Source: Neofusicoccum parvum (taxonomy: Eukaryota; Ascomycota; Dothideomycetes; Botryosphaeriales; Botryosphaeriaceae). From it: DNA of 64,000 bases. The stretch spans positions 434,001 to 498,000 of the forward strand of contig CP087209.1 in the NCBI GenBank assembly GCA_020912385.1, given 5' to 3'. The notes below the pieces were generated by a model, which saw only the letters and a program-made list of their open reading frames with translations, was not told the DNA's origin and did not search any database. Positions 1 to 64,000 of this stretch are shown in pieces. Position 1 is the first letter of the stretch, and each line of letters starts with the position of its first letter. The position numbers and the translations under genes are program-made.

Positions 1-538
1 CAGCGACGCCTTCCTGCTGGTCTACGACATCACCAACCCGTCCAGCCTCGAGGCGCTCGAGTACTTCATGGAGATGATCGACATGGAGACGGACCAACGC
101 CTCGACAACGGCGCCGTCCCGCCCGTCAAGATCGTCGCCGGCAACAAGTGCGACCTGCAGTCCGGCCGCCAGATCAAGAGCGCGCAGGGCCTGGAGTGGG
201 CGCGCACCCGCAAGTGCGGCTTCATGGAGACGAGCGCGCGGGAGATGGTCAACATCGAGGAGACGTTTGCTCGTAAGTTCTCCACCATACCCCCACACAC
301 AAAGCCGTGAGGAAGAATCGCAGACTCCTAACGAAGGGCTTCCCCCGCAACTGCAGTCTTGGTACGCCGCGTCGTCGAAGCCCGCCGCATCCACGCTATG
401 GGTAGCGCGTCCTCGGCCGCCCACACGGCCCCGCTCCCGAACCACCACGAGAAGCGCCGCATGTCCGATCCCGACGACGACGATGCCGCTAGCGGTGGCG
501 GCAAGCGGAGCTTCTGGTCCAAGCTGAAGTGCTGGTGA
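1..538 (+). CDS. Ras-family small GTPase, C-terminal part (5' end outside window)
   Basis: Seen: two exons, 1-272 and 357-538, with an intron 273-356 (GTAAGT...CTGCAG) joined in phase. The gene enters from the left edge, so the P-loop and switch regions are missing. The visible part starts in the LVYDIT strand, then has the G4 guanine-specificity motif NKCDL and the G5 motif ETSAREM, followed by the last G-domain helix (ETFALLVRRVVEARR) and a hydrophilic tail rich in Asp, Ser and Gly. Known: these motifs define Ras-type GTPases, which switch signalling at membranes. Odd: the protein ends K-L-K-C-W, so Cys is penultimate and no C-terminal CAAX box is present; if membrane-bound, it must use a different signal. 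I do not assign it to a named Ras subfamily. Confidence 0.9.
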
Positions 539-2201
539 GAACGTTGCAGCACCGGAACGATAAACAAAAAAAAGGAAATGAGGAATGCCTCAACGCCCCC
601 TCTACAACCGCGACACGATCGATACACACCACAAAAAAAAGGATACCCCGAGATACCTCGCCCGGCATCGTGTGGTCTCTCTCTCTTTTTCTTTCCCTTT
701 TTATCCACTCACACCACGGTCTTCTTTTGCGGTTGCTTTTCGCGAACGGGAACTGCTTTTGCTGCTTGCCCGTGTTCGCCAACACCTTGTTCTTTCCTGG
801 CTTTTCTGCGTTACCATGATATCCACTGGAGGCTTCTACAAAGCGTTGCTGGCGGGAGGGGTTAAGGTTTGCGCGTGCGTTGTTTTACTATCTGCTTTTT
901 CCATCAGTTCGTTCATCTGCGCTTGACTCGCGGCGGCGGGGGGATCCGGTATGCTGTTTGTTTGTTTTTCCTCTCTTCATCACTGTATAGATACGGCGGA
1001 AGTGGGTTTCATTTTGAGCGCTATTGCTATACTACCCGGAGCTCATTGCTTTTTTTCTCGTCTCCCTTTTTCCCTTCCATTGTACCAAACGCATGGGGAA
1101 TGGCGTAATTCGACTGGGGAGGTTGGGGCAAGGGAGGAGGAGCGGAGGAAGTCCTGCCGGCCGCATGCGCGCGCGGCACCGGGCGGGTCGTGGTCTTCAC
1201 ACTGCAGAGCCTGCTTCCTGCGTGGAAGGTTTAGAAGACGGAGGGATGGAGGGGTTAAGCGCGAGCATAGGTTGCACCGAGTAATATACCCTCCTCGTTT
1301 GTTTTCCTTTCTGTACAGTCTCAAACGGAGTAGCCGGCGAAGGGTGCCAAAAGGGCTGGAGGGGGAGAGGAAACCTAATCGGGGAAGAGAGACGCATCGG
1401 GATGGGTTGATCACAAAGTTCTGTTTGGGAAAGACAGACGGACGGCCGTTCATCAGCAGCAATTGACGACGAAAGGCTTGATGCCTGTAACCCACCCACA
1501 CATGTCCCCTGTTCCGACTGTCCGTGCCTGTCGTGTTCCCTGTGCGTCGTCGAGGTCATTACTCGCGCACCTGCAACTCGCCAAATAACTCTATCGTCGA
1601 TAGGGTTGCAAAACATGCGCAGCCGATGCCACGGCCAAATGAATGACACGAGAGGCGATCACCCATAAGGTTCAAAGATCGAGATCATCGTCAATCTCGG
1701 TGGCGCGAACATCGCTATTACAATCACAAGCACGCGAGCGATGTGGGTTCGTGTTCGAAGTATTGATTTTTAGTCTCTCCCGGGTCCCGAATGGGCAAAA
1801 AAAGCAAAATCTATCCACATCGAAGATATGGTAGTCCCGGTGACGTAGTCATGCCAAGACTGAAGCATGCAAGCGTGCTGATGCTTAGCGATGACCGTGG
1901 CCGGCAGAGGCTGTGAGTAAGGGCTTTTCTTTGGTCAGCTCGGTGTCCACCCTGCGTGAAAGAAGCCGTTTACGCAGAAAGACAGCCACCCTTCGTGATC
2001 CGTCATCAAGGCCGTGAGAACTTATCGTGCTGTACAGGAAAGGAGAAAACAAGAAAGAAAAAAGGAGCCGGGGAAATGAGTCTGCAATGGTGACCAATGC
2101 CCAGCAGACTGATCAGTGAAGATCCGCAGAGCTTCTGAGCAGATAACAGGGGATAAGAAAAGAAAGGCGCTTCTGCGCGGTGGACGACCACTTTGAGGGG
2201 T
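539..2201. other. intergenic, between convergent Ras and GH17 genes
   Basis: This stretch holds the 3' flanks of two convergent genes. It has pyrimidine-rich runs around 660-740 and only short overlapping reading frames without family signatures. I see no further gene. Confidence 0.6.
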
Positions 2202-3659
2202 CTACACGATGCCCCAGTAATGCTCGACGCCCATGGTCTGATCGGTATCCGTCTTCCACAGGTCGTTGAAGGCGGAGAACACGATAAGGTCGTCTTCTCT
2301 GCCGACATACGCGTCCTTGAGTGCCTGCACGGCCATGACGTGGTTCTGAACGCTGGGAACAGGTAGGTTTTTGCTGGTGAAGTAGTCCATAGGCAAGTCA
2401 GAGCCATGAGGCCAGCCAGACTCGGTGATGACAGTGCGATCCTTGCCACAAGACTTGGTAAGATGGCTCATCAGCTTGACGAACTTTCCAGCATCCGCGG
2501 GGTCGTTCCAAGATCCAGACTTGTCGAAGAAAGGATGAGCATTGATAGCGACATAGTCAGACGCCTGGCAGAGCGCTTTGCCCTCCCCTTCGAATACGCC
2601 GGGGGTCTCAACGGTCACGACGGGAACGCCGTAAGGCTTGAGCTTGGCCTTGACTGCATTGAGGGTATCCAAGAGTCCGTCAACAGTTGCCTCTCCACGA
2701 TCGATGACCTCGTTGCCCACACTGACGGTATGGATCAGGCCCCAATCGCCGTCGAGGTTCTTGTTGACTGCGTCAATGATTGCCGAAGCCTCGTTAAGGG
2801 CGGCATCAGTAGTTTCGCAATGCCAGATGCCAAGGAACAGCTTCATGCCCGGGTACTTCTTGACGGCAGTCATGACAGAGTCAAGCTGGCCACAGTCGGT
2901 GCCATAGAGGCGGATCATTCCATAATCGGAAACGCTATCGATGTCGTGGGCAACCTGGCCGGGATCCTTGCATGAGTGATCGGCATTGTATGCGTTGTAT
3001 CCAATACCATATCCATTGCCATGTTTGTCGCTAGCGCCAGCGGGGGTCGGAACAGGATACGAAGGCTCACTGTAAGCGCGCGAAGACAATGCGACAGTCT
3101 CGGTTGCCGGCTTGGGACCGTGGTATGTGATCGAAGAGGAAGCTACAATGGGCTCGTACTTGCTGCTCGAAGCGCTGTCTTCTGAAGCAGAAAGAGCGAT
3201 GTAGGTGATCGAAGAGGAGACTACGATGGGGTCATCCGTGGAGCTGGGAGCGCTCTCCTCGGTAGAAGGGGCCTCAGTCTGGTGGTTCGGGGGCAGAGTA
3301 CCGGGCTCCGAAACCATGATAGGGTTCGACTGATAGCTGGTCTCGCTGACCTGAATCGGAGTCGCGGACGTAATCTTTGGCTCAGAAGGGACAGTGGGGG
3401 CCGCGCTGGGAATCGAGTGAATCTCCGTCCAGGTCCTGGTGCCTTGGATATGGACGATGACAGCCGGCACGGTGACAGTGACTACGTCGGTGATGGTAAC
3501 GATGGCACGCTCCTCAAGAACATGGCGAGAAACTATCGACTGCGTCAGGATGTAACTATCCTGCCAGAAGAAAGAGCGCGGGAACTTACACTGAGGAAGG
3601 CCGGCGACCAGGCCGAACAGGATCGCGAGGGCGACCTGGATGAAGAGTCCCGTCTTCAT
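2202..3659 (-). CDS. secreted GH17 beta-1,3-glucanase (Scw11/BtgE-like)
   Basis: Seen: start codon at 3659, stop TAG at 2202-2204. The frame is open throughout, but a 57-nt GTAAGT...ATAG intron at 3533-3589 (rank 3n, no stop) very likely interrupts it; removal joins the signal peptide region (MKTGLFIQVALAILFGLVAG) to SRHVLEERAIVTITDVVTV and gives about 466 residues. Next comes a Ser/Thr/Pro-rich linker, then the catalytic domain from GYGIGYNAYNADHSC, with IRLYGTDCGQ, the acid/base Glu in VSVGNEVI and the nucleophile Glu in ITESGWPHG. Known: GH17 enzymes of this type cleave or remodel beta-1,3-glucan in the fungal wall. There is no C-terminal GPI signal, so I infer a secreted or wall-associated enzyme. 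Confidence 0.93.
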   Translation of the reverse strand: MKTGLFIQVALAILFGLVAGLPQCKFPRSFFWQDSYILTQSIVSRHVLEERAIVTITDVVTVTVPAVIVHIQGTRTWTEIHSIPSAAPTVPSEPKITSATPIQVSETSYQSNPIMVSEPGTLPPNHQTEAPSTEESAPSSTDDPIVVSSSITYIALSASEDSASSSKYEPIVASSSITYHGPKPATETVALSSRAYSEPSYPVPTPAGASDKHGNGYGIGYNAYNADHSCKDPGQVAHDIDSVSDYGMIRLYGTDCGQLDSVMTAVKKYPGMKLFLGIWHCETTDAALNEASAIIDAVNKNLDGDWGLIHTVSVGNEVIDRGEATVDGLLDTLNAVKAKLKPYGVPVVTVETPGVFEGEGKALCQASDYVAINAHPFFDKSGSWNDPADAGKFVKLMSHLTKSCGKDRTVITESGWPHGSDLPMDYFTSKNLPVPSVQNHVMAVQALKDAYVGREDDLIVFSAFNDLWKTDTDQTMGVEHYWGIV

Positions 3660-5587
3660 TTTAGCGATAGCAGTGAATGAGTGTGTCTGAAGTAGAGCTT
3701 CTGGTAGAACTGCGGGAGCCGGCCAGCGGCGTCAGCCTAAGAAACGAGAAAGCGAGCGAGAGGTCCGAACAAGTAAGCGACACGGTGCCAAGGTGAGGAG
3801 CCAGCGGTGAAGATGGAGTATCTGGCAGGCGCGCCGCCCCGGCCTCCAGGATGTGTATTTGATGTGTGGGGGATCCAAAAAGCGAGACAAAGCTCACCTA
3901 GCTGTTTCCGAGGCGACTTGACGGCGCGGAATGTGGAATGCCAGTACGACAAACAGCGCACAGCACGCGGAAGGAAATGAGCCTCAGATCGCTTGCACAG
4001 CCGCAGCCCTTCTGGACCTTGGAGTAAAGGGATGCACAGTGACGCGAGTGCCAAGTGAGCTGGGCCCAGTGATGTTGCACGAGAGGCAGTGCGTCGGAGG
4101 AAGGCAAGGAGAGTAGGAAGAGAAGCAAAAGTGCAGGGAAGTCGTAGGAGCGGCCCGCGACTAAAAGGAGTGACGACGAAGAAAAGCTGTTGAGATCTTC
4201 GCGGGCCGAAAAGAAGGTGTTGGAGGAAAGAAGACGGGTAAGCGGGCGAGCTACTTGATGTTGACAAAGTCTTGGCGCGGCGCGCACGCGAGGCAAACTG
4301 CCAGGCTGACGGCCACCGCAGCAGCCATAGGGCGGCAATGACGTTACTGCCATATTACTAGGAAAGGCTAGGAAAGGCAAGAATTCGAAACTATCGAATC
4401 CGTGTCCGCGCGGTCTGGCGCGCCGGTTGAGAGCCGCATTCTGGAAGCAAAAGCAACACCGTCGTCGACAGCATATCTGGTCCGCTACTGCTATTTCCTG
4501 AGCGGCCCTGCCGGTTGGCCATCGCAAGAGCAAGCCTAGCAATGTCAGCAACTGTGGCCACGAATCTTCTTGCATCACCCGATCTTGCTCTGTCCAGCTG
4601 GCCACTCAAAACACCACCCACGGGCGTGGACGAGCCAAGTCTTTCTTCACAGATCCCTACAATGCCACGCGCCACCCGCATAGACCTTGGTCTCGTTCCT
4701 GAAGGCCGAAATGAGTCTTGAGAATGAGGCAATTGCAGCGCCCACACAGGAGCCACTTTCCCACGTCAAGTGGTCATGATGAACAACTCGCGCCTTCGGT
4801 GGCGGCAATCCAAAGATCTCACCCAACCACGCAAGCGGGGATGGCCGTCAAGCGCGTTGTCGGCAGGACTGCGGGATGGAAATGGAAACGTAGCATGATG
4901 TTGGAGAGTTGAGGTTCGGCAAGGGCGACTAGGAAGCAGTTCACGTGCCACTGCCGGGGGTTCCCGCACCGTTGAAACGCTCAAGCCACGACCCCGCGCT
5001 TTTGACGGCGCTTTTTAACTGGTCAGAACTGTGCACCTCCAAGCCCTTCGCTGATTCTGAAACTCGTGGTATAGAGAGCCTCCTGAAACAACGCACAGCT
5101 TTCCTGGGCCAAGAGCCTGTGCAGCTGCAAGGACCCTCGACTTTAGCACGCGACATTGTCAAATGACAAAGGCTTTGCACCCTCTACAATGGTAAGGATG
5201 GCTCAGAAGAGCGTGCGGACGGAATGGGATTTCCGATGTCCTATCCTTGCTTGGATGCTTCCTGAGTGGGACGTGATTCCAATGGTAGGACTCGAAACAA
5301 GAGCTCGTTCATTCTAAGCCTTTCCTATAGAGTGCACTGATAGAGTCTTCGGAGTAAACTCTGGATAGCCGTCGGCAAATGCTTCTCTCATCAGGATAAA
5401 TGGACATTCAGAAACCTTTGAATTGTTTTATGGGTCTTGTTGGCTATCTACCCATTGCCACAGCCAACAGGTAATGCTCTCTCGCCCTCCCATGGAAGCC
5501 TGTGTCTACTATGTAAATTACAATCTCTGCCCTAGTACACGCTTCAGTCTTGTAATCTTTATTTGTGCTCTGAGCAATTATCTGAGA
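3660..5587. other. intergenic, upstream of GH17 and downstream of the methyltransferase
   Basis: Several overlapping reading frames exist on both strands, the longest about 235 codons on the minus strand at 3898-4605, but none has a recognisable domain, consistent exon borders or codon bias. It presumably carries the GH17 promoter on its left side. I see no supported gene. Confidence 0.55.
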
Positions 5588-6432
5588 TCATGACCCCCTC
5601 GGCGCATCTGTCAGAGGTACATACTGTACACCGTACAGCTTCTTCCTTTCAACACTGCCATCTTCTTTCTTGTCGACAACGTAGATGTGCTGCATGTACC
5701 CCTCTTCTACCGGTACAAACAGTCTGGTATCATCAAATCAGCAGCTATCCTCAGGTCTCTTGCCCTTTCACAAGTAACTCTGCGACCGGGCACTCACCTT
5801 CCAGGCGCCTTCAGTTGATCCACCAGCGTCTGGTGATGCTCCGCCGCCGCCGCTCCCACGTGAATCGCATCATACGGCGCCTCGTCCTTCCAACCCAGCC
5901 TCCCGTCCGCCTTGATAAACTTCACCGTGCCGCTCTCCAGGAGCCCCCTACCCTCGGCGCTCTTTCCCATGTTCTTGTTGGCCAAATCCACCAGCGGTTG
6001 GATGTGGTCGACACCGACGACGGTGCCGTCGGGTCTGACCAGCTCCGCCAGCACGTGCGTGAGGTACCCGGAGCCGCTACCTATGTCCAGAACCTTCGCG
6101 CCGGGATTCAGGAAGGGCAGCAGCGACTCGCATGCCGAGGCGTGCATGTGCGGGGCGGAGATGGTGGCGCTGTGGCCGATGGGCTGCGGGGAGTCTTCGT
6201 AAGCGCGGGAAGGGGCATAGTGGGCGCGGTCAACCTAGGAGCCGAGTTAGGACTCGTGCATGCTAGCAGCAAGCAAGATATTAAGATTTCGTTGAGCGAA
6301 GGCGGGGTGTTGGAAGGGGGGCCCACGCACGCCGAGCATGGCCTTCTTGACGCGGTCGGAGCTGATCAGGCCGTTGGCGGCCATGTTGCTGACCAGCTCC
6401 GAGTTCGAGGTGCCCGAGCACGCCCACGCCAT
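5588..6432 (-). CDS. protein-L-isoaspartate O-methyltransferase
   Basis: Seen: three exons, 6331-6432, 5798-6234 and 5588-5723, with introns GTGCGT...CTAG and GTGAGT...CCAG; all junctions keep phase and give 224 residues. The N-terminus MAWACSGTSNSELVSNM is typical of the family; an extra ATG lies three bases upstream. The SAM-binding loop is VLDIGSGSGYLTHVL, preceded by the conserved ISAPHMHA substrate-site strand, and followed by DAIHVGAAA and the C-terminal LFVPVEEGYMQHIYVVDK. Known: the enzyme uses S-adenosylmethionine to methylate isoaspartyl residues, starting repair of age-damaged proteins in the cytosol. It is divergently arranged with the HAUS1-like gene, 442 bp apart. Confidence 0.95.
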
Positions 6433-6874
6433 CATGAGACCTCTGCGAGGGTTCAAGCTCCGGAAGAAGCTGCGGAAGTGGGGCGTGAAGCACAGAATGA
6501 TGGCCGAGGGGATAAGCGCCTGGAGTAAGAGCTTCGTGTGGATGGCCGTGGCGAATTCCGATGCGCAGTGCTGCAGTCGAAGAGGGCGGAAATATCAGGC
6601 CATAATAAAGGCGTGAGAGCTCGAGTGGAATGTGGAGGAACACGACATGGAGCTTCCCCGTGCCGCCCCCGCCAGTCGACGCCAAGGCGACGTCATGGCG
6701 GAAGCGGAAGCTGTCCCGCACTTTGCACTTTGTTCTCCACCACCGCCAGCGCACCCCTGTGCCGATCAAGAGCTGCCCAAAACCCCCGCGCAAAACAAAA
6801 CACTAGCCATGCGACACACGCCCGCCAGCAGCACGCGTACGCCTAATCGTAATACCCTAGCACACCCCTCAGCA
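6433..6874. promoter_or_regulatory. shared divergent promoter region
   Basis: This 442-bp stretch separates the start codons of the isoaspartyl methyltransferase (minus) and the HAUS1-like gene (plus), so it should hold both promoters. I see no clear TATA box and no supported gene in it. Confidence 0.5.
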
Positions 6875-8000
6875 ATGGACGACAGCGCCCTCGGCGACGC
6901 CCTCTTCTCGCCCTCCAAAGCCGCCCAGCAGCGCGCCCAAGCACACGACTGGCAGCACGTCGAAGCCTGGCTGTCATCCCTGTACCCGAATCGCGCCCTT
7001 CCCACGTTCGAGCGCAACGACGAGACATTGAAGGCCCTGCTGGCGCTGGCCGCCGCGAACGAACGCGCCGATGAAGAGACCGCATTGGTAGAGGCATTGG
7101 AGGAAGAGGTCCGGCACGAGATGGGCGAGGTGAGAGCGCTGGACCACCGCGTCGCGGAGCGTCGGGGACAAATGCTGACGGGAGTCTTCGGACAAGGCAG
7201 GTGTAGCAACAGCAGACGAGCAAGCAGACCAACAGCTTCTCGACACCATCGCAGCCAGCCTCACAAGCGACGGCCACCAAAGCCTCGACGCGCTCGCCCG
7301 CCTCTCCACCATCCTCAACGCCCCGTCTCCGGACCCAGAAACGTCCGCAACCCCTCCCCACGCCACCCCTCGGAGCGCCCGCTGACGCGCCATCCACAGA
7401 CTCGCCCACGCCCTCCTCGCGCCCACCACCCACCAAGCCCACCTGACAACCCACGCCACCGCCCTCACCACCCTCCGCACGCTCCTCGCCCGCGACCTCG
7501 CCGCCCTCCAGCACACCCTCCGCACCACGACCGCCGCCCCAGCCCTCGCGCCGCCCGCCCCCTCCCTCCCGCGCCAGACCGCCGACTACGTGCGGCAGAC
7601 GAAGCAGCTCCTCCCCAAGCTCGACGAGTACGCCACGCGGCTAGCCGCGCTGGGAGCCGCGGACACCCCCACCCCCTCCTCCCCCAAGCACACGCGCACC
7701 CGCAGCGCCGCCGCCGCAAGCAAGCCGCCCAACCCGCTCGCCGCTCCAGGCGGCGGCGCGCGCGCCCTGGCGTCGGCCGCCGTGCCCGCGTCGACGGCGC
7801 AGCTAGAAGCGCTGGCCGCGGCCGAGGCCGAGGTGGCGGCGCTGCGGGCGGGCGCGGCGCGGGCCGAGGCGCGGGTGCGCGCGTTCGGGGACCTGCCGGC
7901 CGAGCGGGAGGAGGCGGTGCGGGTGGTGCGGGAGAGGGAGGCGGTGCTGGCGGGGCTGCGGGAGAGGAGGGACGGGGGGTTCGAGGCGTTGGTGGGGTGA
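6875..8000 (+). CDS. HAUS augmin-like complex subunit 1 homologue
   Basis: Seen: ATG at 6875 (MDDSALGDALFSPSKAAQQ), stop at 7998-8000. Proposed exons are 6875-7129, 7236-7342 and 7400-8000, about 320 residues. The second intron (7343-7399, donor GTCCGC, branch CTGAC, acceptor CACAG) is phase-consistent. The first is less sure: the donor GTGAGA at 7130 only meets the downstream frame at an acceptor after 7235, or at a weak one near 7220. The N-terminus WQHVEAWLSSLYPNR...FERNDETLKALLALAAANE is characteristic of HAUS1; the rest is alpha-helical and heptad-rich (coiled coil), with very high GC in the last exon. Known: augmin recruits gamma-tubulin to spindle microtubules for branching nucleation. 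Confidence 0.78.
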
Positions 8001-8514
8001 TTTTTCGGGCTGGGTTGAGAAGGGGGACGGTGGGGCTTTGAGGCTGAGGGTGTGGGGTGTGGAGGAGGAAAGGGTGGGGATGCATGGCGGTCGTGTCGGG
8101 TGGGATGGAGAGGGGAGGAGGAAGGAACATGAATCGGAGAAGGCGTGAAGATGAGAAAGATGGTGAGGTCAGGACGTCCTGGCTTACAGGAAGCGCTTGG
8201 GCATCTATGTGAGCTCTTAGATATCAGACGGTTTTCAAGTAAACTGTCACTGCCTGGTTTCCGCCTGGAAGACCCTTCATCTTTTGAAGCGCAGACCCAG
8301 TCGTAATAAATAACTTTGTATTCAATGGCTAGTCGAGCTTAGTCACGCAACTCGTGCGACGAATCAGCAGAGGCTTGTAGTTCTCATTTTCTGAGCTAGC
8401 TCTGTCAAGGGCGCAGCGAGAGGACGTGCTTGGGGCCAAAATACCCCTCACGTGCACAGAGCCTTCAACTTTTTGAGGCCCTTCAAAAAAGGGCGCAGTA
8501 ATTAAAAATAGAAA

Positions 8515-8558
8515 AGCGGTGTGCCGCCCGCCCTTTTACCCTAGGGTATCACACCGCT
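8515..8558. repeat. 9-bp inverted repeat enclosing a 12-bp palindrome
   Basis: AGCGGTGTG at 8515-8523 is exactly complementary to CACACCGCT at 8550-8558. Inside lies the perfect palindrome TACCCTAGGGTA (8537-8548). A second perfect palindrome, ATTTTATATATAAAAT, follows at 8601-8616. These could be the remains of a small mobile element or a structured regulatory site; no target duplication is evident. Confidence 0.5.
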
Positions 8559-8624
8559 GTGTTTAAGTCTATCCTTGGCTCCTAATGAAGTAGTGGCCAT
8601 ATTTTATATATAAAATCTGCGAAA

Positions 8625-8651
8625 CCCCCCCCCCCCCCCCCCCCCCCCCCC
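8625..8651. repeat. 27-base poly-C homopolymer
   Basis: An uninterrupted run of 27 C follows AT-rich sequence. Exact length is unreliable in any sequencing technology, so it may mark an assembly weak point as well as a genuine G/C tract able to form G-quadruplex on the minus strand. Confidence 0.9.
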
Positions 8652-9402
8652 GATCACGCCTAGGCCAACCCACCCTTCTTCATCTTCACCCTCTTTTACC
8701 CACTCTTCTTTATTCTCTTACCTACCTCTTTTTGCCTTTATTTACTCAGGTAGGTGCTCAAAGAGGGTGCTGGAAGAAGGTGAAAGTATAAGGTAGAAAT
8801 CTATGTCTATGTGGCCTGTGGGTTTGTACATTATAAACGTACAGTACGGCCACTACTACTTACAAGGTAGGGTCAGAATATGAAAAAGGAGGGAAAGGAG
8901 GGAAAGAGGGAGAGAGGGGGGCGTTGAAAAAGTAGGCACCCTATTCTTTGGGGACCAGCATTCGAGATAGAGTAAGAGCCAAAAACGTATCTTGTGATTG
9001 TGCAGGGATTTCGACTCTGACTCTACGTACGCCATTGCAACTCCATCCCGCTCTCACTCTACACAGTTCCACACAGACCCTCCCGCCGCCTTCCGCCTTC
9101 CAATATTCATAATTTTGTTTTTCGTTTGTATAATCCATCCCGCCGCCCATCATCCCCTACCTCCTATCCTTGCCAACCCCTCCCATCCCTATATCCTCCT
9201 CCAGGCTCACCATCCTTTTAAGAGAGCAGAGCGTAAGGGAAGAAAAGCAGAAGAAAAAAAATCAAAAATCAATGGGCTTCAGGGGGATTCATAACGGATC
9301 GTACGCAGTAACAAAAGAAAATCTCTACCTCTCCTGCTCCAACTCAAAACGATTCCACTGCTGTGAAGCAGTGGTCGTGTCGAGCTTACTCGAGAACGAT
9401 GT

Positions 9403-12094
9403 CTAGTGCGAAATCGAGTTACGGGGGTATTCACCCGGCACGTGCAAGTTGCTGACACTGAAATCGGTGTCATTGCGCGTGCCTTGGGGTCTTTTCGCAG
9501 GTGCGTTGCCGTTCGCAGCCTCGTTGGCTGCTGCTGCGCCTGCGAAGATCTTGGCTGGGTGGGCGTCATGAGCCATAGTAGCCGAGGCGACTTCCGGGGC
9601 TTCAGAGTCCAAAGTATCGGCGAGGGACGAGGTTCTCGTACTCGTCTTGTCCGTGCTAGGAAAAGAGACGGCGGCTGCGGCTGTTGTGCCTGGCACACCA
9701 TCTGTAGGGCTCCAGGGTTCTTCGTGATTCTCCTTCGGGGCACCATCTTCATGGATGACATTCTTCTCCTGCTGCCCCCTATATGCCTCAGCTCCCAGCG
9801 CACCAGCCGCTGCACCGCCCGCCGCAGGTGCCAGCCAGTTACTATATGTAGTTGTGCTGTTGTGCCTTATAAGGTCAGGCTCGTTCGGTGGGTAGGAGGA
9901 AATCTGGGCGGGGTATACCTGCTGAGGCTGAGGCTGGTAAATGTGCTGGGCCTCATACGGGGCCTGAGTCTGCGCCGGTGGGTGTTGCTGTTGATAGCTT
10001 GCTTGTCCGTGGTCGGCTACAGGGGCGAATTGTTGCTGCTGAGGCTGGTACTGCTGCGACGAACCGTAGTACGTGGACGTTTCGGGCTGCTGGTGCTGCA
10101 GTCCTCCGGCGGCGGTCGTCAAATCATGATCGGCTTCAGAGCTTCCACTAGATGGCGAAAGTGGAGCTTGTAAGTGACGGTTGACCGTGAGATCCGAAGG
10201 AAATCGCCCACCTGGTTGCGGTCGCGGTGCAGTCGGATGCTGTTTGATGGCCACGTCCGAGTTCTGTGCCGAATATGGCACATCATCCGCTTCGTTGTCG
10301 TCCAGGCCATCACTGCTAACCGACTGCGTGCTGCCTGCGCTGATACTGCGAGAATGGTTCCGTACGAATGCATTCCTCTCTTCACCGCTCTTCTCGGTAA
10401 GGTTCTTGATGTCGTCGTACCATGCCATCATCGTATCGTAGGACTCGGCACGGAAAACCCAGGTGTGGCCACGATGCATAGAACCGGCTTGCCGACCCTT
10501 GAGAATAAACTTGTGCGAAGACGATCCAGGTTGAGAGTGTGTGCCAAGCTTCTGGTCCGGGAGGTACAGAGACATGACAGGAGGTTGCGTGTAGATGCGG
10601 TCCGCGGACTTGAACTCGTGCAGGTGGGTCGGCGAAAGAACGTACCTAGACAAGTGAGTGGGGGCATATCGAAAGGGGATATGGCAAGCACGTACCATCC
10701 AGGGGTATAGCTCTTCAGATATTTGCTCTTGCGCTCCAACATGCCAGCTCTGATCTCGGCTGCGGCCGGGTGATGTTTACCAGGGTACTCAATGTCCTCG
10801 ATGCGTCGCAGGGGTGTTCGCGGATTGACAAAGTGCGGGTCATGCTCAACGAATTGGGTCCACTCTCCATCCTTCGGCATGGAAATTGGTCCCGCACGGA
10901 GCCTCTCAATCGTGTTGTAGGCCTCATCAGCGTCGCGCTTCAAGATACCGGCCAGCGCGCTGTAAGCCTTCTGGATCTCGCCAACTACGATGGACTCCAG
11001 TTCCCGGCCGGAGCCCTCGAGATTGAGGTAGGCCTACCAAAATAACATCAGCAAACAGAACCGTGGCATCCCTGGCGCACAACTCACCCTGTGGAGATAA
11101 TTTTCCTCGTCGATCTGCCTCTCAATTTGACGATCCACCGCCAATCTTACCACAAACGGATCGCCCTTACCAACGACGGCTGAAGGATCGACGTCGACGG
11201 CCGCAAGGGCATCCTCGAGGTGTGCCACGGCTTTGCGAGTGTTCTCCTTCTCCTTCTCGACCGAGTTCTTGAAATCACCCGACAGTGACTTGATTTCCTT
11301 GATCTTGCTCCCGAGATCGGCCCTCAACCCGCTCAATTGGGCAATGACATCAATCTCAATATCCCGCGCTTTGTTCGCCTCGACAACCGATTGCTTGTGG
11401 TAGTCACGGAGTATCCGGTTCGCCTCGTTGATGCCACCGTCGGTCAGGAACACAGAGGGGGCGTTCGTGTTGTTGACGACGTTCGACACCTTCAGCAGAG
11501 CTTTGGCGCGCGTCTCGTACGAGGTTTGCACCTCGCGGAAGTAGGTGATGAGATCTTTCAGAAGCTTGCGCCACGCTACCGGTGGGTCAGCCCACAGTCG
11601 CAAACACGACGCGGCAGGTACGTACCTTGGAAACGATTGACCAGGATGTCGGTCGGGGTGCCGGTGGTCGGCACGGGCGTCTGGAAGACGTTGTTGAAGC
11701 TGTTCGGGTCGGTGGTGTCATCCTGCATGGGCACGCCCTTGATGCTGCCGGCGCGCATGCTCCGACGGCTGCCGCTGCGCTTCAGGCTGCCCTTGCGGCT
11801 CACGGAATTCTTCTTCTTGAGGGTGCCGCTGCGCGAGACGGTGCCGCCGAGGGAGCGCTGCGAGGCGCGCGACGAGGAGCGCTGGATGGTGTCGCCATCG
11901 AGGATGGAGGAGCCGCGCTGGCTGGCGTCGAAGTCCTCGTTAAAGCGGCCCACATAGTGGTGGCCGAGCGACTGGCCCAGTGGAGACGCGTCTGCGGGGT
12001 GCGCTGGCGTGGTCGCAAAGTCAGACGTTGCCGACGTGCCGTAGCCACGGGCCAGGTGGTCGGCCTGGGGCGTGGGCACCGCGTTGTAGGCCAT
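9403..12094 (-). CDS. slm1: Slm1/Slm2-like BAR-PH domain protein (TORC2 and PI(4,5)P2 effector)
   Basis: Seen: four exons, 11626-12094, 11088-11575, 10696-11033 and 9403-10645, giving about 845 residues; two of the introns are exactly 50 nt. Start MAYNAVPTPQADHLARG; the frame stays open upstream, so a longer start is formally possible. Order: Ser-rich basic N-terminus with many RSS/SRS sites (about 1-150); an F-BAR-like helical domain beginning AWRKLLKDLITYFREVQ (about 157-330); then the PH domain from LKSYTPGWYVLSPTHLHEF to HTWVFRAESYDTMMAWYDDI; then a long Gln/Pro-rich disordered tail. Known: yeast Slm1/2 bind PI(4,5)P2 at eisosomes, are TORC2 substrates and support actin polarity and stress responses. 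I infer the same role here. Confidence 0.9.
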
Positions 12095-13542
12095 TGAGGC
12101 GGATGCGGCGCGGGCGGGCGAGAATTGGGCGAGGCTGCGGATGCGACGCTGGGCGAGGTTATAGCAGGCGCAGGGACAGCAGCCGGGGCGGCGATGACGT
12201 CTGGTGCTGGACGGGGCGGCCGGAGCCTGGAGCGCGGCAGTGGTGCGTTCGGCTGAAAACGCTGGGGCGCAGCTGACGGATCGGGGCGGTGGCAAGTTGC
12301 GCGACAACAGCGGTCACGACTTGGCAGGCAGCGTCGCGGCTTAAGAGAGTTGCAGCTGGTGATAGGAGAGCTTGGGGGCGCAGCAGGGAGAGGGCATGAC
12401 AGTAATTTGATATGGCGATCTGCCTGCGCTACCGCGGCCCCAGCAGTGCCTGCGCGCCGGACGCGCCCGTGCGCATGACGTATTTGGTGTGCTCTCCACA
12501 GCTGCCCGCCCAGCTCGACTCGCCCAATGCGGCGGCTGATCGCCCGCACAGCTGCACGATCCCAAGCTGCCAGGCCCTTCGCGTCGTCGCCCGCTGCCAG
12601 GCCCTCATCTGACCCCAACGGAGCCCGCGCAGCGCAGGCGCAGACGCCCAAAGCGCCTCCAAATTGCGCCAGCGCCCAAGCGCATTGGCTGCTCGGCTGT
12701 TCATCTCCGCGCGCGACGCCTGAACGCCATCATCTACGCGGGTTTAGTACCACCTCTCTGCTCCCTATCGAGCCACCCACGCCCAACCCGGGTCGCGCTA
12801 TCTCCGTGCGACGCGTGGGCGTCACCAGAGCGCAGCCGGCTCGATAACGGCCGAGTCAGGGCGATGACGACAGCGACAGAGACGATCCGACCGCATGCGA
12901 AGTTCCGCGCCGGAGCAGGTTCTCGCGGGCAAAAAAAATCTTGCTGGTCCCTGCCGCCGCGCCTCGCGGGGGGCGTCCCGCGCTTTATAGCTGCTGCTCG
13001 GCGCACGTGTGGTCGCTAGCGTTCCCCCCGAGTGCTGACCAGCTCCATATATTTGCTCCCGGCTGGCGGGCCGTCGGTCGGCTTTGGCTGGCGGCCCGGC
13101 CGCGTTCATCATGCGCGCTGAAACACGCCGCATTCAGCAGTCTCTCTTATTCGCCCACGGCCTCGACGCTGCTCACCACCTCTTAAGCTTAATATTAAGA
13201 ACCACCCAGACCCCCGTCGCCTGCTCTCTGCAGACCGGCAAAAAGCAGCAGGCGGCTTGTCGCCTCTCCAGGTAGATTGAACTGCATCTTCCCTCCCGGG
13301 CTTGGCGTGCCGTTTTCGGCGTCAAGCAGGCCAAAACATCACGATGCATGCTCAGGCGCACACGGCCAAGCGTTCGTTTTGGCACAGAGGCCCTGTGGGC
13401 ACCTCTGGCTGAATCCTGTGCAGGCTGAAGAGGAGGCTGTTGGCCGTATAGCCGGAGGAGGACGCCGTCTATAAAGCAGTGGATTTGTCTCTGGAAACGG
13501 AGCAGTTTGCAGCGACTCAGCTGATTGACGCTCTCGTTGAAC
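12095..13542. promoter_or_regulatory. divergent promoter region of slm1 and the AA9 gene
   Basis: This is a 1.4-kb divergent intergenic region. It is GC-rich near the slm1-like gene. A perfect 12-bp palindrome CTTAATATTAAG lies at 13188-13199, and a TATAAAG box at 13471-13477 lies 66-72 bp upstream of the AA9 start codon. Reading frames here lack domain signatures. Confidence 0.55.
13471..13477 (+). promoter_or_regulatory. TATA box of the AA9 LPMO gene
   Basis: TATAAAG sits 72 bp before the start codon at 13543, a usual distance for fungal genes with short leaders. Confidence 0.55.
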
Positions 13543-14862
13543 ATGAGGTGCTCTACCTTTCTCCCTGCAGTCTTGGCTACCACGGCATATGCACATGCCA
13601 TCTTCCAGCGCGTCTCTGTCAATGGCCAGGACCAGGGCCTGATGACTGGCGTACGCACGCCCACCTCCAACAACCCTCTCCAAAATGTCCAGGACCAGAA
13701 CTTCGCCTGCAATTCAGGGTTCAGCTCTCCAGTCTCTTCCACCGTCATTGATATTCCTGCCGGTGCCAAGGTCGGCGCCCAGTACCAGCATGTCATCGGT
13801 GGCCCGCAGGGCTCTAACGACCCAGACAATCCGATCGCTTCAAGCCACAAGGGTCCTGTCGTTGTATATCTGTAATGCCTCTCCCGGCAATGTGACGCGC
13901 AACCAGGTCTGACTCCACATTTCTCCAGAGCAAAAGTAGATAATGCTGCGACAGCCAGTCCGAGCGGTCAGAAGTGGTTCAAGATCTACGAGGAGGGCCT
14001 GAACGGCGGGAAGTGGGGCGTGGACACCCTGCTCCAGAACGACGGGTGGGCCACTTTTACCATGCCATCGTGCGTCGCTTCCGGCCAGTATCTCATGCGC
14101 GTCGAGGTGATTGGTAAGTGATCCCCGCGGCGGGCGCGCGCGGTCGTGACCCGCATTGCCTCCCGTCCCGCGCCCGTTCCACAGAATATTCCGGATCTGC
14201 TGGCTGACGTCGATCCCTCTTTCACCTCCCCACAGCCCTGCACGGCGCCTACACCCAAGGCCAGGCCCAATTCTACGTACGTCCTCTGAGCCCCATTCTC
14301 CTGCGCCCGTCTCCGCTTCCTCGGAACCCTTAACACGCCGCTCTTATAAGACGGTTGGAGTTGCTGACGCCTAATCCTTGCAGATGGCCTGCGCGCAGAT
14401 CAACGTCACCGGCGGCGGCTCTAAGGCTGGTACCACCGTTAGCTTTCCCGGTGCCTACAGCGCCAGCGACCCGTACGTGCTTTCTTCCCCCGGTTATGTG
14501 GAAATTTACCTCTTCCTTGGCCTTAATTATCATGCACATGGAACAGAAAAAAATCATTCGGCCAATATTTCTTAGTGCGCCTCGTCACTGCTTTAAATAT
14601 CCCTGCACTTTCCCCCTTTTGCCCCTTAACCCCTTTGGTCTCCTTTCCCCACCCCACGCAACCTATTCCCACGAGCTTACTTTCTTTTGTTGCTCTCTCT
14701 TGTTTTTTTTTTGTTGTTGTTGTTTTTCGTTCCTCGCTTGCAACCTCCCGCTAACGTGAAATTTAAAGTGGCATTCTTATCAACATCTACGGTAGCTCTG
14801 GAAATCCCGACAACGACGGAAAATCCTACGCAGTTCCCGGCCCGGCAGTTCTGACCTGCTAG
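13543..14862 (+). CDS. AA9 lytic polysaccharide monooxygenase (secreted)
   Basis: Seen: five exons, 13543-13871, 13929-14113, 14236-14276, 14384-14472 and 14769-14862, all phase-consistent, 245 residues. Signal peptide [17 protein letters not shown] ends before His18, the mature N-terminal His that forms the copper histidine brace; the likely second ligand is His83 (QYQHVIGG). Conserved [34 protein letters not shown] and the axial-Tyr motif [14 protein letters not shown] follow. Ends [15 protein letters not shown], a single catalytic domain without a cellulose-binding module. Known: AA9 enzymes use copper and H2O2/O2 to cleave cellulose and related glucans. Odd: intron 4 is 296 nt with a long T-rich tract and an AAAG acceptor, far longer than its neighbours. 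Confidence 0.95.
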
Positions 14863-15115
14863 ATAGAGAGGGTACTGATCGCCGCGTAGCAATCTCCATC
14901 ACTTCTCTTCTGATAGTGTATGCGGAATTTGTGAGATTCGGTTTTCGTGGTGGTCTGTCTCTCCCGCCTTGTTGTACATATCACATTACTCGAAGAGACG
15001 GGATGGCCGCATTTAGTACGCATGAAGCAGACCGAGTCCACACGAACACAATCTTCCTTCTGCATTTTGTCATGAAAATCCGGGAGAAAGGCCCTTCCAG
15101 ATGAACAGCAAACAA

Positions 15116-16500
15116 TCATGCTCCGGCTCCACAACGCCGGACTGATCCAGGCTCACCACCATCGTCCCTCTCCATTCCCATACCTATCCCGTCCATTTTA
15201 TGCACTACATCCTCGACCTTGTGCACCGTAACATCATTCTGCCGCCCCGGAAGTTCGTGGACTGGCGAGTTGGGGCTTGATGCCAGCTCCGGCATGATCT
15301 GCTTGCCACCAGATTCCTCAATTTGGGCGCCTCCCACTTCGGTGACTTGCGTTGAAGGGTCTAGATCGACGTCTTCTTGTGCCAGAGCAGCAACGCATAG
15401 ACGGCCTTTCTTGCGGCGCCAGAGGAATACGACGCATACGAGGGCGAGCCACCAGAGACTCCGGCGATGGCGGCGTTCCTCGGTGAAGAGGTTGAGGATG
15501 AAGATTCGGGGGAACGTAGTCTGCGATTCAGTCAGATAGGTCATCCGTGGAGTTTCCCAGGCCCTGCTGCGTCCGGATGTAAATATGCTCCCCCCATCGC
15601 CTTCGGACATACCTATAGGGAAGATGGTGATATTTCCCTGCGCACGCGGCGGATAAGATATGTCCATTTGTGCTAGAGAGAAGTTCCGCCGCTCGTTGTC
15701 GACAACCAAGTACGCTTCTTGAAGAAGTTTTCTCTCCATTTTGTATTGTGATCTGTTCGTAGCCTTCCGAATGGGGAAGTAGCTGGTCATATTCTCGTGG
15801 TATGAGTGGCCAATCTCCAGGTCGAATGCGGCGTGTAGGAGTACTATCATTGTAGTATTCGTACCTGATAGATCAAGGTCGTTCCCAAATTCAAAAGAGA
15901 TGCTGGCATCGTAGTCTTGCAGCTTCTGGCGAGTGGTATCATTGATGAGGTAGAAGTTTTCCTCCGAGGGTCAGAGGACACAATTGATCAAACTCCTATC
16001 ATCAAAACTCCGGTCTCTCCTTCAACTCGCACAGAGAACGAGTTGGAAAAGCCCATACCTTCCTTGAAACGAGCGCGGTCAAGTAATATCTATCCACAAT
16101 ACCTCCCAGAATTTGCTTTTCCATGTGGACGACATTGTCTGCTTCGCTATGATTAAAGTGAAGAGTGCCGAACCGGTAAATTCCGCTGGCATGTTTGTAT
16201 CCCAAATCACTTTTCATCTCGAGAGTAGAATCCAAGCATGTCCCAGGTGGATGACGCGTGTCCCATGAACCCAGGCTTGCCGCTGTCTGTGCCTCGACTC
16301 AATGCACAGTTGGCTAGGTCACTCGATCTACGTGCACCTGCCCATAGAACCCAAGTTATGTGGCCTCTAGTTGATGGCAAGACTCGGAAGCTTTGTGGAG
16401 GTGTCCCAACACTCATCCGCAAGGTGGACCATTTACCATCGTTCCAATGCCAAGAATCCGTTGTGATGAATACGAAAGGCTGCGGAATTTCTGATGCCAT
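15116..16500 (-). pseudogene. decayed aspartic-protease-like (A1 family) membrane protein
   Basis: Seen: start MASEIPQPFVF at 16500 leads into an N-terminal pepsin-like lobe (LRMSVGTPPQSFRVLPSTRGHITWVL, SSTWDMLG). The reading frame breaks near 16218-16227: continuation in the expected frame hits a stop at 16207, while the homologous sequence (EMKSDLGYKHASGIYRFGTL) resumes one frame over. That piece ends near 16059 (TALVSRK), and after only about 100 nt the C-terminal lobe begins (NFYLINDTTRQKLQDY near 15958; AAFDLEIGHSY; QEAYLVVDNERRNFSLAQ). The stretch usually lying between, including the second active-site loop, is absent. A hydrophobic segment (SLWWLALVCVVFLW) and a charged cytoplasmic tail follow. 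A frameshift plus an internal deletion argue for a pseudogene; a sequencing error alone would not explain both. Confidence 0.75.
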
Positions 16501-17740
16501 GAGGTTGTGTTCCGAGATCAAAATGCCTGGCGGGTCAAATGTTGGTACTTCGACTCTCTTCGAGCTGTGCTTGCATGTTTGAGAAGGGCATTCAGAGATG
16601 ATCGAATGCTGAGAGTGAGGAATTGTTTGAGATGAAGATGAGAAGACAAGGTGTCGGCACCAAGCTACCACCGACGTTACCTAGAGTAGATCGGAGCGAA
16701 AGGGCCTATAGAGAGGAGATATGCAGACCCCTGCAGAAGACGAATTGTCTGCCTGACATGAAGACGCGAATCGGAGAAGTGAGTGCAACGTTTCCAGGAT
16801 TGAAGACACAGCAGCTCCGCTACAGCGTACAATCAAACATCGGCTCGGTTCGGTGACACATCCTGAGTTCGAGTGAGATTGTGTAGCGGGGCACTCTTGA
16901 CCATGTCAGTTTATGCCCCATGTCAGCAGACAACAGCTGAATTCCGCACAATATCATGCGATCTTACAGGTAATAGTGAGGCTAGATGCACTCCATCCAA
17001 GGCAAGCGACGGAACACGATCAAGATACGACGGCGACAGCTGCTGTATAGGCCGCAAGTGCCGTCTGCGGTGAAGCAACGAAAAGGGGTCAAAAATAGCA
17101 CAAGCACAGCTTAGCGAGATGCGGTGATAGGCTGGATGCAAGTGGGACTGCTGATGGTGGCGCCGGGGAGAAGAGCCGAATGAAGATGGAGGTACGGGGC
17201 CGGTGAGGAGAAGAGCCGGCGCGCGGGAGTGACGCTGCAGATGGCACGGATGATGCAAAGGCGGAGACGACTTGATGGCGGGGGGCGGTGGCGATGGAGA
17301 GACGGCGAGACGGTCGAGCCAATGGGGCGCTGAGGGGGTACGAGGCGGAGGGCGCGCGTGGGGAGGAGCGCGAGGCCATGTGACTTCCGGGCGCGATAAG
17401 CGATAAGGGCGCGACGGGGCAGCCGGTGCAGGCTGCCCCCCGGGCGCGATGCGGGCAGCCGCAAGGAAAGTCCGCCAGTCCAACGCCCCAGCCACGCCGT
17501 CCAGAGCCGCCGCCGCCCAAGCCGACCCATCGCGAGCGTCCGACCCGCACGTCGAACCGCCCCGGCGCCCCGTCTGCCAGCCCGTCTCGCCACCGCTGCA
17601 AAGCGAGGGAGCCTCCGCGAAACAAGGGACGCCCGCGCTGACGTCGTGCCCCGCCCAGCTATTGGCAGACCGCCCTCTCACCTCACCACGCATTCGGTCA
17701 CCCGAGAGCGCCGCTGCAGGGCTTGCGCCCACCTCGAACA
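16501..17740. promoter_or_regulatory. divergent upstream region of the protease relic and sds23
   Basis: The region becomes strongly GC-rich from about 17200 and presumably holds the sds23 promoter and leader. Long antisense frames (for example 16923-17741 on the minus strand) are low-complexity by-products of GC content. No gene is supported. Confidence 0.5.
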
Positions 17741-19509
17741 ATGGCGAACCCAGGACCGCGCTCGCCCCAACTGATTCCCTCCACCGGCTCCAGCCCCAGC
17801 GTCTCGCACCGCCAGAGCTTCGCCGACAATCTGCGCGGCATGCCAGCTTCCCCGCGCGCCTCGCGCCAGCCCTCTCTGTCGCAACAGGCCCTGCAGGACC
17901 TGCTCAACAACCCGCCCGTCGGCAAGAATAACCAGAACAGCGCTTTCGCCGGTCGCGACTGGCGCTCCGTCAAGGTCGGCGAGATCATTGACCCAGAGCT
18001 GGTCCGCTTCGTCGAGATAGACACCAGCGTTGAAGAGGCCACAAATGTGAGTCCGCACTGCGGGGCCCCGCCTTTCGCATTCACACCACCGTCCCGCGCG
18101 CCCACGTACTGATCGCGATCCAGGTCTTGATCTCCTCCGGCTCTCCCAACGTCGTCCTCCTCCGCGAGAACAAGGAGTCCCACGCCGCTATTGGCACCTT
18201 CGACTACAGCGACCTGAATGCCTATCTTCTGCTCGTCGTCGGCCTCGCACGCCCTGAGGCCTCCGAAATACAGTCATTCAACGAGCTTGCGGAGAAGGGT
18301 CGCGAGGGAAAGCCCATTCCTCTGAAGGATGTCAAGGACTTGGGGAAGAAGGAGCCCCTGATCACCCTCCCCCACAGCGCCAGTCTCACAAAGGCCGTGG
18401 AAATCTTTGGCAGCGGCATCCACCGGATTATCATCGTCAAGGAACATTCGTCGGATGTGATAGGCATTTTGACCCAGCTGCGCTTGACGGGATTTTTCTG
18501 GCAGAATGGCCGTAGTTTCCCTTCCATCGACCAGCTCTACCCTTCGACCCTCCGGGAACTCAACCTTGGGTCTCAAGCAGTGATCGCAATCAAGTAGGTA
18601 CATGTTCTGGGGGCTGGAAGTGCATTTTCTGACCATCGAACAGCGGCGATAAGCCCGTTACTGATGCCCTCGAGCTCATGCACAACGAGGGTATTACCTC
18701 TCTCCCGGTATTAGACAACCAGAACAACGTCATTGGCAATATTTCGCACGTTGATGTCAGGGTAGGTTCCAATCCTGTCAACTTGGAGAATCAAGCTGAC
18801 GAGCTCCTTAGTTGCTCACCAAAACGACCGCACTCCCCCTCCTTCGTTCGTCCTGCATTCACTTCATCTCCGTGATCCTTTCCGAGCGTGGGATGAACGA
18901 CGGGAAAGATTCATTCCCAGTCTTCCACGTCACTCCTCAGTCTACGCTCGCGCACGCCGTCGCCAAACTAGTAGCGACGAAGTCCCACAGGTGAGCAACA
19001 TCAGCATAAAAAGATTCGGCAGAAATGAGACTAATCGCGGAATGCGCAGGATGTGGATCACTACGCCTCCGTCCCCCGCTTCGTCTGGACCTCCCACACC
19101 AGCTGCAACCCCCGCTCAACCAGCGTTCTCCCCGACCTCTTCGACGATCCTTTCCCCTCCGCCAAGCGCCAATTCCAACCATCACCCCACTATTAGCATA
19201 CCCCCGCCTCTCGACACAAACCCCTCCTCCGGAAACCCTTCCGCCACGCCACCGTGGGCGTCACCGATCCATTCGCTCCCATCGCCAATTGCGGCACCTT
19301 CGATCACTGCGTCGGCTATGCCCGGCGCTAGCCTGTCTGGGCATCTCACCGGTGTCGTAAGTCTCACGGACGTGCTGAACCTATTCGCGCGAGCAAGCGG
19401 GCTTAGCCCGCACGACCCAAATGAGACCAGGCGTGCGAGGCGGCGGAGCTCGAGCGTGAGCGTGAGGAGCAGCTTCGACGGCGTTCGGGATATTGCGGGA
19501 AAGAGATAG
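17741..19509 (+). CDS. sds23: Sds23/Moc1-like CBS-domain protein
   Basis: Seen: five exons, 17741-18046, 18124-18593, 18644-18761, 18812-18990 and 19050-19509, all in phase, 510 residues; two introns are exactly 50 nt. Start [19 protein letters not shown] Ser/Pro-rich N-terminus is followed by four CBS-type repeats: [21 protein letters not shown]..., [19 protein letters not shown]...[38 protein letters not shown]..., and [19 protein letters not shown]...; the last repeat is split by a long Pro/Ser insertion before [19 protein letters not shown]. Known: Sds23 in fission yeast inhibits PP2A-type phosphatases, linking nutrients to mitotic entry and sexual development. Function here is inferred from homology. 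Confidence 0.93.
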
Positions 19510-22094
19510 AACTGGCGGCTATTCGGTTCCGAAAAAGATTGAAAATATGCATTTATCAAGGGGAGGCAGGCTATTTGAAAGGGGTATTTGATGCTTACAG
19601 ATTCTACACTTCGGGCGGAATGACGGACAAGCGATAAGACAATTTCTCTTTCACTTCTCTACCTTCTCTTTCAAGTTCTTCAGAGCAGAGCAGTCGGTAA
19701 AAGGAAGAAGACAAAAAGTGCGTGATGAGCAACACGGTCGACCATCTTTCCGATGAAATTGCAAATGGTTCTGCGGGCGCAATTTTTTCCCACTCACTTC
19801 AAAAGACTTCGGTTCTGAAAGTACGTTAGCGAGGATCACGGTAGCTTCTCTTTTTCCATCTCATCTCTTTTGCTCTGCATCCTTTTTCATGTTTTCGCGC
19901 TTTGCCTTTGTCGTATCTGATCTGGTAGTAGAAATGAATCATCCAAGGGGAACAAATCTAGGAATGAATAGGACTTTTCGAGCTGACTGGCGTTTGCAAG
20001 CTCGCGACAATCAAGGCTGTTGATCAAGGACGATATGAGACCTTATGCTTGTGTCTCGCGCACTTGCGGTAGACGCCCGCTTCTTCCATTCCCGACGGCC
20101 AGAATCTAGAGGCTGGTATTATCCGCGTTTCTAAAGAAAGGACTTCCGTGCAGGCATATTAGCGAGAAAATGTGTCAGGACATCGCATCAATCACTGCCT
20201 CAACGCCGCAGTATGCATACAGACCCGCTGCTCGGCCATGCGCAGCGCATCTCTCCGTAGCGCTTGTTTGCAACGCACCAGACCAAAAGATTTAACAACG
20301 AGAAACAAGCTCAACATCCGCAAGGAATGCGATGATGTACGGCGACCTTGAGGTAGCAAATTCGGGTCGGCGTTGGTGGTGGCTAAGTGAAGGAGAACAA
20401 GAGCAAGAGCAAGTTGGAGGGTAAGAGTAAGACGGTCGAATCGGTAGTCAGAATAGTACCACCTGTGGACAGAATGACGCGTAGGGCTGATATGGACACA
20501 CGAAGCTCACAGCAGGACCAGGAAAGTTCAGAGAGTAAACCGAGAAGAAGTTTCATTACCCTAAGCGTACTACCTAAGCAATGGGAAAACGCAAACACCA
20601 GGGAAGCAAAGTCCCTAGCGTTTCGGAGGTCCAGTCTTGGAAGTCCATCCAAAACCCTCCGCGAACCCCATCCACCCCGACCGTTTGGGGCAACGAAGGA
20701 AGCTCTCATACCTTCGCCGCCACGGGCCGTCGACGCCCTTGAACTGAGTTGATGGAAAGGGAGAGGAGCTGGCTGGGCAAGGAAGAGGGGCGTTTATATA
20801 AGCGAGGGAGGTGGCACTGGAACAGTCATCACGGAAGCGAGGAGGCTAAGCTAAAAGTGAAGGAGCCCGGGGTAGGTGATGGAAATGGGCGCCCGGCACT
20901 CCGAACCCCGTGCCAGCCCGCCTGTCACTCACCTGGTACAGACAGTGAAAGACCCAGCACGGGCCCCAGGTGCCCGACATCCAGTCACCATCTCTTCTTA
21001 CGGCTTAGTCTGCTCGCTTCCACGCAGGCGGCCATCCTCCTCCCTCTTTTATATAAACCCCCCTCCCCCCTCCCTCTCCGTCCTTTCTTCTCCACGGCCG
21101 CCACCTGGCGGCCGCCAAAGTGTTAGGGCTGCACTTGACAACAGCAAAGCCCGGGCGGGTGGGGCCTTCCCTCAGCTTCGCCACGCCCATCTTTGACGGC
21201 AACGTGGCAAGCTGGCGCAAAGGGGAGCCTTCCTTGGCGGGGACCCAGTGTGGCACGCCGAAGGAGGGGGCTATCACCTCAACAAAAGAAAAAAAAAAAG
21301 CCAATCAATCAAAGGTGACGACGGCCTTGCAGTTGCAAAACGGTCGGGGTGGATGGGGTTCGCGCGAGGACTTCGGGCCTCCAAAACGCTAGTGACGCTC
21401 ACCCTTTGGTGTTTGTCTCTATCAGTTAAATAAATCTTCTTAGTTTGATCTCTGAGTGACTCAATCAATCTGCTCAATTTACCCTCTGAGTTACTCAATT
21501 AATCTTCTCGGTTCAACCTCTAACTATCAAGTAAAGCCATACGTACCACGATGATGCTCTCGCCTCTCCTTTGAGATCTTGGCTTTTGGTCCTGTTGCCA
21601 AACCTATCCATCCATCAGTCCCTTTTACTGAGACCCACATCGCAGAGACAAAACACAGCTGCTCCAATGGCCGGATAGAATCCACTGCTTGAACACTTCT
21701 TTCTATCCGCTACCCACCTCATCGATGTGTGTGCCTCAATCCCCTCATACGCAACGCACACACGTACTTTTGAAAAAGCCGCCCAGTCCTTCTTTTATCT
21801 GAATGGGATATCAAAACTAAAAGTATCTTCCGCGTAGGATATCTCTTCATCCGATCTGCCGCCACGACGCGCGGCGGTCGAGGCCTCGAAGCCTGCCCAG
21901 ATCAATCCTTCCTTCCATGCCCGCTCCCGCGTTCCAAACCGGTGCAGCCGAACAGAAAAACAACGCCGTCGAAGACCCACATCGCCATCGTAATAGCGTC
22001 CTCCCCTACCGTTCCGTGTCTTGCGCGCAACGCCGAAGCTAAGCCGCCGACACCGACACCCCCCTTACAGCAGCAACGACATGTTCGGCTCCCC
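19510..22094. other. gene-free stretch with an imperfect inverted repeat
   Basis: Between convergent sds23 and the Sec14-like gene lie 2.6 kb without a supported reading frame. The middle holds the inverted repeat described separately (20591-21411) and two TATA-like elements facing one another. Confidence 0.6.
20591..21411. repeat. imperfect inverted repeat, arms about 100 bp
   Basis: The left arm (about 20591-20690) and right arm (about 21336-21411, reverse complement) share a perfect 26-bp core, 20661-20686 against 21338-21363, and a second block around CTAGCGTTT with GGAGG (20614-20629 and 21378-21393). Further inward, TTTATATAA at 20793-20801 is mirrored by a similar TATA-like element at 21050-21059 on the other strand. 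The loop is about 650 bp and contains no protein signature. It could be a non-autonomous element or an old inverted duplication. Confidence 0.65.
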
Positions 22095-24016
<1,922 letters not shown>

Positions 24017-24711
24017 GAAAGGTCAGAGGGGAGCGGGAGGGAATGGTGATGCAGTCTCGGAGACGGCCTCGGCAGGGCTGTGACGTTTCAACGGGACGCG
24101 GCGGAGTGGCTGTGGCGATGGGTGGCTTGTTGCCAGCGGAGAAGGTGGAGGACTGGTTCGGAGCGAGTGCGACGGCTGCTTACACGTCCAGCGGCCGGCT
24201 TGCCTGGATGACGGCCGGGCAGCAGGCGGCAGAGGGCGGACTTGGCCATCGCAATTAAACGCGGGCCCATTTCATCCCAACGGAGCGCCGCATTTGCGCG
24301 TCATCGGATGCCGCTAGAGCGCCGCAGGGCCGTCCATTTCTTGGCTTTCGCGGGACGCGGCAGCCACGGCAATGGCGCCGAAGTCGTGGCCATTGCCGCC
24401 GTGTCGCCCGCCTGTCGCTCGGCGTGCGCGGTGGGCGTCACGATGCGATTGCGTGCGGAACATGTCGGCCGTGTGCGCGCGAAGACGCTCGCGAGCTCGT
24501 CGCAGGCGCGCGACTCCTGTTACAGCGTGTTTGTGAGGTGTTGATTGCGCCCACGTGAGCCGCCGGGAGGCCAGGACTAAGGGTGGCCGACTATCCGGAA
24601 TCCGAGAGCCCAAGCGCTGTTTACTGTTTTGGCCCGCGGCGCGCGGCCGGCTCGGCAGACCAGCATCCCACCTCAACACCACCCGCTCGCATACCCAAAT
24701 AAACACCCCCG
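24017..24711. promoter_or_regulatory. divergent promoter region, Sec14-like gene and dam1
   Basis: A 695-bp GC-rich region separates the start codons of two divergent genes. I see no clear TATA box and no supported gene. Confidence 0.5.
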
Positions 24712-25562
24712 ATGGCCTCGACAACCCCGCAGCCCGGCGACTCGCACCGCCGCTCCGCCTCCCGCAGCCAGCGCGAACCGCCCTCGCGCCCCACCACGCC
24801 CCTCCGCCCGACCTCGCGCTCGTCCTTCCGCGGCAGCGCATCCGCATCCCGCAGCGGTGCCCCGCATGGCTACACCTCATCCACCAGCGCGCACGGCGCG
24901 ACGCCGCTCGAGGCGCTGGAGCCGCAGTTCGCGGAGCTGAGCGACAGCATGGCCGACCTGGAGGCCAACTTCATGCACCTGCAGCTGATGCACGAGTCGC
25001 TGGCGCGCTTCTCCGAGAGCTTCGCCGCCTTCCTGTACGGCCTGAACATGAACGCCTTCTGCGTCGACTTCCCCGAGGCCCCCCTGCCCGAGAGCTTCCG
25101 CCGCCAGCGCCTGCAGGAGCAGGCCCGCGACGCCGTCGCCCGCATGAGCATGGGCGGCGCCGGCCCTGCCTCCTCGCGCGTGCGGGGCGGTGGTGGCGGC
25201 TTGGAGAGCGGGAACGAGGCGGACAATGAGGCGACCTTCATGTGAGTGTCACTGCGCACCCCGGCCATGTTCTCGTTGATACCCAAAGGAGGCGCGATTT
25301 TTTTTTTTAATGTGAGGCAGCAACGGGCGCTGACAATGTGTGCAACAGGACTACCGACACCTCGTTTGTGGAAAACCCGCCGTCGTCCAGGGCCACGAAC
25401 AGGTTCCAGACTCCGGCACCGTCGAGGGTATCGAGAGGCGGTATGCGCGGTGGATCCGCCGCTGGTAGAGGCAGGGGAAGAGGTGGCATTCCTCGCGGAG
25501 GAGGTATTCCTCGCGGAGGCATCCCCCGAGGAGTTGGCAGGGCACGAGGTGGCAGGGGCTGA
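24712..25562 (+). CDS. dam1: DASH complex subunit Dam1
   Basis: Seen: two exons, 24712-25241 and 25349-25562, with a 107-nt intron (GTGAGT...AACAG) containing a nine-base T run; 247 residues. N-terminus is Ser/Arg/Pro-rich (MASTTPQPGDSHRRSASRSQ). The conserved Dam1 core is LEPQFAELSDSMADLEANFM, HESLARFSESFAAFLYGLNM and FCVDFPEAPLPESF. The second exon encodes VENPPSSRATNRF and a Gly/Arg-rich tail with PRGG repeats. Known: Dam1 is part of the DASH ring that couples kinetochores to microtubule plus ends and is an Aurora B target. With the HAUS1-like gene it is the second spindle component in the window, though the two are not neighbours. Confidence 0.94.
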
Positions 25563-26336
25563 ACGAGCAACAGCACGCCTAGGAGAGTCGGCAAGTCAGG
25601 CAGGGTTTTGCTACGAACTCTACCTGCAAAAAGAGCGGCGGTAATAAATGCGGGGGATCGGCGCGTTGGTCTGGATGAGGAAGCGCTCCAACCATCACGA
25701 GAGATGCGCCGATCCGTGTACACCATTCTTGTACCGCTGCTTCCCAGGTGGAGCCATCACGGGCAGGGTGACCCACGCGGAGATTTACACAAAAGCATGG
25801 GGACCATGCATGGTTGGGTCACGATGCAGGTTTGAGGCAAAAGTTAGATACCCAATAAGATGATATTATGGTGCGTAATTTTGTTTTATTCAATCCCTTC
25901 CATTGATCCATCATACCACATCGTTCTACGCAATAAGGGTATCAAGGGTGGCGGCCCGCAGGCGCGTCCCGTACCGAATCGAAACCAAGTTCCTGCAGCG
26001 CCAAGAGCCTCCCCGAAATGCAAACTTCGCTGTAAGTGGTATCGCAGAGGCATTCAACAATTCATCGCAACACCACCGAGGTAAAGGAAAGTAACGAAGG
26101 ACAAACAATGCGTTTGATGGTGAATTAAGTGGCTCTTGGAAATCCCTCCCAAGCCCGGTCCGAATTCCCGATTCGGAGCCGAGAGAGAGCGGAAACCCAG
26201 TCTCCGAGAGCCATCCGAGAAACCATGTTTAGTCCGCCGAGAGTAATGGGTGGAGTAAATTTCGTTCCTCGTCTAATTCGTCATAGGGTATCATTTGCGG
26301 GTATTAGTCGCAGGATTAGATAGAGCAGCTAGCTGC
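25563..26336. other. convergent 3' intergenic region, dam1 and ytp1
   Basis: The stretch holds the 3' flanks of two convergent genes and only short reading frames. Nothing else is seen. Confidence 0.6.
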
Positions 26337-28253
26337 TTATGCCAGAGCGCCGTTGCTATGCTTGGGGATGGACGACCTGTGCTCGCGGCGGAAGGCCCAG
26401 CCTTTCAGGGCGATGTTGATCACGGTCCAGGCCATGATCAGAGCGGTCAGACCAACGGTGAGGACGAAGGTAAACATAGCGTCCAAATCGAAGGACTCCA
26501 GGGCGGCGACGGTGTCCTTATTGCTCACCATGAAGGTGATGCCGCCCGCGATGAGGCAGAAGGAGCTGATAATCTCGGAAGGCGGCCTCGCAGGAAGGAA
26601 AGACGTCGGTGGAGATAGGTAGAGCATGATGTAGGTGACGGAGCGCGCCATGGCAAAGCCGACAAACATGTTGCCCCACTGCTTGTGTACCATGCTAGAA
26701 AGCATGGAAGCTTGGTGGTGCGAGCCCATCATCATTCCGAGAAGGAGGATAACGAGGCCGGGCATCGGGTTCAAAGAGACGCGGTAGGTCTTCGGCTGTT
26801 CCCACTTTTCATCGGCTGAGTGCGAGATGAAGTCGCGGTTGCTCAGGATCGAGGCGTTGAGGAACTCACGGACGTTCTTGGACTCGATGAGCATGCCAAG
26901 CTGTAAAACAGTCAGTCTCGGATTCAAATTGTGTGAAGGATGAGTGTGGACGAACAGCACCGCCGCCGAAGAACATGACGGATATCGAGACATGCTCGAG
27001 GTCTTGCGCAGTCCACTCAGCTCCCCAGGCAGCCATATGCTCCATGAAGACGTTTGTGGCACCGTACAAGAAGATGACGAAAGACTCAGTGAACTCGGCT
27101 GAGGGAACGCGCGACTTCCAGCGGCCGACGAGCTCCTGGCCCGGCTTGATATTCCAAGCCCAGCCCAAGTCTGCGAAGCAGCCCATCCAACGGCCCAGAG
27201 TAAGCAGGCCGTACCAGAAGAAGATTGCGCCCTTGACGTAATGCGCCAGAATGTTGAAGACAGCGTCGCCGCGCTGCAAATCCATCGTCAGCTTGACCAC
27301 TACCTCACAAGATCGCGTGAGCACTTACAGCAATGCCGCCCATTGTAATCGTGCCCATCATGAGAAGAATGAACCCGAGCAGCAGGATAGTCCTCTCAAT
27401 CAGATTGTAGACCAATCGCATGACCTTAAGCGAGCGGCCCGCTGCCATGTGCGGGACGAAGCGGGCCATCAAGCGATCGACGCGGCTGTTGCGCAGGACG
27501 CCACGCTTCTCCTCAAAATCGACCACATCCTCGAGATCTGCGTCGTGGTACGGGCTCGCAATGTTTGCGGATTCCGCACTCGGCGAGCGCGAGTGTCCGT
27601 ACAGCGAGGTTGAGTTCCGTTCGGTGCCCTGGCCGGAGTCATGCGAGTACCTGGAAGGCTCGGGGGCCTGCTGCAAGCGCTGATACCGTGCCATCGCCGC
27701 GGCAGAGAGCGGCTGGTGGGAGTCTGCGGAGGTCTTGTTGCGGTCCACATAGAGGTTTACAAGGCCCAGGAAGACCCAAATGCCAGTGATGAAGAACAGT
27801 GGCCACCTCAACTTGCTATGCGCATTGTTCTCGTACAAGTCGGGGGTCTTCGCGTCGTAGATGATGCCGACGAGCAGGGTAAGTCCTTGAAGCGCAAGGA
27901 AGAGGAATTGGGCGGGCACAGTGAGGCGCGAGCGCGCCGCGCTGAGCATCACAACTGTGGCAGGGTCAGTTTCGTGGTGCCATCCATTGGTATCTCAAAT
28001 CTAGTTGCGCACCTGGCGGGGCGATCAGAAGCCAAGTAATCACCATAAGGGCGACGTAAGTCCACAGTAGCCCAACATGCTTCGAATAGCCGAAATAGCT
28101 CAGCGGTCCTTCTGCTGCGGGCTTGCTGTCCATGCCGCCCACATCTGCCGCCTCGCCCATATCCATTCCATGGTCCTCGCCGTGCGCAAGTGCCAGCGGG
28201 AGCGCGTGGAGAAGCGCAGCCGCGGCGGTTAGCGTGAGAGCTCTTGCCTGCAT
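26337..28253 (-). CDS. ytp1: Ytp1-like multi-pass membrane protein
   Basis: Seen: four exons, 28013-28253, 27329-27954, 26956-27273 and 26337-26900, phase-consistent, 582 residues. Signal peptide MQARALTLTAAAALLHALPLALA precedes a His/Met/Asp-rich stretch (HGEDHGMDMG). Many hydrophobic helices follow: YVALMVITWLLIAPP, FLFLALQGLTLLVGIIY, WPLFFITGIWVFLGLVNLYV; a hydrophilic loop with acidic/Ser content; then TILLLGFILLMMGTITMGGI, VKGAIFFWYGLLTLGR and the Ytp1 C-terminal domain (MMMGSHHQASMLSSMVHK, MARSVTYIMLYLSPPTS). Exon 3 uses an unusual donor (GTTCGT). Known: the family is conserved in fungi but biochemically uncharacterised; similarity of parts to mitochondrial electron transport proteins was noted for yeast YTP1. 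Confidence 0.9.
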
Positions 28254-31200
28254 CCAGAAGTGTGTGGGAAGGGTGAGGAATAGTTGGGGAGTGACAAAGA
28301 GGAGTGAGGAGCTGGGTGAGGGCTGCGGCGCGGCGAACGGGGTCCTTTGTCTGCGCGCGAGTGATTATAAATGCAGGCGCGTAGAGAGCAGCGGCGGCCC
28401 TGGGTCACGGGTGACTGTGCAGAGGGAGTGGATAACTAAGGAAATGCGGCCGGATGACGCGTGGGAGCGCGCAGTATTTGAGGCGGTCGCGGGGCGGCGG
28501 TAGCATCGGCATCGGGCATGTGTCAGCAGCGGCAATTTGCAGACGGCCATTATGTGTCGGGCAGCATGGGTGGTGAAGGGAAGTTTCTCGACCATGACGT
28601 GTGGAGCAGCGGGCGGCCGCTCGCGCCAGCCTCCGAGGTATCCGACACCAGACGCCAACCGCCAGCCCTGCCGGCTGCGCGCGAGCTCTCAGCCCTCCAG
28701 CGCGCCCCCGCCGAGCCCGCAGAGAAGCGCGGCACCGTCGCAGCGCGCGCCTGACAGTCGTTCGATGCTGTCACCCATCGTGTGACTCGGCAAGCGATGG
28801 CGTGCCGCCCCGACACAGCAGCCTGGAAGCCCATCAGCAATAATTGCATCAGCAATCAACAACTCTCGGCCGGCCTTCCGGGCCCGCAGCCAAGGGATCG
28901 GCGCCGCCCATGCTGAGCGGGAGAGCGTCGCGGAGTTATGCAACGTCCGACGAAAGCTTGGCTGCGGTCAGCGACGCTGTGCCCGTTTAAGGATGGAGCT
29001 CTGACCACGGCGATGCAGCGGTCAGCCAGCCCGCCGTTGGTGTTGGGCGCGACGGCTGCGCGCTGCTGCCTGCTGCCTGCTGCTCCGCCGCGGACGTGTT
29101 GCGCGGCGCCCTCTTATCAGTCGTATCTTTTCTTGTGCGGTCTCAGCACCGGCGAGGAGGCGTGGTGCAGCGCCGCCCGCGAGTTGCCCGGCGGCCGAGT
29201 CTCGCACGAAGCCGGCGTGCGGTGTCTGGCTGGGTGCGAGCGCCGGCCAGATCGTGGGGTAGAGCAGCGAGCGTCGGTGAGTCATGTGGCGGGCTGTCGT
29301 GCTCGGTGCACGATGCAGGCCCGCCGCTGTCGGCGCTGGTGTGAAGATCGAGAAGCGCACCCATGTGCGATAAGGCGGTGTCAACCCTCTGCCCGCAGCC
29401 AGGAAGCTTAAACCGTCGTCCCGCAGCCTGCGCCGTCAGCTCTCGCGCAGATCTCTGAGCGCCAGCGGCTGTCAGATGTCAGCTACTCGTCTGGACAAGC
29501 CCCCGTACCAACAGCCGCAGTGCTCGAGGCCGACGGGCCAGCCATGGGCGACGCCGATGGTGGTGATCCTCCGCCCGACCTGCCGCGTTCGCTGCGCTCG
29601 GGGCGCGGATGCCACGACACCGAGACGGTCGCCCGCATCGAGTCCGTCGCCGGCCATCACACATTCAAGAGATCGCCAAGCAGCGGTGGGCTGGAGGGTT
29701 CCTGTGATACCCGTCTGCCTCTCGCGGGACCTTCTTGTTGCAGGCCGCATGTCCGCTCCCGAGCATTGCCGTCGACATCCGCGCCCAGCGCGACACCGCG
29801 ACGTCCCTCCGCAGATTCATATATCGAACCCCTCCGCGGCTAGCTCGGATGCGCCCTCACCTGACCGACATCACTGCCTGCCAATGCTCACTTGCCCGTC
29901 TTCATCAACCCCCAAGCTCCCGGCACCCCCAGTTCCCGAGTTCCCGGAGACTTTGGAGCGCGCGGGACCCGACGCCATGCATCTCAGACGAGCCACGGGA
30001 GCCAACCCATCAGCCACGGCCCGGTCGAAGGAAGCTCGGCGCGTCTGACTCTTTGCGAGCCTTTCGTTTTTCGCTTTCACTTGGGTGAGCAAGCCGCTCT
30101 CTGACCACCCACGCCAGCGTCCACTTTTCGTCCGGACGGCCATTTTTCGGCCTTCGAATCGGGTATGGTCACCGCATCCTTTGTCCAAAATTTTCTCCAG
30201 CCCTGCGCCCGCGGTAAGCAAGGGAGCAGCCGCCAGGACAGCGCCTTTTTCTTGTCTCATTCTTCGCGTCTGCCTGCCCTTGCCGTTGCGCTGCCAACTC
30301 AATCCCGGGCCTCAGAGTTCGAAGTCAACCTTATATCCCCCACTCTCTTCCATTTTCTCAACGCCAACGAACTCTTGCACTTGATGCTAAAAAGAGTCCC
30401 TTTCTCTCTTGGCGGTCGGTCGGACCCGTTCGGCGCTCGCTTGATGCCGTTCTTCCACACTGCTCCACTAACATCCCGCAAGGGAGGGAAAAAAAAGATG
30501 ATATGTACCGGAATTGAACCAGCTTAATTGGATCCGCGGGGAATCTGGTGTTTCTGTTAGGGCCAGTATACGACTAGGATCGAACTATGAGACTTACCGA
30601 ACCCCGGACCACTCCCATACGTCTTGCAACGCGGTGTTGACGATGATGCTAAGGGAGTATTATACTGGACACTGCTGTTAGTGCCGAGTTCGAAGTGGAA
30701 GTTGTTTCTGGCGTTGACTAACCCACTAAACCACAGACCCGTTGCTGCTTGTTGATCATCTGCGCTGCCTGGATGCATACTTGTAAGGATAGCCTGCAGA
30801 GGATGCTGCGAAGTGATGCTCCAGTACAGCCGCAACCCTGATGTTTACAATCACTCGTCTCACGAATGTTAAGCATATGTTCAATTAAAAAGCATTGGCA
30901 AGTTCTACTCTAACGTACAAAGTGATCATTCGATGGTCGGTACACCAAGTTGACCCGGGCTCCAAACTTACGTTCTACAACGCCGAATTTCCCGTCCACA
31001 ACCAGCTTCCAGGACTCTTCAGTATTCACTAGATCTCTTTAAAAAAAAAATCTGTGGATCTTGTAGGGCAGTTCAGGCTTGGAAACGGACCCCAGAAATC
31101 ACACTCCTGTCTGTAACTTGAGTTTTTCTCTCGGGCAATGCTCACATCCGTGTGGCACACAAGTATCAAAGACATACACCTCGAACTTGATACGAACCCA

Positions 31201-32459
31201 AGTGCTCACAGTAGTATCTAAATCTCTCTGGATTTTTAGTAAGCTGCCAGCAGCGTTCCGAAGTCTTGCGCAGCGGCATGTTCCAGCACACAAGCTAAGT
31301 GTCTGCCGTCTTGGCATCCGTCACACCTCGATGACCAAAGTGTGAGCTCAACTTAGTTAAGCTGTCCAATTCGTCCAAATCTGTAGTCCCAACCGCGGCT
31401 CCACGACCTTCTTAGCGCCGACCTACACGTGGCCCAGACCCTGACGGATTCCCAGCTCTACGTCTCGGTGACGTATCATAGCCAAAGAGATGCGCAGTTC
31501 TTTTCTTCTGATCGAATTGTTTGAGGTGACACTACAGCATTAGCGGCTAGCGCTAACGTGCGGAAGAGCGTTACGTCAAAAGCTTATTTGATGTTCGGCA
31601 TGCTGTGATGGCGTTAAAGATCGTGTTCGAGGACGCGCAGGGATCTCGTCAACACGAAAACGCAGAGTGCGCAGACGGGAAGACAGCGGCGAGGCAACGT
31701 GCATGATGCAAGATTAAGCTGTGACAATAACGGCCAAATTACTTGGTGGTGGTGACGCAGCTAAGTTAGTGTATGAGCCTCCCCACCACCATCTCCGTTT
31801 TGCGTCTCATCATCTTTACACAACCGTTACACTGACGTTCGGACTTCACCGAGGGTCGTTTCCGTTCGGTTTGAGATATCCTTGTTTCAAAGCCAAGCCA
31901 AGACACTCTGTGCTTCCTTTTTGATAGCGTGCGGCGGAGGGGGATGTGGTAGCGTGAGTTCTCATCCCGGCCACATCATTAATTCTCCGAGAAAAGATGA
32001 TACAGCTGAAGTTTGTTGCAGGATATCTGAAGCTTGCTCTATTCACTGACTAAAGTTCAACCCTTCTTGTCATTCGAGACTTAGAGCATCAATAGTCCAG
32101 TCCACTTCATGGCCCTGAACATCTCCGCCCGCTGGTCAGAAAGACCAACGACAACAACACTATAGACTTGTGACTTCGTTGACTAATCAAGAAGAACATA
32201 TGTGAGCTGATTTCTCAGACTGTTCTGTAGTGCCTTCCAGCACCCCAAGCGCCGGTGGCCCTTTTCAGATACCACAACTCTATGACTGAAGAGAATTAGT
32301 TTCGGATCATATAATGCAAGATCATTCATTGTTATATACTAGAATTCAGGAAGGCCCTCTGTTCACATGGCCTCAACATGTTCCTCAGCGAGTGTCCAGG
32401 TTTCCCTCACGATGCCTCCACCGCGTTTCTTACATACCCACCAGCCACCTCGGCGCCCG
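28254..32459. other. 4.2-kb gene-poor stretch
   Basis: The left half (28254-30100) is GC-rich, with long but mutually overlapping frames on both strands that lack domain signatures. The right half is AT-richer, with stops in all frames. A possible short exon pair on the minus strand (about 30480-30835) is discussed among the rejected items. No gene is supported. Confidence 0.5.
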
Positions 32460-34199
32460 CTACCTCTTCGCCGTGAGCGTCGGCGTCGGGCTACACGTCG
32501 ACACCTTCAAGCCCTCGGTGAACCTACTTAGACCATCCGCACCCAACGCATCAGGCGTGCCGGCGGGCAGGGTGCCGACGAAGGCGTTGAAGTTGTACAG
32601 GCCGCAGACGCACTCGGCGCTGACCTGCTTGGGGGCGGAGCCGCCGAGCACGAGCTGGTCGCCGCGCGAGACGCTGAAGGCCTGGGTGCCGACGGCCAGC
32701 GGGACGCTGAAGCTGGCGGCGCCGGCGGGCGCGCTGAAGGTCTGGGTCGCGTCGCCGCCCGAGCCCACCGTCAGGTTCGCCGCCGCCGTCAGCAGCGTCA
32801 CCACGAACACCGCGTCGGCCGCCTGGTCCGCCCCCGCCGGCGCGCTGCCCACGTTGTCCGTCGCCGCGCAGTCCAGCCCCTTCGGCTGCGGCCGGAACCA
32901 GTACACCAGCTTCTCGGTCGTGATGTACGGCGTGACGTCGGTGCTGCCGGCTTTGTAGGCCGCGATGAAGGGCGCCGCGAGGTCCGCCCAGCCGTTGTGC
33001 GGCATGTCGTTGGTCCATTTGCTGTTGCCGTCGTCGTAGTGCTTGGAGGAGAGGGGCCCGATGTAGTGGGACTCGCCGTAGTCTGGTTGCGGGTGTTGCG
33101 TGAGCATGGTGGGGTGGTCACGGGGCAGGGGGAGCTTACCGTTCCAGGTGATGATCTCGACGAAGCGGGACCCGAGACTCAGGATTTCGTTCCACCGCGA
33201 GAACCAGAGGAGGTCGGAGGGGAAGATCTGGTTGATTCCATGTGAATGGGAGATACTACGCCTTCTTGGACGGATTGCTTACCCAGTTCTTAGGGCCGAA
33301 AGACACCTCACTGCCGAAATGGGTGAAGAACCAGGGAGACACAGCTGGAGATGTAAGTCTTTGTCCTCTCTTTCAGAAATCTCTCTCGACTTACGCGCCA
33401 TGTATTTCGTTTTGTCGCCACCAAGCTTAGTGGTGTAGTCTGTGTCGGCATACGTAGGGAGGTATGTGCTCGACGCAGATGGCGGGTTGTTGGACCCATC
33501 CGTTGGCCATGCATACCTTCTTCAAATCAGAAAGACAACCTGGAAAGAGTAGGGAGGCTGCTCACCAACTAAACGCGCCATCGAGCAAGCTAAAGTCTGC
33601 CGACGAACCCGGGTTGAAGTTCGGTGCAAAGAAGATGTCGATACCAGCAGCGCTCCTCAAGGCGGAGACATCGAGGGCGTCGCCGACAAAGGTAGACACG
33701 AATGCCTTATCGTCGACCATTAGTTGGCCGGCGCGGGTACCGAATGCAGCAATCCGGGCGCCGACAGCCGTGGTGTCACTGGTGCTCCACAGGCCAGTGT
33801 TGAAGTCAAACGAAAGGAAGACCTTCATGTCGTTGCTGGCGGCCGAATCATATGCATAGACAAGCTGCTGCGTGTAGTTGGCATCTCCGTCGGGGCCAAA
33901 GTTGAGGGCGAATGCATCAATGCCGAGTGCCTTAGCACGCTGCATGTCGGCATCGTAGTCGGCAGCGCTGGTGCGGTCCGTACTGATGCCAATCTGTTGT
34001 TTCATTTTCGTGAGTTGAGAGAAGCAGACATCATCGGGGCGTTCAGTACCATGAAGTGCGCAAAGACATATCGGTCCGCCGATTGCCTCTCCGACAGAGT
34101 CGGCGTGCCGCGAGGGCTGTGCGCCGGACTAGCACCAGTGACAGAAGCAAGGAGCAGCCCGCTAACCGCGGACTGCAGTACGGTTGAGACCCAGCGCAT
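32460..34199 (-). CDS. GH71 alpha-1,3-glucanase (mutanase), secreted
   Basis: Seen: six exons, 34050-34199, 33566-33993, 33395-33516, 33283-33344, 33140-33227 and 32460-33082; every junction keeps phase, giving 490 residues. Signal peptide MRWVSTVLQSAVSGLLLASV, then a dibasic-poor propeptide region and the GH71 domain from DRYVFAHFMIGISTDRTSAA, with YDADMQRAKALGIDAFALN, FLSFDFNTGLW, DIFFAPNFNPGS, SPWFFTHFG, and the family hallmark IITWNDYGESHYIGPL. A C-terminal beta-rich domain of about 150 residues follows (VYWFRPQPKGLDC...). Known: GH71 enzymes hydrolyse alpha-1,3-glucan in fungal walls during cell separation, autolysis or mycoparasitism. No separate starch-binding module or GPI signal is visible. 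Confidence 0.95.
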
Positions 34200-34824
34200 T
34201 GCCGTGGTGGGAGAGGACGCGGAATGCCCTACACCAGAGATTGAGGGTTGATGGTGGTGAGCTGCAGGTTCCCGGGCCCAGGAAGACGGACTTGGCAGGG
34301 ACGTTTCTCCCTTAAATGCCAGGACGGTAGCGGACCATCCTCCCCGTATTCGTTAGATCGGGGCTGTTTTTGGCTCAAGTGGCAGGGGTCTTCCGCGTGG
34401 CTGACCGCTACTTCTCTACCATTGGCCAGGTGGACGGGTTGCGCTGTTGGGGGCCGAAAAATCCCAATTTCAGTGGATGGTATGTTTAGATGCAATTATT
34501 GGCTGAACAGCTTTTTGCGACACTCAGTTAGCCGAGTTTTTCTTTTTACATCGATGGACTCTACAAGAATATGCTTGATGTTGATCACGCGGAGACTCTT
34601 ATGGCGGAGGATCTATGAGGGCGGTGGTAATATGACTGCCCCATGGGTAGTTTTGGGCAGCTTTACTTGTGATGCAGTCACTACGGTGCAGTGATTGCAG
34701 TGGAGAAACCGCCGAGGCAATTCACAGCAAACTCGGCTCATCACCGAGAGTCACGCTGTGAGATTGATAATGATATCTGACTAGTGAATGTAACATCTAC
34801 TTTGTTGTCATCACAAAAGAACAT
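34200..34824. promoter_or_regulatory. upstream region of the GH71 gene
   Basis: This stretch lies between the GH71 start codon and the 3' end of the Ser/Gly-rich small ORF. It should hold the GH71 promoter. No gene is supported. Confidence 0.5.
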
Positions 34825-35121
34825 TTACTGCTGCCACCAACCGGGGAAGTTTGGCTGGTAGTTCCGTGGCGGCCCTCCCAATGTAGCTGTCAAGCCGCCG
34901 CCAGAGCCGGCACCGTCGAACGCACCCATGTTGGTCCGCGGGCCACCGGAGGTGTAGTAGCCGCTAGAAGAATTACCGCTGGATGAAGCAGCAGATGTCG
35001 TGGCACCAGAGGTTGAGGGAGCGGAGGTGGTAGGCGGGCCGGAGGTTGAGCCCCCGTACGCAGGTAGTTGAATTCCCCATGCCGTGTCTGTGTAAGCGTC
35101 GTAGCCGCCGTATCCAGCCAT
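34825..35121 (-). CDS. small Gly/Ser/Thr-rich protein of unknown function (98 aa)
   Basis: Seen: one uninterrupted frame of 98 residues, start MAGYGGYDAYTDTAWGIQLP, end NYQPNFPGWWQQ. The middle is Ser/Thr/Gly/Pro-rich low complexity with SSGNSSSGYYTSGG; the ends are aromatic. There is no signal peptide or membrane helix. A TATA box (TATAAA, minus strand, 35237-35242) lies about 116 bp before the ATG. I do not recognise a family. Its promoter faces that of another Ser/Gly-rich mini-ORF at 35977, and the two share the SSSG motif and TATA spacing, which supports both as real genes. It could instead be chance low-complexity sequence. Confidence 0.5.
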   Translation of the reverse strand: MAGYGGYDAYTDTAWGIQLPAYGGSTSGPPTTSAPSTSGATTSAASSSGNSSSGYYTSGGPRTNMGAFDGAGSGGGLTATLGGPPRNYQPNFPGWWQQ

Positions 35122-35976
35122 TGTGAGTTTGCTTCTAGTTGATTAGGTGTATCTGTATGATTAGGAAACTTCTACAATGAGTAGTACCGGAAGTTTTGTG
35201 TGGATGAGTACTTCGTGGTGGATTCTGAGAGAGAGATTTATACCAGGATCCAAATGGACATGATATCAATCCCTCGTGAGAAGTCCTTTCAATCACAAAA
35301 ATGGGGGCCACGTGTATCGGTAAATGAAAGGTTTAAAATTCAACACGAAGGGCTCTCGTAGCCTTTCTGCCATAGGCGGTCTGACTGGCTCGTCCACGGG
35401 CCTGAAGACAAAAGAAAGAACCATCGGGGAGCTGGAAATATCCAGGCATACATTACGCCTTCATTGGCCCTCAAGCGCTCCGCTGGTACTTTCTCGTGGC
35501 CAGTGGAACTCATATTATTATTGGCCACGCTATGCCAACCTCCTTCGAGACTCAAACAAGTCACCCTTTGTGTTGTGAAGGGAATGTGAATTTCTTTTGG
35601 TGAAGTTGTAGGTCCGTAGTCACAGTATGTTCGGTCAAATACTGAAGGCTTACATTGAAGGTTTGAAGTTGAAGTGGCGAAAGAATTTGTCTGGTGACGT
35701 TCGTAGAACAAAAGCAAGGTTTACACGGCATGCTCCATGCTTGTCATTGCGGAGAAACGGCAACTACTAGTTCTTTGTGAAGATTCCATACAGCTGTACA
35801 AAATGAGTTTTTTCATTCATGTCTTCCACATGACAGTTGACCGTAGCTATAGTAGTAGTATATAAATGTGTACTGCATCTATAACAAACATCCAACATTG
35901 CAACACAAACCCAAGTGCAATTCAGATACAATTTAGAACATACCTACAGCCAAATCCTTATAAGAAGTACTCAAAA
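35122..35976. promoter_or_regulatory. bidirectional promoter of two small Ser/Gly-rich ORFs
   Basis: An 855-bp region separates two divergent small ORFs. TATA boxes lie near each end (35237-35242 on minus; TATATAAA at 35859-35866 on plus), each about 115-118 bp from its start codon. The leader on the plus side is A/C-rich, typical of strongly expressed fungal genes. Confidence 0.5.
35859..35866 (+). promoter_or_regulatory. TATA box of the 63-aa Ser/Gly-rich ORF
   Basis: TATATAAA lies 118 bp upstream of the ATG at 35977 and is followed by an A/C-rich untranslated leader. Confidence 0.55.
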
Positions 35977-36168
35977 ATGTCCAGTTCCGGTAGTTCCTCG
36001 AGCTCTGGAGGTTCCTCAAGCTCTGGAGGCTCTTCTTCGAGTGGCCAACCGCTTAACTCGGGCGCGGGATATATGGTAGACGTGGGTCGTACTACCTGGT
36101 TGGCCTTTACTCAGCCATCGAGCCTGCCAAAGCCTGGCTCAAACTATGTTCCCAAGTTTGGGAACTGA
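35977..36168 (+). CDS. small Ser/Gly-rich protein of unknown function (63 aa)
   Basis: Seen: ATG at 35977, stop TGA at 36166-36168. The first 23 residues are almost only Ser and Gly, in repeats of SSSSGG; the second half is more complex (SGAGYMVDVGRTTWLAFTQP, SSLPKPGSNYVPKFGN). There is no signal peptide and no membrane segment. A good TATA box and an A/C-rich leader support transcription. The family is unknown to me. Compare the divergent 98-aa ORF, which also carries SSSG runs and an aromatic C-terminus: a possible pair of related small proteins. Confidence 0.5.
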   Translation: MSSSGSSSSSGGSSSSGGSSSSGQPLNSGAGYMVDVGRTTWLAFTQPSSLPKPGSNYVPKFGN

Positions 36169-38403
36169 TTAAACTACTCTATTAAGTAGTCAGTCCTTTT
36201 ATAGACTAAATTCTCTTGTAGAAAGCTTAGCCAAATCACAGGATGTAATAATCTTCTAATCTAAGAGTTGTATGTGCGCAATGCTTGAAATTGCACATTT
36301 TAAGTCTTGGACTGCAATGTGTACGCGAAGAGCAACGCTCTAAAACCCATTACTTGAGCATCCTTCTACCGCCCCCGGCACCAAGTGAACCGTTCACCCG
36401 TCAAAACTTAGTTCTTCGCCAGATGCTCGGTAAATGTAGCACATATAAACTGCAGCTTCAGGGGTCTTCCTGTTACTCAGCCAAAAAGCCGTAAGAGCCT
36501 TCAACTTTGTTGGAAGAAGGTGGCCGACTCTTGCAGAAAATGACGGATGTCCGCTTAAGTATGCTCCGCGGCATTCCCCCGTGTGTGTCGAGACATTTGA
36601 GATAGTGGAACTCTGAAATTTTGATGCAGACCACCGACCGCTTTCCAAGTTGGACCACAGAAGTGTTGAGGATGCTCAGACGCAAATGGCTTTGATGGTG
36701 AGGTTCAGCGTGAGGCTTATCTATTTGCAGTCAGTCTTTAGTTGACTACTCCTTCAATAGTACCTTGCATCAAACCCAAAGTATACATGCGTGCGGGATA
36801 AGACTTCGGTACAGGTGGCCTTTGTCGTGCTCGGTCTAGCGGGTTCTAAGGATAATGGTAAACAGTCAGCGGGGATAACGGGAGGTGTCTTGAACCACGA
36901 AGAGTGCCATCGCGGGAGTTTCTCTTTTCCTCACCCAACATAACTTTTACGTAGCACCGGTGTTGTGTATACGAAGCCTTTAATTTTCTACCCTTTCTTA
37001 TTATAGTGTCCTCCAGGACGCTTCTACCTTCGTCGAGGATGGACTTGCTGTTGAGAGATGAGAAGCGTGGGTAAAGCGTGAGTCAATCGAACTCTGGATG
37101 GCAGGAAGTGTACCAAAGCTGGATAAGATGTACAGGAACAAGTAATATGGCCTGGCAATGATTGTTGGGCTTCCTGGATTGGTTGCACCGGAAAGCGCGA
37201 GGTCGTATTCGCGGCACGGCAAGAGCATCGCAGCCTCACTGGAGCCTGGAGGAGATCAGGCTGGGTCAGAATGATTAGAAGCCGTACCTCGGACGTGAAA
37301 GTGGCTGAACGCGTCTACCGAACAACCACGTTAACTCCTCGCCTAGTCTTGTGAACGTAATCAACACACAGCCCCGCTCATCGACACGTCCCCGTGTCCT
37401 TAGTCTTCCTCACCGTTCTACCTTCACATGCCTTGCCTGCAGCACGGCCGATAGCACAAATTCGAAGCTCCTCCCGGCCAGTGAGACCTGCTGTGGCTGC
37501 GACAGTGTGTGCACACGTCGCATAAGTTGTTGCAAAGTGTTTCGAGGCGTCGCGGACGTCGTTATCGAGCTGGTCGGTGGCGCGCGGACATTAGAATGTG
37601 CGCGAGCAAAAAACCTCCGAGTTTCCGAGACTGTGGGCGCTACGCAAGACAAGGCGGGTAGGGATGACGGCAAAGACGGCAGCTTTCCGCACTCTCATTG
37701 CTTCGGGAATGTGGGCGAGTTCCGAGACACTCAGGGCGACGTCAAAGGATCCAGGGCGTCAGAGACGCACATAAGAGATAACCGGTTGCAATCTGCTTTC
37801 GGTCGGCCTCAAAAAGTATGATAGATCACCGACCACGCCCAATCTTGTACCAGAATACGGGCTCAAGATATTTTCCTTAGCCGCCAAGGCGGCGGCATAT
37901 TGTATTGGTTTGGAGATAAGTGATGTATGGGCGCATGGTGGTGATGTGGTCACGTCGCCCCTATCGCATCCTCATACACATCTCGTCTAGGCAATCGTAC
38001 GATATCTGATACTCTTGCTGACGTACCCTTTGGGCGCTCTGGCTTGGCCTATGCCGTTTCGGGCAGTGTTTGCGTAACCTTCAAACTTTCTCAGCGCTTG
38101 ATGGAGTTGGCGGCCAAGGCATCAGGGAACCAACATCGGGCTCACGCCGTCCTTTCTTTGAATTTTGATTTCATTTAGATTCTTAGACCCTCGTTGCTAT
38201 GCTGCTAAGTGGTAGGCGAGATCCTTATTTCTACAATTTGAATTGCAAGACAAAGAGCAGCTCTGATAGGTATCACGCGCACTGTTGGAATAATGACAAT
38301 ACGTAACTCTTCGACATCAATACCTCCCCCGCCAAGCTTCTCTCCCCTTTCTAAAGTTCGAACAAAATACTACGCCGCTTTGCAAGATGATGAGTTGCGC
38401 AAA
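36169..38403. other. 2.2-kb gene-poor stretch
   Basis: Balanced to AT-rich sequence with stops in all frames apart from a frame at 37351-37821 that shows no domain. Nothing supported. Confidence 0.55.
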
Positions 38404-40207
38404 TTAGAAGTTCTCCTTGCCCCAAACGAAATGGAAGTCCTGATCCGTGTACATGTTGCACTTGATGTGTAGCTGGCTGCCTAGACCCTTGGGTCCGCAG
38501 AAGAAAACTCCAGCTTCCGCAGGGCTGTGGATCTTGCGGATAGACTTGAAGATCATATCCCAGTTTGGACGACCAAAGTTGGTGGGAGCGCGCAGACCCG
38601 TGATCGCATCTTGCTCAGCGTTGGCGTCGTTAATCATGATGTTCGCCGCGTCATCAACCTTGACCTTGGCGGTGAGGTACTGGAAGGAGTCAGTAAAGGT
38701 TGCAGTGAGCATCAGCCGTAACGACTTACCGTGTGAATCTCGATGTGATCCTCCAGGTCCTGTGCTTCGATAGCCATGAGCAGGGACCTGAACCACTCCA
38801 GGGAACCAAAGTCTCTGCAGATCCAGAAGAAATAGACCTTCCTCAACCTCGTCTTTCCTTGCGGGTAGTTCATCCGGTACCATATACTCTTCAGGATCGA
38901 AGCGAATGGCGTCACACCGATACCCGCACCGACCAGAACCGCAATCTCAAACTTGAAGACATCCTCCGAAGCACTTCCAAATGGACCGTCGATGTAAACA
39001 CGGGGCAGAATCCTGCGGAGACTCGGATCCACGGACGACTCATCTGCTGCTCCACTGACAACCGCGGTGCTCTTCTCTTTCGCATCCTTCCTATCGAATT
39101 CGCAGCCAAGCGACTTCGCCAAGGCCTTGGTGAAGTTTCCTACGCAACGGACGTGGACGGAGATGTAATCTTCCTCAGGAGCACTCGTAAGGGTGAAAGG
39201 GTGGTACTGCCAGACGGATACCTCGGGGCAGCACAAGAAAATGTACTGTACAATGTCAGATGTGATTGCGGTCCGAAGGGTTTGGGGATAATTACCTGAC
39301 CGGCCATCGTCTTGGTGTTCTCTTTCTTAATCTGGATCTCGCAGACGTTGCTGGGATGCTGGATGACCTTCGACACGTACGTCTTGTGCTTTCCGCGCAC
39401 TTCACGTGCAATTCTTTCGGCCAGATAAAGGAAGCCACCGTACATCCAGTACTGCCAGAAGACACCAACGGTGTTACAGTAGGGCGCAAAGTCCGGACGG
39501 ATCATGCAGAAGGCTCCGTGGATGGACCACATGACGAAGAAGATGATGAAGAAATGATGCGTGTACCAAAAGCGCTCGTAGTTTGCACGGCGTGGCTTTT
39601 CAACTGATGTAAAAACCATGGCCATCAGCGCGATCAGCATCACATACCCGGTCCATCCAGGCCCGGTGACCAAGTTCGCGAGGAGGAATCCAACGAAACC
39701 CAGGTTGTTGGCAGCAGAGAAACGTCCCAGGTTGACCCAGTGGGCAATGGTGTGGACCCAAGAGAAGAAAACGATGGACCAGGCGACAAGCTTGTGGAAG
39801 GTGATGTTCTTGTCGAACTGAATAATCCCGTTCAGCGGCGTCCGGCGCAAAAGCGAGATGAGATTCCTGCAGACGGGGAAGAGGATGAGCGCAACGTCGA
39901 AATGGAGGACCAGCGCAGCGGAACGCGCGATGACGAAGGTAATGCCGAACTGCTGCCGCGACTGCTGCAGGTTGTCTTTGAGGCCGTAGTGGACCATGCC
40001 GAAGCCGAAAACCATGAGGTGGACCAGCATGAAGGTGAAGACGAATACTCTCCGCCATCCCTCGTTGACCATCCACCGGTCGAAGCGCTCCCGTAATGTC
40101 ACCTCCCGGATTGGCGTGTCGCTCATCTCACCCGAAAGGAGCATGCGGGTCAAGGGCGGCCATCTTGACCGCTCCTTGCCGGTGAGGCTGGACGCGTACG
40201 ATGACAT
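38404..40207 (-). CDS. noxA: NADPH oxidase catalytic subunit NoxA
   Basis: Seen: three exons, 39296-40207, 38730-39245 and 38404-38679, separated by two introns of exactly 50 nt; 567 residues. Six-helix ferric-reductase domain with the haem-binding His pairs (HFDVALILFPVCRN; FHKLVAWSIVFFSWVHTIAH; WYTHHFFIIFFVMWSIHG), FAD site YHPFTLTSAPEED, NADPH sites GAGIGVTPFASILKSIW and FFWICRDFGSLEWF, and the C-terminal FFCGPKGLGSQLHIKC...FHFVWGKENF. There is no N-terminal EF-hand extension, so it is not NoxC; the sequence fits NoxA rather than NoxB. Known: NoxA makes superoxide with regulators NoxR and RacA to drive fruiting, hyphal fusion and, in pathogens, infection structures. Confidence 0.95.
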
Positions 40208-41373
40208 TCGGCGGGTGGCAGGGCGTGTTCTGGGGATTTGGTGGTGGTAGATCGAAGTGCCGAAGCTACCGTTTGTGATTAGGCGCCGACGAGGCCAGCT
40301 CGGGTTGTCGTGAACGATGGACGGAGATTATTAAAATGCGGTATGCTTCTTTGCGCGGGCTTAGCAGGTTGCTCGGGGGCGAGAGTCATAAAGCATACCA
40401 AAGTGCCAGCACTGAAAGTAAGTGAAAGGAAAACAAAGCGGCTCGACCTCGATCAGCGGTCTGCTGGATTAACGAAGGAGCAGCAGTGACGAAGAAACAC
40501 AGTTCCTCGCGATATTGATACGGTGCAAAGCGAGGAGGGATTGCCGGCATTTGAAGCTTGGCAGTTCAGAAAAATCGTACCACATTCAAGCAGACGCGTG
40601 CCAGATTGTGGGAGCAGCAAGACAGTGGAGGCGTCAGAGTGCGAAGCCGGCCCAGGCCGGCGATAAGCTGAGCGGTATGAGGTAGCGGGAACCGCAGACG
40701 TCGAGGAAGTGTCTTGAGTTTGTCTCCTGACTAGCGCCAGGCACGGCGGGCGGGCGAATGGCGGGCGCGAACATGGCGGCGGTGGGGCTTATGCAGGTTT
40801 GGCTCCAACCGCTGATGCGACACTATCGGTTTCCTGTCAGAGGCCGCTTCGACGACCGGCGGCTCGCTCAGCCTCATCGCCAGCACGAGGTTGGTGGGCG
40901 GGGTCTTGGCGGTGTATCAGGATGGTTTGATTTGCTCCAGTGGGCGTCTAGGCGTCGCCTTCGCCAAATCCTGCTGGCCCAGCCTTACTGTGCAGCCGCC
41001 GCCATCACGTTACCCGCACACCCACCAAGCACAGCGCCAGCAGCGCCCCGACAGCTGCTGATCCGGCTGTGCGCGCGTAGCCCACTGCTTTTCTGGACCC
41101 TCCCACGCGACGCGAGTGCCGATGCCGACTTGGCAGCACGCAGGCGCCCGCGCGCAGGTTTCGAGCCCTGCGGCAGCATTCCGCGACGCCGCCAACGGCC
41201 TGAGGAAATAGAAATCGAAAGCCCCCGACGAGCGCAGCCAGATGAGATTAGAGGGTTCCGCTATGCGACACCTCTGCGCTGCCAATAGAGAGGCCGTATA
41301 TCTATCTGCGCCACACGCCGTTGGCACTACAGCACCTGCCGCAGCCAGCCCGTCGGGTCGCTGCTGAACGCCC
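40208..41373. promoter_or_regulatory. noxA upstream region
   Basis: This stretch separates the noxA start codon from the 3' end of the dehydrogenase gene. GC content rises from about 40600. No gene is supported. Confidence 0.5.
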
Positions 41374-42211
41374 TCAAAACATTAAATAGCCACCAGACGC
41401 CGAGATGGCTTGCCCCGTCATCCAACCACTCTGCGGCTCCGCCACCATTGCGGTAATCAGTGCGATGTCTTCGGGCTCGCCTACCCGATTCTGCAGCGGC
41501 GTCGACTTCTTCTGCTGCTCCACGATCTCCGGCGGGATTTTGGCCATCATGTCTGACCTTGTCGGCCCGGGCTCGATTGCGTTGACCGTGTGACCCTGCG
41601 GCCCGAGTTCTGCTGCCAGAGCACGGGTGAGGCCTTCCAGCGCCGCCTTCGACGTGAGGTACACAGTTCCTGCCGTCAGCCCAACACGCGCCCCCACCGA
41701 CGACATGTTGATGATCCGCCCTGGCTTTCGGAGATGGGGCAGCACGGCCTGGCTCATGAAGAGCGCTCCGCGTACGTTGAGATCCATGCAGTAGGCGTAA
41801 TCCTCGGCCGTTATTTCGTGCACCAGCTTGATCAGCTCGCACCCGGCATTGTTGACGAGAATGTCGATGGAGTTGCCAAATGCCGCTGTGGTCTCATCCA
41901 CGATTTTCTTCGGAGCATCCAGTTGGCGTAGGTCTGCCTGGATCTTGATGGCAGCAGCGCCATTGCCCGCGGCGTTGATCTTGGTGACGGCTTCCTCGGT
42001 GGCCTTCTCGCTGCTGGGAGAGGTGAAGGTGAGAGCAACCTTGATTGAAACCGTCAGCCTTCCGTCGGCCCGCGGAATGCGTTACACTCGCCTTTGCTCC
42101 ACGGTTAGCAAGCTCCAGGGCCACGGCGGCGCCAATACCTCGTGAAGCGCCGGTCACGATTGCCACCTTGCCGGCGAGAGTCAACGGCTGAGCTGAAGCT
42201 GCAGAGCTCAT
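41374..42211 (-). CDS. short-chain dehydrogenase/reductase with a GC-AG intron
   Basis: Seen: exon 1 42092-42211, exon 2 41374-42039; 261 residues. Cofactor loop TGASRGIG (residues 20-27), NNAGCE motif, catalytic Ser in INMSSVGARVG and YLTSK with the Tyr-Lys pair, and C-terminal SGGYLMF. The intron (42040-42091, 52 nt) begins GCGAGT after AAG, has a CTGAC branch point and ends CAATCAAG: a GC-AG intron. No GT donor nearby restores the frame, whereas the GC donor joins exactly (RGAK to VALTFTSP). Known: classical SDRs of this type are NADP(H)-dependent carbonyl reductases, such as the glucose or naphthol reductase groups; the substrate is unknown. It is divergent from emg1. Confidence 0.9.
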
Positions 42212-43027
42212 TTTTTTTAGGGTAGGAAACGTCTGATGTTAAAGCACGTGAAGCAGTTCAGCGAAAGACGCGAGGGTGTTGAGAAGTAAACTTTCGTTCC
42301 CCCGCAACGGGCGCCCAGCTGTCCATAAGCACTGCTCGACGGAGAATGCACCTATCTCCGGTACAAAAAACGGGACTACGCTCTAAATCCGTTACGAACA
42401 AAGGCCCCATAGGAACATACGTCGATGGGCTACGTTGCAGTACCTGTTTGCGGGGCGAGTGCTGTGCCGCATTGCAGTCTGGTTAGTGTTCTCGCCGTCT
42501 GGGGAATTGATGTTCGGTGGCACCATTTCTGCAGCGGCATCTGCGGATGACGCCCAGGCTCACGTTTGTTCTTAAACAAAAAGCTTCGGTGTTGTTTGCA
42601 GTCCCGGCAGGCAAACTTCGGCGACGGCCCGTGTGTGGTGGATACGGGCGGGAGATGTGGCTCGCCGGCGCGCCGAAGGTTTCGGCGCCGCAGCCACGGT
42701 GATCGAGACTCGCGGCCAGCTTTTGGCAAAATTCGGCGACTCGGTTTCCGGCGTGAGAACAGGGCCAGGGCGGCACGTTTCCATCCGACCTGGTGTGACT
42801 CGACGGTGGAGCGCGAGGAAGTGCCCGCGAAAGTCGCCGTACCCCCGCGAAGCGAGCGCCCTCGGCCGCCTAAAGGCAAAATCTCTGCGCCGAGGCCTCC
42901 CAACCTCCCAACACCCTACCAGACTCTTACTTATTCGGACGGTGCGCCATATCGCGAGAAGCTGACCAGCAACAGAACGACATCGAACGGACAAAACTAG
43001 CGTTTCGCCGAACCGACTTCCGACGCA
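42212..43027. promoter_or_regulatory. divergent promoter region of the SDR and emg1
   Basis: An 816-bp region between two divergent start codons. Frames inside it overlap on both strands and lack signatures. No clear TATA box is seen. Confidence 0.5.
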
Positions 43028-44116
43028 ATGGCATCATCATCGTCCCAGGCTGACGGCGGGGTCAAGCTCGAGGAGCAGCAGCAGCAGGAGCAGCAGCAGT
43101 CGAGCCCGCGGCTGGCGAAGCGCGGCACGAAGAGAATCAGTGAGTGCGCCGGAACATCCACCATCCAGCCTTCCGAGCGCCGCATATGAACACCGGGCCC
43201 GACCCCAGGCTGTTCGTTCGGATACAACGCGTTTCATTTCACCCTCGCCAAACCTCAAACCCGTCGTAACGCGTCTCGACCACTTCACTGACCAGTCGCG
43301 ATGTCGTCCGCCACCACAGGGACTCAGTCGCTGCCGCCTCCTGACCTTCCGAAGCTTGTCGCAGAACAAGCTCACCCCATCCCCAGCGGCGACAAGGACA
43401 CACCGCGCCTCATCGTCGTGCTCTCAAACGCCAGTCTCGAGACATACAAGGCCTCTCATGGCGGTCGCGCCGGTGTCGGAAAGGAGGACAAGTATTCGCT
43501 CCTCAACAGCGACGAACACATCGGCATCATGAGGAAGATGGGCCGCGACATCAGTGATGCGCGCCCGGACATCACCCACCAGGTCTGCCGCAGGCCCCTC
43601 TCGCTATTCAACATAGCGCAGCCATTAACCGTTTCATAGTGTCTGCTCACCCTCCTCGATTCGCCCATCAACAAGGCTGGGAGGCTCCAGATCTACATCC
43701 ACACTGCCAAGGGTGTCCTCATCGAGGTTAGCCCCACCGTCCGGATTCCGCGTACCTTCAAGCGTTTCGCCGGTTTGATGGTGCAGCTCCTGCACCGTCT
43801 GTCCATCAGGTCCACCACGTCGCAGGAGAAGCTCCTCAAGGTCATCAAGAACCCCATCACAGATCACCTCCCTCCGAACTGCCGCAAGGTCACGCTCAGT
43901 TTCGACGCTCCCGTCGTGAGAGTACGCGAGTACGTCGAGGACCTGGACTCCAACCAGAGCATTTGCGTCTTCATTGGAGCCATGGCCAAGGGCAAGGACG
44001 ACTTCGCGGACGAATTCAAGGATGACTCCATCTCAATCAGCAACTACAGCCTGAGCGCCAGCGTGGCGTGCTCCAAGTTCTGCCATGCGGCCGAAGAAGT
44101 CTGGGACGTCATCTAG
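43028..44116 (+). CDS. emg1: Emg1/Nep1, 18S rRNA pseudouridine N1-methyltransferase
   Basis: Seen: three exons, 43028-43139, 43320-43582 and 43640-44116, in phase, 283 residues. The N-terminus is a Gln/Ser-rich tail ([12 protein letters not shown]), then [11 protein letters not shown], the SPOUT core [82 protein letters not shown] and the knot region [14 protein letters not shown] and [18 protein letters not shown]. Known: Nep1 methylates a conserved pseudouridine in 18S rRNA and is essential for 40S biogenesis in the nucleolus. Intron 1 is 180 nt; an in-frame ATG at 43301 inside it would give a shorter protein without the Gln-rich tail. Confidence 0.96.
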
Positions 44117-46134
44117 TAAGAAATCTAACTCGTAGCAGGCCAGGCCGGGCAGGGGATGAAGTACTGCTTCAGCGGGGAAGGGAACCACGGGAACGCACTG
44201 GCAGCCGCGATCACAACATCCAGGCTCCAGTCCAGTGCCCGTCTCATGAGGAACTGTGGAGCGGTCTCTGTTTTTACAACCAAAACATCAGGCTCTTTCA
44301 ACAGACTCACAAGCGCATCTTTTTCGCAAAGCACATCAACTTGCTCTGCGGCTTTCATTTGTTTTCTAGGGTCTAGCCTTCACCCTTTCTCTTTAATATG
44401 CCATTGGCAACAAAAAATAGTGCGACTTAGGTAGGCGTTCAGTTGGGAGCTCTTCACGGGGCTGGCGCAGGAAGTTTGTGGGGTTCATGCGGGTGATGGC
44501 ACTTATTTCGTCATTCCACCATATATGTCGCGCGGTGGCATGTCCACGTCTGCGTTAAAGAAGTCTCAACAGGTTCCTGTTCCCAATGTTGTCACGTGAA
44601 GCCAGACCGGCTGCGATCTTTCCCTCCGACGATAAGCGTGAAGGCGGCATATGCGAGCTGCACACGTTGAGACGAGTTCGCCGGGACGGTCCGCGATTGG
44701 CCTAAAACACAGCGTTTCCTGGGCAAAAATGAGGCTCCAGAACGCCCTGTCCGTCGCTTTAAGGCGTCCATGAGTTTAGGATGGCGGGTGGACGGCATAA
44801 CGCTGCCCTACGTTTTCCTCGAATCATGATGATGGCATGCAGTGCGACTTGGGGTGAAGCCAATCTTGCACGAGCAGCAGTTTGGCCGGCGGCAGGCTTT
44901 ATATTCCAGGCGGGCTAGATCGCGCTCGACAGCAATCCACGCATGGGGCGCAGCGGGTGGCTCTCCCATTCGACGTGCGGAGAGAGGCGCGGAGCCGGGT
45001 TACACGACAGGACGCGTTGATGTGACGATGCATGCAGAGGGCGCAGAATCTGATGTCAAATTGAGAGCCTCGTCCCCCGACGTCAAGGACGCTCCGCCTT
45101 CCCCAGATCCCGTCGCTTGAGGGGGAGGGTGGTACAGCGCGGCGATCATCGCTGCTGGATGGCCCCTCCACTCACCGGCGCACTCGCAGCTCCCGCGGGC
45201 TGCAGGGAGGGCAATTGAGTCACCGGCGCAGGCTATCTACATCTGGCGCTGCATGCAGGAGGGAGGTACAGCACAGAGGCAGTGCTGATAGCAGGCATGG
45301 TGTCTTGGGCCGCGGGCTCACGAGACGCTGGCACCGGGGACTTGCGAGTGTACATGTGGCCGCGCCAGACCTCGCGAGCGGGCTGGCGGGCTGGCGGGCT
45401 GTCGCAAGCAATGCCCGTCATCAGCGGGATTCGGAGCGGGCCTGGATGGGGGCTAGAACGTGCATTAGAGGCTGAATTGGAAGGCTCCATCGAAGGGCCG
45501 CTGCAAATCGGAGGGGGGCTCGGGCTGGGACGTCGCGGACGGCGCTGCAGCAGAGGGGGGCGCGGCGACCGTTGCGGGCAAAGGTGAGGCGATCGGCTGC
45601 TGCTGGGCCGCTCCAGAGCGGATCCGTGGGCCGGTCCGCGTCCAACCACCTGTCGCTGCGGCGCTCACGGCGGCACTGCCGGGATAACGTGGCATCGTCA
45701 CAGGCGCTGCAGGTCGAAAACAGCCAAACGTGATCCTCAAGAGCGACCGGGGGGATCGTCTGCCTGGCCCGCGCACCGCTGGCGGCCGGGCCTGAGCGCG
45801 CTCTCCGTCGGCAGCGCACGGTAGACCGCGTTTGACCTCTGCAGTTGCGGCAAAGGCGCCTGCCACCGCGATTGGCAGCAGCGAGAGGCGCGCGAGCATC
45901 TCGCCGACTTCCGCTCGGCGCTATATAGATGGCCTGGCGCTCCTCGTCTCCTGTCTGGTGCACGTCGCTTGCGACTAACCTGCGCCGGTCTGTCCAGCCT
46001 CTTAATCCCCATACACCGCAACTCTGAGTAATCCCCTCCGCCCTCGCCTCTTCCTTCTCCGTCCCGGGATATAAGCAGAAGTCCGCAGCGCGTCGAGTTC
46101 TGCTTGCACCCGCTCAGTCTCTCATTCTGCCGCC
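44117..46134. other. 2-kb intergenic region
   Basis: 3' flank of emg1, then GC-rich sequence with overlapping frames on both strands but no domain. A TATAAG element at 46070-46075, 60-65 bp before the next start codon, is probably the promoter of the glyoxalase-fold gene. Confidence 0.55.
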
Positions 46135-48444
46135 ATGCCTGTCTCGCACATCGGCCTCACCGTCTCTCACCTCCCCACTTCCTGCTCCTTCTTCCTCGCC
46201 ACACTACAGCCGCTCGGCTACCGCTACATTGGCCAGCAGGGGAACCAAGTGGGCTTCGGCATCAACGACGAAGCCGACTTCTTCCTCTGCCAGGAGACTC
46301 CTGGGTAAGACCTCCGCCCGACCAACCGCCAGGCTAATCCTCACGCCCCGTGCAGCATCAAGGCCGGTGCCGCTCACATTGCCTTCTCGGCACCTGACCG
46401 GATAGCCGTGCGGAATTTCTACACCGCTGCGCTCACCGCCGGCGCCCGCCCTCATGGCTCCCCAGCCACCCGAGATTCAGAGAACGGCGTCTTCAACGCC
46501 GCCGTGCTCGACTTTGACGGCAACAGCATCGAGGTCATGTACCGCGAAAGCGTGGACCCCTTAGAAGATGTTCAGTCCGCCGCCGGCTTCAGCAGGGTCC
46601 TGACGTGGCGGAAGTCCGTCGGTGGCAGCCTGCGCGACGACGAGTCTGTGATCAGCGGCTCCTCGGTAAGGACTGCCACGAGGACCGTCGTCCCTTACCA
46701 AGCGCCCAAGAGCGCCGGGCCTGGCTCCGTCTACGCGCCGTCTGTCAAGGCGGAGTCTGTGGCGAGAAGTCAAGCGCCCAGCGTTGCGAGGACACAGTCG
46801 GCGCCTGTCGTCCCCAGGGCCTCGAAAGAGGAACTGAATCCCGAACTGATGGCTGATGCCGGCGCTCGAAAGATCATCGGCACGCTCATCGGCGCCGCAG
46901 CTGGTGCTGCCGTAGCCTACGCCATGGTGAAGAGTGAGCGCGATAGCGCCAAGGAGGAGAAGGCTGCGATTGCCGCTTCGCAGGCGGCATCTCAGAGGGC
47001 TCCATCAGTGAAGGCGCCTTCTCAGAAGGCTCCGAGTATTGCTCCATCCCAACAGTACCAGCAGTCCGAGTACGCCTACACCCCCTCCCAAGTACAGCAG
47101 ATGATCCAGTACGAGCGTGCGCCAACCCACCGCAACTTCAGTGAGACGGAATCGCTCTACAGCGCTCCCCCGCAGCGCATGGCTATCGAAGCCGCACCGG
47201 CGCGTAGCACTCACGCGCCTACGCTGGTGTCTGCCCTGCAGTCAGGTGCCAACACCATCCGGCAGGCTCACCGCAACTTTAGCGAAACCGAATCCATGTA
47301 CAGCTCCGCTGACAGCCGCGACCGGTACTCGCGGGCGCTGGAAAATGCGCCGCAGACGGCTAAGAGCTACCTCAACCCGACCTGCGTGTCGGTAGCCCAA
47401 ACTTCCGCCTCCAAGCGTGAGGATGTCGAGTACATCCCCGCCTCGAGCGTCGGACCTCGCAGCACTTACTCCCGCAAGAGCAGCGCCCCCAGCGTCATCT
47501 CAGAGATGCCAAAGAGCAGTCGCGCCCCTTCGCAAGCACCGTCCAAAGCGCCTTCGCAGTCGCCCTCCAAGTCCGGCTCCAAAGCACCCTCGCTCATCTC
47601 CAGCTTCCACCCCGACGACGACGGAAAGTCGCAGGCCTCAGAACGCCGCAGCAGCGCCCCCAGCGCTCACAGCTCGCGCTCCAAATCCGAACGTCTCGAC
47701 GTCGTCGACGAGAACGCCGAGCGCCGCAGCTCCGCTGGCAGCGTCCGCTCGCACCACAGCTCCAAGTCCAAGGCCAAATCCCTCATCTCCAGCTTCGCGC
47801 CCGACCAGGACCGCAACGACTACCCGCCGACGCCGCCCAAGTCGACCGCTCCCTCTGAGGCACGCCGCAGCTCAGCCGCAAGCGTGCACTCGACCAAGTC
47901 GAAGGCGTCGACGGCCAAGCCGGAGGGTTCGAAAGCGCCGTCCCTGATCGGAAGCCTCCTGGGGCGCAACAAGGAAAGCAGCGACAACGAGATGTCGTCC
48001 GACCTTGACACCGTCGCGCCTTCGGACTCCATCTCCAACGCCGGCTCGTCGCGCTCGTCGCTGCGCCGCGGGTCGCGGGCGAACGACGGCGGGGATGACG
48101 ACGGCAAGAGCACCCACAGTTCGCGCTCCAAGCACTCCAAGCACTCCTCCTCTTCCAAGCACTCGTCAAAGTCGCGACACCGCGGCGACGATGACGGCGA
48201 TCACAAGAGCCACGTCTCGTCGCGCTCGCACAAGAGCAGCTCGAGCCGGAGAAGCGAGCGCGAGAAGGAGGAAGACGTCGTCCGCCCGTCGAACATCAGC
48301 GAGCCGAGCGATGCGAGCACGGTCAAGCCGTACAAGCCCGGCAAGGAGAGGAAGGACAGCGTCGTGAGTCTGCCGACCAGGAAGCTTGAGGGAAGTATGG
48401 GAGAGCATGGGCCGAAGAGGAGCGTTGTGTCTTTTGCTGGATGA
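46135..48444 (+). CDS. glyoxalase-fold (VOC) domain fused to a TM segment and Ser-rich repeats
   Basis: Seen: exon 1 46135-46304 and one long exon 46356-48444; 752 residues. Residues 1 to about 140 form a vicinal-oxygen-chelate domain (PVSHIGLTVSHLPTSCSFFL; AAHIAFSAPDRIAVRNFYTA; VLDFDGNSIEVMY). After a linker, about 230-247 is a Gly/Ala-rich hydrophobic segment (IGTLIGAAAGAAVAYAMV), a likely membrane helix. The rest is Ser/Lys/Pro-rich and repetitive: HRNFSETES occurs twice, 46 residues apart; SLISSF or SLIGSL three times (near 468, 531 and 585); KAPS/RAPS and SKHSSKSRH runs follow. Known: VOC domains bind metals and act on small molecules; the family of this fusion is unknown to me. Substrate and topology are open; the repeats suggest phosphorylation or a scaffold. 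Confidence 0.85.
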
Positions 48445-49664
48445 AGTTGATTGACATGATTGTATGTGTGTTTCGAGTATATGCGGGATGAGTATCGTTT
48501 TCCTTCTCTCCTTAATTTCTTTTTGTTTTCTACAGCATGGTCTGGTGCGTTGGGGTAGGTACATTTTCTTCTTCTCTTCTGCCCCTTGTCTTTTCCTCCA
48601 AGAGCCGAGTCTCTTGAAGAAAGACTGGCGGCCCCTCCTAATCTACAGAGATGCATGCGTTCATCGTCTCTAGTTTATTTCCTTTCTGCATCAGCGGTGC
48701 TGGGGTTTGTATCACTTTTTTTTTCGTTCTTTTTCTCTTCGTAACAACAGAACTGCATACACATGTAGATTGAAACGTAGGCTGAGCCGAGCGAAGCAAT
48801 GTGTACAAGCAGCGCAGCTCATGGCACTGTTTACTCTTCCAACCCGCGTGGAGCTTGACGCTCTCACGACGGGATGGAACGGAATACAAAGAACACTTTG
48901 AACTACATCCACACTCGCAAGATCAATGCAACCGTGGCCAACGAGATTCTCCAGGTTTCCCGAGAAACAGAGCGAACGACAAGTTCTCCCAGCAGAAACC
49001 TTCGTCATCGCCCCATACAGACATGTCACAAAACGGGGCCATGCAAGCATCAAGTTCTCGGCTTGCTGCGGTTCAGAGAGTTACCTACTCAGTCATGTTC
49101 CTGGCCAGCCACCCACCACCCCTTTCCTACTCTGTATACCGCTGCATGCCTATAATGAGGCTGTCCCACCCCACCCTTCCCGCCTGGTCCGCAGGCGCGA
49201 CACGACAGACTGTGACTCACGTACGCGTACGTACATAGCCACATGCCGGAGCGCGCCCAACGAGCAACACACGACTCGGCGGGTGGTGCAACAGTGGAAG
49301 AGGGAGAGGGAAAAAAGGGAGAAAACAAAAACGATTGGCCATGCTCGACTCAGGACCGGGCGTCTCGTTGGTAGGTCGGCGAGCGATCCGACGTGCAAAA
49401 ATAGAAAAGAAAAACAAGACTCCACGTATGCTGGCACGCGACCGGAGCACATTCATTGGGCGCTCGACGAAAGCGAAGAACCGGTCAAGCCCTACTTTTT
49501 CCCGCCGACCCTATCTTACACGCGTGCGTGCGTCGTACGTCTACTTTTTTATCTGCTCCGCTGCAGCCTAACCGCTGCGTCCCAACCCATCCCACCCACC
49601 CATCCATCCATCGGGCAGCGACGCCCAACAAACACGGCCCCGCGACTCGACTCGACTCGAGACG
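48445..49664. other. convergent 3' intergenic region
   Basis: Separates the VOC fusion gene and gaa1. Includes poly-T/pyrimidine runs near 48710-48740 and a CTCGA tandem near 49647-49660. No supported gene. Confidence 0.55.
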
Positions 49665-51713
49665 TCACCCGAAGAACGACCCCGTCACCACCACCGCGCC
49701 CACGAACCACGCCGGCCACCACACCAGCCACACGACCACCTGCGTCCACAGGCCCCACACGTGCCACCCGAACGCGGCGTGCACCAGCACCTGCCTGACG
49801 GCGTCCAGCCCGACCCAGTGGCCGGCGGCCAAGCCCTTGCCCATCAGCTCCTGGCTGGCGATGCCGACGACGGTGACGGGGCTGAGGGCGGCGAGGAGCG
49901 CGTACTGCAGGGCGGCGAGGGCGACGCGGCGCTGCTTGTTGGGAGCGGAGACGGGCCGCACGAAGGTGAGGGGCGCGGCGCAGAGGCCGACGAGGAAGGA
50001 GAGGGAGAAGTTGAGCGTGGCGAGCGCGGAGAAGAACATGCCTAGGATGAGGAGGGAGAGGCATTGAAGAAGGCAGGCTTCTTGCGGGGTCGGGCGGTGG
50101 AGGCGGGAGAGGAGGAAGGAGGTTAGAGGGGGTGCGATGAGGGTGAGGATGGAGACGAGGATGAAGGCGGCGCCGAGGTGCTGAGCAGGCGGTTAGTGGG
50201 GAGTTGTCAAGTCGGGGTTGTGGAATGCTTTGGGTACTCACGTCACCTGAGGTGTGGTTGAATATGTTGAGCGGGATGAGTCCAAGGAAGTGGGCGCCGC
50301 TGACGAAGGCAAGAGGGAGGAGAAGACTGCGTTCGACAGTTGTGAGAATGATGGACGGCACGGCAGAGACCTTGTCGCCCTCCTTGACGAGGGTCATGTC
50401 TGGCTTCTTCTCGTCCTTGGTCTCGGTAGAGGCAGGCTTCTCCTGCGGGGGAGGAGGGCGTCCACTCTGAACCCAGAGCGCAATAGCCGTGATGGTGAAA
50501 TTGACAGCAATCAGCATGGCGCTGGGCAGGTAAGTGCCGATGCTAACAAAGCGATTGGCCTGCATCAGGAGGTAGAAGAAGAAACTCTGGTGCAGATGTT
50601 CGAGGAGGTTGTTCAAGCTGCGGAACAAGCTCTCAACCGTTCTTCCCAGAGACATCTCATCATGCCATCCATCTCCCACAGTCTGGAGCGTTATAGCGTC
50701 TACGTGGTAAGGAATGAAGGCGCTGTGGGGACCAGAGGCATGGCCAAGACCCTGGCTGATCATGCCGCGGAGCATGGTCTTGAGTCGTTCCTCGTAGCTG
50801 TCCTTGTGGTCCCACATACGCTGTAACGTGCACCCCATGCCCATCTGTCCACTTGCAATGGAGACGGCGGTGTTGAAGAGATCCAGATTTGGTAGCTGGC
50901 CGTTGATACCGTCATACAGAACGTGGAGCTTATCGAAGCGGTGACCCCACGGGCCAGCCGGGTACTCAATGGCAACAGCACCCTGGAGAGCACCGCTCTT
51001 GAGAGGAAGGGCCTCGATTTTCCTCGGGTCATGAGCATTGTGGTAGGCGTCGACCCATGCTTGGGATCCTGCGGTGCTGTCGCTGGTGATCAACACTATA
51101 ATGTCCTTGGACCAGAGGGACCATCCTACACAAGTGTTATCCAATTGCTCATGCAAGACCATAGAGCGGGCCCATACTCTTGAAATAGCGTGCGAGAGTG
51201 AGGGCCAGAGCAACGCCGCTCTGGTTGATCTCGCCATTGACCGTCTCCCAAGAGGCGACCAGCACGACAGCTTCTGTAGCATCCGCGCGCGGGCCCTGCA
51301 ACACACCATACACATTCTCGCCCACTGTGTCCTTGCCGGGGGTCCTGTAGGTGTACTTTTGGCGGGCAGTCTTCAGGCCGGTGGTCTTCAGGAGTTCCTC
51401 CAAGATCTGGCTTCGCCTGCACGGCAGGGTCAGCCCTGTTCCTCAACCACACGCGGCGGGCGACAGACTCATCTTGATCCTTGTCCAGGAGGGCATGCAC
51501 CTCATGCCTGTATGCGCGGAAGATGTTGTGCTCGCTGCCGCCGAGATACGTGTGGACCTGGCCGGGCAGCAGAGCGTTCTCGGAGATGTAGGTCTGGCGC
51601 GAGTACTCGTCCAATGGCAGCAGGAACAGCCAGATGACGCCGACGACGATGCACAGGGCGGACAGGTAGGGCGGGATCTTCAGTATGCGGGCGTCGCGGC
51701 GGAGGCCAAGCAT
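49665..51713 (-). CDS. gaa1: GPI transamidase subunit Gaa1
   Basis: Seen: four exons, 51469-51713, 51178-51416, 50242-51125 and 49665-50180, in phase, 627 residues. An N-terminal signal-anchor helix (YLSALCIVVGVIWLFLLPLD) is followed by the luminal domain (TYISENALLPGQVHTYLGG; GLKTARQKYTY; GVALALTLARYFKRWSLWSK; IIVLITSDSTAGSQAWVDAYH), then YLLMQANRFVSIGTYLPSAM and about seven C-terminal membrane helices. Known: Gaa1 is part of the ER complex that swaps C-terminal signals of precursors for GPI anchors; its luminal part is peptidase-like. It is divergent from rbd2 with 296 bp between the start codons, so expression may be linked. Confidence 0.95.
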
Positions 51714-52009
51714 GGCGGGAGCTTCGGGGGAGACACAGTGTCAGCTGGCGGCGGAAGAGCGCGGGGACGGCGGCCAGGCGCATACCGATCAGAGCCATTC
51801 CGGGCGCGTTCGGGGTATTCCAGACGGCGGCAACCTCATGGGCGCAGCGGGTGCGCGGTCGTGGGAGCTGTGCGAGCTGTGGGAGCTGCCGGACGCCAGC
51901 AGCGGACCTGAGCTTGCCGGCGTGTCGGCGCTTTGCAGCGCGTGTTTCCGTCGCGTCGCTCGCTCTCTCTGATCCTCCGCGGCCGCCCACCGTCCTCGCC
52001 CGCAACACC
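51714..52009. promoter_or_regulatory. shared divergent promoter of gaa1 and rbd2
   Basis: 296 bp separate the two start codons; both genes must have their promoters here. GC-rich and without a clear TATA box. Confidence 0.5.
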
Positions 52010-53020
52010 ATGGCCTTCAAGCTGCCCAATCTCAACCCCGCGCGCTTGCGCTCCTACGTCTTCCGCCTGCCGCTGTGCACGCGCGTCATCCTTCTGATCA
52101 TCGTCGCGCTCTGGACCGCCAGCATCTTCCATCCCGGCCTGCGCCAGACCTGTGCCCTGGTTCCTGACCAGGTCAGCATAACTGCCGGTAAGTCCGCCGA
52201 CGATCGGGTGCAGATCCATCTTGCGCAACCAAGATTCCTGCTGACTTTGTGGTGCTGTGCAGCCTTCCGTCTGAACACCTTCCCCGTCACCCACGTCGGC
52301 TTCTTCCACGCCCTCTTCAATCTGCTCGCCATCGCCCCGTTGCTCGAGCGCTTCGAAGCCGAGCATGGCACTCTGGTGTCCTTTGCCCTCTTCTCTGGGC
52401 GTACGTCTCCATAATGCCCGTCTGTATCCCACCACCTGCTTACCAGACCAGCCTTCGCGACGATTCCCGGCCTGCTGTACATAATCATTGAGCGCGGAAT
52501 CCTGAGGGGAAACACGGCCGTCCAAGGCGCGAGGTATGCCCGCCAGTCGCTGCGCCATATCTGGTCTGACAATTGGCAGTGTCTGGGTCTTCCTTCTCCT
52601 CGCAGTCGAGGCTATGAAGACGCACAAGGCGAATCCCTACTTCAGGTACCACCCGCAACATCCCGGTCGTATCCGGCGCTGACACGTTGAAGCCTTGGGC
52701 CATACAAGATTCCGACCTGGACCACTCCCCTCATGCTCATCCTCGTTACCAGCTTCCTCGTGCCCAACACCAGCCTGATTGGCCACCTCTGCGGCGCCTT
52801 CGTTGGCTACCTCTGGGGCCTGAACTACATCAAGTTCCTCGCGCCGCCAGAGAAGATCCTCCGCTGGATTGAGAGCAAGCTCAACCTTCTAGCAAGATTG
52901 CCGCACTACGTCTCCGTCGACCGCTCTACCTTTGGTCGCTACGGCGTCCTGCCCTCTACCACTCCACTGTCTACCCTGCCCTCGGGCATGGTTGGCTCCA
53001 CTCAGCGACTGGGTCCGTAG
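52010..53020 (+). CDS. rbd2: rhomboid-family intramembrane protease Rbd2
   Basis: Seen: five exons, 52010-52187, 52263-52400, 52452-52533, 52580-52645 and 52693-53020, with introns of 46-75 nt; 263 residues. Start MAFKLPNLNPARLRSYVFRL. Helices include VILLIIVALWTASIF, HVGFFHALFNLLAIAPLLE, FATIPGLLYIIIERGI, VWVFLLLAVEA and TPLMLILVTSFLV. The putative catalytic Ser is in NTAVQGAS (its codon is split by intron 3) and the His in SLIGHLCGAFVGYLWG. The tail has a Ser/Thr/Pro-rich end. Known: Rbd2 is a Golgi rhomboid; in Aspergillus and fission yeast rhomboids of this type act in SREBP activation under low oxygen. That role is an inference here. Confidence 0.93.
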
Positions 53021-53807
53021 TCATGAACCGGGCCGAAGCGTGTTGTAAGTGTGTCCATACAAGGCGTTGGATTCCTGGATCCTTGGCGCCACGATTGCGC
53101 GTTCTTTTGGGGTTTCGGCGCGGGAAAAAGCGATGCGGTCACGATATTCAAAACAGCGACAGCATGAAGACGCATGGCGATATAAGAACGAGACATCTGT
53201 AGAACTACCAGTGTGAGGCGCCGTAAAGTCGTACTCTTTGAATAAGTTTTCCGGTACGCAATACATAATACTACCACAGCGTAACAAACGCATTCGTTTA
53301 CCTTGTGAGGCTGGCCAGGTAGATTGGGGAAGTGTGCATGCCTTCATGGGCTATTGGAGTGTTGGTCCGGACGGGTTTGACATTTCCTTCATTACGCATC
53401 GACGTCTAGATGAACAAGTGCTTCGACTGCCCGTAGGTGAAGAGTAAGTCCATTTTGCAATATATCACTGACTGATCATGCGTTGTTTGCTCCACGCTCT
53501 GAGCAAAAAGAAGCTGTACAACTGCAAAATGAGAGCCACAGCTGGTACTCGCATTGCGTTCGTCTTGTTTCAAACATAGGAGCGGCCGCGCACACCAAGG
53601 CCTGCAAGGCCAACCACCGATTCCATGAGTGAGGGGAACATTTCCAAAGCAGGATGGAAGGACCATGAGCACCTTGACCAGCCCGGAGTGAACCCCTGAA
53701 GTTCTCTTGGGTCAAAAGGGTGCCAGCCAACGTTGGGAGTTGCGGACCTTTCACGCCATCACGTGCTGTTCAATATATTGTTTCCAAGTCGCCGGCTTCT
53801 GCATTGT
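53021..53807. other. intergenic, rbd2 to tRNA-Ser
   Basis: 3' flank of rbd2 and sequence upstream of the tRNA. Short frames only; nothing supported. Confidence 0.55.
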
Positions 53808-53954
53808 GGCACAGTGCCAGAGTGGTATGTTACTTCCTGCCTGCCGTCTCCGATCTTTCACTAACAGTCCCTAGGTTAATGGGTCAGACTTGAATGCAAC
53901 GCATTTGGTCATCTGATGGCTTCGGCCTCGCAAGTTCGAATCTTGTCTGTGTCG
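53808..53954 (+). tRNA. tRNA-Ser(UGA) with two introns, one spliceosomal-like in the D-loop
   Basis: Seen: acceptor strands GGCACAG (53808-53814) and CTGTGTC (53947-53953) pair over 7 bp with one G-U; discriminator G at 53954, usual for Ser. Box A-like TGCCAGAGTGGT is 53815-53826. T-arm GCAAG-TTCGAAT-CTTGT is 53930-53946. Anticodon stem TCAGA (53884-53888) pairs with TCTGA (53912-53916); anticodon TGA is 53891-53893. A 16-nt intron (53895-53910) lies at the canonical site after base 37. The variable arm is a GGC/GCC stem with a TTCG loop. In addition, 50 nt (53825-53874) interrupt the D-loop; removal restores stem CCA/TGG and loop GAGTGGTTAA. A T5 terminator follows. Spliced length is 81 nt. 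Confidence 0.9.
53825..53874 (+). other. 50-nt spliceosomal-type intron inside the tRNA D-loop
   Basis: Begins GTATGT, contains a CACTAAC branch region after a pyrimidine-rich stretch, and ends CCCTAG, 12 bases or so after the branch adenosine. Its length equals the commonest intron length in neighbouring protein genes (several at exactly 50 nt). Because of a repeated G the cut could shift by one base with the same product. Confidence 0.75.
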
Positions 53955-56900
53955 TGTTCTCTTTTTGTCCTCGTCAAGTCACCTCCCCGTCCAGCCTGGA
54001 CGGCGACTGCGTACACGGATGACTGTTGTTCTCTTTTGGCGTCATTGGCAAGCAGCGAGGTTGTTCATTCGTCGTGTGCTAAATGCTCAAGTTTAGCGCG
54101 GCGCAAAAATCACTCTACCATCGTACCATTTACAACTTCTTTCGCGAACTAACATCCAAGACCACAATTCACGTATATTCGTACAAGCTATGCGCGTCGA
54201 AGAGATCCCCTGCATCTCGTTAAAAGCTTTAAAGTTGCTCATCGAGTGCTGCTAATATCCAACGGCTATTACAACCAAACAAGGACGCATTTAGCCTTTT
54301 TTTTAAGCGCTCTCGCACGTCTACGTGGCATTTCATACTCTTGACCTGGGCTTCATATGACTATCATAAGATTCAGCCAATGCTACGAAGAGTGCCTTCC
54401 GGCCACGCTTCCCTCTGTGTTTTGTGGAATCAATTTCGCTTCACAAACGCTCGTCAACATTCCAGCCTGATACGTTGAACGTTCCCGTCCGTGCTTTCAA
54501 TGTTGCCTTCAGTGCGCTTGCCTACACCCCATCGTAAAATGCCGAAGTTTTTGGTATGGTATAGCCTGAGTGGTGAAGCCGCTGAAAGCTGGCCGGCCAT
54601 GCCGTACGGAATTCTCCCTAGGGTTTTGTTTCCAGTCTCCAGCACATTTCAGTGTATCTTCTCTGCTTTTCACCCCTTCACACGTGGACAAAAGCCGCCG
54701 TGAGCTGCACACTCTTAAGTCCTTTGTCTCTATTCGACAGCCGAGTATAAGACAGATTCCGAGCCACAATACCTAAAGGAAATCCCATCTCAAGAGTTGC
54801 TCATGCATTCATCTCGAATAATGGGACGTAATGGAGCTCGGATATTTGAAAGCTGCTGAGCTCACACCAACTTGAAGTAGGAGAACGTTATTGAAGCATT
54901 TGCTCTCTGGCCGAATCAGTTTATCAGTTGTTTTGTCACAGTATACCTGTGGCGTGAAGGCAGATGTTGGCCTTTTGGCAGGCTCCGGCAACACTGTTTT
55001 CCCAGTATGATACTCACCCCCAAATATGTGGTCCCGTTGCCTAGAACAGGCCGTGTAGTTGCTCCGGGGAAAGTGGTAAAAATTTGTGTGATACTAGGTG
55101 AGACCACCACATTTCGTCACACACAGGCACGATCGGCTGCAACAACAATGAGAACGTAGAATTTTATTTATAAGAGCGTTATTGAATGAAGCAAGGCAAT
55201 CAATGCAATATGCTGTAATGTTGTGTGCATTCTGGAGAAGTCCAAACGAGCTCTGTCATGATTCTGCTGGTCTTCATCCTCCTCTCAAACACAACTAACC
55301 TTACACTTGAAGAAAATTCAGCAAAAGAAACCCGTCAGTGCGGATTGCTGTATGAACTAGCAAATACCGGTGTTACCGTTTAGTTTTAGAGAACAGAATT
55401 GTGTCGGAGGAAGGATGTCCAATGAAATGGAAGGCAAATGTTGACTCTCAAAGTCTTGTCTGCGGAACCCACCATTCCGCAACTGATTAGCCTATCTAAT
55501 TAGGTATCTGCCCTGTTGCTGCTGCTTGAGGTTTTACATCCCACATACTACAATTCAGTTCCCTATTCGGCTGGAATGCTTGCTCCACAGGATTCGTTTA
55601 CCAATCCTGAGCCTCCGACCCAGGCGGAGAAGCACATCAGCCTTCTCTTGTCCAGAGACAACCATCTAGCAAACCGTATTCATCTTTTAATGAAATCAGT
55701 ATCCTCAAAGCCATTCTTGGAGACGTAGTCAAATTACTGAGTAGAATCAATCACTGCATAGTATATACTGCGGTGAGACAACCATCTACAGTGGACCGTC
55801 CTCGGAAAGCCAGGCATGACGGCTCAGATGAATATTCTCTATTCAGCGTTCAACGAGTGAGGGCATTGGTATCAGGGCGAGTGGGTGTCCCTGAGGAAGT
55901 ACCCCACGATGCCTCCACTGCACTGGTATGTCGAAACTTGCGCAGCACAGAGATCGGGAACACGGTCTCAATGAGCAAGCTGGTTCATATCATGTATATC
56001 AATCGTTTTCAACCCCATTGTTCAATGTCACTTGCGGTTGTAAGCGGAGGACATGTAGAAAGCTTCCCGATATCTGGCAAAAAGAGCAAACTCCAAGAGT
56101 AACCAGTGACATCCGTATGGCTGAAGGCCTTTCTTTGTACGAAGCTCCAAGAAGGAAGCAAAGAAAGAAAGAAAGGTCATAAAACAGCTTTCTCGGCAGT
56201 ATTTCCGTAGCCGATTAAAAAATATCAGTCTTTTCCCACTACCAAACTTCTAAAGAATAGAATGTACGGGAGTATGTACGCACCAAACTCAGGAAAGCTT
56301 TTACGAATGAAATCTTCTACTCCAAGCGGTAGTATGTAAAGTATCAGATAGATGAGAGAGTATCCATCCGTTGCCGCAGTGCCGGAATGATGCAGGGTCT
56401 TTATCAGAGTGAGGCTATACTCAGGGCGCCACTCACTATGCCGTTCGGACGTATTTAGTAATAGCTAATTTCCTGCTTATCTACATAGCAAGAAGTGAAG
56501 GTTGGGCAAGCAATTTAGCAAGTCGCTCGAGAAATTTTACTTGAAAATCAACTACCTGCTTCCGAAAAAAAGTTGAGTTTTGGATACTTTCCCTCCCACG
56601 AACTGTCGTGGAGTCACCCCCTCCTTCTCTCGGTAGATACTACGTAAACTGTTACCGTAGATCAGGCATCTTATCTATAGTCAAGTCAAGCATTTTATAC
56701 ATACCTGATGCCCATGAAAGTACGCACGTGTTGCAATAATCGCCGAATTGATCTCGTACAAAAGTCTTTTAGAAGGTCTGATCCAGCCAGTTATAACTCT
56801 TGTTAGTCGGAATTCCTTCCACCTTGCCGCCTGGGCCTGTTCAATTGCCGTCACCATGTCTGTTCTTCCACTCGCTCTACCAAATCTACTCGCCGCCTCT

Positions 56901-57957
56901 GGCCAAACAAAAAGGAGGTACGTACCACGCACCACGCCTCAGTCCATTGGTTCCTTCTCTCCTTAAGTAGATCAGCCAATCAATTACGTGCAGTAGATCT
57001 TCAACCAATCTTCAGTGCCCGAGTTTCCCCACCCCGACTCGTTGACGTCAGCAATGCAGCCATTGGCCGCCAAAGACTATTTGTGAGGAGCCGAAACAAA
57101 ACGTCAGATAAGGCTTGACGCTAAAAGTAAGAATAAAAATAGTTAGCGGCGTTATAATTGGCTCAGAAAGTGCAAGAAAAAGCAAGGGATGTGGCCACTC
57201 AGCGTTGAGAGTATCTCGAGAGTATGCGCGCTGACGCGGTGGTCGCACTCAGCCACAGAACAGACAACATCAGTCGCTAAAATAGATGCGCGAGTAAGAA
57301 CACTGACCACATGGATGAGAAGTAGGAGGCTGTGAGCGGCGGTGGGGCATGTTTGGGTTTGAGAGCTTTTTGGCTCGAGTAAGCCTAAGAGGGCAGCATC
57401 CAGACATCCGGGTAGCTGAGTGTAAAGCGTGAGATGGGCCTTTCGCTGCCCGGAGGCGTGCTCGTCGGTCAGACGACCGTTTGATACAGACCGGAGGTGT
57501 GTGCTGGTAGCCTTTCAATCCACGCTAAAGCTAAAGGCCCTATGGCTGAAAAAGCGTTCGGAAAGGAATGTTCCGCCGACAGATTTACAGCAACCAAGCA
57601 TGTCATCGCACAGAGAGCAAAGCCAAAAAATTAGAGCAGATTAAATCATCATTCATTCAAGTCCATTCTTGAAGATTGCTACGCACCATTCGCTCTTTTT
57701 GGTGCGAAGAATGATAAAAGGATGTCTAGACATCATTGTCCGAAAACGACAAGAGACATGCTAGTGTGAGCCAACGCCTTCCAACCACAACCATAAAAGA
57801 CAGGTAAAATCATTCCAGGGGCTCTCATTGGGAAGTCCTCAGTGACGGGCAAATATCGGAGATAGAGGTTGCAAGGTTGAGGCCGGATGATGAGGGGGGA
57901 GCCTCCACCAATTCGTCGCGCCCTGGAGGCCAGTCGAGTCATGTACGATCCGCTATC
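53955..57957. other. 4-kb AT-richer gene-poor stretch
   Basis: Apart from the tRNA terminator at its left edge, I see only short frames with stops throughout. The base composition is more AT-rich than the genes on either side, as in fungal intergenic blocks with decayed repeats, but no terminal repeat or transposase remnant is recognisable. It includes the 3' flank of the melanin reductase. Confidence 0.55.
53962..53966 (+). terminator. RNA polymerase III oligo-T terminator
   Basis: Five T lie eight bases beyond the tRNA discriminator base, the normal place for a Pol III stop. Confidence 0.75.
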
Positions 57958-58879
57958 TTACATGCAAGCAGCACCGTCAATGCCCTAATGGTGGTTAGTA
58001 GGAATTTGGGGATTTTGATAGGCGGTTGACTTACGATGACCTTGCCGTTCACCCACTCGCCGTCCTGGGAGGCGAGGAAAGCAACAACGCGGGCAATGTC
58101 GATGGGCTGGCCGACACGGTTGTGGGGAGACCAGGTAGCAGCATACTCGTCGACCTCGTCGTTGGAGAGGTTCTCGCCGTTCGGGATGTACTCCTTGCAG
58201 ACGGCGTGGTACATGTCGGTCTTGATACCACCGGGAGCAACGCAGTTGACAGTGATCTTCTTGTCACCAGCGTCAATGGCCATGCAGCGGACGAAGGTCT
58301 CGATGGCGCCCTTGCTGCCGGAGTAGAGGGTGTGCTTGGGAACGCCCTTGGCCTGGCCGGTGATGGAGCCCATCAGGATGATGCGGCCACCCTCGGACAT
58401 GTGCTTGTACGCCTCACGGGCGACGAAGAACTGGCCACGGGTGTTGATGCTCATGACGCGGTCGTACTCCTCCTCAGTGACGTCCTTCAGGTGGCCGAAG
58501 GAGACGACGCCGGAGTTGGAGCAGCAGATGTCGAGCTTGCCGTAGTGCTCGACGACCTTGTCCATGAGCTCGATGGTCTCGGCAACATTGGCGACGTTGG
58601 CCTTGACGGCAATGGCGTCAGAGCCAATCTCCTTGATCTGATTGACGACCTTCTCCGCGGCCTCGGAGCTGTTGGCGTAGTTGACGACAACCTTGGCGCC
58701 GCGGCGGGCGAGCTCGAGAGCCATCTCCTTTCCGATACCACGGCCTGCAATGCTGGTGGTCAGGGAGGCAGATAGTGGTGCAGGAATCAGCGCTACTCAC
58801 CAGAGCCGGTGACGACGGCGACCTTGCCCTCCAGGCTCCAGCTGGGGGTGATGGAGCTTGAGCCGTTGCCAATTGCCAT
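57958..58879 (-). CDS. thr1: tetra/trihydroxynaphthalene reductase of DHN-melanin synthesis
   Basis: Seen: three exons, 58801-58879, 58035-58744 and 57958-57984 (the last only 9 codons with stop), in phase, 271 residues; intron 2 is exactly 50 nt. NADPH loop [45 protein letters not shown], catalytic Ser in [13 protein letters not shown] and [13 protein letters not shown], the specificity segment [21 protein letters not shown]-terminus [12 protein letters not shown]. Known: these reductases convert tetra- or trihydroxynaphthalene to scytalone or vermelone and are the target of tricyclazole-type inhibitors. A TATATAG box lies about 120 bp upstream. A Cmr1-like regulator lies about 4.8 kb away, as in melanin clusters of related fungi. 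Confidence 0.93.
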
Positions 58880-61800
58880 TGTGGATGATTTGGTGGGTTG
58901 ATCGGGGGGGATTCTGGATTAGGAAGCTGTGGATCTGTTGTGAAGCGGTGAGATGATTGCTGTCTGAGTGAGCTCATGTCCGGCACAGCTGAGGTGGACT
59001 ATATAGTGAATTCGAGGAGCGTGCTCTCGGACCGGGAGGCAGCACGGAGAGGCATCCCCACGACGAGGCCGTTCGGCGAAGCTCGGGCACACGGCCCCCA
59101 TCCGGATGGTGTTTTCCTCGTTGAATTGGCATGGCCCTGGCCTCAGAATAGAAGCGGGCGCTAGCTGGCTCGCCTCAGATTTTGGCGTAGTGCGTAGGGA
59201 TGCGAGGCTTCGGACACGCGGGGCCGAAGCTGTGTCGCTCAATCAGCGGCGTCATCCAGCGGCCAGGGCGCCGGCTGTTGAGAGGCTGAGACGCGGTGCA
59301 GCACTCGGCCTGCAGCGCAGCGTCTTCGCCCGAGGCGTTCGGCGCCGTGCAAAGCGCGAGCGCGAGGCGGGAGTGGGACGGTGGGCGTGCGGCGTGCGGC
59401 GTGCGGCTGCTGAGGGCGCGACGACGCGGTGCGGGCGAGTTGCCCCGGCTGACGCCCGATAAGCCGCCCGATAAGCGTCGGCCCGGAAAAACGCGCGCTG
59501 CCGGGCGCCCGCAAGTCAGCAGCGCTGCCGCCGTCACAGCGCTGCCGCTGCCGCTGCCTCCACGTCGCCCAGCCGCCGACCAACAGCCCCGTCGCTCCCT
59601 TGCTGCGGCACGACGCGACCCAGACGTCGCCGTGAGATCTGCGCCCTATCTGCACAGAATGCTGACCTGTGTGCGTCTGCCTGAGATAGCCGTCCCAACC
59701 CCCACGGTGCAGCACCGCCAGTCGGGATTTTTCACCGCTGTACAACGGCAGGCACGATACAAAATGCAGGCTGTCTGCGCGCACAAGTCGCCGCCGACGT
59801 TCCAATGCCGCCCGTCTGAATGTCTTGAGCGTCGTCGATGTCACGCCCGGTCGCGCATGCGTGCAGCTGCTGCGAAAAGCAATTCTTCGACGCATCTGCG
59901 ACCGCCGGCTTCGCGCCATCGGCCACGGCCTCGACGGGCTCTAGTGCCCTGGTGTCCTGCACAGGTGGCTGCGGGGACTGCGCTGAGCCTGCTGTCATCG
60001 ATTTCGGACTTCGCCCAACTTCCCCCCGCTCTCCGCCCGGATTCGCCAACACACGGACTTCGCAGAATGCACTCCGGACTTCGCCCTCGACCACTTGCCA
60101 AGCCCAGGGACCTCCAGATTCCCCGTCGCCCGCCCTCCCCATCGCCGATGGCCTCTGGCGCCGTGCTTCCACCGTCCACTCTCCATTTCCCCGTCGTGGT
60201 CGGTCCGCCACCCGGGCACGTGATATCGGATATCGGCCGGCCTGCTCCACTCTGCACTCTGCATGCTTGCGGCGCTTAGCACAGCAGCCGCCTCTGCTGG
60301 AGAGCCGTTGCAATGTAGGACAAACTGCTTGCGGCTCTGACTGGCACCGCGTCAGCCCATTCCCCCTGATCCCCGCATGGAGCCGCCACGACATGGGACT
60401 GCAAGCAGCAACGCTTCAGGAACAAGATGGCCGCAGGAATGCAGACGCAATGGCATCCCCTCATGGGTCCGGCATGGTCAGCACGTACCACCGTCTCCAG
60501 GAAATACACACAACGCACACGTCTCGCAGCTTCGGCTCCCAAAGCAGAAGCATCAAGGCCTGTTTTGGCTTGGTCTCTTGTCTGGCGGCTATTTGACTAT
60601 ACGGAGGCGTCTGAACTTTGCCCGGGCCTTGTACCCATGCCCACCGTCTGTTCGGCCGGGAAACACAGACCACGCGGGGCACGGATAGACCGCCAGACTG
60701 TCAGCATCCACATCCTGCGCTTCTGCCTCTACCCACTCATGAGTCTTTGCACAATGCCGTTCGCTGAAGGTGGCTAGCCAGTGGAAGATCAGCAGCTGCT
60801 GCGTTCTGCCTGTTATGCTTACACCAAACGGTCCTCCGCCCGGACTATCATGTAAGTGGATCCGGGGAAGGGCCGCCTGGCGTGTGTCTGCCTTGGACGT
60901 TAGCCCCAGCCTCTCCCGTCCGGCCATGGGGTGGTGGTAGAAGATCTGGAGCCCGACGATAGACTAAGAATGGGCTGTGTGTCTCATGCCTTGCCAGCCT
61001 CCCAGTCCGCCGGCCGGCATGTCTCGTATCTGAGTCCGGGCGGACAGTCTCATCTGGTAAGTGATTGGCGGCGGAAGAGCTAACGGCCTTGCCCAGTGCT
61101 TGCAGCTGGATCCCGCTGCACGGAGTGAGAAGCTTGTCCAAGACTTCCTCCTTGGGATGGTTGCCGCCCCCGTGGTGGAGCATGAAATCATCACCATAGC
61201 GTCGGTACTACGTCTCGCGTGCTTGTGCTCCACACTCCCCTCTGGCCACTCAATGCAGTTTCACAACAAGAAAAACAATGGGTACATATGTAGCAACGGG
61301 CGTGACAGAAGCTGCGTCTAGCGTCTGGCGTTTCTGCAGTCAGGCGTGGATGTGGGATCGTTGATGAAGGAGCGGCTCCTGCATGCGTCGCCGAGCCCTA
61401 GAGCTCGGCCGAGCCTACGTAACTGTTCAGGCTGCTTGAAAAGGTGGGAAGCGCCGGGCTATGGTGTTGATCGCCCATCCGGCCGCGTGGTTGGAAGGTA
61501 GGTACGCCGCCCTCCGGGTCCAATGGGCAAGAGAGGAGAGCCTGAGCGGACTTTTGGCGTCAGCGGGGATTTGGACGCTGCGCAAGCCAATTTGTCCGGC
61601 CGGGGTGATATTACATGCTCTCTAGCGCGGCGCGTGCCGACAGAGCAAGAACGGAGGTGGAAATAGAGTATAGTATTGATTGACGTGAACAGTGCGTGCG
61701 TAATGTATGCAGGTATTAATATGGCGCCCGGTCCGTGTGTAGCAGCAACAGTATAAGGCTGACCATCTCTCCCTTCCCATCCCGCCCTTTCGGAAGGACT

Positions 61801-63647
61801 GCTGCCCAGGAGTCCTCTTCTTGTGGCACCCATCCCCTATTATCGTTCGCCCTCGGTCCACCGCCAAACACTCAACAGTCAAAAGAAAAGAAAGAAGCAA
61901 GCACATAAGTAACTGGAAACACGGAGGAGAGGAGGCCTGATTTATCCGAGGGACAAAAGGAACGCCCGAACTCACCTACTCGATCCCACCATACCGTGGC
62001 TCCGAGCACCCGCCCAGCCCTACCTACGCCGCACACGTATACGCATACGCAATCTACGCCTATACACAAGACAGCCAAGACGGACAAGAGCAACCACGTG
62101 GTAGGGAAGGATACATATGAAGAGGGGAGAAGCAACATCAAGCAAGACATTGGGAAAGGGAAACAATCAAAAAGCATTACGACGCCGACGCCGTCGTCAT
62201 TGGTTGGGTGTGGTATGCGCCGGTCAAGACACGCCCTACCGCATGAAGACGACGATAGCCACGACGACGGCGGCCGGCGGGGGACCAAGGAGGAGAACGG
62301 GATCTCCAGGCTGGCGCCTCTCTCGTGTGGAGCGCCGGTCAGTCGGACGACGGATTAGTGATGTGGGTTGTGGTGTAGCATTACCACCCGCGCGGCCGCC
62401 GCCCCCATCCCACCGACCCAACCCGCCGCCGCACCACTCACACACATGACATGCATACTGACGCGACCCCTCACCTCCATCAATCATATCTCATCAACCC
62501 CCATCTTCACCACCTCCCCCTACCCCGCCTCCCCGCTAAGCTACTTGCAACCCACCAACGTTCTGGTCCTTCCTTTCGTCCCCTCCCCCCTTTGCTGCTG
62601 CAACGAACCGAAAACGACAGCCGCCCACTCGTCCTCCTTCCACCGTCGCAGCCACCCACCACGATACACCAATCGCGCCGACAGCCTCCTCATCACCTCC
62701 CCCCTTCCCCCGCATCAACCGATTGAGCCACCTACCACACCGGCGACCAATCAACCCAGCCGACCCTTGGTCTCATCACTCATGATGAAACACATCACAG
62801 GACCAAACGTTCAGCCCAGATCAGGTTTCTTCCACAAGGCGGAGAAAGAGTTACGAGGCAAGACAAGACAAGTCAAGACACGCACAAGGCAAGACAAAGA
62901 AGACACTTCTTATGTATGCGTCAATAACGTCTTATCGATTTTCGCCACCTATCAATCAACGCGCCCGGATTGCGACTACATACTAAGTATTACCCAATAC
63001 CGCATCGTCTATGATCGGTCGCAAAAAGACTAACAAGCAGAACAGAAGAAGAGCGCGCGCAAGCACACCGTACAAGAAGGCAAGCGACGGCAATGAAGAC
63101 GAACGCAGACGAACGCAGGCAGACGGACGGACGGACGTATTCTGAACTGAACGCTTCAAAAGGACGAGCGATTACATCTCCGGCCTTTTGCGGCCAAACA
63201 TACACATTACTCTCGGTCGAGTCGACGTTATCATCTTCTCTCTTTTTTTTCCTCTCTTCGCTCTTCTCCCACTCGTCCATGTCGGTCGGTTTCCTCCCCC
63301 ACCTCCTTCCCAAAGGAGGTGGAGAGCAAGGGATGACGACATGGTCCACCCACGGCGACATGACTTCGCTCATGCATGGCACCTGCCTATCGAAGCAACA
63401 GCAGAGATAAGCGGATGCCGACCGGCAACAAAAGGCGCACGACGCGCGCCCCGGTGCTCGAGGCGCCTCGACCACAGTTTTGCGACCGGGCAACAGCGAC
63501 CGTCATCGCTTCGATAACGACGCAGAGTCATCGCGCTGGCTGGAAACCACATCCTCTCGATGCGAACACCGATGGTGGCTGCGCTCGACCCACCACGAGG
63601 GTGGAGGCTTCGTCGATCTGGTGGGTGCCGCTGGCGGACACGCACGT
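58880..63647. other. 4.8-kb region between the melanin reductase and the regulator
   Basis: Holds the reductase promoter and the 3' flank of the regulator. The GC-rich part (59200-60300) has long frames on both strands without domains; 61900-63000 is rich in short simple runs and pyrimidines. I see no gene. Confidence 0.55.
58999..59005 (-). promoter_or_regulatory. TATA box of the naphthol reductase gene
   Basis: CTATATAG, readable on either strand as TATATAG, lies about 120 bp before the start codon at 58879. Confidence 0.5.
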
Positions 63648-64000
63648 TCAACCCCTCGCAAGCCTCTCGAGCTTGCCTCGGATGCCGTCGGAGAAGCGAG
63701 TGGCATAGCCCTCGTCGACGACGTCGATGCAGTGGGTGAGGACCGCGAAAGCGTTGTCCATGCCCAACTGCGAGCCGTCGCGCTTTGTCAGTGTCGGCAC
63801 ACCCTCGCGCTTGGTCAAGTAGCGGCTGATCAGTGGGTGCTCAGCAGGCAGGCTGTCGACCGCGAAGCTCGGCCCAGGCACCGGGAACATGGCGCTGGGC
63901 GGCGAGATGCCCTCGTTGTGGGTGAGGGCGTCGGTCCACAAGATGAGAGCGACGCGGTAGATGGCGCCGGCCCACCACGGCGGACGGACGGCGCGAGGCA
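63648..64000 (-). CDS. cmr1: fungal-specific transcription factor, C-terminal end (Cmr1-like melanin regulator)
   Basis: Seen: the frame is open from the right edge to a TGA at 63648-63650, giving the last 116 residues or so. It reads WWAGAIYRVALILWTDALT, SPPSAMFPVPGPSFAVDSLP, EHPLISRYLTKREGVPTLT, GMDNAFAVLTHCIDVVDEG and FSDGIRGKLERLARG. Known: this is the conserved C-terminus of large fungal regulators with zinc fingers and a fungal-specific domain; the closest family I recall is Cmr1/Pig1, which controls DHN-melanin genes. The DNA-binding part is outside the window, so identity rests on the C-terminus and on the nearby naphthol reductase gene, the same pairing as in Cochliobolus and Colletotrichum relatives. 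Confidence 0.72.
   Translation of the reverse strand, partial: PRAVRPPWWAGAIYRVALILWTDALTHNEGISPPSAMFPVPGPSFAVDSLPAEHPLISRYLTKREGVPTLTKRDGSQLGMDNAFAVLTHCIDVVDEGYATRFSDGIRGKLERLARG

Follow-up and report, generated by a model that had tools for sequence, protein, structure and literature searches.

Probable U2-type spliceosomal introns in at least fifteen tRNA genes of Neofusicoccum parvum

In the textbook scheme, the introns of tRNAs belong to the Sen endonuclease and those of mRNAs to the spliceosome. The systems closest to the one described here are found in other non-coding RNAs of fungi. Fission-yeast U6 is an RNA polymerase III (Pol III) product carrying an mRNA-type intron and, in the accessible part of the source, the closeness of this intron to the catalytic nucleotides of U6 leads to the proposal that it arose by reverse splicing, while a title cited there reports impaired splicing of the U6 precursor in mutants of pre-mRNA splicing (PMC10484740). 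The introns of fungal U3 snoRNA genes have been judged to be normal spliceosomal ones, with some species mixing interrupted and intronless copies; according to the accessible portion of that study, 133 of 138 lie in the 5' half, nearly always in one 5' stem-loop, and their mean length is 92 nt (PMC5832005). Turning to tRNA genes themselves, the available sections of the tRNAscan-SE 2.0 paper limit those of eukaryotes to one intron (PMC8450103), a red alga is described as having three introns in one tRNA gene (accessible part of PMC9602550), and the accessible part of PMC6461891 holds nothing on spliceosomal introns in tRNA. Across the openly accessible literature, a body that leaves most subscription journals and all bioRxiv preprints outside, our searches brought to light no account of a tRNA gene with a spliceosomal intron, in agreement with the initial annotation of our locus, which was aware of no described case.

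The locus in question is a tRNA-Ser(UGA) gene within what we call the window, that is, the whole 64,000-nucleotide stretch analysed (C4:434001-498000 of a 44.0-Mb assembly in 18 contigs), and direct reading of its sequence divides it into three exons and two introns (Table 1). The 50-nt D-loop insert with its GTATGT, CACTAAC and TAG had already been pointed out, correctly, in the initial annotation; what had been overlooked is the second, canonical 16-nt intron at 37/38, the same site at which the Ser(CGA) paralogs have introns. The D-loop insert reads GTATGTTACTTCC...TTTCACTAACAGTCCCTAG and has four equivalent registers, one of which is GT..AG, and the exact insertion site is fixed because L002, an uninterrupted tRNA-Ser(CGA) paralog, begins with 27 nt that equal the joined exons. 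Excision was said to restore a tRNA-Ser, and so it does: ARAGORN reports no tRNA anywhere in the intact window and Rfam gives no match there at its gathering cut-off, tRNA included (below the cut-off, its tRNA model reaches 12.7 bits at 53865-53949), and removal of the D-loop insert leads ARAGORN to call tRNA-Ser(tga) with a 16-nt intron. The predicted joint is AGTG/GTTAATGG, the acceptor stem pairs at seven of seven positions, and the discriminator is G. The A and B boxes given in Table 1 are presumed from the box consensus.

Table 1. Parts of the tRNA-Ser(UGA) gene (window positions), the other interrupted tRNA genes, and further features on the contigs
Feature	Location	Strand	Remarks
tRNA-Ser(UGA), whole gene	53808-53954	+	three exons, two introns
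Exon 1	53808..53824	+	acceptor 5' strand, positions 8-9, D-stem 5' strand, D-loop up to G18; equals first 17 nt of L002
D-loop insert	53825..53874	+	50 nt, spliceosomal-type, between G18 and G19
Insert 5' site GTATGT	53825-53830	+	from sequence
Insert branch-like CACTAAC	53859-53865	+	from sequence
Insert 3' site TAG	53872-53874	+	from sequence; CTAG end
Exon 2	53875..53894	+	G19 through A37
Anticodon TGA	53891-53893	+	from sequence, paralog and ARAGORN
Canonical 37/38 intron	53895..53910	+	16 nt, TGCAACGCATTTGGTC; ARAGORN intron call once D-loop insert is excised; expected Sen endonuclease substrate
Exon 3	53911..53954	+	anticodon stem 3' strand, variable arm, T arm, acceptor 3' strand, discriminator G
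Presumed A box TGCCAGAGTGG	53815..53825	+	from sequence; final G is the insert's first base
Presumed B box AGTTCGAATCT	53933..53943	+	from sequence; uninterrupted
T5 run, candidate Pol III terminator	53962..53966	+	7 nt past the tRNA 3' end
Ser(AGA)	C3:2826941-2827073		insert 17/18
Ala(AGC)-1	C11, L082		insert 19/20
Ala(AGC)-2	C9, L221+L228		insert 57/58, T-loop
Ala(AGC)-3	C14, L222+L229		insert 57/58, T-loop
Phe-1	C10, L023		insert 30/31
Phe-2	C9, L215		insert 30/31
Phe-3	C3:2827498-2827668, L216		insert 30/31
Leu(CAG)-1	C5, L172		insert 25/26
Leu(CAG)-2	C17, L214		insert 25/26
Initiator Met-1	C13, L193		insert 24/25
Initiator Met-2	C2, L006		insert 24/25
Trp-1	C4, L218		insert 24/25
Trp-2	C1, L219		insert 24/25
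Asp	C4, L223+L227		insert 59/60
Decayed partial Thr(CGT), 3' half	C3:2801502-2801541, L194		inverted beside intact gene of same kind
Decayed partial Cys, 3' half	C6:1444719-1444755, L220		inverted beside intact gene of same kind
B-box-like pairs, 1060 bases apart	C1:4285698/4286758; C3:11180/12240; C3:1518677/1519737; C3:1912921/1913981; C4:3408836/3409896		probably a repeated element

The idea of a spliceosomal intron in this tRNA gene is not only supported but widened by the rest of the genome, where 14 more genes carry inserts of the same size and with the same signals. This brings the count to 15 interrupted genes among 79 distinct tRNA genes read, a proportion that is no rate, as families with matches were chased and the tRNA census is incomplete (70 unique ARAGORN genes, minus seven mis-called interrupted ones, plus L170, make 64 uninterrupted genes, to which the 15 are added). 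Eight isoacceptors are involved (Ser-UGA, Ser-AGA, Ala-AGC, Phe, Leu-CAG, initiator Met, Trp and Asp), and the inserts, numbered by us from their boundaries, fall at eight positions (17/18, 18/19, 19/20, 24/25, 25/26, 30/31, 57/58 and 59/60), which include the T-loop and never coincide with the canonical 37/38. Measured against uninterrupted paralogs the insertion is exact, Leu(CAG) being compared with Leu(AAG). The Ser(AGA) gene and Phe-3 are neighbours on the same strand of C3, with about 430 bp between them.

It matters how these genes were found, and for 13 of the 15 no splice signals were asked for, only tRNA sequence or structure: a tRNA covariance model gave Leu-1, Ser-AGA, iMet-1 and iMet-2, an ARAGORN mis-call gave Phe-1, and similarity to tRNA exons gave Leu-2, Phe-2, Phe-3, Ala-2, Ala-3, Trp-1, Trp-2 and Asp. 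The GT motif led to the other two, namely the window gene (through the initial annotation) and Ala-1 (through a pattern). Four of the 52 matches in the genome covariance search, in which 63 of 860 candidates were scored, are interrupted genes. None of the genes read has an insert outside 37/38 that lacks splice signals, though many of that kind would escape both ARAGORN and the covariance model.

The pattern TRGYNNARNNGGTRNGT has 96 matches, of which 89 were examined (the other seven are on C17 and C18); four have a B-box-like word downstream and one is a tRNA, Ala-1. Among the 24 matches to TRSYNNAGYGGTRHGT, the window gene included, 12 others were examined by eye and none is a tRNA, and the same is true of all four matches to TGGYNNARYYGGGTRHGT. 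A B-box pattern matches 282 times and its reversed control 334 times, so that its matches are largely chance (38 of the 100 listed places were examined). Finally, GTGGTATGT..CTAAC..AGGTTAA occurs twice in viral contigs, in coding-like sequence with no tRNA, and we put this down to chance as well.

What, then, do the inserts look like? All 15 are 50-65 nt long, 14 are GT-AG and one, in Ala-3, is GC-AG, each of these being the one reported among one to four equivalent registers per insert. The Pol III terminator TTTT occurs in none of them. The combination of GT or GC, a branch-like [CT]T[AG]A[CT] at a distance of 8-14 nt from the 3' end, and AG is present in 15/15 inserts against 0/39 of the genome's canonical 37/38 introns as ARAGORN places them, and GT..AG alone occurs in just one of the latter, an 18-nt intron of L178, an Asp gene mis-called by ARAGORN. 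Under a stricter rule (GTRNGY, YTRAY at 9-14 nt from the end, and AG), 12 of the 15 still qualify, the exceptions being Ala-2 (GTAAGA, distance 8), Ala-3 (GC-AG) and Phe-2 (GTTAGT). The local mRNA introns are a natural yardstick, and five of them, from two of the window's protein genes (a third is intronless), measure 50-61 nt with CTRAC near the end in four; this mapping used predicted proteins and admitted GT..AG introns only, so that it bears on length and branch motif but says nothing about the ends. The window genes themselves match Neofusicoccum parvum, with the Gaa1 and NADPH oxidase frames 100% identical to its proteins over 48% and 77% of the query (partial coverage because the query frames extend beyond the exons) and a glucanase 99% identical over 95%; NADPH oxidase is also 99% identical to that of Neofusicoccum ribis, and the proteins thus place the fungus at N. 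parvum or very close to it. Other kinds of intron fit less well. Self-splicing group I and II introns run to hundreds of nucleotides with a conserved ribozyme core, and the inserts are of 50-65 nt, with no Rfam match in the window at the gathering cut-off. An introner-like element is rejected for the seven of 15 inserts used as genome queries, each of which matched only itself at E<=1, so that none of these seven is a recent copy of another or of an element that they share.

Excision in silico gives a second and quite different view of the same loci. With the 15 loci intact, ARAGORN is correct for none: eight go unseen and seven (L023, L082, L172, L214, L215, L216 and L219) are given an odd intron and a wrong identity, Arg(gcg), Arg(tcg) or Gly(ccc), labels that in related genomes may conceal interrupted tRNA genes. 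With the inserts taken out, the expected isotype is returned for 14 of the 15. The remaining one, Asp, becomes tRNA-??? with the four-letter anticodon gtca, probably through a 37/38 intron that ARAGORN does not recognise; uninterrupted Asp L178 is likewise mis-called, as Leu(caa). Ala-1 after excision is called Ala with anticodon tgc, and its paralog L165, with the same exons, reads AGC. Predicted joints are GGAAGCG/CGCCGGGC for iMet-1 and iMet-2 and TTCG/ATTCC for Ala, and ARAGORN now reports a second intron, at 37/38, in 10 of the 15 genes. Canonical introns are in any case common in this genome (39 of 60 ARAGORN genes, the 60 being 63 minus three mis-called interrupted ones), and several of those in tRNA-Gly(GCC) reach 65-71 nt.

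We think it very probable, from sequence features, that the inserts are U2-type spliceosomal introns in Pol III-transcribed tRNA genes, at least 15 of them in this genome, and that they are removed by the spliceosome. That we are looking at an artefact of assembly or at coincidence is scarcely credible, given that the 15 loci are spread over 11 of 18 contigs with differing interiors and with boundaries fixed by a paralog, and that only 31 of 2,045,760 window segments (50-65 nt, both strands) fit the strict rule that 12 inserts satisfy, or about 1.5e-5 for each segment, a figure that has to be scaled by the number of registers. A more serious proposal likens them to the ectopic tRNA introns known from Cyanidioschyzon and from the Guillardia nucleomorph, with a relaxed Sen endonuclease doing the cutting, and it has real precedents: the red alga has ectopic introns in D, anticodon and T arms (accessible parts of PMC9602550 and PMC3978253), and many introns of the Guillardia nucleomorph form no defined bulge-helix-bulge (same part of PMC3978253). 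A full bulge-helix-bulge has no discriminating power here, since none of the 15 inserts forms one, yet only one of the 39 canonical introns does. Looser counts differ between the two classes, at least three of four central pairs (best of five registers) being found in 5/15 inserts versus 29/39 canonical introns, and an outer helix of at least two pairs in 7/15 versus 26/39, but structure makes no strong argument. The splice signals weigh more. Sen has no known need of GT, CTAAC or AG, and a Sen-type route is disfavoured because the enzyme would not maintain them; we consider it highly unlikely. The intron-tolerant endonuclease that the initial annotation entertained as an alternative fares no better, leaving those signals unexplained, even if the bulge-helix-bulge test does nothing to set it aside.

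One might also suppose that these are dead or dying copies, in which inserts entered surplus tRNA genes and are not removed. Six of the eight isoacceptors do have uninterrupted copies (Phe L016 and L217; iMet L015; Trp L154; Ala-AGC L165; Asp L178, L196 and L224; Ser-AGA L018-L020), single interrupted copies could therefore be little used, and two decayed partial tRNA copies, L194 and L220, are present in the genome. Against this, the exons of iMet-1 and iMet-2 are identical at 72 of 72 positions, with introns that align at 38 of 65 (shuffled sequences give a mean of 0.49 and a maximum of 0.58 in 200), and their six differences from uninterrupted iMet L015 amount to three compensated base pairs and nothing else. 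Seven within-family pairs of inserts agree at 4-5 of the 5 positions of the branch motif and at 4-6 of the 6 of the 5' site, with an interior identity of 0.41-0.66; in three of these pairs the interiors are no better than shuffled, and for this reason the shared ancestry of their introns rests on position. Splice signals retained in every insert and expected isotypes recovered in all genes except one point the same way. In addition, no uninterrupted copy of Ser(UGA) or Leu(CAG) was found among the best-scoring candidates in the genome. An intact Ser(UGA) elsewhere was the very observation that the initial annotation had named as evidence against itself, and a pattern search for further Ser(UGA) genes gave a single match, L041, which is not a tRNA. 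Three genes with 1679 codons between them contain 50 CTG and six TCA, which suggests a need for both tRNAs, although an inosine-34 tRNA-Ser could still read TCA and a UAG anticodon CTG. Taken together, we regard decay as a very unlikely account of these genes.

If the inserts are spliceosomal introns, the internal promoters of their hosts deserve some thought. Introns in the D-loop spare most of the A box, and in the window gene the displaced G is replaced by the intron's first G. The T-loop introns split the B box in all three cases, as in GGTTCG/GTAAG of Ala-2 and GGTTCG/GCAAG of Ala-3. In the three interrupted Ala genes, and in these three of three, the trailer between gene and T-run contains GGTTCAATTCC, and this includes Ala-1, whose internal B box is whole; the box is found in 0/12 other interrupted genes (some with trailers of 10-37 nt only), in 0/35 uninterrupted genes with a 60 nt trailer (uninterrupted Ala L165 is covered for 10 nt only) and not in the trailer of Asp, the third T-loop case. 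More fully, the Ala trailers (L082, L221+L228 and L222+L229) carry CTGGTTCAATTCCGG, with a perfect B box before the T-run. U6 genes provide the model for a promoter box outside the gene, and by that analogy the outside B box may carry Ala transcription. As for termination, 13 of the 15 genes have TTTT in the first 70 nt of the trailer, and for the remaining two the trailer is covered for 27 and 34 nt only. The tRNA-Phe genes L023, L215, L216 and L217 share a similar inverted repeat downstream (ACCAGTCTCAGACTGGT in L216), with no close T-run. Separately, B-box-like matches pairing GGTTCAATTCC with GGTTCRAACCC lie exactly 1060 bases apart in five places (Table 1).

How might such a gene be expressed? 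In the scheme that we favour, the spliceosome would recognise the primary transcript in the nucleus by its 5' splice site, its branch site and its 3' AG, and the intron would leave as a lariat. This removal would probably precede folding and end-trimming, with which it would have to compete; the precursor would then fold and have its ends trimmed, and, in the 10 genes for which ARAGORN gives a 37/38 intron, that intron would fall to the Sen endonuclease and tRNA ligase. We know of no tested case of a tRNA processed by the spliceosome. What carries our confidence is what can be read directly, namely exact insertion against paralogs, the splice signals, the size, a tRNA restored on excision, and signals kept while interiors diverged in multi-copy families; that Pol III transcribes the genes, that the spliceosome removes the inserts, that the steps follow this order and that the mature tRNA is used, we infer from these.

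We would go a little further, with a modest lean in favour rather than conviction, and suggest that the spliceosome is obligatory for tRNA maturation in this fungus. Ser(UGA) and Leu(CAG) would then come only from genes that need both spliceosome and Sen, most of the copies found for initiator Met (2/3), Phe (3/5), Trp (2/3) and Ala-AGC (3/4) would need the spliceosome too, and splicing capacity would set the capacity for decoding and initiation; the Ala(AGC) T-loop introns that break the B box would be tolerated thanks to the trailer box, as in U6-type promoters. If the spliceosomal reading is true, the spliceosome is able to act on short, folding Pol III transcripts, and many intron gains have occurred in hosts whose exon sequence is otherwise fixed, which would furnish a clean test of models of intron gain such as reverse splicing. 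It would also account for tRNA genes that are missed or mislabelled by annotation in such genomes.

How do these introns sit among their known relatives? Like fission-yeast U6, as the accessible part of its literature presents it, they would be spliceosomal introns in Pol III genes, but here the host is a tRNA, at least 15 genes and eight sites are involved, and a tRNA has no place in the spliceosome comparable to that of U6. U6 in this genome, for its part, gives three full-length matches over the cut-off, without a large insert, and one weak match of 45 nt. The fungal U3 genes, again from the part of the study that is accessible, offer the parallel of normal spliceosomal introns in a non-coding RNA gene and of interrupted and intronless copies side by side, whereas our hosts are tRNAs, with eight positions and lengths of 50-65 nt as against a mean of 92 nt. 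The introns of Cyanidioschyzon, the Guillardia nucleomorph and archaea resemble ours in lying in D, anticodon and T arms and in occurring more than once per gene, and differ in being described around the bulge-helix-bulge, with no splice-site or branch consensus mentioned in the accessible parts of these sources (PMC3978253, PMC8450103, PMC9602550). Nearest at hand, finally, are the canonical 37/38 introns, which also interrupt tRNA genes and co-occur with the inserts in 10 of the 15, and which differ from them in site, in sequence and in the expected enzymes, Sen and ligase, such that single tRNA genes of this fungus appear to hold one intron of each type.
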